Below are positions 1 through 64,000 of a DNA stretch of 64,000 nt, in pieces. The notes under the pieces were generated by a model that saw only the letters and a list, made by a program, of their open reading frames with translations, was not told the origin of the DNA and ran no database searches. How positions within the stretch are numbered: position 1 is the stretch's first letter; every line of letters starts with the position of its first letter. The translations under genes and the position numbers were made by a program. The stretch spans positions 1 to 64,000 of the forward strand of contig CANGKZ010000028.1 of NCBI GenBank assembly GCA_947454705.1. Direction: 5' to 3'. The DNA comes from Verrucomicrobiota bacterium (GTDB taxonomy: Bacteria > Verrucomicrobiota > Verrucomicrobiia > Limisphaerales > UBA9464).

Positions 1-214
1 CGCCAACTGCCCGGCGGGCCGGGCCCCGCTGCGGCCTCGCTTCGCTCGTCCTTCGCTGCGCCCATCCCGCCGGAATCCACCTCCACAATCAGTTCTGCCG
101 ACCTACTACCCCTGTCACCTGAGTGACCAACTCTCCCTGTCACTTGTCTGCTGAAGGGTTAAAAAGTTGAAGGGTTGAAGGGGAATCCGACGCTGCCGCG
201 AGGGGTTTCTCAGT

Positions 215-339
215 CGTTTGGAGTCCCGCCTTCAGCCGGTTCGGGGAAGCGCGTCTTGAGGCACGCAGCCGGTTGATTTCCAACCGTTCGATGGCCCCTC
301 GTCCAACAGCAGAGCCGCGTAAACGCGGTACTCCAAACG
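215..339 (+). repeat. MITE-like repeat, copy A
   Basis: The segment starts with CGTTTGGAGTCCCG (215-228) and ends with CGGTACTCCAAACG (326-339), which are near-perfect inverted copies of each other. The interior carries the words GGTTGATTTCCAAC and GCAGAGCCGCGTAAACGCGG. The same element recurs at 47998-48121 (same orientation) and inverted at 54671-54794 and 61970-62094. No open frame inside is conserved between copies, so it is a non-autonomous repeat or a palindromic intergenic element. Confidence 0.8.
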
Positions 340-449
340 TGCCAGGAACTCCGCCGCCAGAATCCGGCAGCTGCGAGAGAAAACAACCGCCGGCAGGGGC
401 CATTGCGATTCACCCTGCAGGTGAATGAAGCGGAAGCGACTGAAGCGAT

Positions 450-490
450 TCATCTCCCTATCCATCAGCGTTCATCTGCGTCCATTGCGG
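450..490. repeat. ATCTGCG-type dispersed repeat
   Basis: The stretch CATCTCCCTATCCATCAG followed by GCGTTCATCTGCGTCC is a variant of repeats at 48170-48210, 48281-48311, 61866-61908 and 62195-62226. All lie next to copies of the MITE-like repeat, so they probably form one mosaic repeat cluster. Function is unknown. Confidence 0.6.
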
Positions 491-715
491 TTTGGACTGT
501 CGTCTCTAGGTTGGAGGGTTGAAGGGGCGTAAGAGGCGCGTTGGCGCGCGAACGCCGGCCGCATCAACCCAAGGTGGGGGAGCGCTTCGACTCTCTCTAA
601 ATTCGAAATTCCGACAGGATTTCGCTCGCTGACTTTCGCGGCCGGGAAATTTTTTTCGCTGTGCGCTTCCGACGCACAATTCCCGACCGCGCCGCTTCGC
701 GATTGAATCGGAGGC

Positions 716-3181
716 ATGTCCCGACCGCTACTCGGTCCATGCCTTGGAATCGTTGCTGGAATCAGCCTTGGGGCCGCGTGCGATCTCGATCCCGTTCAGG
801 TGGGCGGACTGATTTGCGCTTGGGTCCCGCTCCATTTTCTCGCGGCGCGAAGGTTTTCCTCGGCACTCGTCTGGAGTCCATCGATCGGATGTTTGTTCCT
901 CGGGTGGCTCCTCTGGATGCGTTCGCAGATACCGCTTCGCACCGATGACCTCAGGGCGCACTCGGATACGCTCCCGCGAATCGTTTCCGTGCGGGGAGAG
1001 TTGTTGGAATCCCCGGTGCTGAAGCTTTCCGGATCCGTAGAGGCGCCACGACCGAAGAGCCGCGTCCTGTTGCGCGTCTCGGATTTGCGGTCGCGGGATC
1101 GGTGGGAGCCAGCCTCCGGGGATGTCATCGCGTCGCTGCCAGGGGTGTTCCCGCCGGAGTTTTTTCGCACCCGCACGGTGGAGGCTCGGGGAGTGTTGAA
1201 GGAGCTTCCGGTGGCGCGGGCCCCCGGGCTTTTCGATGCACGATTCTTTTACGGGATCCAGGGCGTGTGGCGGATGCTCGAGACCGACGATCTGCGCGAC
1301 TGGAAGCTCGATCCATCCGGCGCGCCGCCGCCTCAGATCCCGTGGAGTGAACGCTTCCTGGATTGGGCGCAGCACCGTCTCGCGGCCGGAATCCCGGACG
1401 ATGAAGCCGCGCGTCTCCTCGCCGCCATGGCCCTCGGTTGGAAGACTCCACTCACTGGGGAAGTGGACGATGCTTTCATGCAGTCCGGCACTCTGCACGT
1501 GTTCGCCATCAGCGGACTCCACATCGCGCTGGTGGCCGGATTGCTGGTGAAACTATTTCAATTTGTCCGGCTCTCCCGGGAGCAGGCGGGACTGGGAGCG
1601 ATTCCCTGCGTCTGGCTCTACGTCGCCGCGACCGGGTGGCAGGCCTCCGCGATTCGCTCCGGAATCATGACCACGGTGATCGTCCTCGGTTGGACCCTCG
1701 TGCGTCCCTCAGATCTGCTCAACTCGCTCGCCGGAGCGGCTCTGGCGATCCTCCTCTTCGATCCCGGTCAGTTGTTTCAGGCGGGATTTCAATTGTCATT
1801 TGTGGCCGTTGCCGGACTCGCGGTCCTGGCGCCGCCGATTCAAGAGGCCCTCCTTTTGCGCCTGATTCCGCAGGGCGATCCTTTTCTTCCAGTGTCGTTG
1901 CGACCGCGGTGGCACCGCTGGGTGGAGGTGCCAATCCGCGCGTTTGTCCTCGCGCTGGCCACTGGAATCGCCGCCGGTCTGAGCACGCTTCCGCTGGTGT
2001 GGCACTTTTTTCACCTCGTGAGCCCTGTTGGCCTGATTGCAAATCTGGTGGTGGTTCCGCTTTCCAGCCTCGCTCTTTCCGCCGAGTTCGGGTCACTGGT
2101 CTGCAGCCCGGTTTTTCCCTGGCTCGGAGAGGTGTTCAATGCCAGCGCGTGGGTCTGGATGAAGCTCATGATCCTGGCAGGACGTTGGAGTGCGTCCGTT
2201 CCCGGGGGACATCTGTGGGTGGCGTCTCCGGATTGGTACTGGTGGATTCCGTGGTACCTGGGGCTCGTTGGTGCCGCTTTTGGCGCGTTCCGGGTTGCCG
2301 TTGGACGGTGGCTAGGAATCACCGGGCTCACTGTCTGGATTGCATCCGCAGGGTGGCGCTGGTGGGAGGTTCGATCGGAATTGCAGGTGACCGTTTTTGA
2401 TCAAGGCGAGGCGTTGGGGATTTCGGCGGCACGCGGCAGTTCGGTCATGCTCATCGATGCCGGCAGTCGGACGGATGCGCTGCGCACTTTGATTCCCTGG
2501 GCCCATTCGCAGGGCGTCGGCAGACTGCCCTGGATGGTCATGAGTCGAAGTGATCGTCGCCACACCGCGGGGCTTCCGGAAATCCTGCGGGAGCTGGATC
2601 CATCCGTGTGGGTCGCGTTCGACGGATGGCGACGCCCGGTCGAACTTTCCGGTTGGGAGCCACCCGCGGGGACACAGGCGCGAACCGTGTCCGCGGGAGA
2701 TCTGGTAAACGGGTGGCGTGTGGGGAATTCAGGTCGGGGGAATACCCGCATGCTTCCGACGGAATCGAACCTCCCTCTCTTCCTGGAACGAAACGGAATT
2801 CATCTGCTCTGGCTGCCGGGGCTTGGTCCGCGGGGGCAGGAGACTCTCGCCTCGGAATCAAGGGCTCCGGTGGACCTTCTCATCGCCACCGTTCCATCGC
2901 GCGGAGAAGTGCTTTCCGACACCCTTCTGGAACGCCTGCGGCCGCGCGTTCTCGTTTTTGCTTCCGAAAGTCGTCCCTCGCCCCGGCGCGTTTCAGCAAA
3001 CGAGGTTCAACGGTTTCGAAAACGCGGAGTCATCGTCTGGCGTACTGATCGAGTGGGGGCTGTAACGATTCGATTGAAAACGGATCGGTTGGAGCTGCAT
3101 TCGATGTCGGGATTCGATCTGTCCCTTCCGCGGTCGGATCCGAGTGCCGACATGAGTGACCTACGCGCCAGAGTCCCCTGA
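716..3181 (+). CDS. comEC: ComEC/Rec2-family competence membrane protein
   Basis: Predicted inner-membrane DNA-uptake channel of natural transformation. The N-terminus has several hydrophobic segments, followed by an OB-like soluble part (DUF4131 region, about residues 80-200). The competence domain contains the family signature SGTLHVFAISGLHIALVAG (around residue 260) and many transmembrane helices up to about residue 540. At 821 residues it is in the usual range for full-length ComEC. The C-terminal part (about 555-800) aligns in position with the metallo-beta-lactamase domain, with traces such as VFDQGEALGI and SSVMLIDAG, but the expected HxHxDH zinc motif is replaced by SRSDRRHTAG (from S610), so nuclease activity is doubtful. 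It stands alone; the next gene is convergent and its stop lies 2 bp away. Start ATG at 716 begins directly before the first hydrophobic segment. Confidence 0.85.
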   Translation: MSRPLLGPCLGIVAGISLGAACDLDPVQVGGLICAWVPLHFLAARRFSSALVWSPSIGCLFLGWLLWMRSQIPLRTDDLRAHSDTLPRIVSVRGELLESPVLKLSGSVEAPRPKSRVLLRVSDLRSRDRWEPASGDVIASLPGVFPPEFFRTRTVEARGVLKELPVARAPGLFDARFFYGIQGVWRMLETDDLRDWKLDPSGAPPPQIPWSERFLDWAQHRLAAGIPDDEAARLLAAMALGWKTPLTGEVDDAFMQSGTLHVFAISGLHIALVAGLLVKLFQFVRLSREQAGLGAIPCVWLYVAATGWQASAIRSGIMTTVIVLGWTLVRPSDLLNSLAGAALAILLFDPGQLFQAGFQLSFVAVAGLAVLAPPIQEALLLRLIPQGDPFLPVSLRPRWHRWVEVPIRAFVLALATGIAAGLSTLPLVWHFFHLVSPVGLIANLVVVPLSSLALSAEFGSLVCSPVFPWLGEVFNASAWVWMKLMILAGRWSASVPGGHLWVASPDWYWWIPWYLGLVGAAFGAFRVAVGRWLGITGLTVWIASAGWRWWEVRSELQVTVFDQGEALGISAARGSSVMLIDAGSRTDALRTLIPWAHSQGVGRLPWMVMSRSDRRHTAGLPEILRELDPSVWVAFDGWRRPVELSGWEPPAGTQARTVSAGDLVNGWRVGNSGRGNTRMLPTESNLPLFLERNGIHLLWLPGLGPRGQETLASESRAPVDLLIATVPSRGEVLSDTLLERLRPRVLVFASESRPSPRRVSANEVQRFRKRGVIVWRTDRVGAVTIRLKTDRLELHSMSGFDLSLPRSDPSADMSDLRARVP

Positions 3182-3182
3182 A

Positions 3183-4760
3183 TCAAGGTCCGAGACGCGG
3201 CCGGAGAGCCCGATTGGTGTTCGAGAGGAAGGAGTTCGTTCTCGAGTACAAATTGGTTCGTCCAGGGGTGCGGTTGGGACGGCTGAGTCGGAGCGGGGAA
3301 ACCACCTGGGTAACCGCATCTTCCGGCTGCACCATGCTGCTCTCGCGTCCGAGCCAGAACAGCAGGAGATAATCGACGCCTGGGTGCACGATTGGCGCGT
3401 CCTCGCCGCCGCGAATCAGGTAGGACGATTGAGCCCATTGGAATGGAGCCACCGGCCGCAGGTCGTAGGGCAGGGCATACCGCGACCAGACTTCCCCGTT
3501 GACCTTGATGGTGGGGCGATTGGTTGAGGCGGATCCCTCCTGTCGTGAAACCCACCGGGGAGGATCCGGAAATTGGGCAACCGCTCCCTGAACCACCGCC
3601 AGCGCGGTGGGTTCGTTCGGGGGACGGTCAAAGCAGCTCACAAACGAGATGGCCAGCAGCGGATTGAGGTGCGAACTGCTTTCACGCCACATTTGGGAGA
3701 GCCGGTCCTGGTACTGGATCTTTCGGGTGACGTTGGTGTCGAAATGCCAGAGGGAAAACAGATTCAGCATGTTGAACACCCCGGCGCGGTTTTCGCCGTA
3801 ACGAACCACCCCTGGCGCCGGCTGGGCCAGCAGGTCTGGAATCTTTGATTCGAAGAGCCTGCCGTACAAATCCGGTCGGATCGTCGCACCGCTCCGAAGA
3901 AGCGCCGCCGTCAGAGACGGAGTGAGAAAGGTGACATGTCCCTGTCCGTCGTTGAGCTGCCAGCCATCGTCGGAGATCCGTTTTAGAATTCGACACACGA
4001 TGTTGGAGGCGCGGTTTCGAATCGAGGCATCCCGGACCTGCTGCCAGGTGGATGCCAGACCCAGGTTGATCGCAGCGTACGCTTCACGCGAGGGCTCCCC
4101 CAGCCAGACAACCGGAGTCGCGCCGTTGGTTCCCCGATAGGCCAGTTGACCGAACCCCGGTCGTTTCGGATCCGGTCCGCCGAAGCGTTCGTAGGTCGGC
4201 TTGTAGGCTGGATCGTCCACCCTTCCCACAAAACGCGCCAGATAACCATCACGCCCGCTCGCGCGAATGAGGCTTTCCACTCCCGTTAGAAGCTGCCGAA
4301 TCGCGGGAAGACTTGGGTTGCCGTGGACCGAGTCCCGGTCATCCCGGGTGGTGGAGAAGCGAATGGCATGGGTCTCCAACAGCAGACCTGTCACCAGCGC
4401 GCTGTCGGCAAGGTTCTCGTACCGGTCCACCTGCGTCCGGGTACGGTCGGTGTAGCGAACACTCACCACCAGTCCATCGACCAGATGATGATCACGAATT
4501 CCGTCCAAATACCCCTCCGCCCGGCGGCGAGCCGATGCCAGCTCGTTCGTGCTGAGTTCAATCCAGCGAGTGGTGAACTTGTCCCGGCTGATGCCATCCA
4601 GCGTCCGCAACTGCAGATCGTTCAGTCCCGCCAGCGCCGGCACGAGCCAGAGACCCGGGAGGCTCCAGATCAGGAACAGGTGCCTGAGCAGGGAGAAATT
4701 TCCCAAAATCGATACACCCCGTTTGCAGGGGTTCCATCGTGCTCGGGATCGGACGCTCAT
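3183..4760 (-). CDS. unknown secreted or membrane-anchored protein
   Basis: I do not recognise this family. Starting at the ATG at 4760 gives 525 residues; a start at 4868 would add 36 residues and overlap trmB, so I prefer 4760, which lies 16 bp after the trmB stop. Near the N-terminus is one hydrophobic stretch (FLIWSLPGLWLVPALAG, about residues 30-47) that could be a signal peptide or anchor after a basic leader. The rest is soluble, rich in W, R and L, with evenly spaced helical-looking segments (for example ALVTGLLLETHAIRF and SLTAALLRSGATI). This is compatible with an alpha/alpha-barrel or lyase-like fold, but no catalytic motif is certain. It is the last gene of a minus-strand run helicase-trmB-this gene, and is probably cotranscribed with trmB. 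Confidence 0.6.
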   Translation of the reverse strand: MSVRSRARWNPCKRGVSILGNFSLLRHLFLIWSLPGLWLVPALAGLNDLQLRTLDGISRDKFTTRWIELSTNELASARRRAEGYLDGIRDHHLVDGLVVSVRYTDRTRTQVDRYENLADSALVTGLLLETHAIRFSTTRDDRDSVHGNPSLPAIRQLLTGVESLIRASGRDGYLARFVGRVDDPAYKPTYERFGGPDPKRPGFGQLAYRGTNGATPVVWLGEPSREAYAAINLGLASTWQQVRDASIRNRASNIVCRILKRISDDGWQLNDGQGHVTFLTPSLTAALLRSGATIRPDLYGRLFESKIPDLLAQPAPGVVRYGENRAGVFNMLNLFSLWHFDTNVTRKIQYQDRLSQMWRESSSHLNPLLAISFVSCFDRPPNEPTALAVVQGAVAQFPDPPRWVSRQEGSASTNRPTIKVNGEVWSRYALPYDLRPVAPFQWAQSSYLIRGGEDAPIVHPGVDYLLLFWLGRESSMVQPEDAVTQVVSPLRLSRPNRTPGRTNLYSRTNSFLSNTNRALRPRLGP

Positions 4761-4776
4761 GGGGAGAGCCTGTCGC

Positions 4777-5481
4777 TCAGGCGGGATTCGTGCAAGGGGT
4801 GGCGGTTTGAACCTTGCGATAGGTGGCCACCTGGGAGGGGATGCCCCTTGCGTTGAAATCGCGTTCAAAATCCGTGCGGATGGCCAGCAGGGACGCCGGA
4901 GCCTCGACGGCTTCGAATCCCTGGGCTCGGGACATCACGCGTTTCATCTGGTCGAAGTAATCGGTGTGATCGGTTCGAAGATACAGGACCCCCTCCGCTG
5001 CCAGGGCTCGATGGACCAGGGGGGCGAATGCATCCTGAATCAGTCGATGCTTCCAGTGCCGGCGTTTGGGCCAGGGGTCGGGAAAATAGACATGAACGGC
5101 GCTGAGCGACGCGGGAGCGATCATCCGTTCCATCAGGTAGCCGGCTTCGATTCGCATTCCGCGCAGATTGGTGATGCCGGCGATCCGTGCCTTTCGATCG
5201 ATCTTTCGAAGACGGCCGTACAGGCGTTCCACCGCGAAGAAGTTTCGATCGGGATTCTGACTGGCGTACTGGAGGATGAAGGACCCGTCCCCGGCCCCAA
5301 TTTCCAATTCCACCGGCCGATCGTTTCCAAACATCGAAGAAAAGCTCAAATGCTGGAGAATCTCGGGCCGAACCAGCCAGCGCGGTTGGTCGGGTGCGGT
5401 ACGCCGCGCCGACCCTGGATGGGATGAAGCTGGCCGGCCCTCGGACTGGATCGCCGAGGAAGGGGAGGGGGACTCACTCAT
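4777..5481 (-). CDS. trmB: tRNA (guanine-N7-)-methyltransferase
   Basis: Transfers a methyl group from SAM to N7 of G46 in the variable loop of tRNAs. The SAM-binding motif is ELEIGAGDGSFILQYA, followed by FFAVER; the family hallmark VHVYFPDPWPKRRHWKHR and the later LRTDHTDYFDQM are present. The ATG at 5481 gives 234 residues; an in-frame start at 5520 (247 residues) directly follows the helicase stop and cannot be excluded. The N-terminal 25 residues are Ser/Pro-rich and probably not part of the fold. It lies between the helicase gene and an unknown secreted protein on the same strand. Confidence 0.92.
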   Translation of the reverse strand: MSESPSPSSAIQSEGRPASSHPGSARRTAPDQPRWLVRPEILQHLSFSSMFGNDRPVELEIGAGDGSFILQYASQNPDRNFFAVERLYGRLRKIDRKARIAGITNLRGMRIEAGYLMERMIAPASLSAVHVYFPDPWPKRRHWKHRLIQDAFAPLVHRALAAEGVLYLRTDHTDYFDQMKRVMSRAQGFEAVEAPASLLAIRTDFERDFNARGIPSQVATYRKVQTATPCTNPA

Positions 5482-5520
5482 GTCGTTCAAAGCAAGGAAA
5501 GCGCATCTGCCTCGGGGCAT

Positions 5521-7566
5521 TCAATCCAATGCCGCCCGCATCGCTGCAAACCAATCGCCTCCCGATTCGCTCGCCACGGGCTTGCTTGAGGCGGCATCCG
5601 CATCCTCGACGCAATCTGGAGGCAACTCCTTGAGGAACGGCGAGGGATGGCAGGGCAGGAGCTGGCCGTATTTCTTTCGGGCGGCGCAGTGGGAAAGTCG
5701 AAGGGTCTCCTGCGCGCGGGTGATTCCCACGTAAAACAGACGGCGCTCTTCATCCATGGTCCCCTCCACCTTAGATCGGGAGTGGGGAAGGAGACCATCT
5801 TCCAGTCCCACGATTTGGACGTGCGGAAACTCGAGTCCTTTGGCGGCGTGGAGCGTGATCAGGGTCACCCCGTCGGTTTTCTCATCCTCCTCCCCGCGAT
5901 CGTTGTCGAGGGTCACCTTTTCCAGATATTCCGTGAGACGGTCCAGCGGGGTGCCTCCGCGGGCGTCCTCCAGTTCGGCATCCAGATTCGAAATGATTTC
6001 CCGCAGGTTTCGAATGCGGTTCTCGGCCGCCTCGGCGTTTTTTTCCTGACGGGTCAACTCGGCCACGTAGCCGGTCGCCTCCAGCCACGCCTCGGCCCAG
6101 GAGCCAAGTTTCAAGGTCTCGTTCGATTCCAGCGGCTGCCGCGTTTCCTCGATGAATCGCAGAAAGGTTCGGATGGCCTCCCCGGTGCGGGCCTGAAAGC
6201 CTGACTGCACGTCTGTGTGGCGCATGACCGCGAACACGCTGCAGTTGCGCTCCTGGCTCGCACCCAGAATTCGCTCCATGGTGACGTCGCTCAATCCGCG
6301 GGCCGGCGTGTTGGCGATCCGGAGCAGGCTGACGTCGTCGTGAGGGTTGATGAACACCCGCATGTACGCGAAGAAATCGCGGATTTCACGCCGATCAAAG
6401 AAGCTCTGTCCGCCAATGAGGCGGTATCGGACCTTGGCTTTGCGCAGGGCGGTTTCGATCGGACGCGCCTGAAGGTTGGTTCGAAACAGGATGGCCTGCT
6501 GCGTCCAGGGAATGCGCCGGGCAATCCGGTCGTATTCCAGATTCTCCACCACCACCCGGGCTTCCTCTTCATCGTTGGTGAAGCACTGGAGCTGGATTTT
6601 CGCCCCGTCCCCCTTCGACGACCAGAGCTGCTTGCCGCGACGGCGCGTGTTGTTGGCGATGACCTTGTTGGCCGCCCGCAGGATGATGTTGGTGGAGCGA
6701 TAATTCTGCTCCAGTTTCACCACCTTGACCTCCGGGAAATGCTTTTCGAGGTCCAGAAGGTTGGCGATTTCCGCACCGCGCCAACCGTAGATCGATTGAT
6801 CGTCGTCACCCACCACACAGAGGTTTCGCGACACCTGGGTGAGGCGGTTTACCAGCTCGAACTGCGCGGCGTTGGTATCCTGATACTCGTCCACCATGAC
6901 GTATCGATACCGCGCCCGGCACGCCTCCAATGCGTCTTCATGTTCCCGAAACAGCCGGAGCGTCAGCAGGATCAAATCATCGAAATCGACCGCATTACAG
7001 GCTCGTAAGGCCGATTCGTATCGAATGGAAACATGTTCCGCGAGGGCCCTGACATTTGGGTCCTGGAAAGCCGCCGCCCGCGATCCGCCGTTCCGGAACT
7101 GGCTTAGCAGGGAAAGCACCGCGGCGGGATCCGAGTTCGGCCCCTTTCCGGAAATCGCGGAAAGAATCTTTCGCACTGCTCCCAGCTGGTCGGACTCGTC
7201 GAAGATGACGAAGTTCTTCTTGTACCCCAGTTTCTCGATGTGCATGCGCAGGATGCGAACGCAGAGCGAGTGAAAGGTGCAGATGGTGGGGCGATCCGAG
7301 CCCTTCTCGATCTTTTCTCCGGAGTCCTGACGGGATTTTGGCTTCGGAAGAAGTTCCCGGACACGGCTTTGCATCTCCTTCGCCGCCTTGTTGGTGAAGG
7401 TCACCGCCAGAATGTTTCCCGGCGGAATCCCTTTCTGGACCATGGAGGCGATCCGGTGGGTGATGACCCGGGTTTTGCCAGTTCCGGCGCCCGCAAGGAT
7501 CAAAACAGGCCCGGAATGCGTGACAACAGCGGTTCTCTGCTCAGGGTTGAGGCCGGTCGGATTCAC
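5521..7566 (-). CDS. UvrD/Rep/PcrA-family 3'-5' DNA helicase
   Basis: Superfamily I ATP-dependent DNA helicase for repair or replication restart. All family motifs are visible in order: Q-motif and Walker A (LNPEQRTAV, then AGAGTGKT), Ia (VTFTNKAAKEM), Walker B (VMVDEYQDTN), III (VGDDDQSIYGWRGA), IV (KLEQNYRSTN), V (VTLITLHAAKGLEF), VI (FYVGITRAQ). At 681 residues it is close to Rep size, shorter than many PcrA/UvrD proteins, with a short C-terminal tail. The start is GTG at 7566, preceded by an AAGAAGA stretch that can serve as ribosome site. It is the first gene of the run with trmB. Confidence 0.95.
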   Translation of the reverse strand: MNPTGLNPEQRTAVVTHSGPVLILAGAGTGKTRVITHRIASMVQKGIPPGNILAVTFTNKAAKEMQSRVRELLPKPKSRQDSGEKIEKGSDRPTICTFHSLCVRILRMHIEKLGYKKNFVIFDESDQLGAVRKILSAISGKGPNSDPAAVLSLLSQFRNGGSRAAAFQDPNVRALAEHVSIRYESALRACNAVDFDDLILLTLRLFREHEDALEACRARYRYVMVDEYQDTNAAQFELVNRLTQVSRNLCVVGDDDQSIYGWRGAEIANLLDLEKHFPEVKVVKLEQNYRSTNIILRAANKVIANNTRRRGKQLWSSKGDGAKIQLQCFTNDEEEARVVVENLEYDRIARRIPWTQQAILFRTNLQARPIETALRKAKVRYRLIGGQSFFDRREIRDFFAYMRVFINPHDDVSLLRIANTPARGLSDVTMERILGASQERNCSVFAVMRHTDVQSGFQARTGEAIRTFLRFIEETRQPLESNETLKLGSWAEAWLEATGYVAELTRQEKNAEAAENRIRNLREIISNLDAELEDARGGTPLDRLTEYLEKVTLDNDRGEEDEKTDGVTLITLHAAKGLEFPHVQIVGLEDGLLPHSRSKVEGTMDEERRLFYVGITRAQETLRLSHCAARKKYGQLLPCHPSPFLKELPPDCVEDADAASSKPVASESGGDWFAAMRAALD

Positions 7567-7917
7567 AGATTCTTCTTGCGTCGAGCCCGGAAGAATCCGC
7601 TAAAGTCCGACCGCAGCAAGCCTTGTATGGAAAAAACCTACAAAGCCCCCCCGACGGTCCTGAGTTTCCCGGTTAAAATAATCTCCGGTCAAGTCCAGAG
7701 GTGGTTTTATTTTGGGAAAAATTGTACCAGATTTGGTGCAGTTAATTCACTGGGTGGCCCCAGGGTCGAAGCGAAGTTTTCGGTAGCAGTATCGGATGGC
7801 GCGGATGATTAGCGAATAGGGTGAATCCCTATCGCGGTTAGGGTTGGTGGGAGTGCGTGTCTGATGTATCAAATTTGAAACGGAAGCGGGCGCTAAGATT
7901 TTATCGGAAAATTCCAT
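7567..7917. promoter_or_regulatory. divergent intergenic region with inverted repeats
   Basis: This 351-bp gap separates the helicase gene (leftward) from the first PEP-CTERM gene (rightward). It contains TGTACCA-N4-TGGTGCA (7723-7740), a triple arrangement TAGGG (7817-7821), CCCTA-N7-TAGGG (7827-7843), then TGTATCAAATTTGA (7865-7878), whose last ten bases are a perfect palindrome. Similar words precede other PEP-CTERM genes in the window. I see no clear -35/-10 pair and no -24/-12 (sigma-54) box. Confidence 0.5.
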
Positions 7918-8571
7918 ATGAACTTGAAATCGATTTTTGTCACGGCGGCAGCAGCGGCTGCTCTCTCTGTCCCGGCGATGGCGCAGATTTACACCGTTGG
8001 CAGTGCCGGTGCTAATGCCAATTCCCCGGCGGGTACTTACGGTATCACGTTTGTGGTCAATGCCGGGGCGGACCTCTCGCTCACGAGTGTCGGTCTGTTC
8101 GACTACGGTACCTATGGTGTCGGAATTGGTACGATCAACCTCTGGAAGGATGGAGATGTGACTCCGACCTTCTCGACCACCATCGACCTCGAAACCCAGG
8201 GCTCCAACGCTTTTGATTACATCATGAAGAGCATCACCCCTGTCGCTCTTCAGGCAGGATTTGAATACGCCTTGGTCTGGCAGAACAACACCGGTTCCAC
8301 CACCCAGCCGTACGCCAACGGCGGTGTGACTCAGGATTCGACCGGGGCTTACAGCAAAATCACTCCGACCCACATCTTTAATCTGACGGGCACTCCGTTC
8401 GATACGAACCCGTTGAACACAATCGCGTCGCTCTCGACCTACAGTGTTCCCTACGCCAGCGTGAACATGATCTTGACCGACAATTCGGCGGTTCCTGAAC
8501 CTTCCGAATACGCTGCGGTTGCCGGTCTCGGATTGGTGGCCTTCGCTGCCTTCCGCAAGTTTCGCCGCTAA
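7918..8571 (+). CDS. PEP-CTERM sorting-domain protein (paralogue 1)
   Basis: Small secreted protein of 217 residues. Residues 1-22 form a Sec signal peptide ending AMA-Q. The body is a beta-rich domain with the pattern GTYGITFVVNAG, SVGLFDYGTYG and INLWKDGD. The C-terminus has the exosortase sorting signal: VPEPSEYAAV, a hydrophobic segment and the basic tail FRKFRR. In PEP-CTERM systems such proteins are cut by an exosortase and delivered to the envelope or to exopolysaccharide. No exosortase is in this window. The next gene (8715) encodes a clear paralogue. A strong terminator follows at 8591-8622. Confidence 0.88.
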   Translation: MNLKSIFVTAAAAAALSVPAMAQIYTVGSAGANANSPAGTYGITFVVNAGADLSLTSVGLFDYGTYGVGIGTINLWKDGDVTPTFSTTIDLETQGSNAFDYIMKSITPVALQAGFEYALVWQNNTGSTTQPYANGGVTQDSTGAYSKITPTHIFNLTGTPFDTNPLNTIASLSTYSVPYASVNMILTDNSAVPEPSEYAAVAGLGLVAFAAFRKFRR

Positions 8572-8590
8572 TTTTTAGCCGCCCTCTTCA

Positions 8591-8622
8591 AGGCGCGTCC
8601 CTCACGGGGCGCGCCTTTTTTG
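8591..8622 (+). terminator. rho-independent terminator
   Basis: Stem AGGCGCG / CGCGCCT with a 12-nt loop, followed by TTTTTT, 20 bp after the stop of the first PEP-CTERM gene. It separates the two paralogues into independent transcripts. Confidence 0.85.
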
Positions 8623-8636
8623 CGTTTTCAGCCGAA

Positions 8637-8674
8637 TTTGGCATCCCCCTGTGCGCGTAGTGCACTTTGCCAAA
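8637..8674 (+). promoter_or_regulatory. inverted repeat TTTGGCA/TGCCAAA
   Basis: Perfect 7-bp arms TTTGGCA (8637-8643) and TGCCAAA (8668-8674) enclose CCCCT-N7-TAGTG (8646-8662), a weak version of the CCCTA-N7-TAGGG arrangement seen before the other PEP-CTERM genes. It lies 41 bp upstream of the start at 8715. Operator function is inferred. Confidence 0.45.
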
Positions 8675-8714
8675 ATGTTGGAAAGTTTGATAGGAGTCCT
8701 GGCGAGACTCCAAT

Positions 8715-9356
8715 ATGAACAAAAAACGACTCTTCATCGCCCTCGCTGCTTCCATCTCAATACGCGGCGCCGCACAGGTTTATACTCTTTCAGGCGCTGC
8801 CGGTACCGGGGATTCAAACCCCAACACCTACGGCGTAACCTTCACTCCCAGCGTTCCGGTCACGATTTCGGACCTCGGTGCTTTTGTGTACGGCACCTAC
8901 ACCTCCGGCGATATCGCGATCTCCATCTGGAAGCAGGGGGACACGGTCGCCCTTTCGACCACGACGCTGCACATCAACCAGGCCCAGAACTACAACGGGT
9001 TTAACTTCGTCTTCGATAATGCCGATCTCGGGGGATCATTTGCTCCCGTCAATCTCGATGCAGGTATTCGTTACGCGGTGGTCCTGACTCCGAGCGGCGG
9101 GACTTTCTACCGGGCGCCTGGCACCTACATTACCCAGACCCCGGCAGCTTCTGGAATCAATCTGGACGGCATTTTCAATCCCGGCAGCGTGTTCACCACC
9201 AACCCCTTGGCCACGACTATCTCGACCTATTCCACGCCGCCCGGAGGGGTGAATTTCATCGTGGCTCCCACACCGGTCCCGGAACCCTCGGGCTTGGCCG
9301 CAGGAGCGGCACTCGGACTCACCGCCTTCGCGGCGTGGCGCAAGGTCCGTCGCTGA
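8715..9356 (+). CDS. PEP-CTERM sorting-domain protein (paralogue 2)
   Basis: Secreted protein of 213 residues, paralogous to the product of the gene at 7918: compare NTYGVTFTPSVPVTIS, LGAFVYGTYTSG and ISIWKQGDT with the corresponding segments there. The N-terminal signal peptide is short (MNKKRLFIALAASISIRGAAQ) with a less hydrophobic core than usual. The C-terminal signal is VPEPSGLAAGAALGLTAFA followed by WRKVRR. Function is unknown; carbohydrate or matrix association is only inferred from the sorting signal and from the glycosyltransferases downstream. Followed by a perfect terminator at 9376-9403. Confidence 0.87.
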   Translation: MNKKRLFIALAASISIRGAAQVYTLSGAAGTGDSNPNTYGVTFTPSVPVTISDLGAFVYGTYTSGDIAISIWKQGDTVALSTTTLHINQAQNYNGFNFVFDNADLGGSFAPVNLDAGIRYAVVLTPSGGTFYRAPGTYITQTPAASGINLDGIFNPGSVFTTNPLATTISTYSTPPGGVNFIVAPTPVPEPSGLAAGAALGLTAFAAWRKVRR

Positions 9357-9375
9357 TTCGACTTCTCTTTTACAG

Positions 9376-9403
9376 GGCGCGGCCGAAACTGGCCGCGCCT
9401 TTT
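9376..9403 (+). terminator. rho-independent terminator
   Basis: Perfect 9-bp stem GGCGCGGCC / GGCCGCGCC with a 6-nt loop and TTTT, 20 bp after the stop of the second PEP-CTERM gene. Confidence 0.88.
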
Positions 9404-9471
9404 CGTTTCTATTCTGGAACGAGGCGCACACTTGCAGCGGTTTGACACTCACTGAGGACATGGGCGACTGG

Positions 9472-10587
9472 ATGCCGAGAGTTTTGATTTTGCCCTCCTC
9501 CCTGTACTCCCGTCATCGGACGATCGGAGGAGGGGAGCGTTACGCGCTGGAGTATGCCAGGGCTCTCGCGCGGCATGTTCCGACGACGCTCGGATTGTTT
9601 GACCTGACCGATTCGGTTGCCCGCGATGGTTCGCTCGAAATTCGGAATTTCCCGCTGCGGAATTTTTCCGATCAGTGGGGCTTTCCCGCGACTCCTGCGG
9701 CTTTTCGAGCGATGGGGGCGTTCGACGTTGTTCACGTCATGTGTTTCCCGACGTCGTTGTCCGAAGCTGCCGTACTGCTGGCGCGGTGGCGGAAGCAGAT
9801 CTCGGTGCTCACCGATGTCGGGGGCGGGGGGAGATCACTGAGCGGTTACCTCGGGCGAATCTCCTCCCGGATCGATCTTCATCGATGTGCCGACGGGCTT
9901 GCCCATTTGTCTGGATACGCCGGCACATTCTTCGGTTCCTGGAAGCATCCGCAGACGGTGCTCTATGGGGGGGCCGACTGTGACAGTGTTGTGGCTCCCT
10001 TTACCGGGGGGCACGCCCTGTTCGTGGGGCGTCTGCTGCCGCACAAGGGGATTTTGAATGTCATCCGATCGTTGGATGCCTCCACACCGCTTCGCGTGGT
10101 GGGACGGCCGTACGACATGGGATATTTCGATCAGCTGCGGGCGGAGGCTTCGGGAAAGCAGATCACCTTTATTACCGACGCCTCCGATGCGGACATCCGC
10201 CGTGAATACGCGGAGGCGAGTGTGGTGTTGCAGCCTTCCATTCCCCGGCCGTCGGAGGCGGGTGACAAATCTGAGTTGCTTGGGTTGGTGGCGTTGGAAG
10301 GCATGGCAGCCGGGCGTCCAGTGGTGGTGACGCGCACAACCAGTCTTCCCGAGCTGGTGGTGGACGGAGAGACCGGCTTCGTTGTGCCTCCGAATGATCT
10401 TGAGGCTTTGGGATCGAGGATCCGGCAATTGGTGGGCAATCCGATCCTGGCGGAGCGGATGGGCCGGAAGGCGCGCGAACATGTTCGAACCAATTTCTCC
10501 TGGGACACCGTGGCCCTGCGCGGTTTGACCTTCTACCGCTCCCTTCAGGCGTCGGGACGCGGACGGGCGAGCCTGACTCCGCGATGA
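9472..10587 (+). CDS. family 4-like glycosyltransferase (GT-B fold)
   Basis: Probably transfers a sugar from a nucleotide donor to a lipid-linked or polysaccharide acceptor at the cytoplasmic membrane face. The N-terminal domain begins MPRVLILPSSLYSRHR; the C-terminal donor-binding domain shows ALFVGRLLPHKGIL, the GPSEAG-like PSEAGDKSELLGLVALEG (EX7E-type motif) and GETGFVVPPND. The ATG at 9472 is chosen because it places the first strand at residue 3; ATG 9460 is possible but has only a 1-nt gap from the GAGGA stretch (9454-9458). It is the first of three glycosyltransferase genes linked by 4-bp ATGA overlaps, which implies translational coupling. Confidence 0.88.
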   Translation: MPRVLILPSSLYSRHRTIGGGERYALEYARALARHVPTTLGLFDLTDSVARDGSLEIRNFPLRNFSDQWGFPATPAAFRAMGAFDVVHVMCFPTSLSEAAVLLARWRKQISVLTDVGGGGRSLSGYLGRISSRIDLHRCADGLAHLSGYAGTFFGSWKHPQTVLYGGADCDSVVAPFTGGHALFVGRLLPHKGILNVIRSLDASTPLRVVGRPYDMGYFDQLRAEASGKQITFITDASDADIRREYAEASVVLQPSIPRPSEAGDKSELLGLVALEGMAAGRPVVVTRTTSLPELVVDGETGFVVPPNDLEALGSRIRQLVGNPILAERMGRKAREHVRTNFSWDTVALRGLTFYRSLQASGRGRASLTPR

Positions 10588-11720
10588 GCCCAAGGCTGCA
10601 AGTTGCCCTGATTTCCAGTGGCCTCGGCAGGGAGCTTCGGGGAATCGAGACCTGGATGGCGGATCTCGCCGCGCATCTTCCGGATTCGGTGTCGGCAAAA
10701 CTCTGGGGCGGGGGATCTTTCGTTTCGCCGCGCCCGGACCGGCCTTCGCAACGAATCTGGGGAATCAGTCGAAACCATCGACTGCTCCGATCCAAATCCT
10801 GGAGCGACCGCTACTACGCCGAGCAGCACTCGGCTCTCCCGGGAGCCTTGCTTCGGCTAATACTTCAGCGACCCGACGTGGCCTACTGCGGTGATCCCGC
10901 ATTGTCGTGGAATCTGAAGCGATTTCGGAAGTGGCATCGATCTTCGGTGGTGTTCCTCAATGGGATGCGGCTCACGCCTGTTTGGTGCGCATCGTTTGAT
11001 GGGGTTCATGTGCTGGCGCCTCCCTACATTGAGGAGGCGGCACGGCTGCTCCCCGGGCAGTCGATTGACCAATTCTTTTCCGTCCCCCATTTCACCGATG
11101 TGGAGCGGTTTCATCCAGCCTCGATCGAGGAGCGTCGTGCGGCACGGCGTCAGTTTGGAATCGCCGAGGACGCGTTCGTGGTTCTTTGCATCGGTCCGCT
11201 GGGAACGGCGAGCGGAAAGCGCGTGGATCATGTCGCGGAAGAGCTCGCACGCGGATCGTCCCGTGCGCTGCTGGTGTCCGCCGGGGCGGACGAACAGGGG
11301 GCGAGCGAGGTGCGGGGGCGGATCACCCAGGCGCTTGGCCCGCGAGCGCTTCTGCTCGGGCGGGTCGAACGATCCCGCATGGCCGACCTGCACCGGGCGG
11401 CCGACGTCTTCGCCCTCGGCACGCTGGGGGAACCGTTTTCCATCGCCATTGCCGAGGCTCTGGCGAGCGGTGTTCCGGTGGTGCATCATCAGGATCCGAT
11501 CACCAACTGGGTGGCCGGTGTTGGCGGAGCTGCTGTGTCGATGTCTACGCAGGGAGAAGCGGCGGATGCGTTCCGACGCCTGGAGACGGATGCCGCGTGG
11601 CGTTCGTCGCTTGGGGCCGCTGGACGAAAGCTGGCCGTGGAGCGGTATGCACCGGGGCCGGTCTGCGCGGCCCTGGAGCGCGAGTGGCGGCGGATCGCGC
11701 TGAGGACTTCCTCCCGATGA
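10584..11720 (+). CDS. glycosyltransferase, GT-B fold (second of three)
   Basis: 378-residue predicted glycosyltransferase. The N-terminal acceptor domain starts LQVALISSGLGRELRGIE; the C-terminal domain has VVLCIGPLGTASGKRVDHV, an arginine-bearing LLLGRVERSRMADLHRAAD and the donor-site motif LGEPFSIAIAEALASGVPV. Its ATG overlaps the stop of the previous gene (ATGA at 10584-10587) and its own stop overlaps the next start (ATGA at 11717-11720). Substrate cannot be told from sequence. Confidence 0.87.
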   Translation: MSPRLQVALISSGLGRELRGIETWMADLAAHLPDSVSAKLWGGGSFVSPRPDRPSQRIWGISRNHRLLRSKSWSDRYYAEQHSALPGALLRLILQRPDVAYCGDPALSWNLKRFRKWHRSSVVFLNGMRLTPVWCASFDGVHVLAPPYIEEAARLLPGQSIDQFFSVPHFTDVERFHPASIEERRAARRQFGIAEDAFVVLCIGPLGTASGKRVDHVAEELARGSSRALLVSAGADEQGASEVRGRITQALGPRALLLGRVERSRMADLHRAADVFALGTLGEPFSIAIAEALASGVPVVHHQDPITNWVAGVGGAAVSMSTQGEAADAFRRLETDAAWRSSLGAAGRKLAVERYAPGPVCAALEREWRRIALRTSSR

Positions 11721-12850
11721 TCGTCGCGTTCCTCAATGAGAACACGCTCGGCCACACGAGTTACCTTCCGCGCTTTGCGTCGGAACTTCGACGAAGGCCC
11801 GAGCTAGGCATTGAGCCGCGTCTGCTCGACGCGTTGCCACTCCCGCAGGATTTGGTGCGTCTGGGAGACACTTCGATCCGCGGCTTGAGGAAGTTCGGGT
11901 TGGATTTTCACAGCACCCGATGGCGCATCGCCACCAGCCGGCATTTGCGACGTCAGCTGGATGCGCTTCGACAACGCGAGAAGGTGGATGCGGTGGTGCT
12001 GAACACCCAGAGCATGGGGCTCGAGCTTGAGGGGCTTGATCGATCCGTGCCGGTGTTTGTGGGGTTGGATGCGACATTCCAACAACTCGCGGCTTCGCCC
12101 TGGTTCGCGCCGAACCTGATGTCGCGATGCCTCCAGCCTCTCACATTGGCCCGGCTGCTGCGGCTCGAACGCGTTTTGTTCTCCCGGACCCATCGATTCC
12201 TCCCGTGGTCCGTACCGGTTAAGGAGGCGCTGATTCGAGACTATGGAATCCCGACTTCCCGCATCTCGGTGCTGCCGCCGTCGATGACGGCTCCGCCCCG
12301 TCGTGCGACCGGAGGGAAGGGGGGCTCGAAGCGTCCGCGACTGTTGTTTGTGGGGGGCGACTTCTTGAGGAAGGGTGGTGATTTGCTCCAGCAGTGCCAT
12401 CGACGCTACCTCGCGGATCGCTGCGATCTGGTGATGGTGACGCAGGCAACGATTGAGGCCGGTCCCCATCAGTCGGTGCGCCGCGGTTTGATCGCCGGCA
12501 GTGCGGAATGGCGTGAATGTTGGGAAACGGCGGATGTGTTTGCATTTCCGTCCCGTCTGGAAACGTTTGGAATCGTGCTTCTGGAAGCGCTCGCGTTCGA
12601 GGTTCCGATTGTCTCCTCTCGAACCGGGGCTGCGGTGAGTTTGCTGGGGGACGGCCGGTTTGGAACCCTTTTGGATTCGGTCAGCGTCGAGTCGCTGAGG
12701 GATTCGATTCTGGCGATTCTCGAATCGCCGGATCTTTCCGAAAAACGATCCCGCCAGGGCCGGGAATGGTTTGAGCGTGAGTTTGAACTCGGCCTGAACA
12801 CCGAGCGCCTTGCCGGATGGCTGCATGACGCCGCGGGGATGCGACGCTAG
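11717..12850 (+). CDS. glycosyltransferase, GT-B fold (third of three)
   Basis: 377-residue predicted glycosyltransferase of GT4 type: MIVAFLNENTLGHTSYLPRF at the N-terminus, RLLFVGGDFLRKGGDLLQQ at the start of the donor domain, and ADVFAFPSRLETFGIVLLEA carrying the conserved glutamates. The start at 11717 is set by the ATGA overlap with the preceding gene; the open frame extends upstream only as a shadow. It ends with a TAG stop, showing that TAG is a normal terminator in this genome. The trio probably assembles one oligosaccharide or exopolysaccharide unit. Confidence 0.88.
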   Translation: MIVAFLNENTLGHTSYLPRFASELRRRPELGIEPRLLDALPLPQDLVRLGDTSIRGLRKFGLDFHSTRWRIATSRHLRRQLDALRQREKVDAVVLNTQSMGLELEGLDRSVPVFVGLDATFQQLAASPWFAPNLMSRCLQPLTLARLLRLERVLFSRTHRFLPWSVPVKEALIRDYGIPTSRISVLPPSMTAPPRRATGGKGGSKRPRLLFVGGDFLRKGGDLLQQCHRRYLADRCDLVMVTQATIEAGPHQSVRRGLIAGSAEWRECWETADVFAFPSRLETFGIVLLEALAFEVPIVSSRTGAAVSLLGDGRFGTLLDSVSVESLRDSILAILESPDLSEKRSRQGREWFEREFELGLNTERLAGWLHDAAGMRR

Positions 12851-12862
12851 GCGTTGCCCGGG

Positions 12863-13495
12863 CTAGGTCGGCTCTTCGCCGAGTTCGACGTTCCAGTAGG
12901 CGAGGTCGAGGAAATGCCGCCAGCTGTCGTGCATCTGCACTCCGAAATTCACCTGCACGAACGGACGCCACTTGGGTCGCTTCGGCTTGCGGATGAGCCG
13001 CATACGGGCTTCATGCGGCGTCTTGTTTGCCTTGTGTGTGTTGCAGGGAATGCAGGAGCAGACGATGTTTTCCCACGTGGTCGGACCGCCGCGATCGCGC
13101 GGAACCACGTGGTCCAGATTGAGGTCCTTCCGATCCAGCACCTGGCCGCAATACTGGCAGGTGTTTTTATCCCGTTCGAAGATGTTGTGGCGGGTGAACT
13201 TAACCTCTTTCTTGGGAAGCCGGTCGAAGGCGAGCAGCAGGATGACACGCGGAACGCGGATGCGGTAGGAGACGGTTCCAACGGTGTCGTCCTCGGGCTG
13301 GCGATCCGAAAAGTCGCGCCATTCCCCGAAGCCATAGGTTTTGAAATCCCCGTCTCCATTGCCGAAGACGACCTGTGCGTGGCCCTCGAAAAGCAACGTC
13401 AGTGCCCGACGCACCGAGCAGACATTGACGGCCTGCCACAGGCGGTTAAGCACGAGAACGGGCTGATTGAGTGCTAGACTCACAGGGATCTCCAC
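12863..13495 (-). CDS. HNH endonuclease family protein
   Basis: 210-residue protein with a C-terminal HNH domain: NTCQYCGQVL (first zinc knuckle), LNLDHVVPRDRGG (catalytic DH), WENIVCSCIPCNTHKAN (second knuckle and N/H positions). The N-terminal half (NQPVLVLNRLWQAVNVCSVR) is typical of the housekeeping-like HNH family found as single genes in many bacteria, whose cellular role is not known. The start is GTG at 13495. It is convergent with the glycosyltransferase operon, with 12 bp between the stops. Confidence 0.85.
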   Translation of the reverse strand: MEIPVSLALNQPVLVLNRLWQAVNVCSVRRALTLLFEGHAQVVFGNGDGDFKTYGFGEWRDFSDRQPEDDTVGTVSYRIRVPRVILLLAFDRLPKKEVKFTRHNIFERDKNTCQYCGQVLDRKDLNLDHVVPRDRGGPTTWENIVCSCIPCNTHKANKTPHEARMRLIRKPKRPKWRPFVQVNFGVQMHDSWRHFLDLAYWNVELGEEPT

Positions 13496-13544
13496 GCCGG
13501 GCGCACGAGTTACCCGAGAGACCGTGTGAAGTCAACGGTGTGAC

Positions 13545-15275
13545 CTATCTACGCTCAAGAATTCCTTCGAGAAGCAGGCGTTCCTCGGCTTTGAGACGTT
13601 CGATCGGGATTTTGGAGGCGGTCCGTCGTGCCGCGGGCATTTGTCCTCCGGCGTGAAGCGTGGCCGCATAAACGGCCCGCCAGCGTGGCTCCTGCGCGTT
13701 CCAGTCGATGTCGCCTGTTTCGCATAGGGTAAGGGCTTCGGCGCCTTTCCCGAGTCGAATCTTCACCAGGGCCAACGCGGCGCGGTATCGAACGCTGGAG
13801 AGATCGTGGGTGAGAAGCGCGGTGAGTTGTGATTCCGCATCGGCCAGCCGTTCGTTGAACAACCCATTGAGGTACGCGTGTTGGAATCGAACTTCGGGCT
13901 GCTGTCCAAGGGGGGCGATGAGTTGTCGATACACCTTCCGCTCGAGTTCGAGGTTGTCCTGGGTGCGGGCCTGTCGAAGGAGGATTGCTGCGGTGGGGAC
14001 GACGGTTCCCGGGTTGTTGAGAAGTCCGTCCCAAAGCTCCGAGGCCAGGGCGGGTTGTCCCATTTGTGAGGCAAACACGGCGACCTGTTGGACGAAATCC
14101 GGGTTTCCGGCCGCGAATTTTCCAGCTTCGCGGAGCAGCGCGGACGCCTCGTCCCGCTTGCCGGTTCCGAAGGCGTGCACGGCGCGCAGGCAGTGCAGGG
14201 CGACCCGGTTCACGGGAAGTTTGGGCTGGTTGACCAGTGCCTCGAGCTCGCTCCATCGGTGAAGATCGGCGAGCAATTCTCCACGAGCCAGGGTCAGGCC
14301 CGCCGCCGTGCGGGCCCGCTCCGCAGGGACCAACTGGAGGGCCGATTCATAGAGCTTTCGTGCCCGCAGCCACTCGACGACGGCCACCACATCTTCGGCC
14401 GAAGCCTCCTTGGGCATCTGGTCAACCAACTTCCCGGCCAGGTCCAACCGGCGTTTTGGGTCCAGAAATTCGCGCGTTTCCGCGGCAAGGAGCCGGTCCG
14501 CGATGGATGGAACCGATTGCCCTTCAAGAACCGCAAGAGCCGAGCGGGTCTCCTCCGGGGTTACCCCGCGAACCATCAGAAGTGTCCGAACCGCCGCCAT
14601 GCGTACTGAGGAGTTGCCGGCGATCAGTTTCCGCAGAAGCTCAACAGCTTTGGCCCCATTTGCGGGTATCCCGGTTCCGAGGTAGGCCCGGGCGAGCATG
14701 AACTGCAGCTCAGTGTCCTGAGGAAATGCCTTCAGTAGCGCCTCGGTGCCGGTGACGACCCTGGGCCACTCGCCGAGTCGCACCAATTGATCGAGCACCA
14801 GCACTTGATTAGTGCGATTTTGGGCGTCCTCGGAAATCAGCTCCTGGATCAACTGTCCCGAGAGGTCGAGGCGTTCCAGATTCTGGCAAAACCGGGCAAA
14901 CTCCTGCCGGTCCGCCTGCGTGGCCTGGCCGGACTTCATCAGCAGCTCCCAGTAAGACACCCCCTCCGGCTGGCGTGTTCGGGCGCAGTATTGTCCGGCG
15001 AGCCGCTGAACCTCGGGAACCCCTGGCGCGAGCTCCACCGCTGCGCGGACGGCACGCGAAACCGCCGGCATATTGTTGGTAGCCAACGCCGCCTGCGCCT
15101 CGCTGACAATTCGCTTAGCCCTCCAGACCTTTACCTTTCGATAGGCCGGCCCGGCGGACATCCAAAGGCCCACCGAAATCATGGCCAAAAGTGCGATCCC
15201 AATCATGAACGGACGCGACTTGTCCTCGAAAATGGGAACCCGGTCTGAAGCGGGTGATTGAGAAGTTTTCGGCAT
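13545..15275 (-). CDS. membrane-anchored tetratricopeptide-like protein
   Basis: 576-residue protein beginning MPKTSQSPASDRVPIF at the ATG at 15275. One transmembrane helix lies at about residues 21-40 (FMIGIALLAMISVGLWMSAG). The rest is a long array of helix pairs rich in A, L and R (for example EAQAALATNNMPAVSRAVRA and LEALVNQPKLPVNRVALHCL), typical of degenerate TPR repeats in a periplasmic or cytoplasmic scaffold. No enzymatic motif is visible. Its promoter region was split by the IS element: the IS left end begins 62 bp upstream of the start codon, and the next rightward gene encodes a PEP-CTERM protein. A role in the same envelope system is only an inference. Confidence 0.72.
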   Translation of the reverse strand: MPKTSQSPASDRVPIFEDKSRPFMIGIALLAMISVGLWMSAGPAYRKVKVWRAKRIVSEAQAALATNNMPAVSRAVRAAVELAPGVPEVQRLAGQYCARTRQPEGVSYWELLMKSGQATQADRQEFARFCQNLERLDLSGQLIQELISEDAQNRTNQVLVLDQLVRLGEWPRVVTGTEALLKAFPQDTELQFMLARAYLGTGIPANGAKAVELLRKLIAGNSSVRMAAVRTLLMVRGVTPEETRSALAVLEGQSVPSIADRLLAAETREFLDPKRRLDLAGKLVDQMPKEASAEDVVAVVEWLRARKLYESALQLVPAERARTAAGLTLARGELLADLHRWSELEALVNQPKLPVNRVALHCLRAVHAFGTGKRDEASALLREAGKFAAGNPDFVQQVAVFASQMGQPALASELWDGLLNNPGTVVPTAAILLRQARTQDNLELERKVYRQLIAPLGQQPEVRFQHAYLNGLFNERLADAESQLTALLTHDLSSVRYRAALALVKIRLGKGAEALTLCETGDIDWNAQEPRWRAVYAATLHAGGQMPAARRTASKIPIERLKAEERLLLEGILERR

Positions 15276-15328
15276 AAAACAATGAGAACCTATCGGTAAA
15301 ATGGGGGGCTTTTGAACCCCCAAAATTC

Positions 15329-15336
15329 CCCTAGGG
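15329..15336. repeat. target-site duplication, left copy
   Basis: CCCTAGGG directly abuts the left end of the IS element and is repeated at 16751-16758. 8-bp duplications are usual for IS256-family transposition. The target is itself a perfect palindrome and is part of a CCCTA-N7-TAGGG box. Confidence 0.85.
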
Positions 15337-15378
15337 TGCCGGTGTAAGAACCTTTCTGTAAATTGCTTTCCGACTGCT

Positions 15379-15452
15379 CCTCCCCCCTGAGGGTGAGGTG
15401 GAGCGAAGGCGAGCGTAGCGAGCCGAGCGGAACCGAACCCTCAGGGGGGAGG
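15379..15452. repeat. 16-bp perfect inverted repeat inside the IS leader
   Basis: CCTCCCCCCTGAGGGT (15379-15394) and ACCCTCAGGGGGGAGG (15437-15452) can form a very stable stem around a 42-nt loop rich in GAGCG/GAGCC repeats. It lies 80 bp before the transposase ATG, where such a structure could limit translation or transcription entering from outside the IS; that role is inferred. Confidence 0.75.
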
Positions 15453-15532
15453 CCGCGAATCGGTTGTCGTAGGTGGGCCAAGAGGGGCCTGTGTTGGGGT
15501 GTTCAACAAAAACATCCTTCACCCAAGTCCCC

Positions 15533-16714
15533 ATGACCCACCCGGAAAACGCTGACATCCTCTCCACCGTCGTGCAACTGCTCACCGAACAAGGCTCCGC
15601 CGGCTTCGCCGAGGGCATCCGCCTGCTCGTCAACGAAGCCATGGTCCGCGAGCGTTCAGCGGCGTTGCGCGCCGAGCCCTACCAGCGTTCAGAGTCCCGG
15701 CTGGGCCATTCCAACGGGTTCAAGGACAAGACCCTCTCCACCCGCGTGGGGAAGATCACCTTCGACGTGCCGCAGGTCCGCGGTGACCTCGGCTTCTATC
15801 CCTCCGCCCTGGAGAAGGGCATCCGCAGCGAACAGGCCCTCAAGGTCGCTCTCGCCGAGATGTACGTCCAGGGCGTGTCCACCCGCAAGGTCTCCGCCAT
15901 CGTCGAGCAGCTCTGCGGCACCTCCGTCAGCTCCTCCCAGGTCAGCGCCTGCGCCGCCAAGCTCGACGCCGAACTTTCCCTCTGGCGTGACCGGCCCCTG
16001 GGACCCACGCCCTATGTCTTCGTCGATGCCCGCTACGAGAAAGTCCGCCATAACGGCCATTTCATCGAATGCGCCGTCCTCATTGCCCTGGGCATCGGCG
16101 TCGATGGCAGACGTTCCATCCTCGGGGTCAGCGTCGCCCTCAGCGAGGCCGAGGTCCACTGGCGGCAGTTCCTCGCCACCCTCCAACGCCGTGGCCTCAC
16201 CGGCGTCACCTTGATCGTCAGCGACGACCACGCCGGACTCAGGGCGGCCCGTGCCGCGGTCTTCCCCTCCATCCCCTGGCAACGCTGCCAGTTCCATCTC
16301 CAACAGAACGCCTAGGCCTACGTCCCGCGCCTCGACCAGCGGGCCGCTGTCGCCGAAGCCGTGCGCGGCATCTTCCTCAGCTCGGATCTCCCCGCCGCAC
16401 AACGCCGCCTCAAAGAGGTCGTCGCCGGCTACGCCGGCACCCACCCGAAGCTCGCCTCGTGGATCGAGGAGAACATCCCCCAGGGCCTCACCGTCTTCGC
16501 CTTCCCGGTCGCGCACCAAAAGCGCCTCCGCACCACCAACGCCCTCGAACGGATCAACCAGGAACTCAAACGCCGCACCCGCGTCGCCCGCGTCTTCCCC
16601 AACGAATCCTCTCTCCTCCGCCTCGTCTCCGCTCTCCTCGCCGAGATCTCCGAAGATTGGGAAACCGGAAAAATCTACCTCAGCATAGTCTCCTCATACC
16701 CGCCTACGACCTGA
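15533..16714 (+). pseudogene. IS256-family (Mutator-type) transposase, amber-interrupted
   Basis: The frame reads from ATG 15533 to TGA 16714 (393 codons, normal IS256 length) with a single in-frame TAG at 16313-16315, in the context CQFHLQQNA-stop-AYVPRLDQ. The corresponding residue in relatives is usually a polar or aliphatic residue; CAG to TAG is the simplest change. Catalytic residues are all in place: D165 (FVDARYEKVR), D231/D232 (IVSDDHAGL) and, after the stop, E339 (NALERINQELKRRTRV), giving the DD-(107)-E spacing of the family. The stop separates the glutamate from the aspartates, so a truncated product would be inactive. No frameshift is needed to restore the gene. Confidence 0.88.
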
Positions 16715-16750
16715 TGCCCGCAGAAATTACAGAAAGAAAATTGCGCGGCC

Positions 16751-16788
16751 CCCTAGGGTCGTTAGGGTTGTCTCATTATTGGTACATT
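16751..16788 (+). promoter_or_regulatory. CCCTA-N7-TAGGG box and TTGGTACATT word
   Basis: CCCTA-GGGTCGT-TAGGG spans 16751-16767 and is followed by TTGGTACATT at 16779-16788, 45 bp before the PEP-CTERM start at 16834. The first eight bases are the right copy of the IS target duplication. The box has the same arms and spacing as 7827-7843 upstream of the gene at 7918. Confidence 0.5.
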
Positions 16789-16833
16789 GGAGTACAAAAT
16801 CAGGGTCGGTTGAACCTGCCCGTTGGACACCCC

Positions 16834-17703
16834 ATGAAACGCCGCCAAAGCACCCTGATTTTTCTCGCTGCCTCTGCTGTCACCTTGACCCCGGCCTGGG
16901 CGACGTACATGAACGTCACCGACTGCCCCTACTGCCAGACCTTTGACACCCTGGCTCAGTCGGCCACGGCCACTTGGCGAAATGACATGACCGGTGCCAT
17001 TGGATGGTTCATTCAGTCGGCTGCCTCCAACCTCAGCGGCAACGGAAGCGGCCTGACCTACACGGCGAGCACCGGAACCAGCAGCGCTGTGGGGATCTAT
17101 TCCTTCGGTAATTCGTCGGACCGAACCCTCGGTGCCATCACCGGAGCCAACGCCGTCGCCTTCGGCAACCTGCTTCGCAACAACACCGCTTCCGCGATCA
17201 CCTCGCTCACTATCAGCTACACCGGCGAGCAGTGGCGTTCGGCAAGCACCTCGCCCCAGTCGATTCTCTTCAGCTACGCGGTGGCTGCCGGCACCGTTGG
17301 CACCTTCTACGACGTGGATGGCATCGGCGCGAAGGCCTACCTGTCTCCGACCGTGACCTCTGGGTCCGATGCCTCGGGCGACAACAAGGGATTGACCTGG
17401 AACTCGGTCTCCGCCGGTACCTTCACCTCTCCGAACCTCACGGGTGGTGGTGTCGCGGTGACTGCCTCCACTTCGATCAGCTTCACTCTGACCGGTTTGA
17501 ATGTCCCGGCCGGTGGCGCGATCATGCTCCGCTGGCTCGACGCGGCTAACAACACCGACGGTCTCGGCATCGACAACGTCTGCGTGTCGATCCCGGCTGC
17601 TGCTCCGGTTCCCGAAGCGAGCACCTACGCTGCGATCGCTGCGGTCGTGGGCATGGCTGGCGCTTCGGCGATCCGCCGCAAGAAGAAGTCGGCCAACGCC
17701 TGA
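16834..17703 (+). CDS. PEP-CTERM sorting-domain protein
   Basis: 289-residue secreted protein. The signal peptide is MKRRQSTLIFLAASAVTLTP then AWA-T. The body is low-complexity and beta-rich (S, T, G, A), with one CPYC pair near the N-terminus (DCPYCQTFDTLAQ) and IDNVCVSIPAA near the end, and resembles the group of extracellular proteins with repeated SGDNKGLTWNSVSAGTFTS-like strands. The C-terminal sorting signal is VPEASTYAAIAAVVGMAGA followed by IRRKKK; the PEP core is PEA here. Start ATG at 16834 follows from the signal peptide. Expression may be affected by the IS, whose right end is 83 bp upstream. Confidence 0.85.
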   Translation: MKRRQSTLIFLAASAVTLTPAWATYMNVTDCPYCQTFDTLAQSATATWRNDMTGAIGWFIQSAASNLSGNGSGLTYTASTGTSSAVGIYSFGNSSDRTLGAITGANAVAFGNLLRNNTASAITSLTISYTGEQWRSASTSPQSILFSYAVAAGTVGTFYDVDGIGAKAYLSPTVTSGSDASGDNKGLTWNSVSAGTFTSPNLTGGGVAVTASTSISFTLTGLNVPAGGAIMLRWLDAANNTDGLGIDNVCVSIPAAAPVPEASTYAAIAAVVGMAGASAIRRKKKSANA

Positions 17704-17724
17704 TTCGCTCGACTCGAAAGTTCA

Positions 17725-17750
17725 AAAAGGCGCCTCCGGGCGCCTTTTTT
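17725..17750 (+). terminator. rho-independent terminator
   Basis: AAAAAGGCGCC-TCCG-GGCGCCTTTTTT, 21 bp after the PEP-CTERM stop; the flanking A and T tracts make it potentially bidirectional. Confidence 0.88.
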
Positions 17751-17819
17751 GTTTTCACGTGCGTCTCAACTCCGGGTTGCGCCCCGGGGGGATGCACCGC
17801 TAAGCTTTCCCCCTGTCGT

Positions 17820-19196
17820 ATGACGCTGACTGAGAAGATTCTTGCACGTGCCGCCGGGAAATCGCAGGTCCAAGCCGGGGACAACATCTGGGTCAATGCC
17901 GATGTGCTCATGACCCATGACGTCTGCGGTCCCGGGACCATCGGTGTGTTCCGTCGTGAATTCGGCCAAAACGCCAAGGTCTGGGACCGGAAGCGCGTGG
18001 TCATCATTCCGGATCACTACATTTTCACGGCCGATTCCCTGTCCAACCGCAATGTGGACATCCTCCGTTCCTTCGCCCAGGAGCAGGATTTGCCGTATTT
18101 CTATGACGTGATTGATGATCCAAAGGGCCAGTGGAAATTCGATGCCTCGAAGGGGCTCCTCGCGCGCCAGTACGGATCGAACTACGCCGGCGTGTGCCAC
18201 GCGGCGCTTCCGCAGAAGGGTCACACCCGTCCGGGCGAAATTCTTTTCGGCACCGATTCCCACACCTGCATGGCGGGTGCCTTCAATCAGTTCGCCACGG
18301 GCATCGGCAACACCGACGCCGGCTTCGTGATGGGCACCGGCAAGCTGCTGATCAAGGTTCCAGAAACGATGCACTTCCGCATCGAAGGCGCCCTGCAGCC
18401 GGGCGTGATGGCGAAGGACGTCATCCTGCACTGCATCGGTGAAATCGGCTTCGACGGCGCGACCTATCGTGCCATGCAGTTCGATGGACCCGGTGTGGCG
18501 AGCCTGTCGATGGATGACCGCATGACCATCGCCAACATGGCCATCGAGGCCGGTGGCAAGAATGGCATTTTTGAATTCGACGCCCGCACCCGCGAGTTCG
18601 TCGAAAACCGCACCCGTTTGAACGGCACCAAGACTGCGTTTGAACCCGTCTTTGCCGATGCGGACCAGAAGTTCGTGTACGAGACGGTGATCAATCTCGA
18701 TCGCCTCGAACCGACGGTTGCATGCCACCCCGATCCGGGTCAGCGCAAGAAGGCCAAGGAGCTTGGTCACGTGAAGCTGGATCGTGCGTATGTCGGATCC
18801 TGCACCGGCGGCAAGACCAGCGACTTCGTCGAATTCGCCCGCATTCTCCAGGGACGCAAGGTCACCATCGACACCTTCGGCGTTCCGGCGACTCCGGAGA
18901 TCGTTGCCGACCTTCAGCGCACGCGCTGGGGACATCAGACGATCTGGGAAATCCTCGTGGATGCCGGAGTGCGCATGACCGAAAACGCCGGATGCGCCGC
19001 CTGCCTCGGTGGACCGGTGGACACGTTCGGCCGCATGAACCAGGCCGGATTGAAGTGCATCAGCGCCACGAACCGGAACTTCCCCGGCCGCATGGGCCAC
19101 AAGGAATCCCAGGTGTTCCTGGCCTCGCCGGCGACGGTGGCCGCGAGCGCGATTGCCGGAAAGATCACCGATCCGCGCGAGTACGTCGCCAACTGA
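17820..19196 (+). CDS. leuC: aconitase-family dehydratase, LeuC type (isopropylmalate isomerase large subunit)
   Basis: Large subunit that isomerises 2- to 3-isopropylmalate in leucine synthesis, or a homoaconitase-like relative. It binds a 4Fe-4S cluster: the three ligand cysteines lie in YVGSCTGGKTSDF and ENAGCAACLGGPVDTFGR. Other aconitase landmarks are GEILFGTDSHTCMAGAF and VMGTGKLLIKVPETM. At 458 residues it is near the usual 420-470. No small subunit (leuD) is adjacent: the next gene, convergent, is a membrane protein, so the partner must be elsewhere. The start ATG at 17820 has no strong ribosome site. Flanked by terminators on both sides, so monocistronic. Confidence 0.85.
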   Translation: MTLTEKILARAAGKSQVQAGDNIWVNADVLMTHDVCGPGTIGVFRREFGQNAKVWDRKRVVIIPDHYIFTADSLSNRNVDILRSFAQEQDLPYFYDVIDDPKGQWKFDASKGLLARQYGSNYAGVCHAALPQKGHTRPGEILFGTDSHTCMAGAFNQFATGIGNTDAGFVMGTGKLLIKVPETMHFRIEGALQPGVMAKDVILHCIGEIGFDGATYRAMQFDGPGVASLSMDDRMTIANMAIEAGGKNGIFEFDARTREFVENRTRLNGTKTAFEPVFADADQKFVYETVINLDRLEPTVACHPDPGQRKKAKELGHVKLDRAYVGSCTGGKTSDFVEFARILQGRKVTIDTFGVPATPEIVADLQRTRWGHQTIWEILVDAGVRMTENAGCAACLGGPVDTFGRMNQAGLKCISATNRNFPGRMGHKESQVFLASPATVAASAIAGKITDPREYVAN

Positions 19197-19232
19197 GCCT
19201 GACTCGCGGTTCGCCGCTTACAGTTTCCATCA

Positions 19233-19257
19233 ACCCCGCCCACCGGCGGGGTTTTTT
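19233..19257 (+). terminator. rho-independent terminator
   Basis: AACCCCGCC-CACCG-GCGGGGTTTTTT, 37 bp after the leuC stop and just before the convergent gene at 19278. Confidence 0.88.
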
Positions 19258-19277
19258 GCTTTTGATCTCCAGCGGGA

Positions 19278-19982
19278 CTAGCGGCCCGGCTTGGCGTGTT
19301 CGCTCAGGATGGCGATTTTCTGCCAGATCTTGCGCGACAGGCCCGTGGTCAGATCCTCGGCGCCGTCGACCGCTTCCAGCACGACGGGATCGTCAATGCG
19401 CTGCGCGTAGATGGCGGCGATTTTGCCGAGCACGGACAGCATCTCGCTGCTGTAGTCGAGGTATCTACCGAGTTCAAAGGGCGTCATCGTGCGCTTCGGG
19501 GACGACTCTGTTCGCGGAGCATCGCCGGACACGGTTTCGGGATCCTTGGTCAGTTGATGCATGTCCACGACGTGCGCCAGCGCCTTGATTTCGTGGACGA
19601 GTTCCAGCGCCTTTTTGCGGCGCAGGCTCGTTTCGAGTTTGGTGACGGACAAAATCGCCGCGCCCAGAAGCAGGACCAGATTGACCGCCGCATCGGCGCC
19701 TTGAAGGAGTTCCGCGAGGTTGCCGATCGAACCGACGATGCGGACTTTCATGAATGCCGCAGCGAGGCCGACAATGAGGATCACCCCAAGCGTCCAGGCC
19801 GACACGCGGAGGAGCATGTAGGGTTTGGCGATTTCGGAACTGCGCGCGTCGGCTTCGCGCGCGATCTCCAGGACCGAGTGAGCGACTCGAGACAGTCCGG
19901 AGTCGGGGAAGCGCTCCGTGACCCGCAGTTTCAGGCGCTCGGCGGTCTCGACAATCAAAGTAGGCTGGAGGTCGATTTTCAC
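19278..19982 (-). CDS. unknown membrane protein with two transmembrane helices
   Basis: 234 residues, family not recognised. The N-terminal 55 residues are soluble and helical, followed by two hydrophobic segments (about 58-78, VSAWTLGVILIVGLAAAFM, and about 96-113, AAVNLVLLLGAAILSV). A basic linker (TSLRRKKALELVHEI) and a C-terminal soluble domain with a conserved-looking TPFELGRYLDYSSEMLSVLG and YAQRIDDPVVLEAVDGAE follow. It could be a small sensor or membrane-organising protein; nothing catalytic is seen. Convergent with leuC and divergent from the methyltransferase at 20097. Confidence 0.65.
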   Translation of the reverse strand: MKIDLQPTLIVETAERLKLRVTERFPDSGLSRVAHSVLEIAREADARSSEIAKPYMLLRVSAWTLGVILIVGLAAAFMKVRIVGSIGNLAELLQGADAAVNLVLLLGAAILSVTKLETSLRRKKALELVHEIKALAHVVDMHQLTKDPETVSGDAPRTESSPKRTMTPFELGRYLDYSSEMLSVLGKIAAIYAQRIDDPVVLEAVDGAEDLTTGLSRKIWQKIAILSEHAKPGR

Positions 19983-20096
19983 CCGTCACAGCAAGTCTTT
20001 GGGATTCGTTCCCCCGTTGTCGAGGACGTCGTCCGGAGTCCGTCACACCGGTACGGAATTCTGGCGGCCGATGTTTTTTCCGGCGAGGGTTGGATC

Positions 20097-20849
20097 ATGA
20101 GCGAATCGAATCCGGTGTCCGAAATGCGGGATCATTACGATCGGCACCTCGCGCCGTTGTACACGTGGATGGTGGGGGATGTGGATGAAGCGTTGAACCG
20201 GTCGCGTGCTGCACTGCTGGATCTTGGATTGAAATCCGAAGCGGGAGCCACGGCGATCGATCTGGGATGCGGATTCGGTCTGCAATCCATCCCGCTCGCG
20301 GATTTGGGTTACGACGTGGTGGGAATCGATTTCTCGGAAGAACTGCTCGCCGAACTGGAGCGTCGCCGGGGCGGGCGTCGAATCCGTGGCGTACGGGCGG
20401 ATCTCCGCGAGTTCGCATCGCTGGTTGCGGCATCGGTGGAGTTGGTGGTCTGCATGGGGGACACGTTGACTCACCTTCCTGATCTGGAGTCGGTGGACCG
20501 CTTGGTGGTGGCCATTGCCTCGATCCTTCGGCCTGGCGGGCGGTTGCTGTTGAGCTTTCGCGACTACTGCAGCGTGGAACTGCAGGGGACCCAGCGCTTC
20601 ATTCCGGTGCGAAGTGATGCGGACCGGATTTTCACCTGCGTGTTGGAGTATGGGCCGGGGCGGATGACGGTCACCGATTTGGTGCACGAGCGGACGGAGA
20701 CTGGATGGCGTCAGCGTGCCAGCAGTTATCCGAAACTGCGGCTGGCCCCGGATTGGCTGGTGCAGCGTTTGGAGACGTCGGGGCTTTCGATGGTGTCGCG
20801 GAAATCGGAACGCGGCCTGGTCACGCTGCTGGCCCAGAAGCCCGCTTGA
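20097..20849 (+). CDS. class I SAM-dependent methyltransferase
   Basis: 250-residue methyltransferase. Motif I is AIDLGCGFGLQSIPLADLG, followed by VVGIDFSEELLAEL, the motif II-like LVVCMGDTLTHLPD and ILRPGGRLLLSFRDY. The N-terminal MRDHYDRHLAPLYTWMVGD resembles small-molecule methyltransferases. Substrate unknown. The ATG at 20097 is preceded by GAGGG; the frame is open upstream but without a coding signal. The next gene (20882, DUF1272) follows after 32 bp and may be cotranscribed. Confidence 0.85.
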   Translation: MSESNPVSEMRDHYDRHLAPLYTWMVGDVDEALNRSRAALLDLGLKSEAGATAIDLGCGFGLQSIPLADLGYDVVGIDFSEELLAELERRRGGRRIRGVRADLREFASLVAASVELVVCMGDTLTHLPDLESVDRLVVAIASILRPGGRLLLSFRDYCSVELQGTQRFIPVRSDADRIFTCVLEYGPGRMTVTDLVHERTETGWRQRASSYPKLRLAPDWLVQRLETSGLSMVSRKSERGLVTLLAQKPA

Positions 20850-20881
20850 GTTTCGCGCCAGGCTTCGGAGGATGGTTCATC

Positions 20882-21130
20882 ATGGCTCTGGAATTTCGTC
20901 CCAATTGCGAGTGCTGCGACCGGGATTTACCCGCGTCATCGACCGAAGCCTTCATCTGCTCCTTCGAGTGCACGTTCTGCAGTCGGTGCGCCACGGACAC
21001 GCTGGAATACCGCTGTCCCAATTGCGGCGGTGAACTCGTGCGTCGTCCGGTTCGGCCGGAGGCGAAACTCGCGCGCAATCCCGCCTCCACCACACGGGTT
21101 CGCCGCAGCGAGCCGTGCGTGGCTCCGTGA
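20882..21130 (+). CDS. DUF1272 zinc-ribbon protein
   Basis: 82-residue cysteine-rich protein: LEFRPNCECCDRDLP, ICSFECTFCSRCATD and YRCPNCGGELVRRPVRPE. The eight to ten cysteines in CxCC, CxxECxxC and CxxC pairs suggest two zinc sites; the family (DUF1272) is small and of unknown function. The last 20 residues are basic and not part of the family core. Located 32 bp after a methyltransferase gene on the same strand. Confidence 0.87.
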   Translation: MALEFRPNCECCDRDLPASSTEAFICSFECTFCSRCATDTLEYRCPNCGGELVRRPVRPEAKLARNPASTTRVRRSEPCVAP

Positions 21131-21148
21131 TCGAGCGGGGGCGGAGGG

Positions 21149-22039
21149 CTAGAGCTTGCGTCCGGTCAGCAGCTCGTAGGCTTCGATGTATTTCGCCTGG
21201 GTCTTTTGGACCACGTCCGCCGGCAGCGCCGGGGCGGGGGGAGTTTTGTCCCAGGTCAGCGTCTCCAGGTAATCGCGAACGAACTGCTTGTCGTAGCTCG
21301 CCTGGCTGCGTCCGGCCGCATAGGTGGCGGCGGGCCAGAAGCGTGAGGAATCGGGGGTCAACACCTCGTCGATCAACAGCAACTGCCCGTCGTGCAGACC
21401 GAATTCGAACTTGGTGTCGGCAATGATGATCCCGCGTTTACGTGCGTAATCGCGGGCGAACGAATAAAGCCGGAGGCTGAGTTCGCGGACCTGGCTGGCG
21501 ATGGCCGGGGTTACGATTTGCTCGGCCTGTTCGAACGAAATGTTTTCGTCGTGACCGGTCTCGGCCTTGGTGGCCGGGGTGAAGATGGGCTCGGGGAGTT
21601 CCGAGGATTCCTGGAGGCCGGCGGGGAGTTTCAATCCGCAGACGGTCTGCGACTTGCGATACTCCTTCCATCCGGAGCCGGCGAGGTATCCGCGCACCAC
21701 GCATTCGATGGCCAGCGGCTTGGCCTTTTTCACGATCATGCTGCGGCCGCGGAGTTGATTCGCGAACGGGGCGAGGGCCTCGGGGAGCGGGGCGTCCTCG
21801 GCGGCGAGTCGGTGATTGGGAAGCCAGGAGCCGGTCAGGTCGAACCAATAATGGGACAGCCGGGTGAGGATCTCGCCCTTGCGCGGAATGCCGTTGGGCA
21901 TCACGCAGTCGAAGGCGGAGATGCGGTCGGTGGCGACGAACAGCAGGCGGTCTCCGAGATCGAACACTTCCCGGACCTTGCCGCGTCGGGGCGGGGGAAG
22001 GCCGGGGATTTGCAGGGTGAGCAGGGGCTCGTCAGGCAT
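21149..22039 (-). CDS. purC: phosphoribosylaminoimidazole-succinocarboxamide synthase (SAICAR synthetase)
   Basis: Joins CAIR and aspartate using ATP in the eighth step of purine synthesis. Family landmarks: GKVREVFDLGDRLLFVATD, RISAFDCVMPNGIPRKG, IECVVRGYLAGSGWKEY and IIADTKFEFGL with DEVLTPDSSRFWP. The 296-residue length is that of the bacterial/yeast-like long type. Start ATG at 22039. It stands alone; convergent with the DUF1272 gene, 18 bp between the stops. Confidence 0.95.
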   Translation of the reverse strand: MPDEPLLTLQIPGLPPPRRGKVREVFDLGDRLLFVATDRISAFDCVMPNGIPRKGEILTRLSHYWFDLTGSWLPNHRLAAEDAPLPEALAPFANQLRGRSMIVKKAKPLAIECVVRGYLAGSGWKEYRKSQTVCGLKLPAGLQESSELPEPIFTPATKAETGHDENISFEQAEQIVTPAIASQVRELSLRLYSFARDYARKRGIIIADTKFEFGLHDGQLLLIDEVLTPDSSRFWPAATYAAGRSQASYDKQFVRDYLETLTWDKTPPAPALPADVVQKTQAKYIEAYELLTGRKL

Positions 22040-22128
22040 GGGGAGAGTTTAGGGTTCGGGGAAACGGGATGCGAGGTCGGGTTTTCGGTAACCCGGCATT
22101 GCGCGAAAGCCGGATTCGAACCGCGCGG

Positions 22129-23064
22129 TCAGGAGGGCCGTTGCGCGGTGGCGAGCAGGGTTTCGAAGTGCGGGGGCTGATCTTCCCGCGCCACCACGCT
22201 CAGTTCGACCGTCTTGAAACCGGCGGATTCCAACCAGCGGTGCAGGTCCGCCTCTTCGAATCCAAGCCAACGATCGCCGTACAGGTCGTGCGCCTGTGAA
22301 AAGGTGTGTCGGAGGAGGTCGAGGATCATGACGCGTCCGCCGGGCTTCAAAATGCGGAAGGCTCCCTGGAGGGTTTTCTGGGGCTCCTCGGCGTGGTGCA
22401 GGGCTTGGCTGAGGATGACGAGATCCACGGCTTGATCATCGATCGGCGGATTGGAGAGGTCGCCGAGACGAAACTCCAAATTCTCCACGCCGTTCTTCTT
22501 CGCCTTGCGGGCGCCGAACTCGACCATTTTCTCGGAGTTGTCCACGGCGATGACCTGCCTGCAGCTCCGTGCGAGGAGTTCGGCGAGCAGGCCTTCGCCG
22601 GATCCGAGATCGGCCACCACCAGCGGCGGAAGGATGCGGAGCAGGAGGTGTCCGAAGGCCTGCCACGAGCGTCCAGGGCCGTAGCTGCGATCGAATCGCC
22701 CGGCCACCTGGTTGAAATACACCTGCGCTTGTTCGTCGCGCAGCGCCACCACCCGTTTGCGATTCAGTTCGTCGCGCGCGTGCTCGGGGAGTTCGACTGC
22801 ACCGCTCACCGAAAGGGACACCAGTTGCCCTTCATCCGAACCGAGCGCCGGGTGCATCCGGTAATAGGTGCGCTTGCCCTCGCGCCGCGCCATCACGATG
22901 CCGGTCTCGCTGAGCAGGCCCAAATGGGTGGAAATCCGTGACTGCGCCAGCTTGGTGATTTCCTGGAGCTCGGCCACGGAGAGTTCCCCCTCCTTCAACA
23001 ACGCCACGATCCGAAGGCGGGTGGGATCCGCCAGGGCGCGAAGGGTTTTGAGGGTTCCAGACAC
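22129..23064 (-). CDS. ArsR-type regulator fused to a SAM methyltransferase domain (SahR-like)
   Basis: 311-residue two-domain protein. Residues about 1-75 are an ArsR winged helix (LRALADPTRLRIVALLKEGE, QSRISTHLGLLSETGIV, GKRTYYRMHP). Residues about 120-300 are a class I methyltransferase domain (VVADLGSGEGLLAELLA, VIAVDNSEKMVEFGARKA, QALHHAEEPQKTLQG, LKPGGRVMILDL). The same architecture defines SahR, a SAH-responsive repressor of methionine and SAM-cycle genes described in Proteobacteria. Here the gene is divergent from metK and ahcY, which fits that role (inference). No metal-binding cysteine pair typical of ArsR/SmtB metal sensors is visible in the winged helix. Start is GTG at 23064. Confidence 0.85.
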   Translation of the reverse strand: MSGTLKTLRALADPTRLRIVALLKEGELSVAELQEITKLAQSRISTHLGLLSETGIVMARREGKRTYYRMHPALGSDEGQLVSLSVSGAVELPEHARDELNRKRVVALRDEQAQVYFNQVAGRFDRSYGPGRSWQAFGHLLLRILPPLVVADLGSGEGLLAELLARSCRQVIAVDNSEKMVEFGARKAKKNGVENLEFRLGDLSNPPIDDQAVDLVILSQALHHAEEPQKTLQGAFRILKPGGRVMILDLLRHTFSQAHDLYGDRWLGFEEADLHRWLESAGFKTVELSVVAREDQPPHFETLLATAQRPS

Positions 23065-23176
23065 GCGCGAACCCTACGGCAAACGCTTCGGCCGGGGGAA
23101 GGCAAAGCACGATTGGGCTCCACGCAGGCGGGAGACAACGGCTCGAAAAATCCCGATTGACCCCTTCGCTTTTTAT

Positions 23177-23198
23177 CGTATCGTCGCATCCAGATACG
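23177..23198. promoter_or_regulatory. candidate operator upstream of metK
   Basis: Inverted repeat CGTATC-N10-GATACG in the 189-bp gap between the SahR-like gene and metK, 55 bp before the metK start. It is the clearest symmetric element there and could be the regulator's binding site. I see no recognisable SAM or SAH riboswitch. Confidence 0.4.
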
Positions 23199-23253
23199 TA
23201 AATATGTTGGTGGCATAACCGAATCACTTCATTCTGATCCAACCGAATTGTTC

Positions 23254-24435
23254 ATGAGCAAACGCTTCATTTTTTCCTCCGAGTCCGTGGGCGAAGGGCA
23301 TCCCGACAAGGTGGCCGACACGATTTCTGATGCAGTGCTGGACGCCTGCTTGTCGCAGGACAAGTACAGCCGCGTGGCCTGCGAGACCTACGTGAAGTCG
23401 AACGTTGCCGTGGTGGGCGGCGAGATCACCACGAAGGCCAAGCTGGACTTCGTGAAGATCGCCCGCGATGCGATCCGTGACATCGGTTATGTGAACGACG
23501 ACGACGTGTTCCACGCCGACAAGGTGTTCGTGAACGTGTACGTGACCCAGCAGTCGCCGGACATCGCGCAGGGCGTGGATGCCAAGGCGGCCAAGGGCAA
23601 GAAGAAGGCGGAGCAGGGCGCCGGTGACCAGGGCCTGATGTTCGGTTACGCCTGCAATGAGACCCCGGAGCTGATGCCGACGCCGATCATGTTCGCGCAT
23701 CGCCTCGGCCGTGAGCTCACCCGCATCCGCAAGGCCGGCAAGCTCGCCAAGTGGCTGCGTCCGGATGCGAAGTCGCAGGTTTCCGTCGTGTATGAGAACG
23801 ACATCCCTGTCGCGATCTCCAACGTGGTCATCTCGACCCAACACGCTGCCGACGTGGATCACTCCACGATCGAAGAATTCTGCATCGAAGAGGTCATCAA
23901 GAAGGTTCTCCCGAAGAACCTGCTCACCCCGAAGACCGAGTATCTCATCAACCCGACCGGCAAGTTCGTGGTGGGTGGACCTCAGGGCGACACCGGTTTG
24001 ACCGGCCGCAAGATCATCGTGGACAGCTACGGTGGCTGGGGCCGTCACGGTGGTGGCGCCTTCTCCGGCAAGGATCCTTCCAAGGTCGATCGTTCCGCCG
24101 CCTACATGGGCCGCTACGTCGCCAAGAACATCGTCGCCGCCGGTCTGGCCACGCACGCTGAAATCCAGTTCGCGTACGCCATCGGCTATCCGGAACCTGT
24201 GTCCGTGTACGTCAACACCTTCGGCACCGCTCAGGGTGGATTGACCGATGAAGTGATCACCGAGGCTGTCCAGAAGGTGTTCAGCTTCAAGCCGGCCGAC
24301 ATCGTCAAGCAGCTCAACCTGCTCCGTCCGATCTACTCCAAGACCACCAACTACGGTCACTTCGGCAAGATCGACGCCGACCTGCCCTGGGAGAAGACCG
24401 ACAAGGTCGCCGCACTCAAGAAGGCAGTCCGCTAA
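23254..24435 (+). CDS. metK: S-adenosylmethionine synthase
   Basis: Makes SAM from methionine and ATP. Landmarks: [20 protein letters not shown] (ATP/methionine site), [19 protein letters not shown], and [20 protein letters not shown] with [19 protein letters not shown]. 393 residues, usual length. A short Lys/Ala-rich insert ([14 protein letters not shown]) precedes [10 protein letters not shown]. Start ATG 23254; an upstream TTG is less likely. Followed by a terminator and then ahcY. Confidence 0.97.
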
Positions 24436-24452
24436 GTTCCCATTCCGAAACG

Positions 24453-24487
24453 CGCCTCCCGCCTGCGATTGGGCGGGAGGCGTTTTT
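24453..24487 (+). terminator. rho-independent terminator
   Basis: Perfect 11-bp stem CGCCTCCCGCC / GGCGGGAGGCG with TTTTT, 17 bp after metK; ahcY therefore probably has its own promoter or depends on readthrough. Confidence 0.88.
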
Positions 24488-24570
24488 CAGGGCCGGTTCC
24501 CGGCCCGATGCGTTTCGGAATATCTCCTCCTGTTTCCTCCGTTTCCCGAATTCGAATTCTCAAGACTCCC

Positions 24571-26070
24571 ATGGCCAAATCCAAGAAAGCCGCTGCTGCC
24601 GCCGTCCTCGCCGAGGTCAACGCGACCACTGCGAACCTCGCCCTCTACGCCTCCCAGACTCCCGCTGGCAAGGACTACATCGTCCGCGACATCTCGCTCG
24701 CCGACTGGGGCCGCAAGGAGATCGCCGTCGCCGAGCACGAAATGCCCGGTTTGATGTCGGTTCGTAAGAAGTATGCGAAGCAGAAGCCGCTGAAGGGCGT
24801 TCGCATCACCGGATCGCTCCATATGACGATCCAGACCGCGGTGCTCATCGAGACCCTCGTGGCGCTCGGCGCTTCGGTTCGCTGGGCCTCGTGCAACATT
24901 TTCTCCACCCAGGACCACGCCGCCTCCGCGATTGCCGCGACCGGCACTCCGGTGTTCGCCTGGAAGGGTGAGAGCCTCGAAGAGTACTGGGAGCTGACCC
25001 TCAAGGCGGTCATCCACGACGGCGACAAGGGACCTGAACTGGTCGTTGACGACGGCGGCGACGTGACGCTGCTCATCCACAAGGGCTACGAGCTCGAGAA
25101 GGGTGACAACTGGGTCAACACCAAGAGCGGTTCCCACGAAGAGCAGGTCATCAAGAACCTCCTCAAGCGGGTCGCCAAGGAAAAGCCCGGCATCTGGACT
25201 CGCATCGTGAAGTCCTGGAAGGGCGTTTCCGAAGAGACCACCACCGGCGTGCATCGTCTCTACAAGTTCGCGGAGCAGGGCAAGCTGCTCGTGCCTGCGA
25301 TCAACGTGAACGATTCCGTCACCAAGTCGAAGTTCGACAACCTGTACGGCTGCCGCGAGTCGCTGGCCGACGGTTTGAAGCGTGCGACCGACGTGATGAT
25401 CGCCGGCAAGGTGGCCGTGGTCTGCGGCTACGGCGACGTCGGCAAGGGCAGCGCCCACTCGCTCCGCGCGTACGGCGCCCGCGTGATCGTGACCGAAATT
25501 GATCCGATCAACGCCCTCCAGGCCGCGATGGAAGGCTTCGAGGTCAACACCATCGAGAGCACGCTCGGCCAGGGCGACATCTACGTCACCACGACTGGCA
25601 ACTGCGACATCATCACCGTGGACCACATCCTCAAGATGAAGGACCAGGCGATCGTTTGTAACATCGGTCACTTCGACAACGAGATCCAGGTGGACAAGCT
25701 CAAGGCCACGCGCGGCGTGACCATCGAGAACATCAAACCCCAGTACGACCGCTACTACCTCCCCGGCAACAAGAGCATCTACCTGCTCGCCGAAGGACGT
25801 CTGGTCAACCTGGGCTGTGCCACCGGCCATCCTTCGTTCGTCATGTCGAACTCGTTCACCAACCAGACGCTCGCTCAGATCGATCTGTGGGAGAACAAGG
25901 ACAAGTACGAGAAGACCGTGTACCGCCTGCCCAAGAAGCTGGACGAGGAAGTCGCCCGCCTGCACTTGGAGAAGATCGGTGTGGTCCTGACCAAGCTGAC
26001 CAAGTCCCAGGCCGAATACCTCGGCGTTTCGACCGACGGTCCGTACAAGCCCGAGCACTACCGCTACTGA
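24571..26070 (+). CDS. ahcY: adenosylhomocysteinase
   Basis: Hydrolyses SAH to adenosine and homocysteine, removing the product of methylation reactions. Landmarks: [36 protein letters not shown], the NAD-binding [36 protein letters not shown] and C-terminal [10 protein letters not shown], which is required for NAD binding in the family. At 499 residues it is slightly longer than the usual bacterial form; the extra residues are an Ala-rich N-terminus ([16 protein letters not shown]). Start ATG 24571. Confidence 0.97.
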
Positions 26071-26103
26071 GCGGCAGTCTCCGGTTGGGTTGGTTTTTCA
26101 TCG

Positions 26104-26136
26104 GGTCGGGCGACTTTTGGGTCGCCCGACCTTTTT
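26104..26136 (+). terminator. rho-independent terminator
   Basis: GGTCGGGCGAC / GTCGCCCGACC stem with a T-rich loop and CTTTTT tail, 34 bp after ahcY. Confidence 0.88.
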
Positions 26137-26162
26137 GTTTAACTTCTTTGAGGAATTCACCG

Positions 26163-26210
26163 ATGCCTTACATCGAATGTCGCGTTCCGGTCAAAAGCAT
26201 GCTGGACTAG
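26163..26210 (+). CDS. possible 15-residue peptide
   Basis: Very short frame MPYIECRVPVKSMLD preceded by TTGAGGAATTC, a fair ribosome site at normal spacing. It lies between the ahcY terminator and the response-regulator gene. There is no other evidence that it is translated; it may be a chance frame or a leader. Confidence 0.15.
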   Translation: MPYIECRVPVKSMLD

Positions 26211-26322
26211 GAAACGGTCCGACCTTGGCTGAGGTTGATGAGGGTCATGATCCTGACGAAGGTGTTGGTTGGATTCGGCCCTGATTGGGAGGTCTGTTCC
26301 AACTCTTCCGGATCCATTCATT

Positions 26323-27102
26323 ATGCGGATTTTGGTCGTTGAAGATAACTCGGTGAGTCGGGATCTCGCCATGCACATGCTCCGTCAGATGGGGCATGAA
26401 GTTTCCATGGCGGGGAACGGACGTGAAGCGGTCGAACGCCAGGCGGAGAAGCCATTTGACCTGATTGTTATGGACGTCTGGATGCCCGAGATGGATGGTC
26501 TGGAAGCGTGTCGGAAAATTCGCGAGGGCGAGGTCGGTACGGGCAAGCGGACTCCGATCATTGCTCTCACGGCCCACGCCATTCGCGGGGACCGCGACGC
26601 ATGTCTTGCTTCAGGAATGGATGAGTATCTCACCAAGCCGATTCGCCGGCAGATCCTCGTGGAAGCCATTCAAAGGGTCACCAGCGGCACGCCATCGACT
26701 GCTTCCGCTTCGACCGGCGCTGCGGGTGAGTCGGCTCCAATTCCCTCCGTGTCAGCGGCTCCCGGCAAGACGGAAAACATTCTTGGCCCCTGGGTGGGTG
26801 CCGATGCCGACGTCCTGTTCAAACTGGGGCCGGTGATGATTGATTCCACCAAGACCTCGCTCGCGGATTTGAATCGCGCCCTTGCGGAATCCGCCTGGGT
26901 GACCCTGGAGCGTGAAGCGCATTCCTTGAAGGGATCATTGGGCATTTTCCACGCGTCTTCGACGGTGGCGACGGTGAAACGAATCGAGGACGGGGCGCGT
27001 CGTCGGGACGGCACCACGGTTGCCGCGTTGCTCCAGCAATTGGCAACCGAGCTCGAGCAGGTGCACCGCGAGGTTTTGGGCCGTTGCGCCTCCAAGTCCT
27101 GA
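26323..27102 (+). CDS. response regulator receiver with C-terminal Hpt domain
   Basis: 259-residue phosphorelay protein. Receiver domain at residues 1-120: acidic pair VVEDN, phospho-acceptor D51 (LIVMDVWMPEMDGLEA), switch T in IIALTAHA and K in YLTKPI. A Ser/Ala/Pro linker follows (about 125-150), then an Hpt domain with the phospho-histidine H200 in EREAHSLKGSLGIF. Start ATG 26323 puts the receiver at residue 1; an earlier TTG at 26269 is possible. It is convergent with the large hybrid kinase gene (stops 100 bp apart) and may be its relay partner, because the kinase's own receiver is degenerate (inference). Confidence 0.88.
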   Translation: MRILVVEDNSVSRDLAMHMLRQMGHEVSMAGNGREAVERQAEKPFDLIVMDVWMPEMDGLEACRKIREGEVGTGKRTPIIALTAHAIRGDRDACLASGMDEYLTKPIRRQILVEAIQRVTSGTPSTASASTGAAGESAPIPSVSAAPGKTENILGPWVGADADVLFKLGPVMIDSTKTSLADLNRALAESAWVTLEREAHSLKGSLGIFHASSTVATVKRIEDGARRRDGTTVAALLQQLATELEQVHREVLGRCASKS

Positions 27103-27202
27103 TCGGGTTCTGGTCGTGCCCTGCGCCATCCGCCACCACGGCTCGATTCTCCGCGTCAGCACTCGATGGTTTCAGAAATGAGGCACCTTTCCGGTGCCTG
27201 AT

Positions 27203-30200
27203 TCACGAAGCAGTCTCGCGCATGCGCGAGCGTTTGAGTGCCTGGTTCAATGCGGCCTGCAGGGGTTCCGGTGAAGCCAGCGGCTTGGACAGCGTGGCTT
27301 CGCAGGCTTCGGCAAAAAAGGCGGCCGCCGTGGATCTGCGATGGATGGCAACCAAGCCAACGGCCGGCCAGTCGCCTGATCGGATGTCCCGTGCGAGGCG
27401 TACCATAGCCGAATTTGCGGGACTCGAAAGATCCAGCAGCACCACATCCCAGGGACGTCCCGCACGCGCTCCGGAGGCGAGCCATTCCAGCACATTTTCC
27501 GGATCCACGAGGTCGGTGACACATCCCCACGCGGAGAGCTGACGACGCAGCACGCGTTGGTTCACCGGTGCGGTGTTGGCGATCAATACGCGAACGCCGA
27601 GCAGCGATGCTGGCGGGCGGAACGATTTGGATTCCGGCGAGGCAGGGCAGGGAAGCCGGACCCAGAAGCGAGAGCCTCCGCCCTGGGCGTCGGATAGCCC
27701 GATCTCGCCCGACATCATCCGGACCAACTCCTTGGAGATGGCGAGGCCGAGGCCGGTTCCGCCGTGCTGCCGCGTGGCGGGGGAGGCGATTTGGGAGAAA
27801 CGCCGGAACAGTTGATCGCGTTTGTCCGCCGGGATTCCGGGGCCGGTGTCGGTCACGGACACCACCAGGCCGTCGGCGTCGCGATCGACCTCGACAAGCA
27901 CGTGTCCCCGGTCGGTGAACTTCACCGCGTTGCCGACGAGGTTCATCAAAATCTGACGGACGCGGGCGCCGTCGCCGACCATTTGCGGCGGCAGGTCGCC
28001 GGCGACGCACACGGCGAGTTCGATTCCCTTCTCCTCGGCTCGAACGGACATGATTCCCACCACGTCCACCACCACATCCACGAAGGCATAGGGAATCTGC
28101 TGCAGTTCGAGGCGGCCTGCCTCGATTTTGGACAAATCCAGGATGTCGTTGATCAGTGCGAGAAGGATTTCGCCGGATTGTTTGATGGTTTCAGCGAACT
28201 GGCGGTGTTCCTCGGCGAGATGGCTGTTGAGAAGGAGGTCGGTGAATCCAATCACCCCGTTGAGCGGGGTGCGGATTTCATGGCTCATGATGGCCAGGAA
28301 GTCGGTCTTCGCCCGATTGGCCGACTCGGCCTCGTCCTTGGCACGGATCAATTCCGCCTGGACCTGCTTGCGGGTGGTGATGTCGGCAAAGGAAACCACC
28401 ACGCTGTCCACTTGCCCGGATTCATCCACCACGGCGGGGCGGCTGTTGACGGAAAGCCATTGGACTCGGGAATCGGAATGACGGATTCCGACCACGACGT
28501 CCTGCTGCGGTCCGCCGGTTTGGAAGGTGACCGAGGGAGGGTACTGCTCCGGTTGCATTTCCGAGCCGTCTTCGTCCAGAACGGTCCAGGGCATGGGGCC
28601 TTCCGGTTTCCGAAAATAAGCGGTTCCGGCATCGCCGAGAAGTTTGCCGACCTGCTCATTGAAGGCAGAGATGTGGCCGTTGCGTTCAATCAGCACCACT
28701 CCTTCCGCGAGAGAGGCGATCACCATGCGTTGGCGTTGTTCGCTGGCGATGAGGGCGCTTTCCGCGCTGACACGGGCGGTGACGTCCACGTCCATGCACA
28801 CGAACAGGACCGATCCGCTCTTCGAGGGAATTCGGAACACGGTGGACAGGCAGATTCCGGATTTTCCCTCGCGGGTGCGGAACGGAAATTCCTGCGGTCC
28901 GAACTGGCCGCTGTTACGCTGAAGATCCATCAGGATTTCATGAAATACCCCCGCCTGCTCCCGGGTGAAAATGAGCTGGTCCAAGGTGCGCCCCATGGCT
29001 TCCTCGCTCGTCCATCCGAATATTTCCTCCGAAGCATGGTTCCAGAACACGATCCGGCCGGATTCATCGTACCACTGCACTCCCACGTGGGGAGCCTCGG
29101 TGATGCAGGCCCGCAGGCGCTCCTCGCTGGTGCGAACCGCGGTCTCGGACTCGGCACGTTCCAGGGCGACACTGGCGAGGGATCGTCCGGTTTCAATGAC
29201 CGCCAGTTCCTCCGGGGTGGGAAGGGCGATTTCGCGGCGGTACATCGCAAAGGTTCCCAGCACGCGGCCGCCGGTGGAGTGGATGGGGAAGGACCAACAG
29301 GAGGCGAGCCCGTACTCGGCCGCGAGTTGCGCGAAACCTCCGGCCCAGAGCGGGTCGGTGGAGATGTCTTTGACCAAAACCGGCACACCCCGGGCCACGG
29401 CGGTCCCGCAGCAGCCCACGCCTTCACCGGCGCGCAGGCCGTTGATGGTCTTGTTGTAGGCTTCGGGAAGGGATGGGGCCGCCGCCTTCAGCAGAGTGAT
29501 TCCATCGTCGTCCAGGCGAAGAATGGATCCGAGAACCCCCGGGCTGGCGCTTTCGATGAAGCGCATCAATTCATCGAGCACATCCTCCAGAGCGGTGCCG
29601 CTGGCGATCAATCCCAGGATGTGGCGCTGTCCATCGCGCTGTTCCTGTGCCCGGTTTCGCTCTGTGACGTCGCGTGCGACGATTTCAAGCACCGGTGGCT
29701 GATCGTCGCGGTGAACCAGGTGGGAACTGACCTCAATTGTTACCGTTTTTCCGGAGAAACTGATGACATCGATCGGCTTGACCCCGGGTTCGACTTTTCC
29801 GAGAGATTCGATCTCCTTCAGCCGGTGGGTGAGCCACTCGCGGTGTTTCTGGCCGATGTGATTGATGATGTTCAGCCCGATGACTTTTTCCCGCGGGAAT
29901 CCGAGCATCGGAGTGACTGCGGCGTTGGCGGTCAGGACGGTTCCATCCAATCGAAGGGTGAGAATGAGATCGACCGCGTTTTCGGCAAGATCGTGGTAGC
30001 GGAGTTCCATCGCTCGCTCCTGCTCGAGTCGGCGTTGGATGGCGTCGGTTTGGAGGCGGACCTTCTTTCGGAGCTGGATGTTCCAGGTGGCGGCGGCGGC
30101 GATGATTGCGATCAGAGCACTTCCCACCAAGGCGGCATGCTTCTCAGTTAGCCACGTCCCTTGGCTAATGATGGTGATGTCGTCAAATGTGTTGAGGTGC

Positions 30201-31489
30201 AGCCTTGCGCCATCGGTGTCGATATTCGCGGACTTGGAAGTGTCGAGAACGCCAAGCGCCCGGATTATTGCCCCTTTTCTAAGAGAAATCAGACGATCCG
30301 CTCCATTGAGCTTGGAGGGGGCATCCAGCACGATCTCGAAGGTCTGTTGGGATGGACCCTTGGAGATCAACATCGCAACGACTGAATTGTACCCCATCCA
30401 AGTCCCCTCGATTTCCCCGGTCACCTCAAACAGCGTCGCATCTGCATCTCTCAACCAGTCTGAAGACTCCAACTTAATGTTTTCAGGCTTCGGAAGCGGG
30501 GCCGCGGGTCGATACTTGGCACTCCGAATCGACGGGGTCCCCATGACCACATCAGGAGAGCGTGGATCTTGGACACCGCGCTCCAGAACGGCAAAACCAG
30601 CCAATTCCACCGAATCCCCCGGCTGGAAGGAGTAATCAGAGGAAGGGTGGGTTCTCATGCCTACCTTGCCCGACTGAACAAAGATGGTGCCATCTTTGTC
30701 GCGGTGCGTGACGTATCCGCGCGTGTGGACCAGAGAACTGCGTCTCTGTCCTGGCGTAAACGTTAAGACCTCATCCAGTGGAATCAGTGGAAGTTCGAAC
30801 GGGTTCGAGGGGCCGTTCGACACGACCGCGATCCATTTTTCCGAGGGCACGTGGATCCGTGCCCCGAGAAACCGGCCCTGGCGGTTGTAGTTGGACGCGG
30901 CCACCCCCTGAATCTTGAGCCTTGCCCCAAGATTGAGTTTCGAAGTGATGCGGTCTTCGGCTCCATAGACACTCAGGACCAGGTCCCCGAAAGCGGAATC
31001 GAGGGTTAAAATGGTGTTTCCGTCGTGGCGTACCGACTCCAACAGGGTTCCTGAAACCTCCACCCACTGACTGTCTTCACTCCCGCTGAGAATCTGATCC
31101 ATCGACGGCCTGGACGGGATGGGAATGGGGCCGACGCCGAGGATGATCTCGTTGGTGACTCGGAAAATGGGAGCGAATCCTCCTGAGGCAATAAATCCAT
31201 CGATCCGGACCTTGTCCCCGGTCTTTGACTTGAGAGTAATTCCTTCCCCCAGGATGTAGATTCCGGCGTCTCCATCATGAAAGAACCAATCTTGCCTGGC
31301 TGAATCTCCATAAACGATCGTCCCTTCGAGCGTGGCGGATGGACGAAGTTTCTCAGCCGCAGTGTTGGAAAGCTTTCGGGCGTCGCGGACTCGGGTGATG
31401 GTGGATTCCTGTGCCGAGACGCGGGTGATGACCCCAAGGCACAGAATGAGAATCAAGCTGTGAATCCTTGGTGGCAACCAGAGTGGCAT
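27203..31489 (-). CDS. hybrid sensor histidine kinase, multi-PAS/GAF, degenerate receiver
   Basis: 1428-residue membrane kinase. A signal peptide (about 1-26) is followed by a ~420-residue extracytoplasmic region of OB-like repeats (for example ATLEGTIVYGDSARQDWFF and LVHTRGYVTHRDKDGTIFV). A transmembrane helix is at about 453-470 (LVGSALIAIIAAAATWNI). The cytoplasmic part has PAS (about 497-610), GAF (about 630-770), two further PAS domains (about 780-1030), HisKA with H1070 (MSHEIRTPLNG), HATPase (NLVGNAVKFT, DTGPGIP, GGTGLGLAI) and a C-terminal receiver. That receiver keeps D1353 (VVLLDLSS) and the lysine (LSKPL) but has N1305-T1306 instead of the acidic pair, so phosphorylation is doubtful. 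The start is 66 bp after the RND adaptor stop on the same strand, suggesting cotranscription with the pump. Confidence 0.88.
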   Translation of the reverse strand: MPLWLPPRIHSLILILCLGVITRVSAQESTITRVRDARKLSNTAAEKLRPSATLEGTIVYGDSARQDWFFHDGDAGIYILGEGITLKSKTGDKVRIDGFIASGGFAPIFRVTNEIILGVGPIPIPSRPSMDQILSGSEDSQWVEVSGTLLESVRHDGNTILTLDSAFGDLVLSVYGAEDRITSKLNLGARLKIQGVAASNYNRQGRFLGARIHVPSEKWIAVVSNGPSNPFELPLIPLDEVLTFTPGQRRSSLVHTRGYVTHRDKDGTIFVQSGKVGMRTHPSSDYSFQPGDSVELAGFAVLERGVQDPRSPDVVMGTPSIRSAKYRPAAPLPKPENIKLESSDWLRDADATLFEVTGEIEGTWMGYNSVVAMLISKGPSQQTFEIVLDAPSKLNGADRLISLRKGAIIRALGVLDTSKSANIDTDGARLHLNTFDDITIISQGTWLTEKHAALVGSALIAIIAAAATWNIQLRKKVRLQTDAIQRRLEQERAMELRYHDLAENAVDLILTLRLDGTVLTANAAVTPMLGFPREKVIGLNIINHIGQKHREWLTHRLKEIESLGKVEPGVKPIDVISFSGKTVTIEVSSHLVHRDDQPPVLEIVARDVTERNRAQEQRDGQRHILGLIASGTALEDVLDELMRFIESASPGVLGSILRLDDDGITLLKAAAPSLPEAYNKTINGLRAGEGVGCCGTAVARGVPVLVKDISTDPLWAGGFAQLAAEYGLASCWSFPIHSTGGRVLGTFAMYRREIALPTPEELAVIETGRSLASVALERAESETAVRTSEERLRACITEAPHVGVQWYDESGRIVFWNHASEEIFGWTSEEAMGRTLDQLIFTREQAGVFHEILMDLQRNSGQFGPQEFPFRTREGKSGICLSTVFRIPSKSGSVLFVCMDVDVTARVSAESALIASEQRQRMVIASLAEGVVLIERNGHISAFNEQVGKLLGDAGTAYFRKPEGPMPWTVLDEDGSEMQPEQYPPSVTFQTGGPQQDVVVGIRHSDSRVQWLSVNSRPAVVDESGQVDSVVVSFADITTRKQVQAELIRAKDEAESANRAKTDFLAIMSHEIRTPLNGVIGFTDLLLNSHLAEEHRQFAETIKQSGEILLALINDILDLSKIEAGRLELQQIPYAFVDVVVDVVGIMSVRAEEKGIELAVCVAGDLPPQMVGDGARVRQILMNLVGNAVKFTDRGHVLVEVDRDADGLVVSVTDTGPGIPADKRDQLFRRFSQIASPATRQHGGTGLGLAISKELVRMMSGEIGLSDAQGGGSRFWVRLPCPASPESKSFRPPASLLGVRVLIANTAPVNQRVLRRQLSAWGCVTDLVDPENVLEWLASGARAGRPWDVVLLDLSSPANSAMVRLARDIRSGDWPAVGLVAIHRRSTAAAFFAEACEATLSKPLASPEPLQAALNQALKRSRMRETAS

Positions 31490-31555
31490 TTGGTGTGTGT
31501 CTTACCTTCATCAATCTGGAGGTGGAAGCTTGAATCCGTGGTGGAGGATTTGAAT

Positions 31556-32731
31556 TCATTTTCCCGCTCCAGAAAATCCCGTTGCCTGTCGGATTTTCGC
31601 GCCCGATGACAATGAGTCCGAAGGGTTCAAAACCAGCCGGGTGGAGGCATCGACCCCTGAGCTTACTTCCACCGTGGCTCCGAAATCCCTTCCGAGGATC
31701 ACTCGCCTCATTTCGACCGTGTTTTGCGAATCAACCACTGCCACGACCAGCCCCTCCGGCCTGAAGAGCAGGGTGTTGGCGGGGACGGTCCACCCAATCG
31801 ACGCGCCCGAGTCCGGAAACTCGACTTGCGCGAATCCGCCCGGCAGCACGGATCGGTCCTGATTGGGCAATTCCAATTCGACCAGCAGCGTCCGCGAGGC
31901 CGGGTCCATGGCGCCCGAGGCCCGCAACAACCGGGCCGGAAGACGCTTCCCGGTTCCGTCACCGAGGACCACGGTGGCCACGGTTCCCGGCACGGCGGCC
32001 GAGGTGAGGTATTGCGGAAGATGGACGAACACCCGGAGCGTTCCGGTTTGGGCCAGGCGGAACAATTCCACGGCGGCGCCGGCCGAGACCAGTTGACCCA
32101 AATCGGTACGACGCGCCGTCACCACGCCATCGAAGGGAGCCACGATCCGGGCAAATCCGACGAGCTCCTCCAATCGGCGAACCTCGGAGGCGGCGGAATT
32201 CAGCGCCGCGGCCTTCAGTTCGGCGTCGGCGTTTTTTTCATCCGCCTCCTGCGGGCTGATCACCTTGGCCTTGCGCATTTCCGCCCAGCGTTCGGCGGTG
32301 ACCTTGGCGAGCTGCAACGCCGCCGCGGCCTGATCCCGAAGCGCCCGCGCGCTGCCGAGCTGCTGGTTCAGTTCGGGCGTTTCCAGCTCCGCCATCAGTT
32401 GTCCCTGGGTGACGACCGACCCGATGTCCACGTGAAGCTTGTGAACATAACCGCTGGCGCGTGCCAAAATGGGGGCTTCGGCCAGCGCCCGAATTTCCGC
32501 CGGAAGTCGAACTGCGGGGGGCGAGGTGCCGCGGGAGGGGCTCACCAGTAGCACAGTGGGAACCGCCAGATCCTGATTCTCAACGACGACAGCCGCGCGT
32601 TGACGCAGCCGGGGAAGCAGTCCGGCCGCGAAGGCGATGACGACGAGCACGGCGGCCACCACGGCGTAGGTGGTCAATCGGCTCGGCGAGGGCTCGTTCA
32701 TGACGGGCTCCTGGGGGGGATTCTGGGACAT
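31556..32731 (-). CDS. RND efflux periplasmic adaptor (membrane fusion protein)
   Basis: 391-residue HlyD/AcrA-type adaptor. N-terminal transmembrane anchor at about 20-42 (TYAVVAAVLVVIAFAAGLL); lipoyl half-motif RASGYVHKLHVDIGSVVTQG and its partner FARIVAPFDGVVTARRTDLG; alpha-helical hairpin of about 70 residues between them; beta-barrel (GTLRVFVHLPQYLTSAAVPG) and membrane-proximal domain. It lies 15 bp after the pump gene on the same strand, the reverse of the usual adaptor-pump order. No outer-membrane factor gene is adjacent. Confidence 0.93.
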   Translation of the reverse strand: MSQNPPQEPVMNEPSPSRLTTYAVVAAVLVVIAFAAGLLPRLRQRAAVVVENQDLAVPTVLLVSPSRGTSPPAVRLPAEIRALAEAPILARASGYVHKLHVDIGSVVTQGQLMAELETPELNQQLGSARALRDQAAAALQLAKVTAERWAEMRKAKVISPQEADEKNADAELKAAALNSAASEVRRLEELVGFARIVAPFDGVVTARRTDLGQLVSAGAAVELFRLAQTGTLRVFVHLPQYLTSAAVPGTVATVVLGDGTGKRLPARLLRASGAMDPASRTLLVELELPNQDRSVLPGGFAQVEFPDSGASIGWTVPANTLLFRPEGLVVAVVDSQNTVEMRRVILGRDFGATVEVSSGVDASTRLVLNPSDSLSSGAKIRQATGFSGAGK

Positions 32732-32746
32732 GGCGAAAGAAAGGGA

Positions 32747-35700
32747 TCAGGGAGTGGCAACGCCCGGCGTGGGAGATGCGGGGGAGTCGACGGTTTCGGC
32801 CTCGTCGGAATTTGGGTTGAAGCGGGCATTGCGATGCACCATCGCGAACACGGCAGGGACAAAGAGCAGCGTGGCCACCGTGGCCAGCATCAAGGCGGCG
32901 ATCACCGCGCGGCCCAGCGGGGCGTTTTGTTCTCCGCCTTCGCCGAGGCCGAGGCTCATCGGCACCATGCCCAGCATCATGGCGAGCGCGGTCATGATCA
33001 CCGCGCGCAACCGCGTGGAACCGGCACTCAACGCCGCCGCTGCGGAGGTGCGGCCGCGACGCAATTCTTCGCGGGCGAAACTGACCACGAGGACCGAGTT
33101 CGCGGTGGCGACGCCGACCGACATGATCGCTCCCATCAGCGCGGGAACACTCAGCGGAGTCTGCGTGACCCAAAGTCCCCACGCCGCCCCGGCCACCGTG
33201 CCGGGCAGGGCGGTGATGATGACGAAGGGATCCAGCCAGCTTTGGAAATTCACCACCAGGAGCAGGTACACCAGCACGATGGCCCCTGCGAGGCCCCAGA
33301 GCAGTCCGGTGTAGCTGGACCTCATGGTCTCCGCCTGGCCGCGCAGCACGATGAAGCTGCCGCGGGGAAGTTCCCGTTTTGCCTGTTCCAGCAACGGCTC
33401 GATCGCCTTGAGGACCGATCCAAGATCACTCCCATCCACGCCACCAAACACATCGATCACCGGGGCCACGTTGAAATGGGAAATCACCGCGGGGCCGTTG
33501 GTACGGGTGAGGGTGGCGAGGTTTGCGAGGACCTGGCCTTCGCCTGAGTCTGTTACACCGGCGCTGATTGGAATGCCCTGCAGCGCGCTCAACGAGTCCA
33601 TCACGTACTCCGGCGCACGCACGTTGACCAGGTACTGAATGCCCCGCAGCGGGTTCAACCAATACGCGGGCTGCACCTGACCGCTGCCGGTGAGGCTCAT
33701 CAGGACCGAATTCGCCACGTCGCGCTCGCTCAGGCCGATCTCGGCGGCCTTGTCGCGATTCACCTCCACGTGGAACCGGGGAAGATCGGCGGGCTGCTGC
33801 ACCCGCACGTCCACGGCCCCTGGGATGCTCCGGATGCGCTGCGCGAGCCGGTTGGCCACGGTGCGGTTCGCGGCCTGGTCTCGTCCGACGATTTGAACAT
33901 CAAACGGCGCAGGCAGACCGAAATTCACGGTCTGGCTGACGATGTCGGCCGGCAGGAAATAAAACGTTGTCCCAGGAAAGGTGCGGTTCAACACCACGCG
34001 CAGCCGGCGGATGTATTCCATGGTGGAACCGTGGTGTTCCTTCAGCGAAAGCAGGATGTCGGCATCGCCCGTGCCAATCAGACCGCTGTTGGAGTAGCTG
34101 AGGCTGATGCCCGAATTTGGGATGCCAATGTTGTCGAGGATGCCCTCGATCTCGCTGTTGGGAATGACCTCGCGGATCGCGGTCTCCACGGAATCCACGA
34201 GCCGCACGGTTTCCTCGATGCGTGTCCCGGTGCGGGCGCGCAGGTGGAGGCGGATTTGGCCGGCATCGACGGTGGGGAAGAAGTCCTGCCCCATGCGGGT
34301 GAACAACAAGCAGGACGCGGCGCAGAAAAGCAGGAAGACGCTTCCGAACCAACGTGGGTGACGCAGCAACACGGAAAGCAGCCCGCGGTAGCCGCCGCGG
34401 AAGCGTTCGAAGGCCGCTTCAAATCCCTCCTGAATCGCCAGCCAGGGCTGCAACCAGGGGCTGGTGGAGGAGGTCGCGTGGCCGTGTCCCACATACGAGG
34501 TGCCATGATAGAACCACATCACCAACGTCGGAATCAGCGTTCGGCTGAGGATGTAGCTCGCCATCATGGCGAACACGACGGCCTCGGCCAGCGGGGTGAA
34601 GAGGTGTCGTGCGACGCCGGTGAGGAAGAACATCGGGACGAACACGATGCAGATGCACAAGGTGCTGACGAACGCCGGCAGGGCGATTTCCTGGGCACCG
34701 TCGAGAATGGCCTGCTGGAGCGGCTTTCCGAAGGCCATTTGACGATGGATGTTCTCGATTTCCACCGTGGCATCGTCCACGAGAATGCCGACCGCGAGGG
34801 CGAGTCCGCCGAGCGTCATGAGGTTGATGGTCTCCCCGAGTGCGCTCAGAACGGCGAGCGAAGCCAGCACGCTGAGGGGAATGGAAAGGGCGATGATCAC
34901 CGTGCTGCGCCACGATCCGATGAAGAGCAGGATCATCACCGCCGTGAGACTGGCTGCGATGATGCCCTCGTGGAGCACGCCACCAATGGCCGCGCGGACG
35001 AATCGCGACTGGTCGCCGAATTCGCGGACGCGGAGTTCTGGGGGAAGTCCGGCCAGGATGCGCGGCATGGCCTCCTTCACGCGCTTCACCACGTCCAGCG
35101 TGGAAGCGGATCCGCCCTTGAGAATGGTGAGCAGGGAACCGCGCTGGCCGTCCTGCCGGACCACATTGATCTGCGGCAGGTAACCATCGCGCACCTGCGC
35201 CACGTCGCGGACGCGGAGGGTTGCGCCGTTGACCACCTTGATTGGCAGGTCGTTCAGTTCTTCCAGAAGCCGGGGCTGGGCGTTGAGCTCGATGTCGTAC
35301 TCGGTGGTACCAATTTTGGCAGTGCCGCTGGGGAGAATGAGGTTCTGGCTCGAGAACGCGTTGACGACGTCCTGCGCGGTGAGGTTGCGGGCCTGGAGCG
35401 CCTTGAGATCGAGATCAATGGACACGAGCCGCGTCTTGCCGCCGTAGGGCCATGGGACCTGCGCTCCGAGCACGGTGGAAAGGCCCACGCGCACCTGGTT
35501 TTGGCCGAGATCGTACAACTCCTGTTCCGACAGGCTGGCCGAGCTGAGTCCGTACTGAAGAATCGGAACGGTGGAGGCGTTGTAGCGAATGACCAGCGGA
35601 GGCGTCTGCCCCGGCGGCATCTGGCGGAGAATGGTCTGAGCAATCGCGGTAATCTGCGCCACGCCGGCGTCCACCGAGGCACCTTCGCGCAGGAACACCT

Positions 35701-35977
35701 TGATGATTCCGACACCCGGATACGCAGTGGACTCGACGTGCTCGATGTCGTTCACCGTCGCGCTCAGTGATCGTTCATGGTTGTAAATGATTCGTTGCTC
35801 GATCTCCTGGGCGCTGAGGCCGGAGTACTGCCAGATCACCGAGATGACCGGGATGTTGATCGAGGGGAAGATGTCGGTTGGCGTACGCAGCAGCACCAGC
35901 GGCGTCAGCAGGAGGAGGACGAGCGACGCGACGACGAACGTGTAGGGCCGACGAAGGGCCAGGCGGACGATCCACAT
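32747..35977 (-). CDS. RND-family efflux pump (inner-membrane permease)
   Basis: 1076-residue proton-driven transporter of the HAE1/AcrB-like class. N-terminus MWIVRLALRRPYTFVVASLV, the typical two large periplasmic loops, and twelve predicted transmembrane helices. TM4 carries the proton-relay pair in LALAVGILVDDATVEIENI; TM10-12 region shows PALMGAIMSVGVATANSVLV. The substrate (drug, solvent or metal) cannot be told; no metal-site methionine cluster typical of CusA is obvious. First gene of a probable operon with the adaptor and the hybrid kinase; divergent from a LysR regulator. Confidence 0.93.
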   Translation of the reverse strand: MWIVRLALRRPYTFVVASLVLLLLTPLVLLRTPTDIFPSINIPVISVIWQYSGLSAQEIEQRIIYNHERSLSATVNDIEHVESTAYPGVGIIKVFLREGASVDAGVAQITAIAQTILRQMPPGQTPPLVIRYNASTVPILQYGLSSASLSEQELYDLGQNQVRVGLSTVLGAQVPWPYGGKTRLVSIDLDLKALQARNLTAQDVVNAFSSQNLILPSGTAKIGTTEYDIELNAQPRLLEELNDLPIKVVNGATLRVRDVAQVRDGYLPQINVVRQDGQRGSLLTILKGGSASTLDVVKRVKEAMPRILAGLPPELRVREFGDQSRFVRAAIGGVLHEGIIAASLTAVMILLFIGSWRSTVIIALSIPLSVLASLAVLSALGETINLMTLGGLALAVGILVDDATVEIENIHRQMAFGKPLQQAILDGAQEIALPAFVSTLCICIVFVPMFFLTGVARHLFTPLAEAVVFAMMASYILSRTLIPTLVMWFYHGTSYVGHGHATSSTSPWLQPWLAIQEGFEAAFERFRGGYRGLLSVLLRHPRWFGSVFLLFCAASCLLFTRMGQDFFPTVDAGQIRLHLRARTGTRIEETVRLVDSVETAIREVIPNSEIEGILDNIGIPNSGISLSYSNSGLIGTGDADILLSLKEHHGSTMEYIRRLRVVLNRTFPGTTFYFLPADIVSQTVNFGLPAPFDVQIVGRDQAANRTVANRLAQRIRSIPGAVDVRVQQPADLPRFHVEVNRDKAAEIGLSERDVANSVLMSLTGSGQVQPAYWLNPLRGIQYLVNVRAPEYVMDSLSALQGIPISAGVTDSGEGQVLANLATLTRTNGPAVISHFNVAPVIDVFGGVDGSDLGSVLKAIEPLLEQAKRELPRGSFIVLRGQAETMRSSYTGLLWGLAGAIVLVYLLLVVNFQSWLDPFVIITALPGTVAGAAWGLWVTQTPLSVPALMGAIMSVGVATANSVLVVSFAREELRRGRTSAAAALSAGSTRLRAVIMTALAMMLGMVPMSLGLGEGGEQNAPLGRAVIAALMLATVATLLFVPAVFAMVHRNARFNPNSDEAETVDSPASPTPGVATP

Positions 35978-36064
35978 AGGCTATTCGTGGCGAATCACCG
36001 CACGGAAAACCGGGCGGGGTTCACCAGAGGGTAATTCCGCAGAGGGATGGATCCAACGCACGCG

Positions 36065-36135
36065 ATACAAGTCGGGGACGGCGGCTCCGGAGGCCAATAC
36101 AAGTTTGCTCGGAGATTGATACGTTGAAAGTATCA
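36065..36135. promoter_or_regulatory. candidate LysR operator region
   Basis: In the 163-bp gap between the pump gene and the LysR gene are two direct copies of ATACAAGT (36065-36072, 36097-36104) and a perfect inverted repeat TGATAC-N7-GTATCA (36117-36135) ending 5 bp before the lysR start. The inverted repeat contains a T-N11-A core as expected for LysR-type sites. Position next to the LysR start suggests autoregulation. Confidence 0.5.
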
Positions 36136-36140
36136 GCCCC

Positions 36141-37043
36141 ATGGAACTGAGGCATCTGAGGTATTTCCTGGCGGTGGCGGAGGAGTTGAGTTTTCGAAAG
36201 GCGGCTGAGCGGCTGCGTCTGGCCCAGCCGCCGTTGAGCGCGCAGATCAAGTCCCTCGAGTCGGAACTTGGCGTGCGGTTATTTGAGCGCACGACGCGGT
36301 CGGTGAAGCTTACGCCGGCAGGGCGTGTGTTTCTCGGCGAGGCGCGGCTGGTGTTGACCGCGGCGTCGCGCGCAGAGGATCGCGTGCGCAAGGCCGAGGA
36401 GGGATTGGTCGGAACGCTCCGGATTGGAATGATCGCCCCGTCGGCCAACGCGTGGCTGGCGCGCATTCTGCAGGATTTCCAACAGCGATTTCCAGGCGTG
36501 CAGTTGTCGGTGTTCGACCTGGTGAGCACCGAGCAGTTGAAACGGCTGCACGGGGATCAACTGGATGTCGGGCTGCTGCGACCGCCGGTGGGCTTTGCGG
36601 AGCTGGATTATCAGTTCGTCGAGGAATCGCCGCAGGTGATCGCGATGCCCGCCGGGCACGCGTTGGCCCGGAAGCGCCGGCTCGCGTGGCAGGATTTTCA
36701 TGATGTCTCGATGGTGCTGATGCATCCGAGTGTCCAGCACGGGTACTACGACGCGTTCTTCGCCGCGTGTGCAAAGGCCGGCGCGGTGCCGCGTCCGACC
36801 CAGTACGCCAACGACATTCAGACCAAGATGTGGCTGATCTCGGCGGGGTTCGGGCTGGCGCCGACCACGGCAACGCTCGCGGAGGTGACGCGGCCCGGGT
36901 TGGTGTTCCGCGAACCGCCGCCCGGGCTTCCGCCGGTGCGGACCGTGCTTGCGTGGCGTCGTGCGGATGAATCCCCGCTGGTACGCGCGTTTCGCGACGC
37001 CTTCCCGCGCAAGCCCGCGCCGCCGGTCGTGGAACGGGGTTGA
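36141..37043 (+). CDS. LysR-family transcriptional regulator
   Basis: 300-residue regulator. Winged helix at residues 1-60 (MELRHLRYFLAVAEELSFRK, AAERLRLAQPPLSAQIKSLE, LGVRLFERTTRSVKLTPAG), effector-binding domain from about residue 90 (LVGTLRIGMIAPSANAWL, GDQLDVGLLRPPVG). The C-terminal domain resembles the BenM/CatM-like group. Divergent from the RND pump operon, which it probably controls. C-terminal tail is Pro/Arg-rich. Confidence 0.93.
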   Translation: MELRHLRYFLAVAEELSFRKAAERLRLAQPPLSAQIKSLESELGVRLFERTTRSVKLTPAGRVFLGEARLVLTAASRAEDRVRKAEEGLVGTLRIGMIAPSANAWLARILQDFQQRFPGVQLSVFDLVSTEQLKRLHGDQLDVGLLRPPVGFAELDYQFVEESPQVIAMPAGHALARKRRLAWQDFHDVSMVLMHPSVQHGYYDAFFAACAKAGAVPRPTQYANDIQTKMWLISAGFGLAPTTATLAEVTRPGLVFREPPPGLPPVRTVLAWRRADESPLVRAFRDAFPRKPAPPVVERG

Positions 37044-37044
37044 A

Positions 37045-37743
37045 TCAGGTGTGGGCGGTGCGCTTGCGTCGGAACCACCAACCGGATCCGGCGACGAATC
37101 CGAGCACCATTCCGGCCGCCCACGTACCAGCCTCAGGAACGGCGGCCGCGTTGTTTTCCCCGGTGAGGGTGATGCCCCAGCTGACGAGCCGCATGGTTCC
37201 CCCAACCTCCAGATCGGCCACGCTCAAACGCCAGTCGCCGTTGCCGGCAGCGCCGTTGAACTACGAAAGGAGGGCGGGGCGACTGGTGTCTTCGGGGGCG
37301 ATCCTGCCGTCGGGTTGATAGGTTCCACTCAAGATCCCGGTGGAAAGCAGCGCGGCGTGGAGATCACTCGGGGCCAAGTCGGAGAGCGTCACGTTCCAGC
37401 CGTCGTAGCCCTGGCCCAGGGAGTCCGCGTTGCTGAGGCCAACCCGGTTGATGAGGATGCTGGTACGGGAGAGATCCTGACTGAGGGAAACGAACATCTC
37501 GCTCGCGAATCCGCCGCTGGCGCGTCCCACCAATGTCAGGCTGACGTCCACTCGGGTCAGCGAAACAATGGCGGAATCGGTGACGGTCTGCAGGAAACTC
37601 ACCGGCGGGTTCTGCACGTCCGCGAGATCGTATCCCACGGTAAAAATGCGGGTTGGCTCGGTGATCACCGCGGCGCCGACCGAGTGTCGAAGCCCGATGG
37701 CAAGCAGCGCCACGGTGAGGGAACGGACCTGAATGGGTTTCAT
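37045..37743 (-). pseudogene. PEP-CTERM protein interrupted by TAG
   Basis: The frame runs from ATG 37743 to TGA 37045 (232 codons) but has an in-frame TAG at 37261-37263. Before it: signal peptide (MKPIQVRSLTVALLAIGLRH) and a domain with VSLTRVDVSLTLVGRASGGF and YDGWNVTLSDLAPSDLHAAL. After it: FNGAAGNGDWRLSVADLEVG and LVSWGITL, the pattern of a proprotein-convertase-like P domain, then VPEAGTWAAGMVLGFVAGSG and the tail FRRKR. The P-domain strand pattern continues across the stop without a frameshift, so one base change would restore a full PEP-CTERM protein. The truncated product would lack the sorting signal. Convergent with lysR (stops 1 bp apart). Confidence 0.82.
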
Positions 37744-37780
37744 GGGGGTGCGGGGGCAGGTTCGGGTGCGGGTTCGGGGC

Positions 37781-39943
37781 TCAGGGAATGGCGATGGCCC
37801 GATAGAAGCGCTGCGGATCCGTGGGCGCGGGATCGGTATGAAGGAAGAAGGTGTCGGATCCTGCGGTGTGGATGGCGCTTGGGATGAAGTCGAGCCAGGT
37901 AAACGGTGGACCCGGATCGATCGAGTACTGGACTCGGTAGGAGCGCCCCGGAACGCCGATGAAGGTGAGCGCGATGTTCGGCCCCTGCGGAGTGATGCGT
38001 GCGGCGTTGGCCGGCGTGGAGTCCGCAGCGGGTGCTGTTTCGATCACCGTAACTGTCCCCGCGCTGGTCAGCATTCCGGCTCGGAGTGTGTAGGTGAATC
38101 CACCGTTGCCGGCTGTGGCGGAGGGGGCGGTGTAGAGGATGAATCCGTTGGAAAGGCTGACGGTGGCCCCAGCCGGTTGTGCATTGCCGACGGCGATGAT
38201 ATCGAGCGGGGCCTGCTCGGGATCGCTGTCGTTCGCGAGCAGGGAGGCGACCGGGATCTTGATTCGCGGCTGCGTGTTGGTGCGAACGATGGAATCGGCC
38301 CCTGCGATGGGAGGTTCGTCCACGTTGATGATGGAGATGGCGAATGCCTTTTCCACGAAGATGCCGTTGGAATCCGTGGCCCGCACCCGCACGGAATAGG
38401 CGCTGCGGGATTCGAAGTCGGCGGAAACGGAAAGGACCAGTTTCGCTCCATTGATGTGGAACAGCGCGTTGTCGTCGCTGCCGGTTCCCGCAACCAGGGC
38501 GTATCTCACCATGCTTCCATTCACCGCCGAAAGCGTACCCACCGTGGTGTCGGGGGTGTTGTTCTCAGGGAGGCTGCTCTGGTCGATCAGAATGTCCGTG
38601 GGTCCATTGGCCACGGTGAACGATGCACTCGGTCCGGCGGATCCGGCGAGGAACCCGTTGGCATCGACGGCTGTGGCTGAAGCGAGCGAAATGGACAACG
38701 TTCCGATGCCGCCAATGTTGGAAAGCGTGACCGTGCGCGTGTTGCCAGTGCCGGACACGGATGCGGTGCCACCCACCATGCCAGTCTGATTCAGGCGAAT
38801 GTCCGCGGCGGTCAGGGTGATGGCGCTCGCGCCGGTGTAGGTGACCGTGTAGCTGACCGGGCCGACGGCGGTGGTGGAGACTGACGGTCCGCTGATGGCA
38901 ATTCCCAGGGTGGGTGAGGCGGTGGTGACAGTCGCCGTGGCGGATGGGCCGGTTGCCGGAGCCAGGTTCCCCACAATGTCGGAGGCAGTTCCGGCCGTCA
39001 GCGAGATCCCCAACGTTCCCATTCCGGAAACTCCCGACAGGGTGATTCGATAAAAGCTTCCTAGAAAACTGACGCTCGCCGTCGCCGTTGCGGTGCCTGT
39101 GGTGTTGACCACGACGTTGGAGAGCTTGAGATCCAGCAGATTGGCTCCCGAGAAGGTGACGTCGTAGGTGATCGGCCCATCGACCGTCTTGCTGATCGAC
39201 GGGCCGCTGATCGATGCCGCGGGCGGCGTGTTGTCCACGGTGAAGGCGGTGGAAGGTCCGGCGGCTGGTGCTGCTGTTCCCCCGGCGCTGGTTGCCGTCC
39301 CGGCGGCCACCGAGATTCCCAGGGTGCCATCGCCGCTGAGGTTCGACAGCGTCACGGTGCGCGTGTTGCCGCTTCCGGAAATTGACGTGGTGGCGTTCGC
39401 GGTCCCGGAACGGTTCAAAGTGATGTCGGTGTCGGACAGGGTGATCGTGGAGGCGTTGAGATACGTGAGCGTGTAGGTCACTGGTCCGGTGCTGGCCTGC
39501 GAAACCGAGGGGCCAGAAATCACGACCTGCGGGCCGACAACCACGCTAAACGATGCGCTGGGGCCCGCGGCGCTTGCCAAAGAGCCCATGGAATCCACGG
39601 CGGTTCCGGCGGCGATGGAAATGGACACCGTACCCGAGCCGGAGATCCCCGAGAGCGTCACCGTCCAGGTCTTTCCAGAGCCGGACACGCTCTTGGTGGC
39701 GGCGATCATTCCGCTGGCGTTGATGGTGACGTCCGCGGACGAGAGCGTCACTGCGGTGGCTCCAAAGTAGCTGACGGTATAGGTGACGGGACCACTGCTT
39801 GTTGAAGTTACGGAGGGTGCGCTGATCGAAATCCCCGGTGCCGCGACTGCTGGCAGCAGCTGGGTCAGCAGCCACACCAAACCGAGGCAAAGGGAATGGA
39901 GGATGCGGGAACGTGTGAACGGGGAAGCTGACGTGGAGAGCAT
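37781..39943 (-). CDS. large secreted Ig-like/cadherin-like repeat protein
   Basis: Starting at the ATG at 39943 gives 720 residues with a signal peptide (MLSTSASPFTRSRILHSLCL then GLVWLLTQLLPAVAA). Four tandem ~100-residue repeats follow, each with GPVTYTVTYxGA-, ITLxxADIxLN-, SGSGNTRTVTLSNISG- and GTLGISIAAGTA-like strands and ending AAGPSASFTV. Then comes a cadherin-like unit (SSLPENNTPDTTVGTLSAVN, FESRSAYSVRVRATDSNG), a bacterial Ig-like segment (ASLLANDSDPEQAPLDIIAV) and a C-terminal domain with SYRVQYSIDPGPPFTWLDF and PQRFYRAIAIP. This final unit is frequent in secreted proteins of this group. An adhesin or surface protein is likely; no catalytic domain seen. No PEP-CTERM tail. Confidence 0.78.
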   Translation of the reverse strand: MLSTSASPFTRSRILHSLCLGLVWLLTQLLPAVAAPGISISAPSVTSTSSGPVTYTVSYFGATAVTLSSADVTINASGMIAATKSVSGSGKTWTVTLSGISGSGTVSISIAAGTAVDSMGSLASAAGPSASFSVVVGPQVVISGPSVSQASTGPVTYTLTYLNASTITLSDTDITLNRSGTANATTSISGSGNTRTVTLSNLSGDGTLGISVAAGTATSAGGTAAPAAGPSTAFTVDNTPPAASISGPSISKTVDGPITYDVTFSGANLLDLKLSNVVVNTTGTATATASVSFLGSFYRITLSGVSGMGTLGISLTAGTASDIVGNLAPATGPSATATVTTASPTLGIAISGPSVSTTAVGPVSYTVTYTGASAITLTAADIRLNQTGMVGGTASVSGTGNTRTVTLSNIGGIGTLSISLASATAVDANGFLAGSAGPSASFTVANGPTDILIDQSSLPENNTPDTTVGTLSAVNGSMVRYALVAGTGSDDNALFHINGAKLVLSVSADFESRSAYSVRVRATDSNGIFVEKAFAISIINVDEPPIAGADSIVRTNTQPRIKIPVASLLANDSDPEQAPLDIIAVGNAQPAGATVSLSNGFILYTAPSATAGNGGFTYTLRAGMLTSAGTVTVIETAPAADSTPANAARITPQGPNIALTFIGVPGRSYRVQYSIDPGPPFTWLDFIPSAIHTAGSDTFFLHTDPAPTDPQRFYRAIAIP

Positions 39944-40176
39944 GGGAAGGATTCGGGACGGGGTCTGAAACCGTCGCCGACGCCCTAAAGCGAACGGTAT
40001 GCCAACCAATTTTCGCTCCCCGCTGACCGGGACGAACGGGGCCTTTTCCTTGGCTTTCGGCCGCCGAGAGAGGCGTTGCGTCCTCGGGGAGGCTTCGCCA
40101 CTGCCAGGCGCGCGCGTCGAATGGAGCCGCAGCTCCATTGAAATAGAGTCCGGGCTCGACCGTTCGAACCGCCTTA

Positions 40177-40216
40177 AAACAAAAACGCCGCCAGCGCGAG
40201 GCGCGGGCGGCGTTTG
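40177..40216 (-). terminator. rho-independent terminator of ilvC
   Basis: On the minus strand AAACGCCGCC, a 13-nt loop, GGCGGCGTTTTTGTTTT, about 20 bp after the ilvC stop. Confidence 0.85.
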
Positions 40217-40237
40217 AGAACTTTGTTAAGCGAGCGC

Positions 40238-41260
40238 TTAGTAGGCGGCCTGGGCGCCCTTGATGGAGCGCTTCTGCATCCAGGGCATCATCGAGCGCAG
40301 CTTGGCACCGGTCTTTTCGATCGGATGCTTCTCACCCTTCGCGAGCAGGGCGTTGTAGCGCTTGTAGCCGGTCTGGTATTCGCGGACCCAGTCCTTGGCG
40401 AACTTGCCGGTCTGGATGTCCTTGAGCGCGGCCTTCATGCGCTTCTTGACCGAAGCGTCGATGATCTTCGGGCCAACGGTGACGTCGCCCCACTTGGCGG
40501 TCTCGGAGATCGAGAAGCGCATGCCGCTGATCCCGGCCTCGTTCATGAGGTCGACGATGAGCTTGAGCTCGTGGAGGCACTCGAAGTAGGCCATCTCGGG
40601 GGAGTAGCCGGCTTCGACGAGGACTTCGAATCCAGCCTGCACGAGGGCGCTCGCGCCGCCGCAGAGGACGGTCTGTTCGCCGAACAGGTCGGTTTCGGTC
40701 TCTTCCTTGAAGCTGGTCTCGATGACTCCGGCGCGGGTGCCGCCGATACCCTTGGCCCAGGCCAGGGCGATCTTCTTCGCGTCACGGCCGGGGTTCTGGT
40801 AGATGGCGATCAGGCTGGGGACGCCCTTTCCTTCGGTGAACTGGCGGCGGACGATGTGGCCGGGGCCCTTGGGGGCGACCAGGATCACATTCACGTCTTT
40901 GGGCGGAACGACGGTCTTGAAGTGGATCGCGAAACCGTGGCTGAAGAGGAGGGTCTTGCCCTTGGAGAGGTTCGGGGCGATTTCCTTCTCGTAGGACGCG
41001 GCCTGCTTGGTGTCGGGAAGGGCGACGAAGATGACGTCCGCGCGCTTCACGGCTTCACCGGTCGGATAGACTTCGAAGCCTTTGTCCTTCGCGACGGCGA
41101 TGGACTTGGAGCCTTCGTACAGGCCGATGATGACCTTGCAGCCGGATTCCTTGAGGTTCAGCGCGTGAGCGTGGCCCTGGGAACCGAATCCGAGGACAGC
41201 GAGGGTTTTGCCTTTGAAGACGCTCAGGTCGGCGTCCTTGTCGTGATAGACTTTTGCCAT
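40238..41260 (-). CDS. ilvC: ketol-acid reductoisomerase
   Basis: Second enzyme of isoleucine/valine synthesis: isomerisation and NADPH reduction of acetolactate. Short (class I) form of 340 residues. Landmarks: [20 protein letters not shown] (NADPH site), [48 protein letters not shown] (Mg ligands) and [14 protein letters not shown]. Follows ilvN after 77 bp on the same strand, and is followed by a terminator. Confidence 0.97.
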
Positions 41261-41337
41261 AGGAAAAAAGAAGTGAGTGGTGACGGTGTGTTCTTAAAAT
41301 CGAAGATCGAGACGATCGAAATCGCAACGGTGGGTCG

Positions 41338-41811
41338 TCAGTCGCGGGGCAGGGCGACCTGGCCGGTGCGGGTGAGTTCCAGGATGCCGAAGTCGCGCAC
41401 GAGGGTGAGGAACTTCTCGATCTTGGATTCGCTGCCGGTGAGCTCGATGGTCAGCGACTTGGGCTGCACGTCGATGATCTTGGCGCGGAAGAGTTCGGCC
41501 ATCTGGGCCACTTCGGCTCGGCTGTGGGAATCGGCCGAAACCTTGACCAGCACGAGTTCGCGGTCGATGTAGCCGCCGGCGGAGTAGGGGGTGACCTTGA
41601 CCACGTCCACCAGCTTGTTGAGCTGCTTGCAGATCTGCTCGACGGTGGCGTCGTCGCCGCGGGTGACGATGGTCATCCGGCTGAGCGAGGGATCGTGGGT
41701 GGGGCCGACATTGAGCGTATCAATGTTGTAGCCGCGGCCGCTGAAGAGGCCGGTGACCCGGGTGAGAACCCCGAATTTGTTTTCGACCAGGACTGAGATG
41801 GTGTGTCGCAT
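41338..41811 (-). CDS. ilvN: acetolactate synthase regulatory (small) subunit
   Basis: 157-residue small subunit that gives the synthase its valine feedback. N-terminal ACT domain (HTISVLVENKFGVLTRVTGL, GRGYNIDTLNVGPTHDPSLS, MTIVTRGDDATVEQICKQL) and C-terminal ALS-type domain (ELVLVKVSADSHSRAEVAQM, SLTIELTGSESKIEKFL). The ATG at 41811 is set by homology; the frame is open upstream without family similarity. The catalytic subunit gene (ilvB) is not adjacent. A structured segment begins 150 bp upstream. Confidence 0.95.
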   Translation of the reverse strand: MRHTISVLVENKFGVLTRVTGLFSGRGYNIDTLNVGPTHDPSLSRMTIVTRGDDATVEQICKQLNKLVDVVKVTPYSAGGYIDRELVLVKVSADSHSRAEVAQMAELFRAKIIDVQPKSLTIELTGSESKIEKFLTLVRDFGILELTRTGQVALPRD

Positions 41812-41961
41812 GTTGCTTTGTCGGTGTGAGCCGTGAGTTGTCCTGCTGATTCTAAGCTGCGTGCTGCGTTTGCCTTGAACTATTGCTGATGCTGCTTGTC
41901 TCGCCTTCGCTTCAACTTCCGGGATCACGTTCACACCGCTGGATGCCACTCCCGAAAGTCG

Positions 41962-42119
41962 AAAACCCGCGTCCCGTCTGCGAACTGGGAACCGCGGGCG
42001 ACCTGGGAGCCGATTTGCAACATCCAGGTCGCCGTCAGTCCGCAAGGACTACGACTACCAACCTGGGGTTGCGTACCGGAAACATCGGGCGCGGACGCTA
42101 CCGGCGCACGCGAGGTTGG
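41962..42119 (-). promoter_or_regulatory. multi-hairpin leader or repeat upstream of ilvN
   Basis: Read on the minus strand: arms CCAACCT (42119-42113) and AGGTTGG (42064-42058), a hairpin AGTCC-TTGC-GGACT (42050-42037), a perfect 10-bp stem GGCGACCTGG / CCAGGTCGCC (42033-41997, 17-nt loop), and a stem CCCGCG...CGCGGG with inner TCCC/GGGA (41998-41966) directly followed by TTTT. The last two stems share two bases. The arrangement resembles an attenuator ending in an intrinsic terminator 150 nt before ilvN. I could not match a T-box or known ilv leader. A dispersed palindromic repeat is the alternative. Confidence 0.5.
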
Positions 42120-42314
42120 GTCAACGGTTTTTCCTGCGATCCACGGGAACCCGGCCTCGCGTTCCATGCTTAAATGAATGTGCCTCCGCTACCTGGCGTC
42201 GTTACGGATCGCCGATTTTTCGAGCGTCGCAGCCCCGGGGTTTCGGGGGCGTTCCGCGGGAATACTGTTTTGCCTCTGGACGCAGCGGCCTCGAACCGGC
42301 ACACAATTTCTGAC

Positions 42315-44714
42315 ATGCACGCATCCAAACCAATGACCTCTCGCGCTCCGGTCCTCCGTGGCCGCGGGCTTCGTTTCCTCGCACTGGCCGCCGTGGGCGG
42401 CTGGGCGATCGCCTCGGCCCAGGCCCAAAACCGTCCCCAGTACAAAATGCTGCAGGACGATTTCCCCTTCCAGGGCGCGTGCATCAATGCGCGTTTCCCG
42501 ACCGGCAACACCGCCATGAAGGGCCTCGCCATTCGCGTTGGAAACGGCGCGACCATGCTGTTTGACACCGATCTCTGCCGCATGGCAGCGGGTTGGACCG
42601 GCGGGTTCATCACCACCCGCGGCGTCGCGTTTGACGCATCGCACGGCAATCACCCTGGAATCGATGGCGACCAGAAGTTCGGGACCGCCGTGGTTCCGGG
42701 CGTTGCTGCTGCCGACGGCACCTTTGCCGATCGACGCACCGAACCGTTTGGCCCCGTGGATCGTTCCTTGGTCAAGTGGGACGGTCTGTATGTGAACGGC
42801 ATGGACGTTCAGCTCAACTACACCGTGGGCGGAAATGTTCACGTGGCCGAGCAGCCCGGTTCCGTTGCGGTCGGACAGCAGGTGGCCTTCACCCGCACGT
42901 TCAAGATTGATGCGCCTGAAAAGGGCTTCCTGTTCTTCAAGTCGCACCGCGTTCCCGAGACGTTCTCCCTGTTGATCGCCGATGTGGAAGGCGCGACTCC
43001 GAAGGTGGAGGACGGTTCGGTGACCTTCGCCGGCAACGGCATGGTGACCCGCGTCTCCGCAGTGGGCCTGCCCAAGGGCGCCTCGTTGAAGGCGTCGGGC
43101 GGTCGCGTGAGCCTGGAGCTCGCCAAGGGCACCCGCGCCGGCGTGTTCAAGGTTGTTGTTTGGAACGGACCCGAGGCGGAATCTGCCCGGTTCACCCAGA
43201 TGATCGCCGGAGCTCCCGCGATGAAGGAATTCTCCAAGGGTGGCGGACGCCGATGGAGCGAAACCGTCAAGGTCAAGGGACAGCTCAACACCAGCGTGAC
43301 CCCCGATGGTGCGTACGTCACCGACGCGATCGTCACGCCGGAGCGCAATCCGTGGAACCGCCGCGTGCGGTTCGCCGGGTTTGACTTCTTCAGCGATGGC
43401 CACCGCGCCGCCTTCTGCACGCACGATGGTGACATCTGGATCGCCACCGGCATCGATGACTCCCTCGAGAACGTCCAGTGGAGCCGCTATGCCTCAGGCA
43501 TGTACGAAACCCTCGGTCTGGTGATCGTCAATGACGTGATCTACACCAGCGGACGCGATCAAATCACCCGCTACCACGACCTCAACGGCGACGGCGAGGC
43601 CGACTACTACGAGAACTTCAACAACGAGATCCAATCGACCGAAGGCTTCCACGAATTCGTGTTCGACCTTCAGCGCGACGACGCCGGGAACTTCTACTTC
43701 GCCAAGGCCAATCCGGTGAACGGCGGCGGACGTGGCTTCGGTGATCAGAAGGCTTCGCAGGGCAACGGCTCGGTCTGCTCGCACTCCGGCTGCGTGTTCA
43801 AGCTCAGCCCCGACGGCAAGAAGCTGGAGATCATCGCCCGAGGCGTTCGCGCCCCGAACGGCATTGGCGTGCGTGGCGACGGTCAGGTCACCACCTCCGA
43901 CAACGAAGGCACCTGGGTGCCCTCGACCCCGATCAACTGGGTGAAGCCCGGTGGATTCCTCGGCGTGGTCAACAAGCTCACCCCGAAGGAGCTTGCCGAT
44001 GCTTGGACGCCTCCTCTCGCCTGGCTCTCGCACGCGGATTATGACAACTCCGGTGGCGGCCAGATCTGGGTCACCAGCGACAAGTGGGGCCCCTTCAAGG
44101 GTGAAATGCTCCACGAGAGCTATGGCAAATCGAGCCTCTTCCTGGTCATGAAGCAGCCGATCTCCGGCGGTCGTTATCAGGGTGGCGTGGTTCGCTTCCC
44201 GCTGCGCTTCACCTCCTCGGTCATGCGCGCCAAGTTCAATCCCAAGGACGGTCAGCTCTACGTGGCCGGCCTCAGCGAATGGCAGTCGAACGCCGCACGC
44301 ATCACGGGCTTTGACCGCGTCCGCTACACCGGCAAGAAGGTGTATTCGGTCCGCGGCGTGAAGGCTGTCGCCGGCGGCGTGGAGCTGAGCTTCAGCGAAC
44401 CCCTCGATCCCGCCACTGTGGGCGATCTCCAAAACTGGAGCGGCAAGCGCTGGAACTATGAGCGCGCCGAACACTACGGTTCGCCGGAATTCCAGGTCAC
44501 CAATCCCAAGAAGCAGGGACGTGAACCCCTCGACATCACCGCGGCCAAGCTCTCCGCCGACGGCCGCTCCGTGACTCTCGCCATCACCGACTTCAAGCCG
44601 GTCATGCAGCAATCCATCAAGTGGGACCTCAAGGCCAAGGACGGCACGCCGGTGGCCCAGGAAATTCAGCACACCGTGCACGAGGTTCCCTCGGCCGGGG
44701 CGCCGTTGAACTAA
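42315..44714 (+). CDS. DUF6797-type secreted protein
   Basis: 799-residue secreted protein from ATG 42315 (ATG 42333 also possible; the frame extends upstream to 42174). Signal peptide GLRFLALAAVGGWAIASAQA. Early part: FPFQGACINARFPTGNTAMK, IRVGNGATMLFDTDLCRMAA, typical of the DUF6797 family. Middle: a six-bladed propeller-like region with EF-hand-like calcium loops (YHDLNGDGEADYYENFNNEI) and ARGVRAPNGIGVRGDGQVTT, as in PVC-group dehydrogenase/hydrolase-like proteins. The C-terminus has an Ig-like unit (VYSVRGVKAVAGGVELSFSE). Planctomycete relatives are often fused to cytochrome c; here no CxxCH is present, but a penta-haem protein gene lies two genes downstream. A role in oxidation of carbohydrates is an inference. 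Confidence 0.78.
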   Translation: MHASKPMTSRAPVLRGRGLRFLALAAVGGWAIASAQAQNRPQYKMLQDDFPFQGACINARFPTGNTAMKGLAIRVGNGATMLFDTDLCRMAAGWTGGFITTRGVAFDASHGNHPGIDGDQKFGTAVVPGVAAADGTFADRRTEPFGPVDRSLVKWDGLYVNGMDVQLNYTVGGNVHVAEQPGSVAVGQQVAFTRTFKIDAPEKGFLFFKSHRVPETFSLLIADVEGATPKVEDGSVTFAGNGMVTRVSAVGLPKGASLKASGGRVSLELAKGTRAGVFKVVVWNGPEAESARFTQMIAGAPAMKEFSKGGGRRWSETVKVKGQLNTSVTPDGAYVTDAIVTPERNPWNRRVRFAGFDFFSDGHRAAFCTHDGDIWIATGIDDSLENVQWSRYASGMYETLGLVIVNDVIYTSGRDQITRYHDLNGDGEADYYENFNNEIQSTEGFHEFVFDLQRDDAGNFYFAKANPVNGGGRGFGDQKASQGNGSVCSHSGCVFKLSPDGKKLEIIARGVRAPNGIGVRGDGQVTTSDNEGTWVPSTPINWVKPGGFLGVVNKLTPKELADAWTPPLAWLSHADYDNSGGGQIWVTSDKWGPFKGEMLHESYGKSSLFLVMKQPISGGRYQGGVVRFPLRFTSSVMRAKFNPKDGQLYVAGLSEWQSNAARITGFDRVRYTGKKVYSVRGVKAVAGGVELSFSEPLDPATVGDLQNWSGKRWNYERAEHYGSPEFQVTNPKKQGREPLDITAAKLSADGRSVTLAITDFKPVMQQSIKWDLKAKDGTPVAQEIQHTVHEVPSAGAPLN

Positions 44715-44746
44715 TCCTGGTACAAGCAGTCGGGATTTTCCCCTCC

Positions 44747-44787
44747 ACCCGATCCGGACCCAACGGTCCGGGTCGGGTTTCTTTTTT
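44747..44787 (+). terminator. rho-independent terminator
   Basis: ACCCGATCCGGACC / GGTCCGGGTCGGGT stem (one wobble pair) with CAAC loop and TTCTTTTTT, 32 bp after the DUF6797 gene. Confidence 0.85.
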
Positions 44788-44908
44788 GGTACATTACCGG
44801 AACGATTTGGACGACAGGCTCTAGGGGAAAATCCTAGATGCGGCTGGGTTGTGGATCATGGGAGCGAAAGAGTGTCATGTGCACACTTTGGAAGCCCGAT
44901 GTACCAAA
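44785..44908 (+). promoter_or_regulatory. paired TTTGGTACAT words and TCTAGG-N7-CCTAGA box
   Basis: TTTGGTACATT (44785-44795) and its inverse ATGTACCAAA (44899-44908) enclose TCTAGG-GGAAAAT-CCTAGA (44820-44838), a perfect 6-bp inverted repeat with 7-nt spacer, and GTGTCATGTGCACAC (44871-44885). All lie in the 149 bp between the terminator and the PEP-CTERM start at 44936, and repeat the words found before the other PEP-CTERM genes. Confidence 0.5.
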
Positions 44909-44935
44909 CCGGGTAACCAGCTCTCCGACACCTAA

Positions 44936-45781
44936 ATGGAAACAACTTTTGTATCAAAAACGAATCGCCTGCGGATCGCCGCGCTCATGGCGTTCGGGGT
45001 GATCGGTTTCGGGGTGTCGGCGCAGAATCTTTTCTCCAATCCGGGCTTTGAGCTGGGGACCGCCCAGACCTCTTCCGAGCCGACCTTCCTTGGTGGGATT
45101 CAGGACACCTTTCCGGTCAATGGTTGGGGGCTTTCTTCCTGGACGGTTGCGGCGGGTTCCAATGGGTTTCCCGAGCAATGGGTTCAGAATTACGCCCAGG
45201 CCGGAACTAAGTCGGTGTACCTGAGTTCGAGTTCCAATGTGGATGTGAGCAACGCCTGCCTTCAGTACACGGGCACGCTGAATCTCACGATTGGCGGCTC
45301 GTACACGATTTCGGCCTACGTGGCGAATGCCGGTTCCCGCTCCGGCGGTGCCGCGGGAAACGGAGCCAACGGCGATCCGGCGACTGGAACGCTGTTCTCG
45401 GGCAGCCAACCCGGTACGAGCGCCAATCTGGTGGCTGGAAAGTTCCTCTTCGAAGTCATCAACGGCGCAACCCTGACGTCCGCCACGACAATTCCGGCGA
45501 ATTCTTCCTGGAGCAACCAGTCCTCCGCCAATTCCGTCAGTTGGTCCCTGGTGAGCTACACCTTCACGGCGCAGGTGGCGAATCCCACGATTTATCTGAC
45601 CTCCACGTCGCCGGACAGCACCGGCAATCTTTGGTCCAATCTTCTCGTGGACAGTCCGTCGCTCACTGCCGTGGTGCCCGAGTCTGAAACCTGGGTCGCG
45701 GGAGCGTTCGCAGCGTCCGCGGTGGTTTGGACCGGCTGGCGTCGTCGACGCAATCCCGCCGCTCCGGCCCCGAAGGTCTGA
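44936..45781 (+). CDS. PEP-CTERM-like sorting-domain protein
   Basis: 281-residue secreted protein with signal peptide (TNRLRIAALMAFGVIGFGVS, cleavage after SAQ). The body starts NLFSNPGFELGTAQTSSEPT, the pattern of a carbohydrate-binding or galactose-binding-like beta-sandwich, followed by TGTLNLTIGGSYTISAYVAN and a later YTFTAQVANPTIYLTSTSPD. The C-terminal sorting signal is VPESETWVAGAFAASAVVWT and WRRRRN, with PES in place of PEP. Flanked by terminators, so monocistronic. Start ATG 44936; the in-frame ATG at 44987 would shorten the signal peptide. Confidence 0.82.
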   Translation: METTFVSKTNRLRIAALMAFGVIGFGVSAQNLFSNPGFELGTAQTSSEPTFLGGIQDTFPVNGWGLSSWTVAAGSNGFPEQWVQNYAQAGTKSVYLSSSSNVDVSNACLQYTGTLNLTIGGSYTISAYVANAGSRSGGAAGNGANGDPATGTLFSGSQPGTSANLVAGKFLFEVINGATLTSATTIPANSSWSNQSSANSVSWSLVSYTFTAQVANPTIYLTSTSPDSTGNLWSNLLVDSPSLTAVVPESETWVAGAFAASAVVWTGWRRRRNPAAPAPKV

Positions 45782-45837
45782 TCCTTTCCATTTTCCCTGC
45801 CAACCCTGCTACAAGTTAATACAAGCACTCAGTCCCG

Positions 45838-45871
45838 ACCGCCCCGCCTCAGAGCGGGGCGGTTTTTTTTC
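45838..45871 (+). terminator. rho-independent terminator
   Basis: Perfect stem ACCGCCCCGC / GCGGGGCGGT with CTCAGA loop and a run of eight T, 56 bp after the PEP-CTERM stop. Confidence 0.9.
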
Positions 45872-45952
45872 TGCCTGCTCCTTGATGCCGCGCGTTTGGC
45901 TTTCTAACGTCCGCGGCCTGAAGTTGTCCTACGGTTCAAGCGTCCACTTGCC

Positions 45953-47908
45953 ATGCCACTGAGTCCCATCCTTCGCCGTGCGGGTTTCGCCGCAATCGCG
46001 CTCGCGTCCTCGCTCGTCGCCGCCACGGCTGCCGATGCGCCCCCCGCGGGTCTGGCCCTGACCCTCTCCGCCGGTGCGGTGAACGACGCCTCGGTGACCG
46101 AAAATCTCTGGCTGCACGTGCCGGCCGGCCAGCCCGCCAGCCCCTGGATCGCCCCGGGAGCCTTCACCGCCAAGTGGCAGGGACAAATCACTGCGGAGCT
46201 TCGCGCCGATTACACCTTCCACGCCGAATACACCGGGACGTTGAAGCTGACCATTAATGATACGGTCGCTCTCGAGGCCCCCGGCACTGGCGACGCCCCG
46301 GTCCAGGGAAAGACTGTGCGGCTTAACAAGGGAGCGAACGCCCTCGTGGCGGAATACACGCCACCGGCGACGGGCGATGCCTTTGTGCGCGTGTTCTGGT
46401 CGAACAAGGAAACTCCGTACACGCCGGTTCCGTTTTCTGCGCTGACTCACACCGTCACGCCGGAGCTGACCAAGTCGCTTCAGATTCATCGCGGACGCGA
46501 CCTGTTCATCGAGAACCGGTGCGCCAAGTGCCATACCGTGCCCTCGGGCATTGCGGAACTGTCCATGGACGCGCCGGCCTTTGCGGGCATTGGGAGCCGT
46601 CGGAACCACGACTGGCTGGCCCGCTGGATCCAGGATCCGGAAACCATGCGCCACGGCACGCCGATGCCGAAGGTGTTCCATGGAGCCGATGCCGCGGAGC
46701 AATCGAAGGCCGTGGCCGCGTTCCTCTCATCGCTCAAAGGTGGGGCCGCCGCCTCCGCGACAGCGGGCAATGCCGCAGAGGGCAAGGCGCTGTACGAGAA
46801 GCTTCATTGCGTGGCCTGCCACAACGCGCCGGATGCCGCGGAGCAGGATCCGAAGAAAATCGGACAGAAGCAGGTGCTGGCCAAGTTTGCCCCCGGCACG
46901 CTGGCTCCGTTCCTCCAGAAGCCGTCGGAACACTACGCGTGGATCCGCATGCCGAACTTCAAGCTGACCGCCGAAGAGGCCGGCAACCTGGCGGCGTATC
47001 TTGAGGCCAATGCGGACAAGCCCGCCGCCTCGCAGGCTCCTGCCGACGAAGCGTTGGTGGCCCGCGGTCGGACGCTGGTTCAGAATTCCGGCTGCCTCAA
47101 CTGCCACTCGCTCGAGTTGCAGAACCAATTTGCCGCGCGTCCGCTTTCCGGATTGCCGACCGACCACTGGAACGCCGGCTGTGTGGCCGATGCTCCAGCC
47201 GAGGGATCCAAGGCCCCGCGTTATTCGTTCACCGCCGAGGAGCGTCAGGCGCTGCGCGCATTCGCCGCGTCCGACCGTCGATCGCTCACGCGTCAGACGT
47301 CCGTTGATTTCGTCGCGCGCCAGAGCGAGCGACTGAACTGCCGCGAATGCCATGGCAAGGTGGAAGGCTTCCCCGCGTTTGAATTGCTGCCTGGAAAACT
47401 GAAGCCGGAATGGGCCGCCCGGTTCATCGCTGGAAACGAACCGTGGAAACCGCGCACCTGGCTCGAGGCGCGCATGCCCGGATTCCCAGCCTTCGCGGAA
47501 CAGTTGGCCACCGGGTTGTCGCAGATGGCGGGACTCCCTCCGAAGACGCCCGAAGATCCCGCTCCGGCGGACACCGCGGAGTTGGCCAAGGCCGGACAAA
47601 AGATCGCCGGGGCCAATGGTGGATTCTCCTGCATCAGCTGCCACGGAATTGCCGACTTTGCCGCCACGCAGGTGTTTGAAGCTCCGGGCATCAACCTCGC
47701 CCACAGTTTCGCGCGGTTGCAAAAGCCCTATTTCCGCCGCTGGCTCCGTGCGCCGACCTCGGTCGATGCCTCGACCAAGATGCCGGTGTACTTCGACGAA
47801 GAAGGCAAGAGCCCGCTGCCTGACATCCTCGGTGGCGACGGTCCGAAGACCATCACCGCGGTGTGGGAGTACCTCCGCCTCGGGGACAAGATGCAGAAGC
47901 CGGAGTGA
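45953..47908 (+). CDS. secreted penta-haem cytochrome c family protein
   Basis: 651-residue secreted electron-transfer protein. Signal peptide MPLSPILRRAGFAAIALASS, cleavage near ATA-AD. An N-terminal PA14-like beta domain (about 30-170) contains LRADYTFHAEYTGTLKLTIN and AFVRVFWSNKETPYTPVPF. Five haem c motifs follow: CAKCH, CVACH, CLNCH, CRECH and CISCH, at about residues 187, 286, 383, 463 and 562, each with later methionine or histidine candidates for the sixth ligand (for example RIRMPNFKL-type and STKMPVYF). Such proteins are common in Planctomycetes and Verrucomicrobia. Its nearest neighbours upstream are a PEP-CTERM protein and a DUF6797 protein, which could form one periplasmic oxidation module. 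Confidence 0.88.
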   Translation: MPLSPILRRAGFAAIALASSLVAATAADAPPAGLALTLSAGAVNDASVTENLWLHVPAGQPASPWIAPGAFTAKWQGQITAELRADYTFHAEYTGTLKLTINDTVALEAPGTGDAPVQGKTVRLNKGANALVAEYTPPATGDAFVRVFWSNKETPYTPVPFSALTHTVTPELTKSLQIHRGRDLFIENRCAKCHTVPSGIAELSMDAPAFAGIGSRRNHDWLARWIQDPETMRHGTPMPKVFHGADAAEQSKAVAAFLSSLKGGAAASATAGNAAEGKALYEKLHCVACHNAPDAAEQDPKKIGQKQVLAKFAPGTLAPFLQKPSEHYAWIRMPNFKLTAEEAGNLAAYLEANADKPAASQAPADEALVARGRTLVQNSGCLNCHSLELQNQFAARPLSGLPTDHWNAGCVADAPAEGSKAPRYSFTAEERQALRAFAASDRRSLTRQTSVDFVARQSERLNCRECHGKVEGFPAFELLPGKLKPEWAARFIAGNEPWKPRTWLEARMPGFPAFAEQLATGLSQMAGLPPKTPEDPAPADTAELAKAGQKIAGANGGFSCISCHGIADFAATQVFEAPGINLAHSFARLQKPYFRRWLRAPTSVDASTKMPVYFDEEGKSPLPDILGGDGPKTITAVWEYLRLGDKMQKPE

Positions 47909-48340
47909 GCCCCGGGGGGGGCGGAGGCCGCGGTTAAAGGGTTGAAAAGTTGAAGCGTTGAAGGGGAATTCGACGCTGCCGCGAGGGGCTAATCCTTCGT
48001 TTGGAGTCCCGTCTTCAGACCGTTCCGGGAGGCGCGTCTAGAGGCACCCGACGGTTGATTTCCAACCTTTCGGTGGCCCCGCGTCCAACAGCAGAGCCGC
48101 GTAAACGCGGTACTCCAAACGAGTGAGAGGCTCCCCTTCAACCCTTCAGCCTAGAAACGGCAGTTGAAACCACAGATGGACACAGATTCACACAGATAGA
48201 GAGGGAGATGCGTGACTCAAGAGGTCTCAAACGGTCTCACCGTCTGGGTGATCCATGAATCCTTCCGTTTCGCGCGTTTCCATCTGTGTTTATCCGTGTC
48301 CATCTGTGGTTGAACTCTTCTGTAACTGCCGTTTTTAGGT
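47909..48340. repeat. intergenic mosaic repeat region with MITE-like copy B
   Basis: After a GAAGCGTTGAAGGGGAATTC stretch lies copy B of the ~125-bp element (47998-48121; ends CGTTTGGAGTCCCG and CGGTACTCCAAACG), then CCCCTTCAACCCTTCA (48133-48148). Two inverted ATCTGTG-type repeats follow (48170-48210, CACAGATGGACACAGATT...; 48281-48311, CATCTGTGTTTATCCGTGTC...). No gene is present between the cytochrome and the hydrolase genes. Confidence 0.75.
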
Positions 48341-49516
48341 TCAGTGCTTCAACCCTTCAACGGCCGCATTCGGCGTCAGCCGCTGCTGAATCACGGCAGC
48401 GGCCACTTCATCCGTGGCTTTGAAGGCGTCATCGCCGCCGGCGTTGGTGAACACGAGCACGGCGAATTCCATTTTGGGTGCGACCCACACGTTGCAAAAC
48501 CAATAGGTGTTGGAGCCGGTGTGATTCCACGCGGTGCCTCCGGCCCAGGGGCGTGACGTGATGTTCCATCCGAGCGCATAGGCCTGTCCCTCAAGCGCCG
48601 TGTGGAGCCGATGCCAGGTCTCCGGCTTGAGCTTCAGCGGGGTGGACCGGCCGAGCTCTCCGTTCAGGTGCGCCATCACGAAGTTCGAGAGATCGGACAT
48701 CGAGGCATGCACCGTGCCGGCAGGGCCGAGTCCGGGTGGATTGTCGGCCTGCGGACCCGGCGGAAGTGCGACCCAACGGGAACCGGCCTTCCGATGTCCC
48801 CACGGTTGCGAACCCGTTCCTGAAGGATCCGGTGGACCGAATCCGGCGGTCTTCATTCCGAGCGGACGAAAGACGCGGTCGGTGACGAGCGATTCCCACG
48901 CGAGCCCGAGCCGCTGTTCCATCCAGACTCCGGCAAGGATGAAGCCCGCGTTGGAATACACGAAGCGAGTGCCGGGAGGGATCGACGGGGGGCGTTTTAG
49001 GATTTCCCGTGCGAGAAAAAGGCGCTGGTCCCGCGGCGTTCCCTGGGTGTTCCAAAATTGGGACCACAGACCGGATTGATCGAGCCAGGCCTGATCCGGC
49101 GCGCCTCCTCGATTTCCGAGCAGTTGTTCGAGCGTGACGTCCCGCCACGCCGGATCCACCGAGAGCAGGTCGGTGGGAAAGGCGTCGCCGAGCCGATCCG
49201 TCCAATGCAGCCGGCCATCGTCCACCAGCACGGCGGCAAGCGTGGCGGTCATCGACTTGGTAACCGACCCGAGATGCCAGGCATCCTGCAGGGTCACCGC
49301 GTTGGTGCGGTCTTCCGCGCGGAGTCCGACGGCGGCGCGATCCACGACCGAATTGGATCGAATCACCGCGCACGCGAGCGCGGGAAGGTGATGGCGCGCC
49401 CGGATGGCCTCGAGGGAATCAGCAAGGGGCGAGGCAAACGCAGCCGTGCTCGCGCATCCAGCGGCAAGGGTTGCCACCAGCGCGGTGTTTTGCGGGACTT
49501 GAGACCAGAGGTTCAT
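48341..49516 (-). CDS. class C beta-lactamase-type serine hydrolase
   Basis: 391-residue secreted serine hydrolase of the beta-lactamase/esterase/DD-peptidase clan. Signal peptide up to about residue 28 (LAAGCASTAAFA-S). Motifs: S-x-x-K as SVTK in WHLGSVTKSMTATLAAVL (nucleophile serine), Y-x-N as YSN in GTRFVYSNAGFILAG, and HTG (HTGSNTYWF) replacing KTG, as common in esterase EstB and the wider family. It may be an esterase or peptidase rather than a true beta-lactamase. Convergent with the upstream cytochrome gene; 42 bp from the stop of lipA. Confidence 0.88.
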   Translation of the reverse strand: MNLWSQVPQNTALVATLAAGCASTAAFASPLADSLEAIRARHHLPALACAVIRSNSVVDRAAVGLRAEDRTNAVTLQDAWHLGSVTKSMTATLAAVLVDDGRLHWTDRLGDAFPTDLLSVDPAWRDVTLEQLLGNRGGAPDQAWLDQSGLWSQFWNTQGTPRDQRLFLAREILKRPPSIPPGTRFVYSNAGFILAGVWMEQRLGLAWESLVTDRVFRPLGMKTAGFGPPDPSGTGSQPWGHRKAGSRWVALPPGPQADNPPGLGPAGTVHASMSDLSNFVMAHLNGELGRSTPLKLKPETWHRLHTALEGQAYALGWNITSRPWAGGTAWNHTGSNTYWFCNVWVAPKMEFAVLVFTNAGGDDAFKATDEVAAAVIQQRLTPNAAVEGLKH

Positions 49517-49558
49517 CGGAGCGCGAACGTTTCGTCCCCCATGAATCCTGGCCGTGAA

Positions 49559-50503
49559 TCAGACCTTGCTGCCGCCGGACAGCGGAGGAGCGGGGGAGAA
49601 CTCGTCGGCATGATACGAACTGCGGACCAGCGGACCGCTTGCGACGTGCACGAAACCGAGTTCACGGCCGAGAGCTCCGAGTTCGGCAAACACTTCGGGG
49701 CGGATGAATTCCACCACGGGCAGGTGTTTGAGCGTGGGCTGCAAATACTGGCCGAGGGTGAGGATGTCCACGTTCGAGGCCCGCAGATCCCGCATGGACT
49801 GGATGACCTCGTCGCGTTGCTCCCCGAGTCCGAGCATGAGTCCGGACTTGGTGTGCATTTTTCCGCCGGAACGGTTTTTGGCCTTGGCCAGCACGGCGAG
49901 CGAACGGTCGTAGGTGGCGCGATGGCGCACCGAGGGGGTCAGTCGGCGGACGGTTTCCAGGTTGTGGTTGTACACGTCCGGCGCGGCGTCGAGGACTGCG
50001 TCGATTGCCGAATCTTTGTCGAGAAAGTCGGGCACAAGGACCTCGATGACCACGCCGGGATTGCTGGCGCGGACCGCTTCGATGGTCTTGCGAAAATGTT
50101 CGGCACCACCGTCCGCCAGATCATCGCGGGCCACGGCGGTGATCACCACGTGCTTCAACGCCATGCGGCGGGCGGCTTCGGCCACGCGCTCGGGTTCGTC
50201 GTTTTCGAGGGGAAGGGGCTTGGCCGTGCTCACCGCGCAGAAGCCGCAGGCGCGGGTGCAGCGGTCGCCCGCGATCATGAAGGTGGCGGTGCCCTTGCTC
50301 CAGCACTCCCAGTGATTCGGGCACTTGGCGCTTTCGCAGACGGTGTGGAGCTTGAGGTCGTCGAGCAGCGTGCGGGTCTTGGTAAACGTGCCGGTGGTGG
50401 GCAGCGAGACCTTCAGCCACTCGGGCAGACGCGGGCGCAGCGGGATGCCGGCCGGACGCGGAGCAGTCGGGCTGGCCGTGGGGCGTGTGAGAACGGATTC
50501 CAT
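49559..50503 (-). CDS. lipA: lipoyl synthase
   Basis: Radical SAM enzyme that inserts two sulfurs into protein-bound octanoate. Radical SAM cluster CTRACGFCAV; auxiliary cluster CESAKCPNHWECWSKGTATF; the C-terminal serine of the auxiliary cluster in VRSSYHADE. The ATG at 50503 gives 314 residues, the usual length; the frame extends to 50638 but the extra sequence is not family-like. Divergent from the DUF1080 gene (start at 50637). Confidence 0.96.
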   Translation of the reverse strand: MESVLTRPTASPTAPRPAGIPLRPRLPEWLKVSLPTTGTFTKTRTLLDDLKLHTVCESAKCPNHWECWSKGTATFMIAGDRCTRACGFCAVSTAKPLPLENDEPERVAEAARRMALKHVVITAVARDDLADGGAEHFRKTIEAVRASNPGVVIEVLVPDFLDKDSAIDAVLDAAPDVYNHNLETVRRLTPSVRHRATYDRSLAVLAKAKNRSGGKMHTKSGLMLGLGEQRDEVIQSMRDLRASNVDILTLGQYLQPTLKHLPVVEFIRPEVFAELGALGRELGFVHVASGPLVRSSYHADEFSPAPPLSGGSKV

Positions 50504-50636
50504 CGAAGCTTGGATACCGTCGATGGCCCGGAGCCATTTGGCAACGTCCCCTTTTTCGTTTTGCAGCACCGGCGCCCCGGCATCCCGTTTTGCATTTTGC
50601 CTTCTCCGCCGCTCCCTGATTTGCTCCTGCGGTCCC

Positions 50637-51365
50637 ATGAAATTCCTCTCTTCCGCCCTGGCAACCGTGGTGACGGTGGCCCTTCTTCACACGGCCACCG
50701 CCGCCGATTCCACCCCGAACACGTTGACCGCCCACGAGAAAAAGGACGGCTGGCAGCTGCTGTTCGATGGCAAAACCTTCAGCGGCTGGCACAACTTCAA
50801 CAAGGAAGGCGTTCGGCCCGGATGGGCGATCAAGGATGGGACGCTGGCCTGCATCGACCCGCACAATGCCGGCGATCTGATCAGCCCGGCCGAGTTCACC
50901 TGGTTTGAACTGCAGCTCGACTACAACATCTCCGAAGGCGGCAACAGCGGGATCATGTACCACGTCACCACCGATGGGCGTGCCGCGTGGGAAACGGGTC
51001 CGGAGTTCCAGCTCGAAGACAACGCCAAGGCCGGCGATCCGCAACGTTGCGGATGGTTGTATGCGTTGTATCAGCCGCCCATTGATCCCAAGACCGGCAA
51101 GCCGCTGGATGCCACCAAGCCCGCGGGGCAGTGGAATCACGTCCGCCTGGTGATCGCGCCGAACGGATGCATCCATGAGATCAATGGCGTGAAGTACTTT
51201 GACTACATCCTCGGCAGCGAGGACTTCAACGCGCGCGTGGCGAAGAGCAAGTTTGCCAAGATGCCGAAGTTTGCGAAGACCGGCCATGGCGGCATTGCAC
51301 TCCAGGGCGACCACGGGCAGGTGTCCTTCCGCAACATCAAGGTGAAGCCGCTGCCGGCCCATTGA
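50637..51365 (+). CDS. DUF1080 (3-keto-disaccharide hydrolase-like) secreted protein
   Basis: 242-residue secreted protein with signal peptide (MKFLSSALATVVTVALLHTA, cleavage at ATAA). DUF1080 domain: GWQLLFDGKTFSGWHNFNKE, FTWFELQLDYNISEGGNSGI, AGQWNHVRLVIAPNGCIHEI and GHGGIALQGDHGQVSFRNIK. The concanavalin-like fold is abundant in Planctomycetes and Verrucomicrobia; some members cleave 3-keto-glycosides. Start ATG 50637, divergent from lipA; followed after 52 bp by a NIPSNAP lipoprotein gene on the same strand. Confidence 0.92.
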   Translation: MKFLSSALATVVTVALLHTATAADSTPNTLTAHEKKDGWQLLFDGKTFSGWHNFNKEGVRPGWAIKDGTLACIDPHNAGDLISPAEFTWFELQLDYNISEGGNSGIMYHVTTDGRAAWETGPEFQLEDNAKAGDPQRCGWLYALYQPPIDPKTGKPLDATKPAGQWNHVRLVIAPNGCIHEINGVKYFDYILGSEDFNARVAKSKFAKMPKFAKTGHGGIALQGDHGQVSFRNIKVKPLPAH

Positions 51366-51417
51366 GTCTGAAGTTTCTGAACGTTGAACCTGCACCCAGT
51401 CTGACCCTCAGTTTCCC

Positions 51418-52200
51418 ATGAATCGCCGTACATTCATCGCCTCCACCACCGCCGCCGCCGCCTTCGGGTTGGCGGGCTGCGCCACCTCTCGCATGAAGAA
51501 CACCGACACCCGTTGCTTCGAGATCCGGACCTACTACTCCCCTCCCGGACGGCTCGACGATCTGCATGCCCGGTTCCGCAACCACACGATGAAGATCTTC
51601 ACCCGCCACGGGATTGAGAACATCGCGTACTGGGTGCCGGTCGATAACACCGAGAATAAGCTCGTGTACCTGCTCGCCTATCCGAGCCGGGAAGCGCGCG
51701 AGGCGTCCTGGAAGGCGTTCTTCGCCGATCCGGAATGGAAGGAAGTGGCCAAGAAGACCGAGGCCAACGGACGCATCGTGTCCAAGGTTGAAATCGCCTT
51801 CTACCAGACCACCGACTACTCGCCGGCGATCCGCATCGGTGACGCCTCCCACGGCGGCGTGTTCGAGCAGCGCATTTACACCACCCCGCCGGACCGTCTC
51901 CCGAACCTCGATGCTCGATTCCGTGATCACACGCTCGATCTGTTCACCAAGCACGGAATCCGCAACTGGGGCTATTTCCACAAGATGGCCGACCAACCCG
52001 GCGCCTCGACCAACCTGACCTACTTCCTGACCCACAAGTCCAAGGACGCGGCCAAGGCTTCGTTCGATGCCTTCCGCCAAGATCCGAAGTGGATTGCCGC
52101 GAAGGCCGAGAGCGAAAAGGTCGGTGGCGGTTCGTTGACCGTTCAGGATGGTGTGAAATCGGTGTTTCTCGTTCCCACCGACTACTCGCCGACCAAGTAA
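51418..52200 (+). CDS. NIPSNAP-domain lipoprotein
   Basis: 260-residue predicted lipoprotein with twin-arginine-like start MNRRTFIASTTAAAAFGLAG and lipobox LAGC (C20). It contains two tandem NIPSNAP (dimeric alpha/beta-barrel) domains: CFEIRTYYSPPGRLDDLHAR with FARHG-like IFTRHGIENIAYWVPVD, and VFEQRIYTTPPDRLPNLDAR with LFTKHGIRNWGYFHKMAD. The family is common in Verrucomicrobia but its reaction is not known. It probably shares a transcript with the DUF1080 gene and ends at a terminator. Confidence 0.9.
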   Translation: MNRRTFIASTTAAAAFGLAGCATSRMKNTDTRCFEIRTYYSPPGRLDDLHARFRNHTMKIFTRHGIENIAYWVPVDNTENKLVYLLAYPSREAREASWKAFFADPEWKEVAKKTEANGRIVSKVEIAFYQTTDYSPAIRIGDASHGGVFEQRIYTTPPDRLPNLDARFRDHTLDLFTKHGIRNWGYFHKMADQPGASTNLTYFLTHKSKDAAKASFDAFRQDPKWIAAKAESEKVGGGSLTVQDGVKSVFLVPTDYSPTK

Positions 52201-52263
52201 CCGACACCCACAGATGCGCCCTCCGGTACGGAGTTCATTCGTGCCGGAAGACCGCCTGAAGCT

Positions 52264-52294
52264 GCCCCGGTCCGCATGCGGATCGGGGTTTTTC
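52264..52294 (+). terminator. rho-independent terminator
   Basis: Stem CCCCGGTCCG / CGGATCGGGG (one mismatch) around a CATG loop, then TTTTTC, about 64 bp after the NIPSNAP gene. Confidence 0.82.
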
Positions 52295-52350
52295 TTTTCG
52301 GGGAGTGAGAGGCGCGTTCCTTCCCCGGGAACTCACATCCCCTCGGGAGA

Positions 52351-54519
52351 TCAAGGGGGACTGACCGTTTGGAAGAATTGGGCCGCGGCGTTGTTCGTGC
52401 CGTCGTCGAGCAGAAGCAGCGTTCCGCTCGAGTCGGTGATTTCGAGCGGCGAGCCCGGGATCCAGGTTTTCAGATCGGTCGAACGTTGAAGCTGGAACGT
52501 TTGATCCGGCGAACCTGAGAACACGAACACGTGGGTGTCGGGCGACGCGGGGTATTGCACGAAGGAAACCGGATTCGGATACCCGCTCACCTGCGCCCGC
52601 AGGATCACACCTTCCACGCCCGCCACTACCAACTGACCGTTCAGGCTGGTGGCGGCATAGAGGGATTTTCCCGTGATGAGCGTGGAGTCGGGCGTCCAGG
52701 TGACCGCATTGGTGCTGGTCAGTAGCACCCCGCCGGTCGCAGGCGCGTACCAAGTTCCGCCGATCGCCGTCACGTCGTTGATCCATTCCGTGGTTCCGCT
52801 GGTTTGCTTGGTCCAGCTGGTGCCATCCGCACTGGTGAGAATCGTGCCGGTTTCGCCGGTCGCAACCAATCGATCGCCGGTCCAGCGCACGCGTGAGATC
52901 CAGTTGGTGCCGCCAATCGAGCGGCTGGTCCAGGTGATGCCGTCCGCCGAAGTGAGAATCGCACCCGCATCGCCGACGGCGGCGAATCCCTTCGGAAATG
53001 CGGTAATGCCGCTCAGGAAGTTGGTGATGCCGGTAATGCGCTTGGTCCAGTTGGTGCCGTCGGGGCTGGTGAGAATGGTTCCCCGGTCGCCCGCGACGAG
53101 GTAGAGGGATTCGGTGGCGCAGACGCCTTGAAGCTCATTGGTGGTCGGGCTCGTGACCGAGTACCAGGCGAGGCCGAGGGTGTTGACCTGATTCGTTTTG
53201 AGAACGCTGACGTTGTTGGTGCCAATCGTGAGCGTGTTGGTGCTGAGCAGGGAGGAGTAGGCCACCGGGGAGAAGGCCATCGTGCCGTGCGACCCGACGG
53301 CGAGCAGGCCTTTCGAATTTCCAGCGACGCCGAGGAAGATTTGATTGGTGGCGGATTGCGGGGAAAGCGCGGTGCTCCAGGACACGCCGCTGTCGCTGGT
53401 CAGCAGCGTCGCAAAGTCACCGGCCGCGACGTAGAATGTGTTGGTGGTTCGGCTGACGGAGTACTGCACCGCGCCGTTGACCACCGACACGTTCACGTTG
53501 GTGCCTGTGGAGGTTGCCGTGGTGAGATCAAAGAGCCAGTTGCGCGTGGGGCTGGCGTAGAGGGACCAATCGAAGGTTGTCCCGGTGGAATGAACTCCGC
53601 TCACCAGCAGGCCCGCACGCCCTGCGGCCACAAAATTGGTGCCGTCCCACGCAGAAGACAAAAAGGTGCCAGATGGAGCGGGCGAAGTTTTCGTCGAGGC
53701 GGTTTCACTCGTCCAAAGCGAGGTGCCGAGAAGCCCGACCGCGTTCAGGCGAAGCTCTTTGGCTCCGCCCACCAATCGCACCGAGGCCGAGGCGGCGGTG
53801 ACGGTGTTGAGATTTCCAGTGGCGCCCACGTTGGACTGCACCTGCCAGCTGGTTCCCGCCGCGTTGCCGAAGATGACGACTCCGCCGTCACCCACTGCGA
53901 TGTAGCCGGCGCCCGTCCAGACCACCCGATTCAGGCTCGCGGTGGTGCCAGTGCTCCGAGTGGTCCACTTCACCAGGTCCGAACTCGTCATCAACCGGCC
54001 ATTCTCACCCACCACCACCCAGAGTCCGGAGGTGAGACCTCCGTAGGTCACGCCGTGCAGCCAGTCGGTCACCCCGGGATTCGTCTTGCTCCAGCTCACG
54101 CCGTCGGAGCTCACGTAAATCGAGGCATTGTCGCCGACTGCAACGAACTGATTCGCCGAAGCGGCCACGCCCTCCAGCCAGTCGGTGGTGCCGAGGCGAA
54201 CGGTGTTAAAGGTGCCGGGCGAGTCGGACCACAGGACCAATCCTGATTCGCCGACAATCACCAGGCGGGTGCCCTTGAAGGCCATCGATCGCAGGGCCAG
54301 CCGGAGGCCGGTGTCCGTCCGCTGCCACGAGCTAAGATCGGGACTCGTGTAAATTTGGCCGAAATCCGTGACCTGGAGGTAGCCCCAGGTGGAGTTGAAG
54401 GCGAGATCGGCGACGTTGTTGCCGTGGGGAAGGGGATTCGCCCAACGCCAGGGCAGTGCCCGGACGGGAATCGATGCCAGCAAGACGCAACACGCCGCGA
54501 TGAAAACCCTGAGGTTCAT
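52351..54519 (-). CDS. secreted beta-propeller-like repeat protein
   Basis: 722-residue secreted protein, signal peptide MNLRVFIAACCVLLASIPVR. It is built of many ~40-residue units of the form FVAVGDNASIYVSSDGVSW- and IGVTDWL/GTTEWIN-like, i.e. sialidase/Ycf48-type blades (SSDGxxWT). At least ten copies are visible (for example TILTSPDGTNWTKRITGITN, AILTSADGITWTSRSIGGTN). The last 70 residues (HVFVFSGSPDQTFQLQRSTD and LKTWIPGSPLEITDSSGTLL) form a separate C-terminal domain. No catalytic Asp-box arrangement is certain, so binding or structural role is likelier than hydrolysis. TGTACCAAG lies 64 bp upstream of the start. Confidence 0.8.
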   Translation of the reverse strand: MNLRVFIAACCVLLASIPVRALPWRWANPLPHGNNVADLAFNSTWGYLQVTDFGQIYTSPDLSSWQRTDTGLRLALRSMAFKGTRLVIVGESGLVLWSDSPGTFNTVRLGTTDWLEGVAASANQFVAVGDNASIYVSSDGVSWSKTNPGVTDWLHGVTYGGLTSGLWVVVGENGRLMTSSDLVKWTTRSTGTTASLNRVVWTGAGYIAVGDGGVVIFGNAAGTSWQVQSNVGATGNLNTVTAASASVRLVGGAKELRLNAVGLLGTSLWTSETASTKTSPAPSGTFLSSAWDGTNFVAAGRAGLLVSGVHSTGTTFDWSLYASPTRNWLFDLTTATSTGTNVNVSVVNGAVQYSVSRTTNTFYVAAGDFATLLTSDSGVSWSTALSPQSATNQIFLGVAGNSKGLLAVGSHGTMAFSPVAYSSLLSTNTLTIGTNNVSVLKTNQVNTLGLAWYSVTSPTTNELQGVCATESLYLVAGDRGTILTSPDGTNWTKRITGITNFLSGITAFPKGFAAVGDAGAILTSADGITWTSRSIGGTNWISRVRWTGDRLVATGETGTILTSADGTSWTKQTSGTTEWINDVTAIGGTWYAPATGGVLLTSTNAVTWTPDSTLITGKSLYAATSLNGQLVVAGVEGVILRAQVSGYPNPVSFVQYPASPDTHVFVFSGSPDQTFQLQRSTDLKTWIPGSPLEITDSSGTLLLLDDGTNNAAAQFFQTVSPP

Positions 54520-54872
54520 GAGATTCCATCAGGGTAGCAATCCTGCTGCCAGCAAGCAAAGGTGAGAGAAACGGAAAGCGGGTGTACCAAGAATGAGACG
54601 AGAGGCAAATGGTGGGGTTGAAACGTTGAAGGGTTGAAGAGTTGAAGAGGGGAGCGGCGTTTTGCTTTGGGTATGGAGTACCGCGTTCACGCGGCTCTGC
54701 TGTTGGACGCGGGGCCATCGAAACGTTGGAAATCAACCCGCTGCATCCCTCGAGACGCGCCTCCCCGAACCGTCTGAAGACGGGACTCCAAGCGAATGAA
54801 AAACCGTCGCCGCAGCGTCGGCGTCCCCTTCAACGCTTCAACGTTTCAACCCTTCAACTGCCGTTTTCATCT
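54520..54872. repeat. intergenic repeat region with MITE-like copy C (inverted)
   Basis: Contains TTGAAGGGTTGAAGAGTTGAA, then copy C of the element at 54671-54794 in inverted orientation (start GTATGGAGTACCG, end CGGGACTCCAAGCG), then CTTCAACGCTTCAACGTTTC-type sequence. The left end has diverged (GTATGG for GTTTGG). Bases 54583-54591 read TGTACCAAG, a word shared with several secreted-protein promoters. No gene is supported. Confidence 0.75.
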
Positions 54873-56237
54873 TCACCCATTTGCCGGCCGCGGCAGCGGG
54901 AGTATGAGCGCGAACTCCGTGCCCTCGGGACCGGTTCGCACGAGTCGAAGATCAGCCCCCATGTGACGCGCCAGCTGACGGCTCAGCGCGAGGCCGATGC
55001 CAGTCCCTCCAGGCTTTGTGGAAATGACAGGTGTAAACAATCGCTCACGCACGTGCTCCGGCAGGCCTCCGGCTCGATCGATGACAGAGAACACCGCCGA
55101 TTCCCGATCCCCGGTGAGCGTGACCGTCAGCACGCTTTGATCCGGGGACGCTTGAAGCGCGTTGTGAACCAGATTCTCAAGAATGAGCAGGGTCAGGTTG
55201 GCGTCGCGATTGGGCAGGATCAGGGGGAGCTCGAAACGGGATTCGATGCGTTGTCCCCGGGTGGTGGCCCCGGGTTGAACGCGTTGCATCAACACGGAGA
55301 ACACATCGGCCGCCTCGACTTCGTAGCCGGCAAAACCGGAATCCTCGCGCAGCACCCGCGCGACGTCGTCGATCATCAGTCGCATGCGCCGTGCAAGTTG
55401 CGTGGCGTCGTTCAGTCCCCCGGTGGGATCGCTGCCCAGCGCCGGATCGCGCAGCAGGGTCTGCAATCCCGCGAGCGGGTTCTTCAATCCGTGGATCAGG
55501 TGCGATGCAACCGCGCCCATGGCGGAGGTCTTGGCGGCGAGGGTCAGCTCCTGATTCGCGCGTCGAAGCCGTTCGTTGGCACGATTCAGTTTTCGGAAGG
55601 CCAGTCCCAAAACTCCGGCCGTGGCAAGGCCCGCCAACCCAAAGGCAATGGCCGCCTGTCGTCGCAGGCTCTGGTCGAGTCGAGCGTATTCCTGCGCCAT
55701 TCCCGATCCATCGAGGAGGAATCGCGCGAACCCGGCGACGCCGGTGTTCAGTGGATCCGGCACGGCGACGAGAATCTCCAGCAGCGGTTCGGTGCGGGAG
55801 TCCGATTCCCGGGCGGTGAGGAATTCATCGGACAGCATCCGCTCGGGATGAAATCGCGCGCTGCTTCGATCGTGTTCCGCTTCGAGGCGGAGTGCGGGAT
55901 CCAGCGCGACGGTTGCCGCCGTGAGCGGCCAGGCGTGCACGAACGAACCGGAGGGCGAATACACGATCACCGAGCGCACTCCGGGCAACTGCGGGAGTCG
56001 CGTGGTTTCCAGCACGGCGCTCAGGGGATCGGCCGCGGTTTCATCGCCGCTCTCCCGCAGCTGTTGCCGCAACAGTCCGTCGAGAAGTGTGGCGTCGCGA
56101 CGCGCGATCTGAGCGCGGAGGATGTCCCGCAATTGGTACTGCGTGAACCCGATCGCCGCCGCCAGCACGAGCAGCGGCACCACCACGCCCGCGATCACCA
56201 GGGCGCCGGTTTTGCTTTGGGAAGTGGGGGAGGACAT
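54873..56237 (-). CDS. membrane sensor histidine kinase (NtrB-like core)
   Basis: 454 residues from the ATG at 56237 (56264 possible). First transmembrane helix about 11-33 (TGALVIAGVVVPLLVLAAAI), an extracytoplasmic sensing region of ~150 residues, second helix about 200-217 (AAIAFGLAGLATAGVLGLAF), a short coiled coil, then the H box with H249 (HLIHGLKNPLAGLQTLL) and HATPase (LLILENLVHNALQASPDQ, VIDRAGGLP, TKPGGTGIGLALSRQLARHM). This H box (HGLKNPLAG) resembles NtrB/kinases that pair with sigma-54-type response regulators. The gene starts 5 bp after the stop of the barrel gene, so the two are translationally linked. Probable partner: the regulator at 58412-59890. Confidence 0.87.
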   Translation of the reverse strand: MSSPTSQSKTGALVIAGVVVPLLVLAAAIGFTQYQLRDILRAQIARRDATLLDGLLRQQLRESGDETAADPLSAVLETTRLPQLPGVRSVIVYSPSGSFVHAWPLTAATVALDPALRLEAEHDRSSARFHPERMLSDEFLTARESDSRTEPLLEILVAVPDPLNTGVAGFARFLLDGSGMAQEYARLDQSLRRQAAIAFGLAGLATAGVLGLAFRKLNRANERLRRANQELTLAAKTSAMGAVASHLIHGLKNPLAGLQTLLRDPALGSDPTGGLNDATQLARRMRLMIDDVARVLREDSGFAGYEVEAADVFSVLMQRVQPGATTRGQRIESRFELPLILPNRDANLTLLILENLVHNALQASPDQSVLTVTLTGDRESAVFSVIDRAGGLPEHVRERLFTPVISTKPGGTGIGLALSRQLARHMGADLRLVRTGPEGTEFALILPLPRPANG

Positions 56238-56242
56238 CCGAT

Positions 56243-57415
56243 TCAGAATTCCCACTCCAGCCACCCCTGCACGGTGGTCACGGAAAAGTCATCGAATGAG
56301 GTGTTGGCGGCCGAGCGTTGACGTTCCGCGCTGGCGACCGATTTGAGATGCTTGGTCCACTGGTACTCGATCTTCAATTCGGCCGTGACTTCATCGCGCT
56401 GGCGGTGCGCCCCGGTGGAGGTGCCATCAGGCTGCATGGGATAATCATACCGGGCCACGCGCGTGGTGAGCTCGGCGGTCCAGCGTCCCTGCACGTAGCG
56501 CAGTTGCGCGTAGGCGGCCCATTTGTCGTGGTCGAAGTAGCCACTCCCGTTGTCGTCACTGCGGCTTGCCTGCGCGCGCAGCGTGGTCCGCCAGTGGTGC
56601 CCGGCCCCCCACCAGTGCCGCCACTGGACTTCCGCCCCGCGGGTGGTGAGTTGTTCGTGGGTACCAGGAATGGGCGTGCCGTCCGCGGTGAGCAGCCGCG
56701 TGGTTTCGTAGAAGCGTCGGCCGGCGTTGACCGAGAGCTCCACCGACGATTTGTACCCGTATGTCCGGGTGAGTTTCAATTTTGGGGCAAACTCGCGCGA
56801 GTCATCCAACGGTTGCCCGAAGTATTGGAGGGACACGGCGGGCTCCAGCTCCACGGTCCAGAGGTTCAGCTCGCGCTTCAGCAGCGGCTTCAGGATCAGC
56901 GTGTGCCCGCGGGCGCGTGCAGTGCCGAAGCCATTGTTCTCGTTGGAGAGATCGAACACCTGGTCGGCATAGAAATGGATGAACCCGAGTCCGCCGGCCC
57001 ATCCGCTGGGGGTGGTGTGGGTCCATTGCGCGCTGGTGATGAAGGTCTCTTCGAACGGAATGTCGGGCGCGTTGACGTACCGGCGGTCGTCGCCCGAGAA
57101 GAAGAGATAGAACTGGTTGTTGTCGGTGGGCGGACGCAGCAGCAGCCAATCGATCCCCAGGTTCGCAAACCCGCTCGGTTCGCGAAAGGTGTTGGCGATC
57201 GTGGGATTGTCCCGATACCCGCCCCCGGCCCGGATTGTCCAGGTGGAGTCCCACAACAGAAAGGGGCTGGGTTCCAGCATCTCAGGCCCCTTTTGAAACG
57301 GTCCTGTCAGCGCGGGCACCGTGAGACTAACGGCGGCGGCGGCGGCGAGGATCGATGCGGATTTCCCGGAGGGGCGGGAGTTCGGAACGGCAATGGATCT
57401 GCGGATGGGACGCAT
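56243..57415 (-). CDS. outer-membrane beta-barrel protein
   Basis: 390-residue protein; a signal sequence is probable (basic N-terminus, then SASILAAAAAVSLTVPALTG). Amphipathic strands alternate with short loops through the rest (for example WTIRAGGGYRDNPTIANTF, FYLFFSGDDRRYVN, WRTTLRAQASRSDDNGSGYF) and the protein ends WLEWEF, with the terminal aromatic residue that the BAM complex reads. No porin family is identified. It is placed between a small secreted protein and the kinase gene on the same strand. It may be a channel or a surface sensor. Confidence 0.78.
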   Translation of the reverse strand: MRPIRRSIAVPNSRPSGKSASILAAAAAVSLTVPALTGPFQKGPEMLEPSPFLLWDSTWTIRAGGGYRDNPTIANTFREPSGFANLGIDWLLLRPPTDNNQFYLFFSGDDRRYVNAPDIPFEETFITSAQWTHTTPSGWAGGLGFIHFYADQVFDLSNENNGFGTARARGHTLILKPLLKRELNLWTVELEPAVSLQYFGQPLDDSREFAPKLKLTRTYGYKSSVELSVNAGRRFYETTRLLTADGTPIPGTHEQLTTRGAEVQWRHWWGAGHHWRTTLRAQASRSDDNGSGYFDHDKWAAYAQLRYVQGRWTAELTTRVARYDYPMQPDGTSTGAHRQRDEVTAELKIEYQWTKHLKSVASAERQRSAANTSFDDFSVTTVQGWLEWEF

Positions 57416-57462
57416 GGAATGCTGGCCGGCGGGACACTAGGATGCGGAGCGGGGATCGCGAT

Positions 57463-57497
57463 GAAAAAGCCGACGAGCTGTGAAACTCGTCGGCTTT
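57463..57497 (-). terminator. terminator between secreted-protein and barrel genes
   Basis: On the minus strand AGCCGACGAG-TTTCACAG-CTCGTCGGCTTTTTC. It lies 63 bp after the secreted-protein stop and 48 bp before the barrel start, so downstream expression depends on readthrough or a separate promoter. Confidence 0.8.
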
Positions 57498-57559
57498 GGC
57501 GTCAACCACCTCATCGGACTGCCACCTCCGATGGGCCCAAATTTGGGGCGTCCTTCAGC

Positions 57560-58129
57560 TCATTGGCCGGGGCGCTTGTGCTGGCCACCTTCCTTCTCGC
57601 CGGCGCCGATGCCGCGAGTCTTGAGGTCCACGCCGAGCTCCTTCAGACGATCCGCGATGTCCGCGCGGAGCTGCTTGGTGTCTTCGAGGAACTTCTGCTG
57701 ATTGGCCTTGAGCTGTTCCTTGATCGCCGCCTTCTCGTCGGAGGTCGCACCCTTGATCTTCGCGAGGAGATCCTTCTGGGTGGCGAGGAAGGCTTCACGG
57801 GCCTTCTGGGCCTCGGTGAGCAGCGCCTGAAGCTTGGTGTCGCTCTTCACGGAATCCGGAAGCTGCATTCCCTTGGAGTCCACAAGCCCGCCCTTGCCGG
57901 GGCCCTTGCCGGAGAGTTCAGGCAGCGGCTTGATTCCCTTGTCGTCCACGGTCGGAGGCGTCGGAGGAGTGGTGTCGTCGGAACCGGAGCCCTTGCCGCT
58001 GTTTCCACCCTTGCCGCCCTTGTCATCCACAGCGGGAGGAGGGGTGCCTTCCGGACGGGCATTCGCCACGGGGAGGAGCGTGATCGAGGCCGCGATCAGG
58101 GCGGCCAGGGAGATACGGGAGAGTTTCAT
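57560..58129 (-). CDS. small secreted coiled-coil protein of unknown function
   Basis: 189 residues from the ATG at 58129. The signal peptide is MKLSRISLAALIAASITLLP, cleavage near ANA-R. A low-complexity Gly/Pro/Asp/Lys region (about 25-80) with two copies of the word VDDKG is followed by a charged helical stretch (about 95-165; LLTEAQKAREAFLATQKDL, EKAAIKEQLKANQQKFLED, LRADIADRLKELGVDLK) likely to form a coiled coil. A basic tail GQHKRPGQ ends it. Not a recognised family; general form recalls periplasmic Spy/CpxP-like or chaperone-like small proteins, but the LTxxQ motifs are absent. Its upstream region holds an array of ACGGTT repeats. Confidence 0.75.
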   Translation of the reverse strand: MKLSRISLAALIAASITLLPVANARPEGTPPPAVDDKGGKGGNSGKGSGSDDTTPPTPPTVDDKGIKPLPELSGKGPGKGGLVDSKGMQLPDSVKSDTKLQALLTEAQKAREAFLATQKDLLAKIKGATSDEKAAIKEQLKANQQKFLEDTKQLRADIADRLKELGVDLKTRGIGAGEKEGGQHKRPGQ

Positions 58130-58182
58130 GGTGTCTTGTGTGTTGAGTTGAGTGCTGGTGGAAGTCGCTAGGGACAACCTGT

Positions 58183-58258
58183 TGTATCAAAAATGAACCG
58201 CGTTTTTCCGTCGTGAACCGTGAGTTGGAACCGTCAAACCGTGTGAATCACTGAACCG
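58183..58258 (-). promoter_or_regulatory. ACGGTT repeat array and TTTGATACA word
   Basis: Read on the minus strand, CGGTTC or CGGTTT occurs five times (58258-58253, 58241-58236, 58233-58228, 58220-58215, 58200-58195), spaced 8-20 bp, followed by TTTTGATACA (58192-58183) 54 bp before the start of the secreted-protein gene. Repeated half-sites beside a response-regulator gene suggest an activator array. I found no convincing -24/-12 box. Confidence 0.5.
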
Positions 58259-58411
58259 TTGGTGAGTGGACAATAGCGGATGGCATGCCAACGGATTGAA
58301 ACCGGCAATGCCCCTGAAATGGCCGAAAATGGGGCTTTTTCGAACGGGTTCGACTGGTGAACTCCACGCAGGGGCGGGAACTGTGGGGGATTCCCCAATC
58401 CGGGCTGGGGG

Positions 58412-59890
58412 CTATTCCCCAGCCGGGGTGGCGGCGGGCGGTTTTTCGCCGTCCTTCCATCCGCCGAGCCGGTAGCGGAGGTAATCCCGGGAGACCCCCA
58501 GCTTGCGGGCGGCCGCCGAGACGTTGCCGCCGGTCTGGTTCAGCGCATGGCGGATCAGCCGCAGGATCGCGTCTTCCAACGAAAATCCGGAATCGGGGAA
58601 CCGGTAGGAGGCATTGAACCAGGCCTCCTGCGGATCGGCTCCACCGGCCGTCGGACCTCCTGAGGACGGTGCGGTGCTCGCTCCGATCGATGCCGCGTCA
58701 CTGCCCACGGCTCCCATCAGTGTATCAAGATTGAGCGTATCGCCTTCTTCAAACACCAGGGCGCGCTGAAGCTCGTGGGAGAGTTCGCGAACGTTTCCGG
58801 GCCAGGCGTAGGAGGTGAGGCGTCGACGTCCGATCGCGGAGAACGTCCTCGCCGGCACGTGATGTCGCCGGGCCAGTCGGCCGAGGAGCGATTCGGCCAG
58901 GGCCAGGACGTCGTCGCCGCGTTCCCGCAGCGGCGGAATTGCGATTCGGAACAGGTCGAGCCGGTGGTACAGGTCTTCGCGGAACTGTTTGGCCGACACC
59001 ATTTCGCGCAGGTCGCGATTCGCGGCGGTGATCAGGCGCGTGTCCACCGGGATGTCACGGTTGCCGCCGACGCGGCGGATTTTCCCATCCTCGATCGCGG
59101 TCAGCAACTTGGCCTGCAACGCCGGCGTGAGGCTGGTGATTTCGTCGAGGAACAACGTGCCCCCGCTGGCGGCTTCGAACAGACCGAGTCGGGTGGAACG
59201 GGCGTCGGTGAACGCGCCCTTCTCATGACCGAACAATTCCGATTCCGCCAAATTGTCGGGAATGGCGGCGCAATTTGCCTCCACCAGCGGTCCACCGGCA
59301 CGCGGGCCGTGGGAATGGATCCAGCGGGCCAGTGTGGTCTTGCCGGTTCCGGTCTCGCCCTGGATGAGCACCGGGGGGAGCTGGCTGCCCATGCGTTGAT
59401 CGGCCGACACGATCTTCTTCAACTGCCCTTCAAGCGGCAGCAGGGCGCGTCCGAAAAAGAAATTCTGCTCCGACGAATCGGCCTTCCGATGCTCCGCGGC
59501 GCGCGCGCCCTGGCGCGTTTTGCGGGCGCGCGAAAGTACGAGGGCCAGCATCTCGGGCTCGAAGGGCTTGGTGAGAAAATCGAGCGCGCCGAGCTTCATT
59601 GCTTCCACCGCGGCAGGGATCCCGCCCTCTGCGGTCATCATCACCACGCCCGTCGATTCGGAAAACGCCCGCTCCCGCAGCAGTTCCAGTCCAAGACCGT
59701 CGGGCAGGTTCAAATCCAACAGGGCGAAATCGAATCCCATTTCGCGAATGAGAGGACGCGCGGCGCGCAGCGATTCCGCGGCGGTAACATCCGCGCCGAG
59801 GCGCTCCAGCGTGGCGGTGAGCTGACGGCGGAGCATCGGCTCATCGTCGAGGAGGAACAGGGACAAACCCGACAGGGGCGCAGACGACAT
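58412..59890 (-). CDS. NtrC-type response regulator (receiver, AAA+, Fis HTH)
   Basis: 492 residues from the ATG at 59890. Receiver at 1-125 with acidic pair LLDDEP, phospho-acceptor D59 (FALLDLNLPDG), MMTAEGG and K in FLTKPFEP. AAA+ domain with Walker A GETGTGKT (178-185), GAFTGA-loop position reading GAFTDA (225-230), Walker B GGTLFLDEIT, sensor R finger region FREDLYHRLDLFRIAIPPLR. A Ser/Ala/Gly-rich linker, then a Fis-type HTH (GGNVSAAARKLGVSRDYLRY). In NtrC proteins the GAFTGA loop contacts sigma-54; Asp in position 5 is a variant that may alter this. The gene ends in TAG and is followed by the secreted protein, barrel and kinase genes on the same strand. Confidence 0.92.
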   Translation of the reverse strand: MSSAPLSGLSLFLLDDEPMLRRQLTATLERLGADVTAAESLRAARPLIREMGFDFALLDLNLPDGLGLELLRERAFSESTGVVMMTAEGGIPAAVEAMKLGALDFLTKPFEPEMLALVLSRARKTRQGARAAEHRKADSSEQNFFFGRALLPLEGQLKKIVSADQRMGSQLPPVLIQGETGTGKTTLARWIHSHGPRAGGPLVEANCAAIPDNLAESELFGHEKGAFTDARSTRLGLFEAASGGTLFLDEITSLTPALQAKLLTAIEDGKIRRVGGNRDIPVDTRLITAANRDLREMVSAKQFREDLYHRLDLFRIAIPPLRERGDDVLALAESLLGRLARRHHVPARTFSAIGRRRLTSYAWPGNVRELSHELQRALVFEEGDTLNLDTLMGAVGSDAASIGASTAPSSGGPTAGGADPQEAWFNASYRFPDSGFSLEDAILRLIRHALNQTGGNVSAAARKLGVSRDYLRYRLGGWKDGEKPPAATPAGE

Positions 59891-59991
59891 GGGCCGACTC
59901 TGCCTCAGGAGCCGCAACGAGGCCAGCCCTCGCAACACCGCACCGTCCCACCGCTCTTGCCTCCGCACGGCGGGTTCAGCAACGTCCGTCC

Positions 59992-61836
59992 GTGCCCGAA
60001 CCACTCCCCGAACCGGAATCCGACGCCAGCGCGACGTCCCGATCGCTCTGGGGATTGCTCGGAGCGCTTGGCCTGCTGGCCGTCCTCGCGGGCGGCGGCG
60101 TGTGGTTCCTGAGCAAGTCCGACTCCTCCACTGGGTCCGCCTCTTCCAGCACCGGTGCCAGCGCCGTGCCCATTCCATCGGTCGCCTTCACCGATGTCAC
60201 GCGCTCCGCGGGCATCACCTTCCAACACGTCAACGGCGCCACCGGCGACAAGTTCCTTCCCGAGACCATGGGCGGCGGCGTCGCCTTCCTCGATTACGAC
60301 GCCGACGGGCGGCCCGATTTGCTGCTGATCAATTCTGGTTCATGGGCCCCGTCGGCGGCTGCTACAGGTTCGGGGCTGGCACCGCAGCCTTCGCTCGCGC
60401 TGTATCACAACGAGACCCCGCCGCGGGGCGAACCCCGGTTTCGCGACGTCACCGCGGGATCCGGTCTGGAAGTGGCGCTTTACGGCATGGGCGTGGCCGT
60501 GGGCGACTATGACAACGATGGATTGCCGGACCTGTACGTCACTGCCGTGGGACGGAACCGGCTGTTTCGGAATCTGGGCAATGGGCGATTCGAGGACGTG
60601 ACCGCATCGACCGGTGTCGGCGGCTCTGAAAAACAATGGAGCACCGCCGCCGCGTGGATGGACATCGACAACGACGGAGACCTCGACCTGCTGGTGTTGA
60701 ATTATGTCGAGTGGTCGCCGGATCTGGACCGCGCCGTGAACAATCAACTCGCCGGCGTGGGACGGGCCTACGGACGTCCGTGGAGTTTCCCCGGGACGTT
60801 GCCGCGGTTGTATCGGAACGACGGCGGCGGGCGCTTCACCGATGTCTCCAAGGGCAGCGGACTCGAAGTGCGCAATCCCGCCACCGGGCTTCCCATGGCC
60901 AAGAGCCTCGCGGTCGCGCCCATCGACTTGAACAACGATGGCTTCATCGACTTCGTGGTGGCGAACGACACGGTCCAAAACTTCGTCTTCACCAACCGCC
61001 ACGACGGCACCTTTGCCGAGGTGGGCGTGGCCAGCGGCGTGGCCTTCGATCCGTACGGACAAACCCGCGGCGCGATGGGCATTGATGCCGCCCGCTTCCG
61101 CAACGACAGCACGCTCGGCATCGCGATCGGCAATTTCGCCAACGAGATGAACGCGCTTTACGTGCTGCGTCCCGCCACACGCGATCTCGTGTTCACCGAT
61201 GAGGCGGTTAGCGAAGGCTTGGGGCCGGCGAGCCGGCAATTGTTGAAGTTCGGGTTGTTCTTTTTTGATTACGACCTCGATGGGCGACTCGACGTGTTGA
61301 CTGCCAACGGGCATCTCGCCGAGGAAATCGAACGCATCCAGCCCGGCGTTCACTACCGTCAGCCCGCGCAGCTCTTCTGGAATGCAGGCGGCGCTGCGGG
61401 CACCACCTTTGTCCCCGTGGATGTGGCCCACTCCGGCGCGGACCTCGCGCGACCCGTCGTGGGACGCGGCAGCGCGTATGCCGATATCGATGGCGACGGC
61501 GATCCCGATGTGGTGATCACGCAAATCAACGGACCGCCCATGCTGTTGCGCAACGACCAGAAACTCGGCCACCACTGGGTGCGCTTCCAACTCCGCGGCA
61601 CGCGATCCAATCGCGATGCCATCGGGGCCTGGGTGACCGTTCGCTCCGGCGGCATGACCCAGTCGCGTCAGGTCATGCCCACGCGGAGCTATCTCTCCCA
61701 AAGCGAGCTGCCCATCACCTTCGGATTGGGCGGAGGTAGTCGGGTGGACGAAGTCATCGTCACCTGGCCCGGCGGACGCACCCAAACGGTCGATGCGGTC
61801 AAGCTCGACACCTTGAACCAAGTCACCGAGCCCTGA
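59992..61836 (+). CDS. CRTAC1-type protein with VCBS/FG-GAP repeats and ASPIC/UnbV domain
   Basis: 614 residues from GTG 59992. N-terminal Ser/Pro-rich leader, then one transmembrane helix (SLWGLLGALGLLAVLAGGGV, about 18-37) anchoring an extracytoplasmic propeller. Calcium-binding FG-GAP motifs recur: DYDADGRPDLLLI, DYDNDGLPDLYVT, DIDNDGDLDLLVL, DLNNDGFIDFVV, DYDLDGRLDVLTA, DIDGDGDPDVVIT. The C-terminal ASPIC/UnbV domain holds LRGTRSNRDAIGAWVTVRSG and VDEVIVTWPGGRTQ. Such proteins are abundant in Planctomycetes, Verrucomicrobia and Acidobacteria; function unknown, probably surface binding. Divergent from the response-regulator gene. Confidence 0.9.
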   Translation: MPEPLPEPESDASATSRSLWGLLGALGLLAVLAGGGVWFLSKSDSSTGSASSSTGASAVPIPSVAFTDVTRSAGITFQHVNGATGDKFLPETMGGGVAFLDYDADGRPDLLLINSGSWAPSAAATGSGLAPQPSLALYHNETPPRGEPRFRDVTAGSGLEVALYGMGVAVGDYDNDGLPDLYVTAVGRNRLFRNLGNGRFEDVTASTGVGGSEKQWSTAAAWMDIDNDGDLDLLVLNYVEWSPDLDRAVNNQLAGVGRAYGRPWSFPGTLPRLYRNDGGGRFTDVSKGSGLEVRNPATGLPMAKSLAVAPIDLNNDGFIDFVVANDTVQNFVFTNRHDGTFAEVGVASGVAFDPYGQTRGAMGIDAARFRNDSTLGIAIGNFANEMNALYVLRPATRDLVFTDEAVSEGLGPASRQLLKFGLFFFDYDLDGRLDVLTANGHLAEEIERIQPGVHYRQPAQLFWNAGGAAGTTFVPVDVAHSGADLARPVVGRGSAYADIDGDGDPDVVITQINGPPMLLRNDQKLGHHWVRFQLRGTRSNRDAIGAWVTVRSGGMTQSRQVMPTRSYLSQSELPITFGLGGGSRVDEVIVTWPGGRTQTVDAVKLDTLNQVTEP

Positions 61837-62304
61837 CGCCAAGTCGCGCAAGTGAGGGAGGAAACCACCGCAGATGGACGCAGATGAACGCGGATGGAGA
61901 GGGAGATAAATTGTTGGGTGCGTCTCCAACTCACTCCACTGTCGGGTCTCGGCAGCGGAGTTCCTCACACGTTTGGAGTACCGCGTTTACGCGGCTCCGC
62001 TGTTGGACTCGGGGGCATCGAGAGGTTGAAAATCGCCCCCCTGCGTGCCTCGATACACCCCTCCCCGAACCGTCTGAAGACGGGACTCCAAACGAATGAG
62101 AAAATTTCGACGTAGCCGTCGGATTCCCCTTCAACGCTTCAACTTTTCAACCCTTCAACTGCCGCTCCGCTGTTAAACCATTCGATTTCTGAAATATCTG
62201 CGTTCATCTGCGTCCATCTGCGGTTCGAACTTCCGTCTCCGTGCTGAATCGACCGCAGGTTTTCTATTCTCGGAACGCGGTGAGACCGACACTCTTCTTC
62301 CGCC
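61837..62304. repeat. intergenic mosaic repeat region with MITE-like copy D (inverted)
   Basis: Contains an ACCGCAGATGGACGCAGATG-type repeat (61866-61908), copy D of the element at 61970-62094 (ends CGTTTGGAGTACCG and CGGGACTCCAAACG), CCCTTCAACGCTTCAACTTT (62127 onward) and an inverted copy of the first repeat (GCGTTCATCTGCGTCCATCT, 62195-62226). The outer repeats are about 25-bp inverted copies of each other, giving a composite of about 360 bp. Confidence 0.78.
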
Positions 62305-63111
62305 ATGCCGCACCTGATTGACACCCACGCGCACCTCGATTTTCCGGACTTCGCCAGCGATGTGGAATCCGTGGTCGAACGCGCCATTGCCGCCGGGGTG
62401 GAGCGCATGGTGTCGATCGGCACGGACCTCGAGAGCAGCCGTCGAGCGATTGCACTGGCCGAGCGTTTCCCTGCCGTGTTTGCCGCAGTGGGCTGGCATC
62501 CGGGCCATGCCGAGGAGGCGCCCGATTCCATCCGTGAACCCCTGTTGGAACTCGCGCGGCATCCCCGCGTGGTGGCCATCGGGGAGTGTGGGATCGATTA
62601 TTACCGTCTCCCGTCGAAATCCGGCGGCAGCGAAGCAGACGATGCCCGGGTGAAGGAAAAGCAGAAGCGGCTGTTCATCGAGCAACTGGAAGTCGCCGCT
62701 GAAGTGGGGTTGAACGCGGTGGTTCACACGCGCGAATCCTTCGAGGACACCCTTTCCATTCTGCAGCCCTATGCCTCGAGGGTTCGCGCGGTGTTCCACT
62801 GCTTTGTGGGCACGCCCTCGGAAATGCAGCGGGTGATTGCGGTCGGATCCTTCGTGAGTTTCACCGGCATCGCCACGTTCAAGAATGCGGCGACGGTGCG
62901 TGAAACGCTGGCGGCAACGCCGCTCGATCGCTTCATGCTGGAGACCGACTGTCCGTATCTCGCGCCGATCCCATACCGCGGCAAGCGCTGCGAGCCTGCC
63001 TACGTGCGCGACCTCGCGAGTGTGGTGGCCGGCGTGCACGGCTGCTCCGTGGAAACCCTGGCGGAAACCACCACCAAAACCGCCTGCGCCTTCTTCCATC
63101 GCCTGAGCTGA
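62305..63111 (+). CDS. tatD: TatD-family metal-dependent hydrolase/DNase
   Basis: 268-residue TIM-barrel hydrolase. Metal and catalytic residues: DTHAHLDFPDF (two His), VAIGECGIDYY (Glu), VHTRESFEDTL (His), AVFHCFVGT (His) and LETDCPYLAPIPYRGKRCEP (Asp). A short insert (LPSKSGGSEADDARVKEKQK) follows DYY. The family acts as 3'-5' exonuclease in repair or on D-amino acid tRNA. Start ATG 62305. No tat operon is near; the gene stands alone. Confidence 0.95.
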   Translation: MPHLIDTHAHLDFPDFASDVESVVERAIAAGVERMVSIGTDLESSRRAIALAERFPAVFAAVGWHPGHAEEAPDSIREPLLELARHPRVVAIGECGIDYYRLPSKSGGSEADDARVKEKQKRLFIEQLEVAAEVGLNAVVHTRESFEDTLSILQPYASRVRAVFHCFVGTPSEMQRVIAVGSFVSFTGIATFKNAATVRETLAATPLDRFMLETDCPYLAPIPYRGKRCEPAYVRDLASVVAGVHGCSVETLAETTTKTACAFFHRLS

Positions 63112-63126
63112 CGCAGCGGAGAATCT

Positions 63127-63422
63127 AATTTGGAACTCAGGAAAGCAGGAAAGGTGAGAGGAAAGAACCCGCGTGAAATTCGGATGCTTCGTAGCCGCCG
63201 AGGGAACGAGGCGGATCACCCGTACGACTGAAGTGGTCCGCAGCTGCATTGGCCACGCCAGGATTCTGAAAACTCACCCGCCTTCGTGCGCTTCCGCTGT
63301 TCGAAGAGGGGATTCAATTTGGAACTCAGGAAAGCAGGAAAGGGGAGAAGCAAGAAACCGTAGGAAATTCGGATGCTTCTTAGCCGCCGAGGGAACGAGG
63401 CGGATCACCCGTACGACTGAAA
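63127..63422. repeat. two ~106-bp direct repeats, 190 bp apart
   Basis: Units at 63127-63232 and 63317-63422 begin AATTTGGAACTCAGGAAAGC and end CGGATCACCCGTACGACTGA. They share most of their length (AATTCGGATGCTTC, AGCCGCCGAGGGAACGAGG), with small differences in the middle. The spacer is unrelated. Together they fill most of the 376-bp gap between tatD and the PDZ gene. Confidence 0.85.
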
Positions 63423-63487
63423 GGGGGCCGCATTTCCAATGAAGCGACGTGGGTCTCCGAGAGAGACGAGTGTTCCAAAAATGGGAA

Positions 63488-63865
63488 TTAATTCGCTGGA
63501 GCGCTCCGGGTGAGAATGACCTCGTATTCGGTTCCGTCCGGACGCTTGAACACCATCTTCTTTGGTTTCCCTGGGACAAACTCCATGCGGGGCTTGAGCA
63601 CGGAGCCGCTGTTCCCGGGAACCACCACGCCTTCGACCTTCACCAGTTCGTCCCCGACTTTGATCCCCGCCGCTTCCGCAGGCGTTCCAGGGAGGATCGC
63701 CTTCACCACAGCCTTGGTCACCGTCGGGTTGAAGAAGCCATCCCCGCTCACTTGGAGGCTGAAGCCGATGGGCTTCGTCTTTTCTTTCGATTCACCTGCA
63801 ACCGTGACCGCAGGAAGCGCATTGAGCAGCGCAATGAAGGCGATCAGGCGTCCGAGGTGTGACAT
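63488..63865 (-). CDS. small secreted PDZ-domain protein
   Basis: 125 residues from the ATG at 63865 (63898 also open). Signal peptide MSHLGRLIAFIALLNALPAV, cleavage near VAG. A single PDZ domain follows: IGFSLQVSGDGFFNPTVTKA, AIL-PGTPAEAAGIKVGDEL, VKVEGVVVPGN and VFKRPDGTEYEVILTR. No protease domain is attached, so it probably binds peptide C-termini as an adaptor or is a reduced relative of HtrA/CtpA PDZ units. Convergent with tatD and separated from it by direct repeats. Confidence 0.82.
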   Translation of the reverse strand: MSHLGRLIAFIALLNALPAVTVAGESKEKTKPIGFSLQVSGDGFFNPTVTKAVVKAILPGTPAEAAGIKVGDELVKVEGVVVPGNSGSVLKPRMEFVPGKPKKMVFKRPDGTEYEVILTRSAPAN

Positions 63866-64000
63866 GCGGTTGGGGATCGATTTCACGCCTGTCACCAAAG
63901 CGATCTCGGGTCGGAAGGCAAGGGAGAGTTTGATGTGTGGGCAGCGATCGCTTTCGTAAATGGGTAGGGCCGCGTTGCTGCGCGGCCGATACTTCGAGAC

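Follow-up and report, generated by a model that had tools for sequence, protein, structure and literature searches.

It was in a Verrucomicrobium genome that the PEP-CTERM domain first came to notice, and the study of Haft et al. (2006), in the excerpts considered here, describes the signal upstream of such genes as proteobacterial and leaves further motifs to be discovered (PMC1569441). Its motifs 1 and 2, reported together with PrsK, PrsR and PrsT, lie in upstream intergenic regions and are common to many PEP-CTERM genes per genome, as is likewise the case for the element analyzed in this work. Inverted repeats near PEP-CTERM genes of Verrucomicrobiota are also on record, as in Akkermansia inverton group 138 (excerpt of PMC11892184). 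A further point of reference is the RcsAB/RcsAAB box of enterobacteria, a site of 14 bases (TaAGaatatTCcta) for the FixJ/NarL-type regulators RcsB and RcsA that lies near capsule and biofilm promoters (PMC4325325 and PMC5829831, in part), RcsB contacting the half-site TTAGGAA according to the relevant portion of PMC5829831. Within the open PMC literature, judged by titles and the opening of abstracts, we found no description of a box like the one reported below, and no paper on PEP-CTERM, promoter and Verrucomicrobia.

A three-arm box upstream of PEP-CTERM genes

In the window, by which we mean the whole stretch of 64,000 nucleotides analyzed, the original prediction placed two exact CCCTA-N7-TAGGG dyads before PEP-CTERM genes, and both are there (CCCTATCGCGGTTAGGG at 7827-7843 and CCCTAGGGTCGTTAGGG at 16751-16767), each directly followed by TTG and ahead of an ATG at 7918 and at 16834, respectively. 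These are the only matches to the dyad in the window with at most one mismatch, and two or more such matches were found in 1 of 100 dinucleotide shuffles. The shared box that had been proposed is real and is enriched before PEP-CTERM genes, both in this genome and in members of the same genus, but it has three arms of which the dyad makes up two thirds: the full box reads TAGGG-N5-CCCTA-N7-TAGGGTTG, with 18 arm bases, and the dyad corresponds to its middle and right arms. This consensus was read by eye from the sequences of this genome and its relatives.

The complete box lies on the forward strand at 7817-7846 (TAGGG-TGAAT-CCCTA-TCGCGGT-TAGGGTTG; 18 of 18 arm bases), from 101 to 72 bases upstream of the 7918 gene start. 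Its left arm TAGGG occupies 7817-7821, already inside the start coordinate 7817 given by the original prediction, and its core palindrome overlaps the dyad at 7827-7843, of which the promoter of the orthologue in a relative (G001) keeps CCCTA-N7-TAGGGTTG. On the same strand, the box at 16741-16770 has a degenerate left arm (TTGCG-N5-CCCTA-N7-TAGGGTTG; 16 of 18 arm bases) with the start codon 93 bases on, and that at 44822-44851 reads TAGGG-N5-TCCTA-N7-CTGGGTTG (15 of 18) with the start codon 114 bases on. The string TCTAGG-N7-CCTAGA at 44820-44838, formerly taken for a separate inverted relative of the dyad, is present but is part of this same core, TAGGG-N5-TCCTA, with a weaker third arm. A possible second, weaker core (TCGGG-N5-CCCCT; search score 4.5) was seen on the forward strand at 44730-44744, 92 bases 5' of the 44822 box, and a perfect 12-base inverted repeat (44733-44744 and 44823-44834, with 78 bases between) pairs the two; a perfect 10-base inverted repeat before the 44936 gene (44785-44794 and 44899-44908) overlaps this pair. 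The weak CCCCT-N7-TAGTG predicted before 8715 also exists (forward strand, 8646-8662), but with only 7 of 10 arm bases, and because 241 of 563 control upstream regions match equally well we regard it as background and do not count it as a box; the region upstream of the 8715 gene has no match as high as 12 of 18 arm bases.

The gene behind the complete box (7918-8571, forward strand, 217 amino acids) is assigned to PEP-CTERM by TIGR02595 (16.6 bits, cut-off 16), its PF07589 score of 18 bits being under the cut-off of 20.7. The next PEP-CTERM gene (8715-9356, forward strand) is its homologue with 43% identity, and a terminator-like hairpin of 12 pairs lies between them at 8590-8617. The gene at 16834-17703 (forward strand, 289 amino acids) encodes the tail PVPEASTYAAIAAVVGMAGASAIRRK and scores 17.4 bits with TIGR02595, over the cut-off in the genome search, and 14.8 bits with PF07589, under the cut-off; a perfect 11-base inverted repeat (16796-16806 and 16852-16862) spans its start codon and might pair in the mRNA so as to mask the start. 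For the surface protein gene at 44936-45781 (forward strand) the PEP-CTERM-like tail VVPESETWVAGAFAASAVVWTGWRRRRNP was read by eye, its product being reported neither by PF07589 or TIGR02595 at E values up to 10 nor by Pfam or NCBIfam; the orthologue in another genus member (G006:C110) is reported at 16.7 bits, under the cut-off.

The box could also be read as a core promoter, in which TAGGGTTG supplies the -35 element (TTG) of a sigma-70-like or alternative-sigma promoter and the upstream dyad is an extended element, with no dedicated regulator. In 21 sites, picked for their likeness to the consensus, GGGTTG is well kept (columns 25-30), weak preferences show at column 46 (A/T) and column 49 (T), and the spacing to the start codon would be suitable. 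However, the conservation reaches 27 bases 5' of TTG and includes an inverted repeat with a fixed N5, for which a -35 element alone is insufficient; no consistent -10 is found in the 21 sites, and a sigma-70 scan of 7570-8720 gave no site. We hold this explanation to be unlikely.

Placement and conservation of the box in the genus

Upstream regions were collected from this genome and from G001, G003, G006 and G007, not from G002, G004 and G005, using home-made rules to call genes and start codons. For this genome 46 rows were read (the 44936 gene being added by hand) and 6 left out, either for want of a usable start or upstream region (C8:532, C8:2115, C28:37063, C2:134358) or as other proteins by eye (C5:67377, C16:76974; C15:91576 never entered), leaving 40; the start of C36:19608, which has no standard start codon, was guessed, and the near-copy C65:17323 was left out of the motif searches in this genome (40 reduced to 39). 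From the 98 rows of the relatives, G007:C471 and G007:C28:3-65 (at a contig end) were removed, two others added and five skipped, which gave 93; the genes at G007:C773 and G006:C70:47995 stand outside these. Some divergent intergenic regions are counted twice among the controls, among them those of the 7817 and C3 boxes, viewed from the opposite side; the stretch L095 was chosen for holding the third dyad of this genome.

With 13 or more of the 18 arm bases matched, the box precedes 10 of 40 PEP-CTERM genes of this genome and 9 of 93 of the relatives, against 4 of 302 intergenic controls of this genome (10/40 versus 4/302, Fisher test 1.1e-7), so that it is carried by a minority of this genome's PEP-CTERM genes, about a quarter. 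The counts are 5/40, 7/93 and 2/302 at 14 or more arm bases, and 4/40, 4/93 and 1/302 at 15 or more, while the reverse strand gives 1/40 and 0/93 in this genome and the relatives at 14 or more. That last threshold is reached on the forward strand in 12 of the 133 regions of this genome and its relatives together, compared with at most 2 of 133 for any of 400 position-permuted patterns, and among the 42 spacer pairs tried (a 6 x 7 grid) N5/N7 has the highest count (12/133). The distance from site to start codon is 84-132 bases for 14 of the 20 sites with at least 13 arm bases, with extremes of 44 and 163. A matrix built from the relatives, at scores of at least 10, found 7/40 PEP-CTERM regions of this genome versus 2/302 controls (1/40 and 4/302 on the reverse strands), and the model R1, run on this whole genome, gave two matches, 7815-7846 and 44821-44853 (E of 0.08 and 0.09; 150 of 469 candidates scored), both searches being only partly held out because the consensus was the starting point of the matrix and served to select the 13 sites of R1. 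In the regions examined, then, the motif is neither at background frequency before unrelated genes nor absent before other PEP-CTERM genes. Upstream of the earlier genes in nine possible operons there was no box above 12 of 18, and around the four exosortase genes of this genome (C26:35327, C21:4095 and the pair C10:13427 and C10:15731, which are close together) no match exceeded 13 of 18. Same-strand clusters of PEP-CTERM genes were observed at C8:1-3100 of this genome and at G003:C1:103052-105411 and G003:C83:17683-20248.

Genome-wide counts put this specificity into context. The exact dyad occurs at 3 sites in this genome (5,446,992 bases, 80 contigs), the third of which, C40:16871, adjoins a gene for a receiver-domain protein and not a PEP-CTERM gene; because the reversed control pattern is commoner (8 versus 3), the bare dyad is not over-represented, and the non-randomness lies in the placement of the sites and in the longer element around them. 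The exact core TAGGG-N5-CCCTA has two places in this genome (C28:7817 and C3:162638), each ahead of a PEP-CTERM gene, and occurs at 6 places in eight genus genomes (reversed control 33), 5 of them before PEP-CTERM genes (the former two, G001:C79, G006:C110 and G006:C70:47995) and the other before a different gene (G003:C11). The product of the G006:C70:47995 gene carries LPVPEASTIVGAGALVVGVGVEFFRRRRR just ahead of its last residues, as read by eye. This stretch (L224; G006:C70, minus strand, 48009 downwards) holds a PEP-CTERM-like gene absent from the PF07589 list behind the exact core, and the third arm of the site, TGAGGTTG, stands at N8, not N7.

The three-arm pattern with up to three mismatches is found at 18 places in the eight genus genomes, versus 28 for its reversed control. 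Nine of the 18 are before a PEP-CTERM gene (7817, 16741, 44822 and C3:162638 in this genome; C255 and C79 in G001; C9 and C110 in G006; C773 in G007), none of these being in G002, G004 or G005, and one, G006:C70:75281, is before an apparent operon in which a gene for a large secreted protein is followed by a PEP-CTERM reading frame. Among the other eight are C40, C3:131831 (apparently secreted, no PEP-CTERM tail), G006:C136 (oxidase-like) and some without an evident target, such target names being assigned by eye. Because these pattern counts do not exceed those of the reversed controls, specificity rests on position. A box-like TAGGG-N5-GCTTA-N7-TAGGATTT was also observed near C1:135350 (close to 2350 of stretch L064), before a gene for an apparently secreted protein without a PEP-CTERM tail, which we take from its sequence to be exordium-like.

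Motif searches with random seeds, run with shuffled controls upstream of PEP-CTERM genes in this genome and separately in four genus mates, recovered the box through its core TAGGGaaattCCCTA. The palindrome search of the 39 regions of this genome yielded TAgGgaaattcCcTA, and not the dyad, with a score of 64.4, compared with a mean of 45.1 (highest 55.2) in 60 dinucleotide shuffles and of 25.6 (highest 36.4) in 100 control sets; one of the eight best-scoring of these 100 intergenic sets gave a weak form of this palindrome, nAGggaaattccCTn, at the low score of 32.1. In the 87 regions from G001, G003, G006 and G007 that remained after near-copies, and one region of 295 instead of 300 bases, were removed, the search used no sequence of this genome, although width and symmetry had been set after the result just described, and returned TAGGgaaattcCCTA with a score of 74.6 (12 shuffles, 33.7 +/- 3.1, highest 39.0), taken by only 41% of the regions. 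Longer or non-palindromic searches in this genome were barely or not above their controls (105.8 versus 101.6 at width 20; 143.3 versus 155.7 at width 30), and a spaced-trinucleotide (dyad) count in sequences of this genome alone showed no enrichment that survived correction for 13,088 tests. A separate element seen by eye, GTAYCAAA (for example at 44899 of the window; either strand), occurs in 6/40 regions of this genome and 11/302 controls, and was dropped because it is found in 0/87 of the relatives' PEP-CTERM upstream regions.

In orthologous promoters the arms outlast the diverged flanks and spacers in the families of 44936, C3 and 16834 and between 7918 and its G001 orthologue. The 44936 family keeps TAGGG-AA-CCTAGA-GGGTTGT in three species, with boxes before the orthologues at G006:C110 and G007:C773; C3:163480 and G007:C437 share TAGG, TCCCCTATT and CAGGTTGAG with different spacers; 16834 and its likely orthologues in G001 and G007 keep CCTAG and TARGGTTG, the left arm being lost; and between 7918 and G001:C255 the box is nearly entirely kept. 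The G006:C9 box of the 7918 family, TAGGTGATTCCCTTAGAAGCTCTAGGGTTG, was seen in the ungapped list, the automatic alignment having misplaced G006:C9. In the C4:146076 family the lattice of 22 bases seems extended downstream, with TAGGG and then TAGGAT 22 bases on.

Chance resemblance, in which a pair of similar 10-base dyads within a GC-rich window is accompanied by weaker look-alikes, would be compatible with the excess of reversed controls over dyad, core and three-arm pattern genome-wide, with two of the four predicted examples not being exact dyads (8646 being background), and with the null result of the dyad count in this genome after correction. It is nevertheless strongly disfavoured by the randomly seeded discovery in other species, by the permuted-pattern and reverse-strand controls, by the orthologue footprints, and by the placement before PEP-CTERM genes of 5 of the 6 exact cores in the genus and, with the apparent operon included, of 10 of the 18 best three-arm sites, and we judge it very improbable.

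The signal appears to have a narrow taxonomic range. Of the 60 PEP-CTERM hits in four sister genera of the family, 30 had loci; none of these 30 upstream regions matches as many as 12 of 18 arm bases, and their top palindrome differs from that of the box. The 78 genomes drawn from the order, at up to two mismatches, contain four isolated sites outside the genus versus 21 for the reversed control. The box is therefore so far known in this genus only. An exact scan of all genomes returned 4 records, the closest one identified being the Verrucomicrobia MAG contig CANGMO010000255.1.

The complementary arms also suggest an RNA switch, with two mutually exclusive hairpins in the 5' leader formed by arms 1 and 2 or by arms 2 and 3, and a few sites do change symmetrically (TAAGG..CCTTA). 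Covariation at 21 sites, a test weakened by their being picked for consensus likeness, was nonetheless not clearly above that of shuffles (0.139 versus 0.134, 210 of 500 shuffles being at least as high; 0.180 versus 0.152, 69 of 500), and there is no Rfam match in 7500-17000, so that such a switch seems to us highly unlikely. Conservation of bases without clear stem covariation fits a DNA-binding protein instead, although these sites had been selected because they resemble the consensus.

A candidate operator and its possible regulator

Taking these results together, the operator candidate is a real one at the level of the genus, and for a subset of PEP-CTERM genes its association with them is well supported. 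We propose that the element is probably an operator through which a dimeric regulator controls this subset. The core TAGGGaaattCCCTA would bind one dimer of the DNA-binding regulator. The third half-site TAGGGTTG starts two helical turns (22 bases) downstream of the first, so that a second dimer could bind alongside. The position of the box, in most cases 84-132 bases ahead of the start codon, would allow control of the promoters of this subset of surface-protein genes, and our guess for its direction is activation. A point against this reading is that the promoter analysis established neither a -10 element nor a start site. Part of this had been anticipated: the symmetry does fit the dimer originally postulated, but a regulator "dedicated" to PEP-CTERM genes is too strong a claim, as matches stand also before other genes (C40, C3:131831, C1, G006:C136).

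As for the class of regulator, the likeliest is a FixJ/NarL-type response regulator with a GerE helix-turn-helix, a tentative lead that we base on five such genes directly adjoining PEP-CTERM genes and on the resemblance of the core to the RcsAB box; the box also presents the inverted half-sites with fixed spacing expected of a FixJ/NarL (GerE) operator. A tblastn search of the genome stretches with one of these regulators found five including the query, each an immediate neighbour of a PEP-CTERM gene: C9:138582-139253 and C21:61419-62042 in this genome (loci C9:137569-139253 and C21:60412-62042), together with G001:C240, G007:C293 and G003:C77 (matched over residues 56-209 only). Four of the five are convergent with the PEP-CTERM gene, tail to tail, and one is ahead of it on the same strand. 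In the stretches searched, tblastn finds GerE response regulators in G000, G001, G003 and G007 and none in G006, whose stretches cover only part of that genome. The strict GerE sequence pattern found no match, and a looser one gave a single match in the stretches of this genome. The C9 regulator, the sole one put to Pfam, has a receiver and a GerE domain (PF00196, 60.5 bits) and an adjoining HisKA_3 kinase gene, and among solved structures it is closest by sequence to DevR, DesR and VraR, with NarL and RcsB lower.

This adjacency is a lead only, because the stretches searched are mostly centred on PEP-CTERM genes and hence favour neighbours. In addition, C9 has a single box match of 13 of 18, in reverse, and the remaining four regulator loci have none that good; such near-absence of boxes speaks against simple self-contained pairs. 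A wider and more doubtful possibility is that of a lineage-specific regulon, in which FixJ/NarL two-component systems of the genus, a part of them encoded next to PEP-CTERM genes, might read TAGGG half-sites on a lattice of 22 bases and switch some of the surface proteins sorted by exosortase; at G001:C79 the lattice TAGGG-N5-CCCTA-N7-TAGGGTTG runs further.

Comparison with known systems

The box could in principle belong to the known PrsK/PrsR and sigma-54 system, given the same class of targets, an element common to several PEP-CTERM genes and 12 matches in the genome to TIGR02915 (NtrC-type). However, 0 of these 12 is over the cut-off (best 408.9 versus 502.6 bits; genome 95.71% complete) and the sigma-54 pattern TGGCACG-N4-TTGCW, at up to two mismatches, is found in 0/40 regions of this genome, 1/87 of the relatives and 9/302 controls. 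Because there is no PrsR above the cut-off and no sigma-54 enrichment, we regard the box as unlike the system of Haft et al., in which, as far as the excerpts of that paper go, motif 1 is 17 bases long and ends in TTTACA, motif 2 is the sigma-54 -24/-12 element, and both are confined to Proteobacteria (PMC1569441); membership in that system is extremely improbable. The Desulfovibrio response regulator DVUA0057 offers a parallel in that its five predicted PEP-CTERM targets came up enriched in a DNA-binding assay, but it was predicted from the proteobacterial system of Haft et al., according to the portion of PMC3333781 considered, and the present genome lacks a PrsR above the cut-off.

A recombination site of an invertible promoter, as near Akkermansia PEP-CTERM genes, would share phylum and gene class (PMC11892184, in part) and could call on the perfect 12-base inverted repeat before 44936, but is exceedingly unlikely, as perfect inverted repeats of at least 11 bases occur in 2/40 regions of this genome, 1/92 of the relatives (the 295-base region being omitted) and 14/302 controls, no repeats surround the 7918 or C3 boxes (the 7918 region has a 10-base palindrome only), and the repeats of group 138 are widely spaced CGGATT..AATCCG motifs in the excerpt of PMC13343947, in contrast to the one compact box observed here.

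Returning to the operator reading, a described likeness is that with the RcsAB box. Compared by eye with the RcsAB consensus TaAGaatatTCcta (PMC4325325, in part), the core has similar ends, different central bases and a length of 15 instead of 14 bases, and a variant before hmsC has an extra, third half-site like the three-arm box (excerpts of PMC4325325 and PMC5829831). Our element differs in its TAGGG and CCCTA arms, in its third arm downstream at N7 and in its PEP-CTERM targets, and RcsA and RcsB were not identified here. The box would be one of the further PEP-CTERM motifs, in another phylum, and it offers a concrete operator as bait for the regulator, and thereby a way towards the signal that times the building of the surface matrix in these bacteria. 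Should the regulon outlined above be true, it would represent a system for PEP-CTERM control distinct from that of PrsR and sigma-54.
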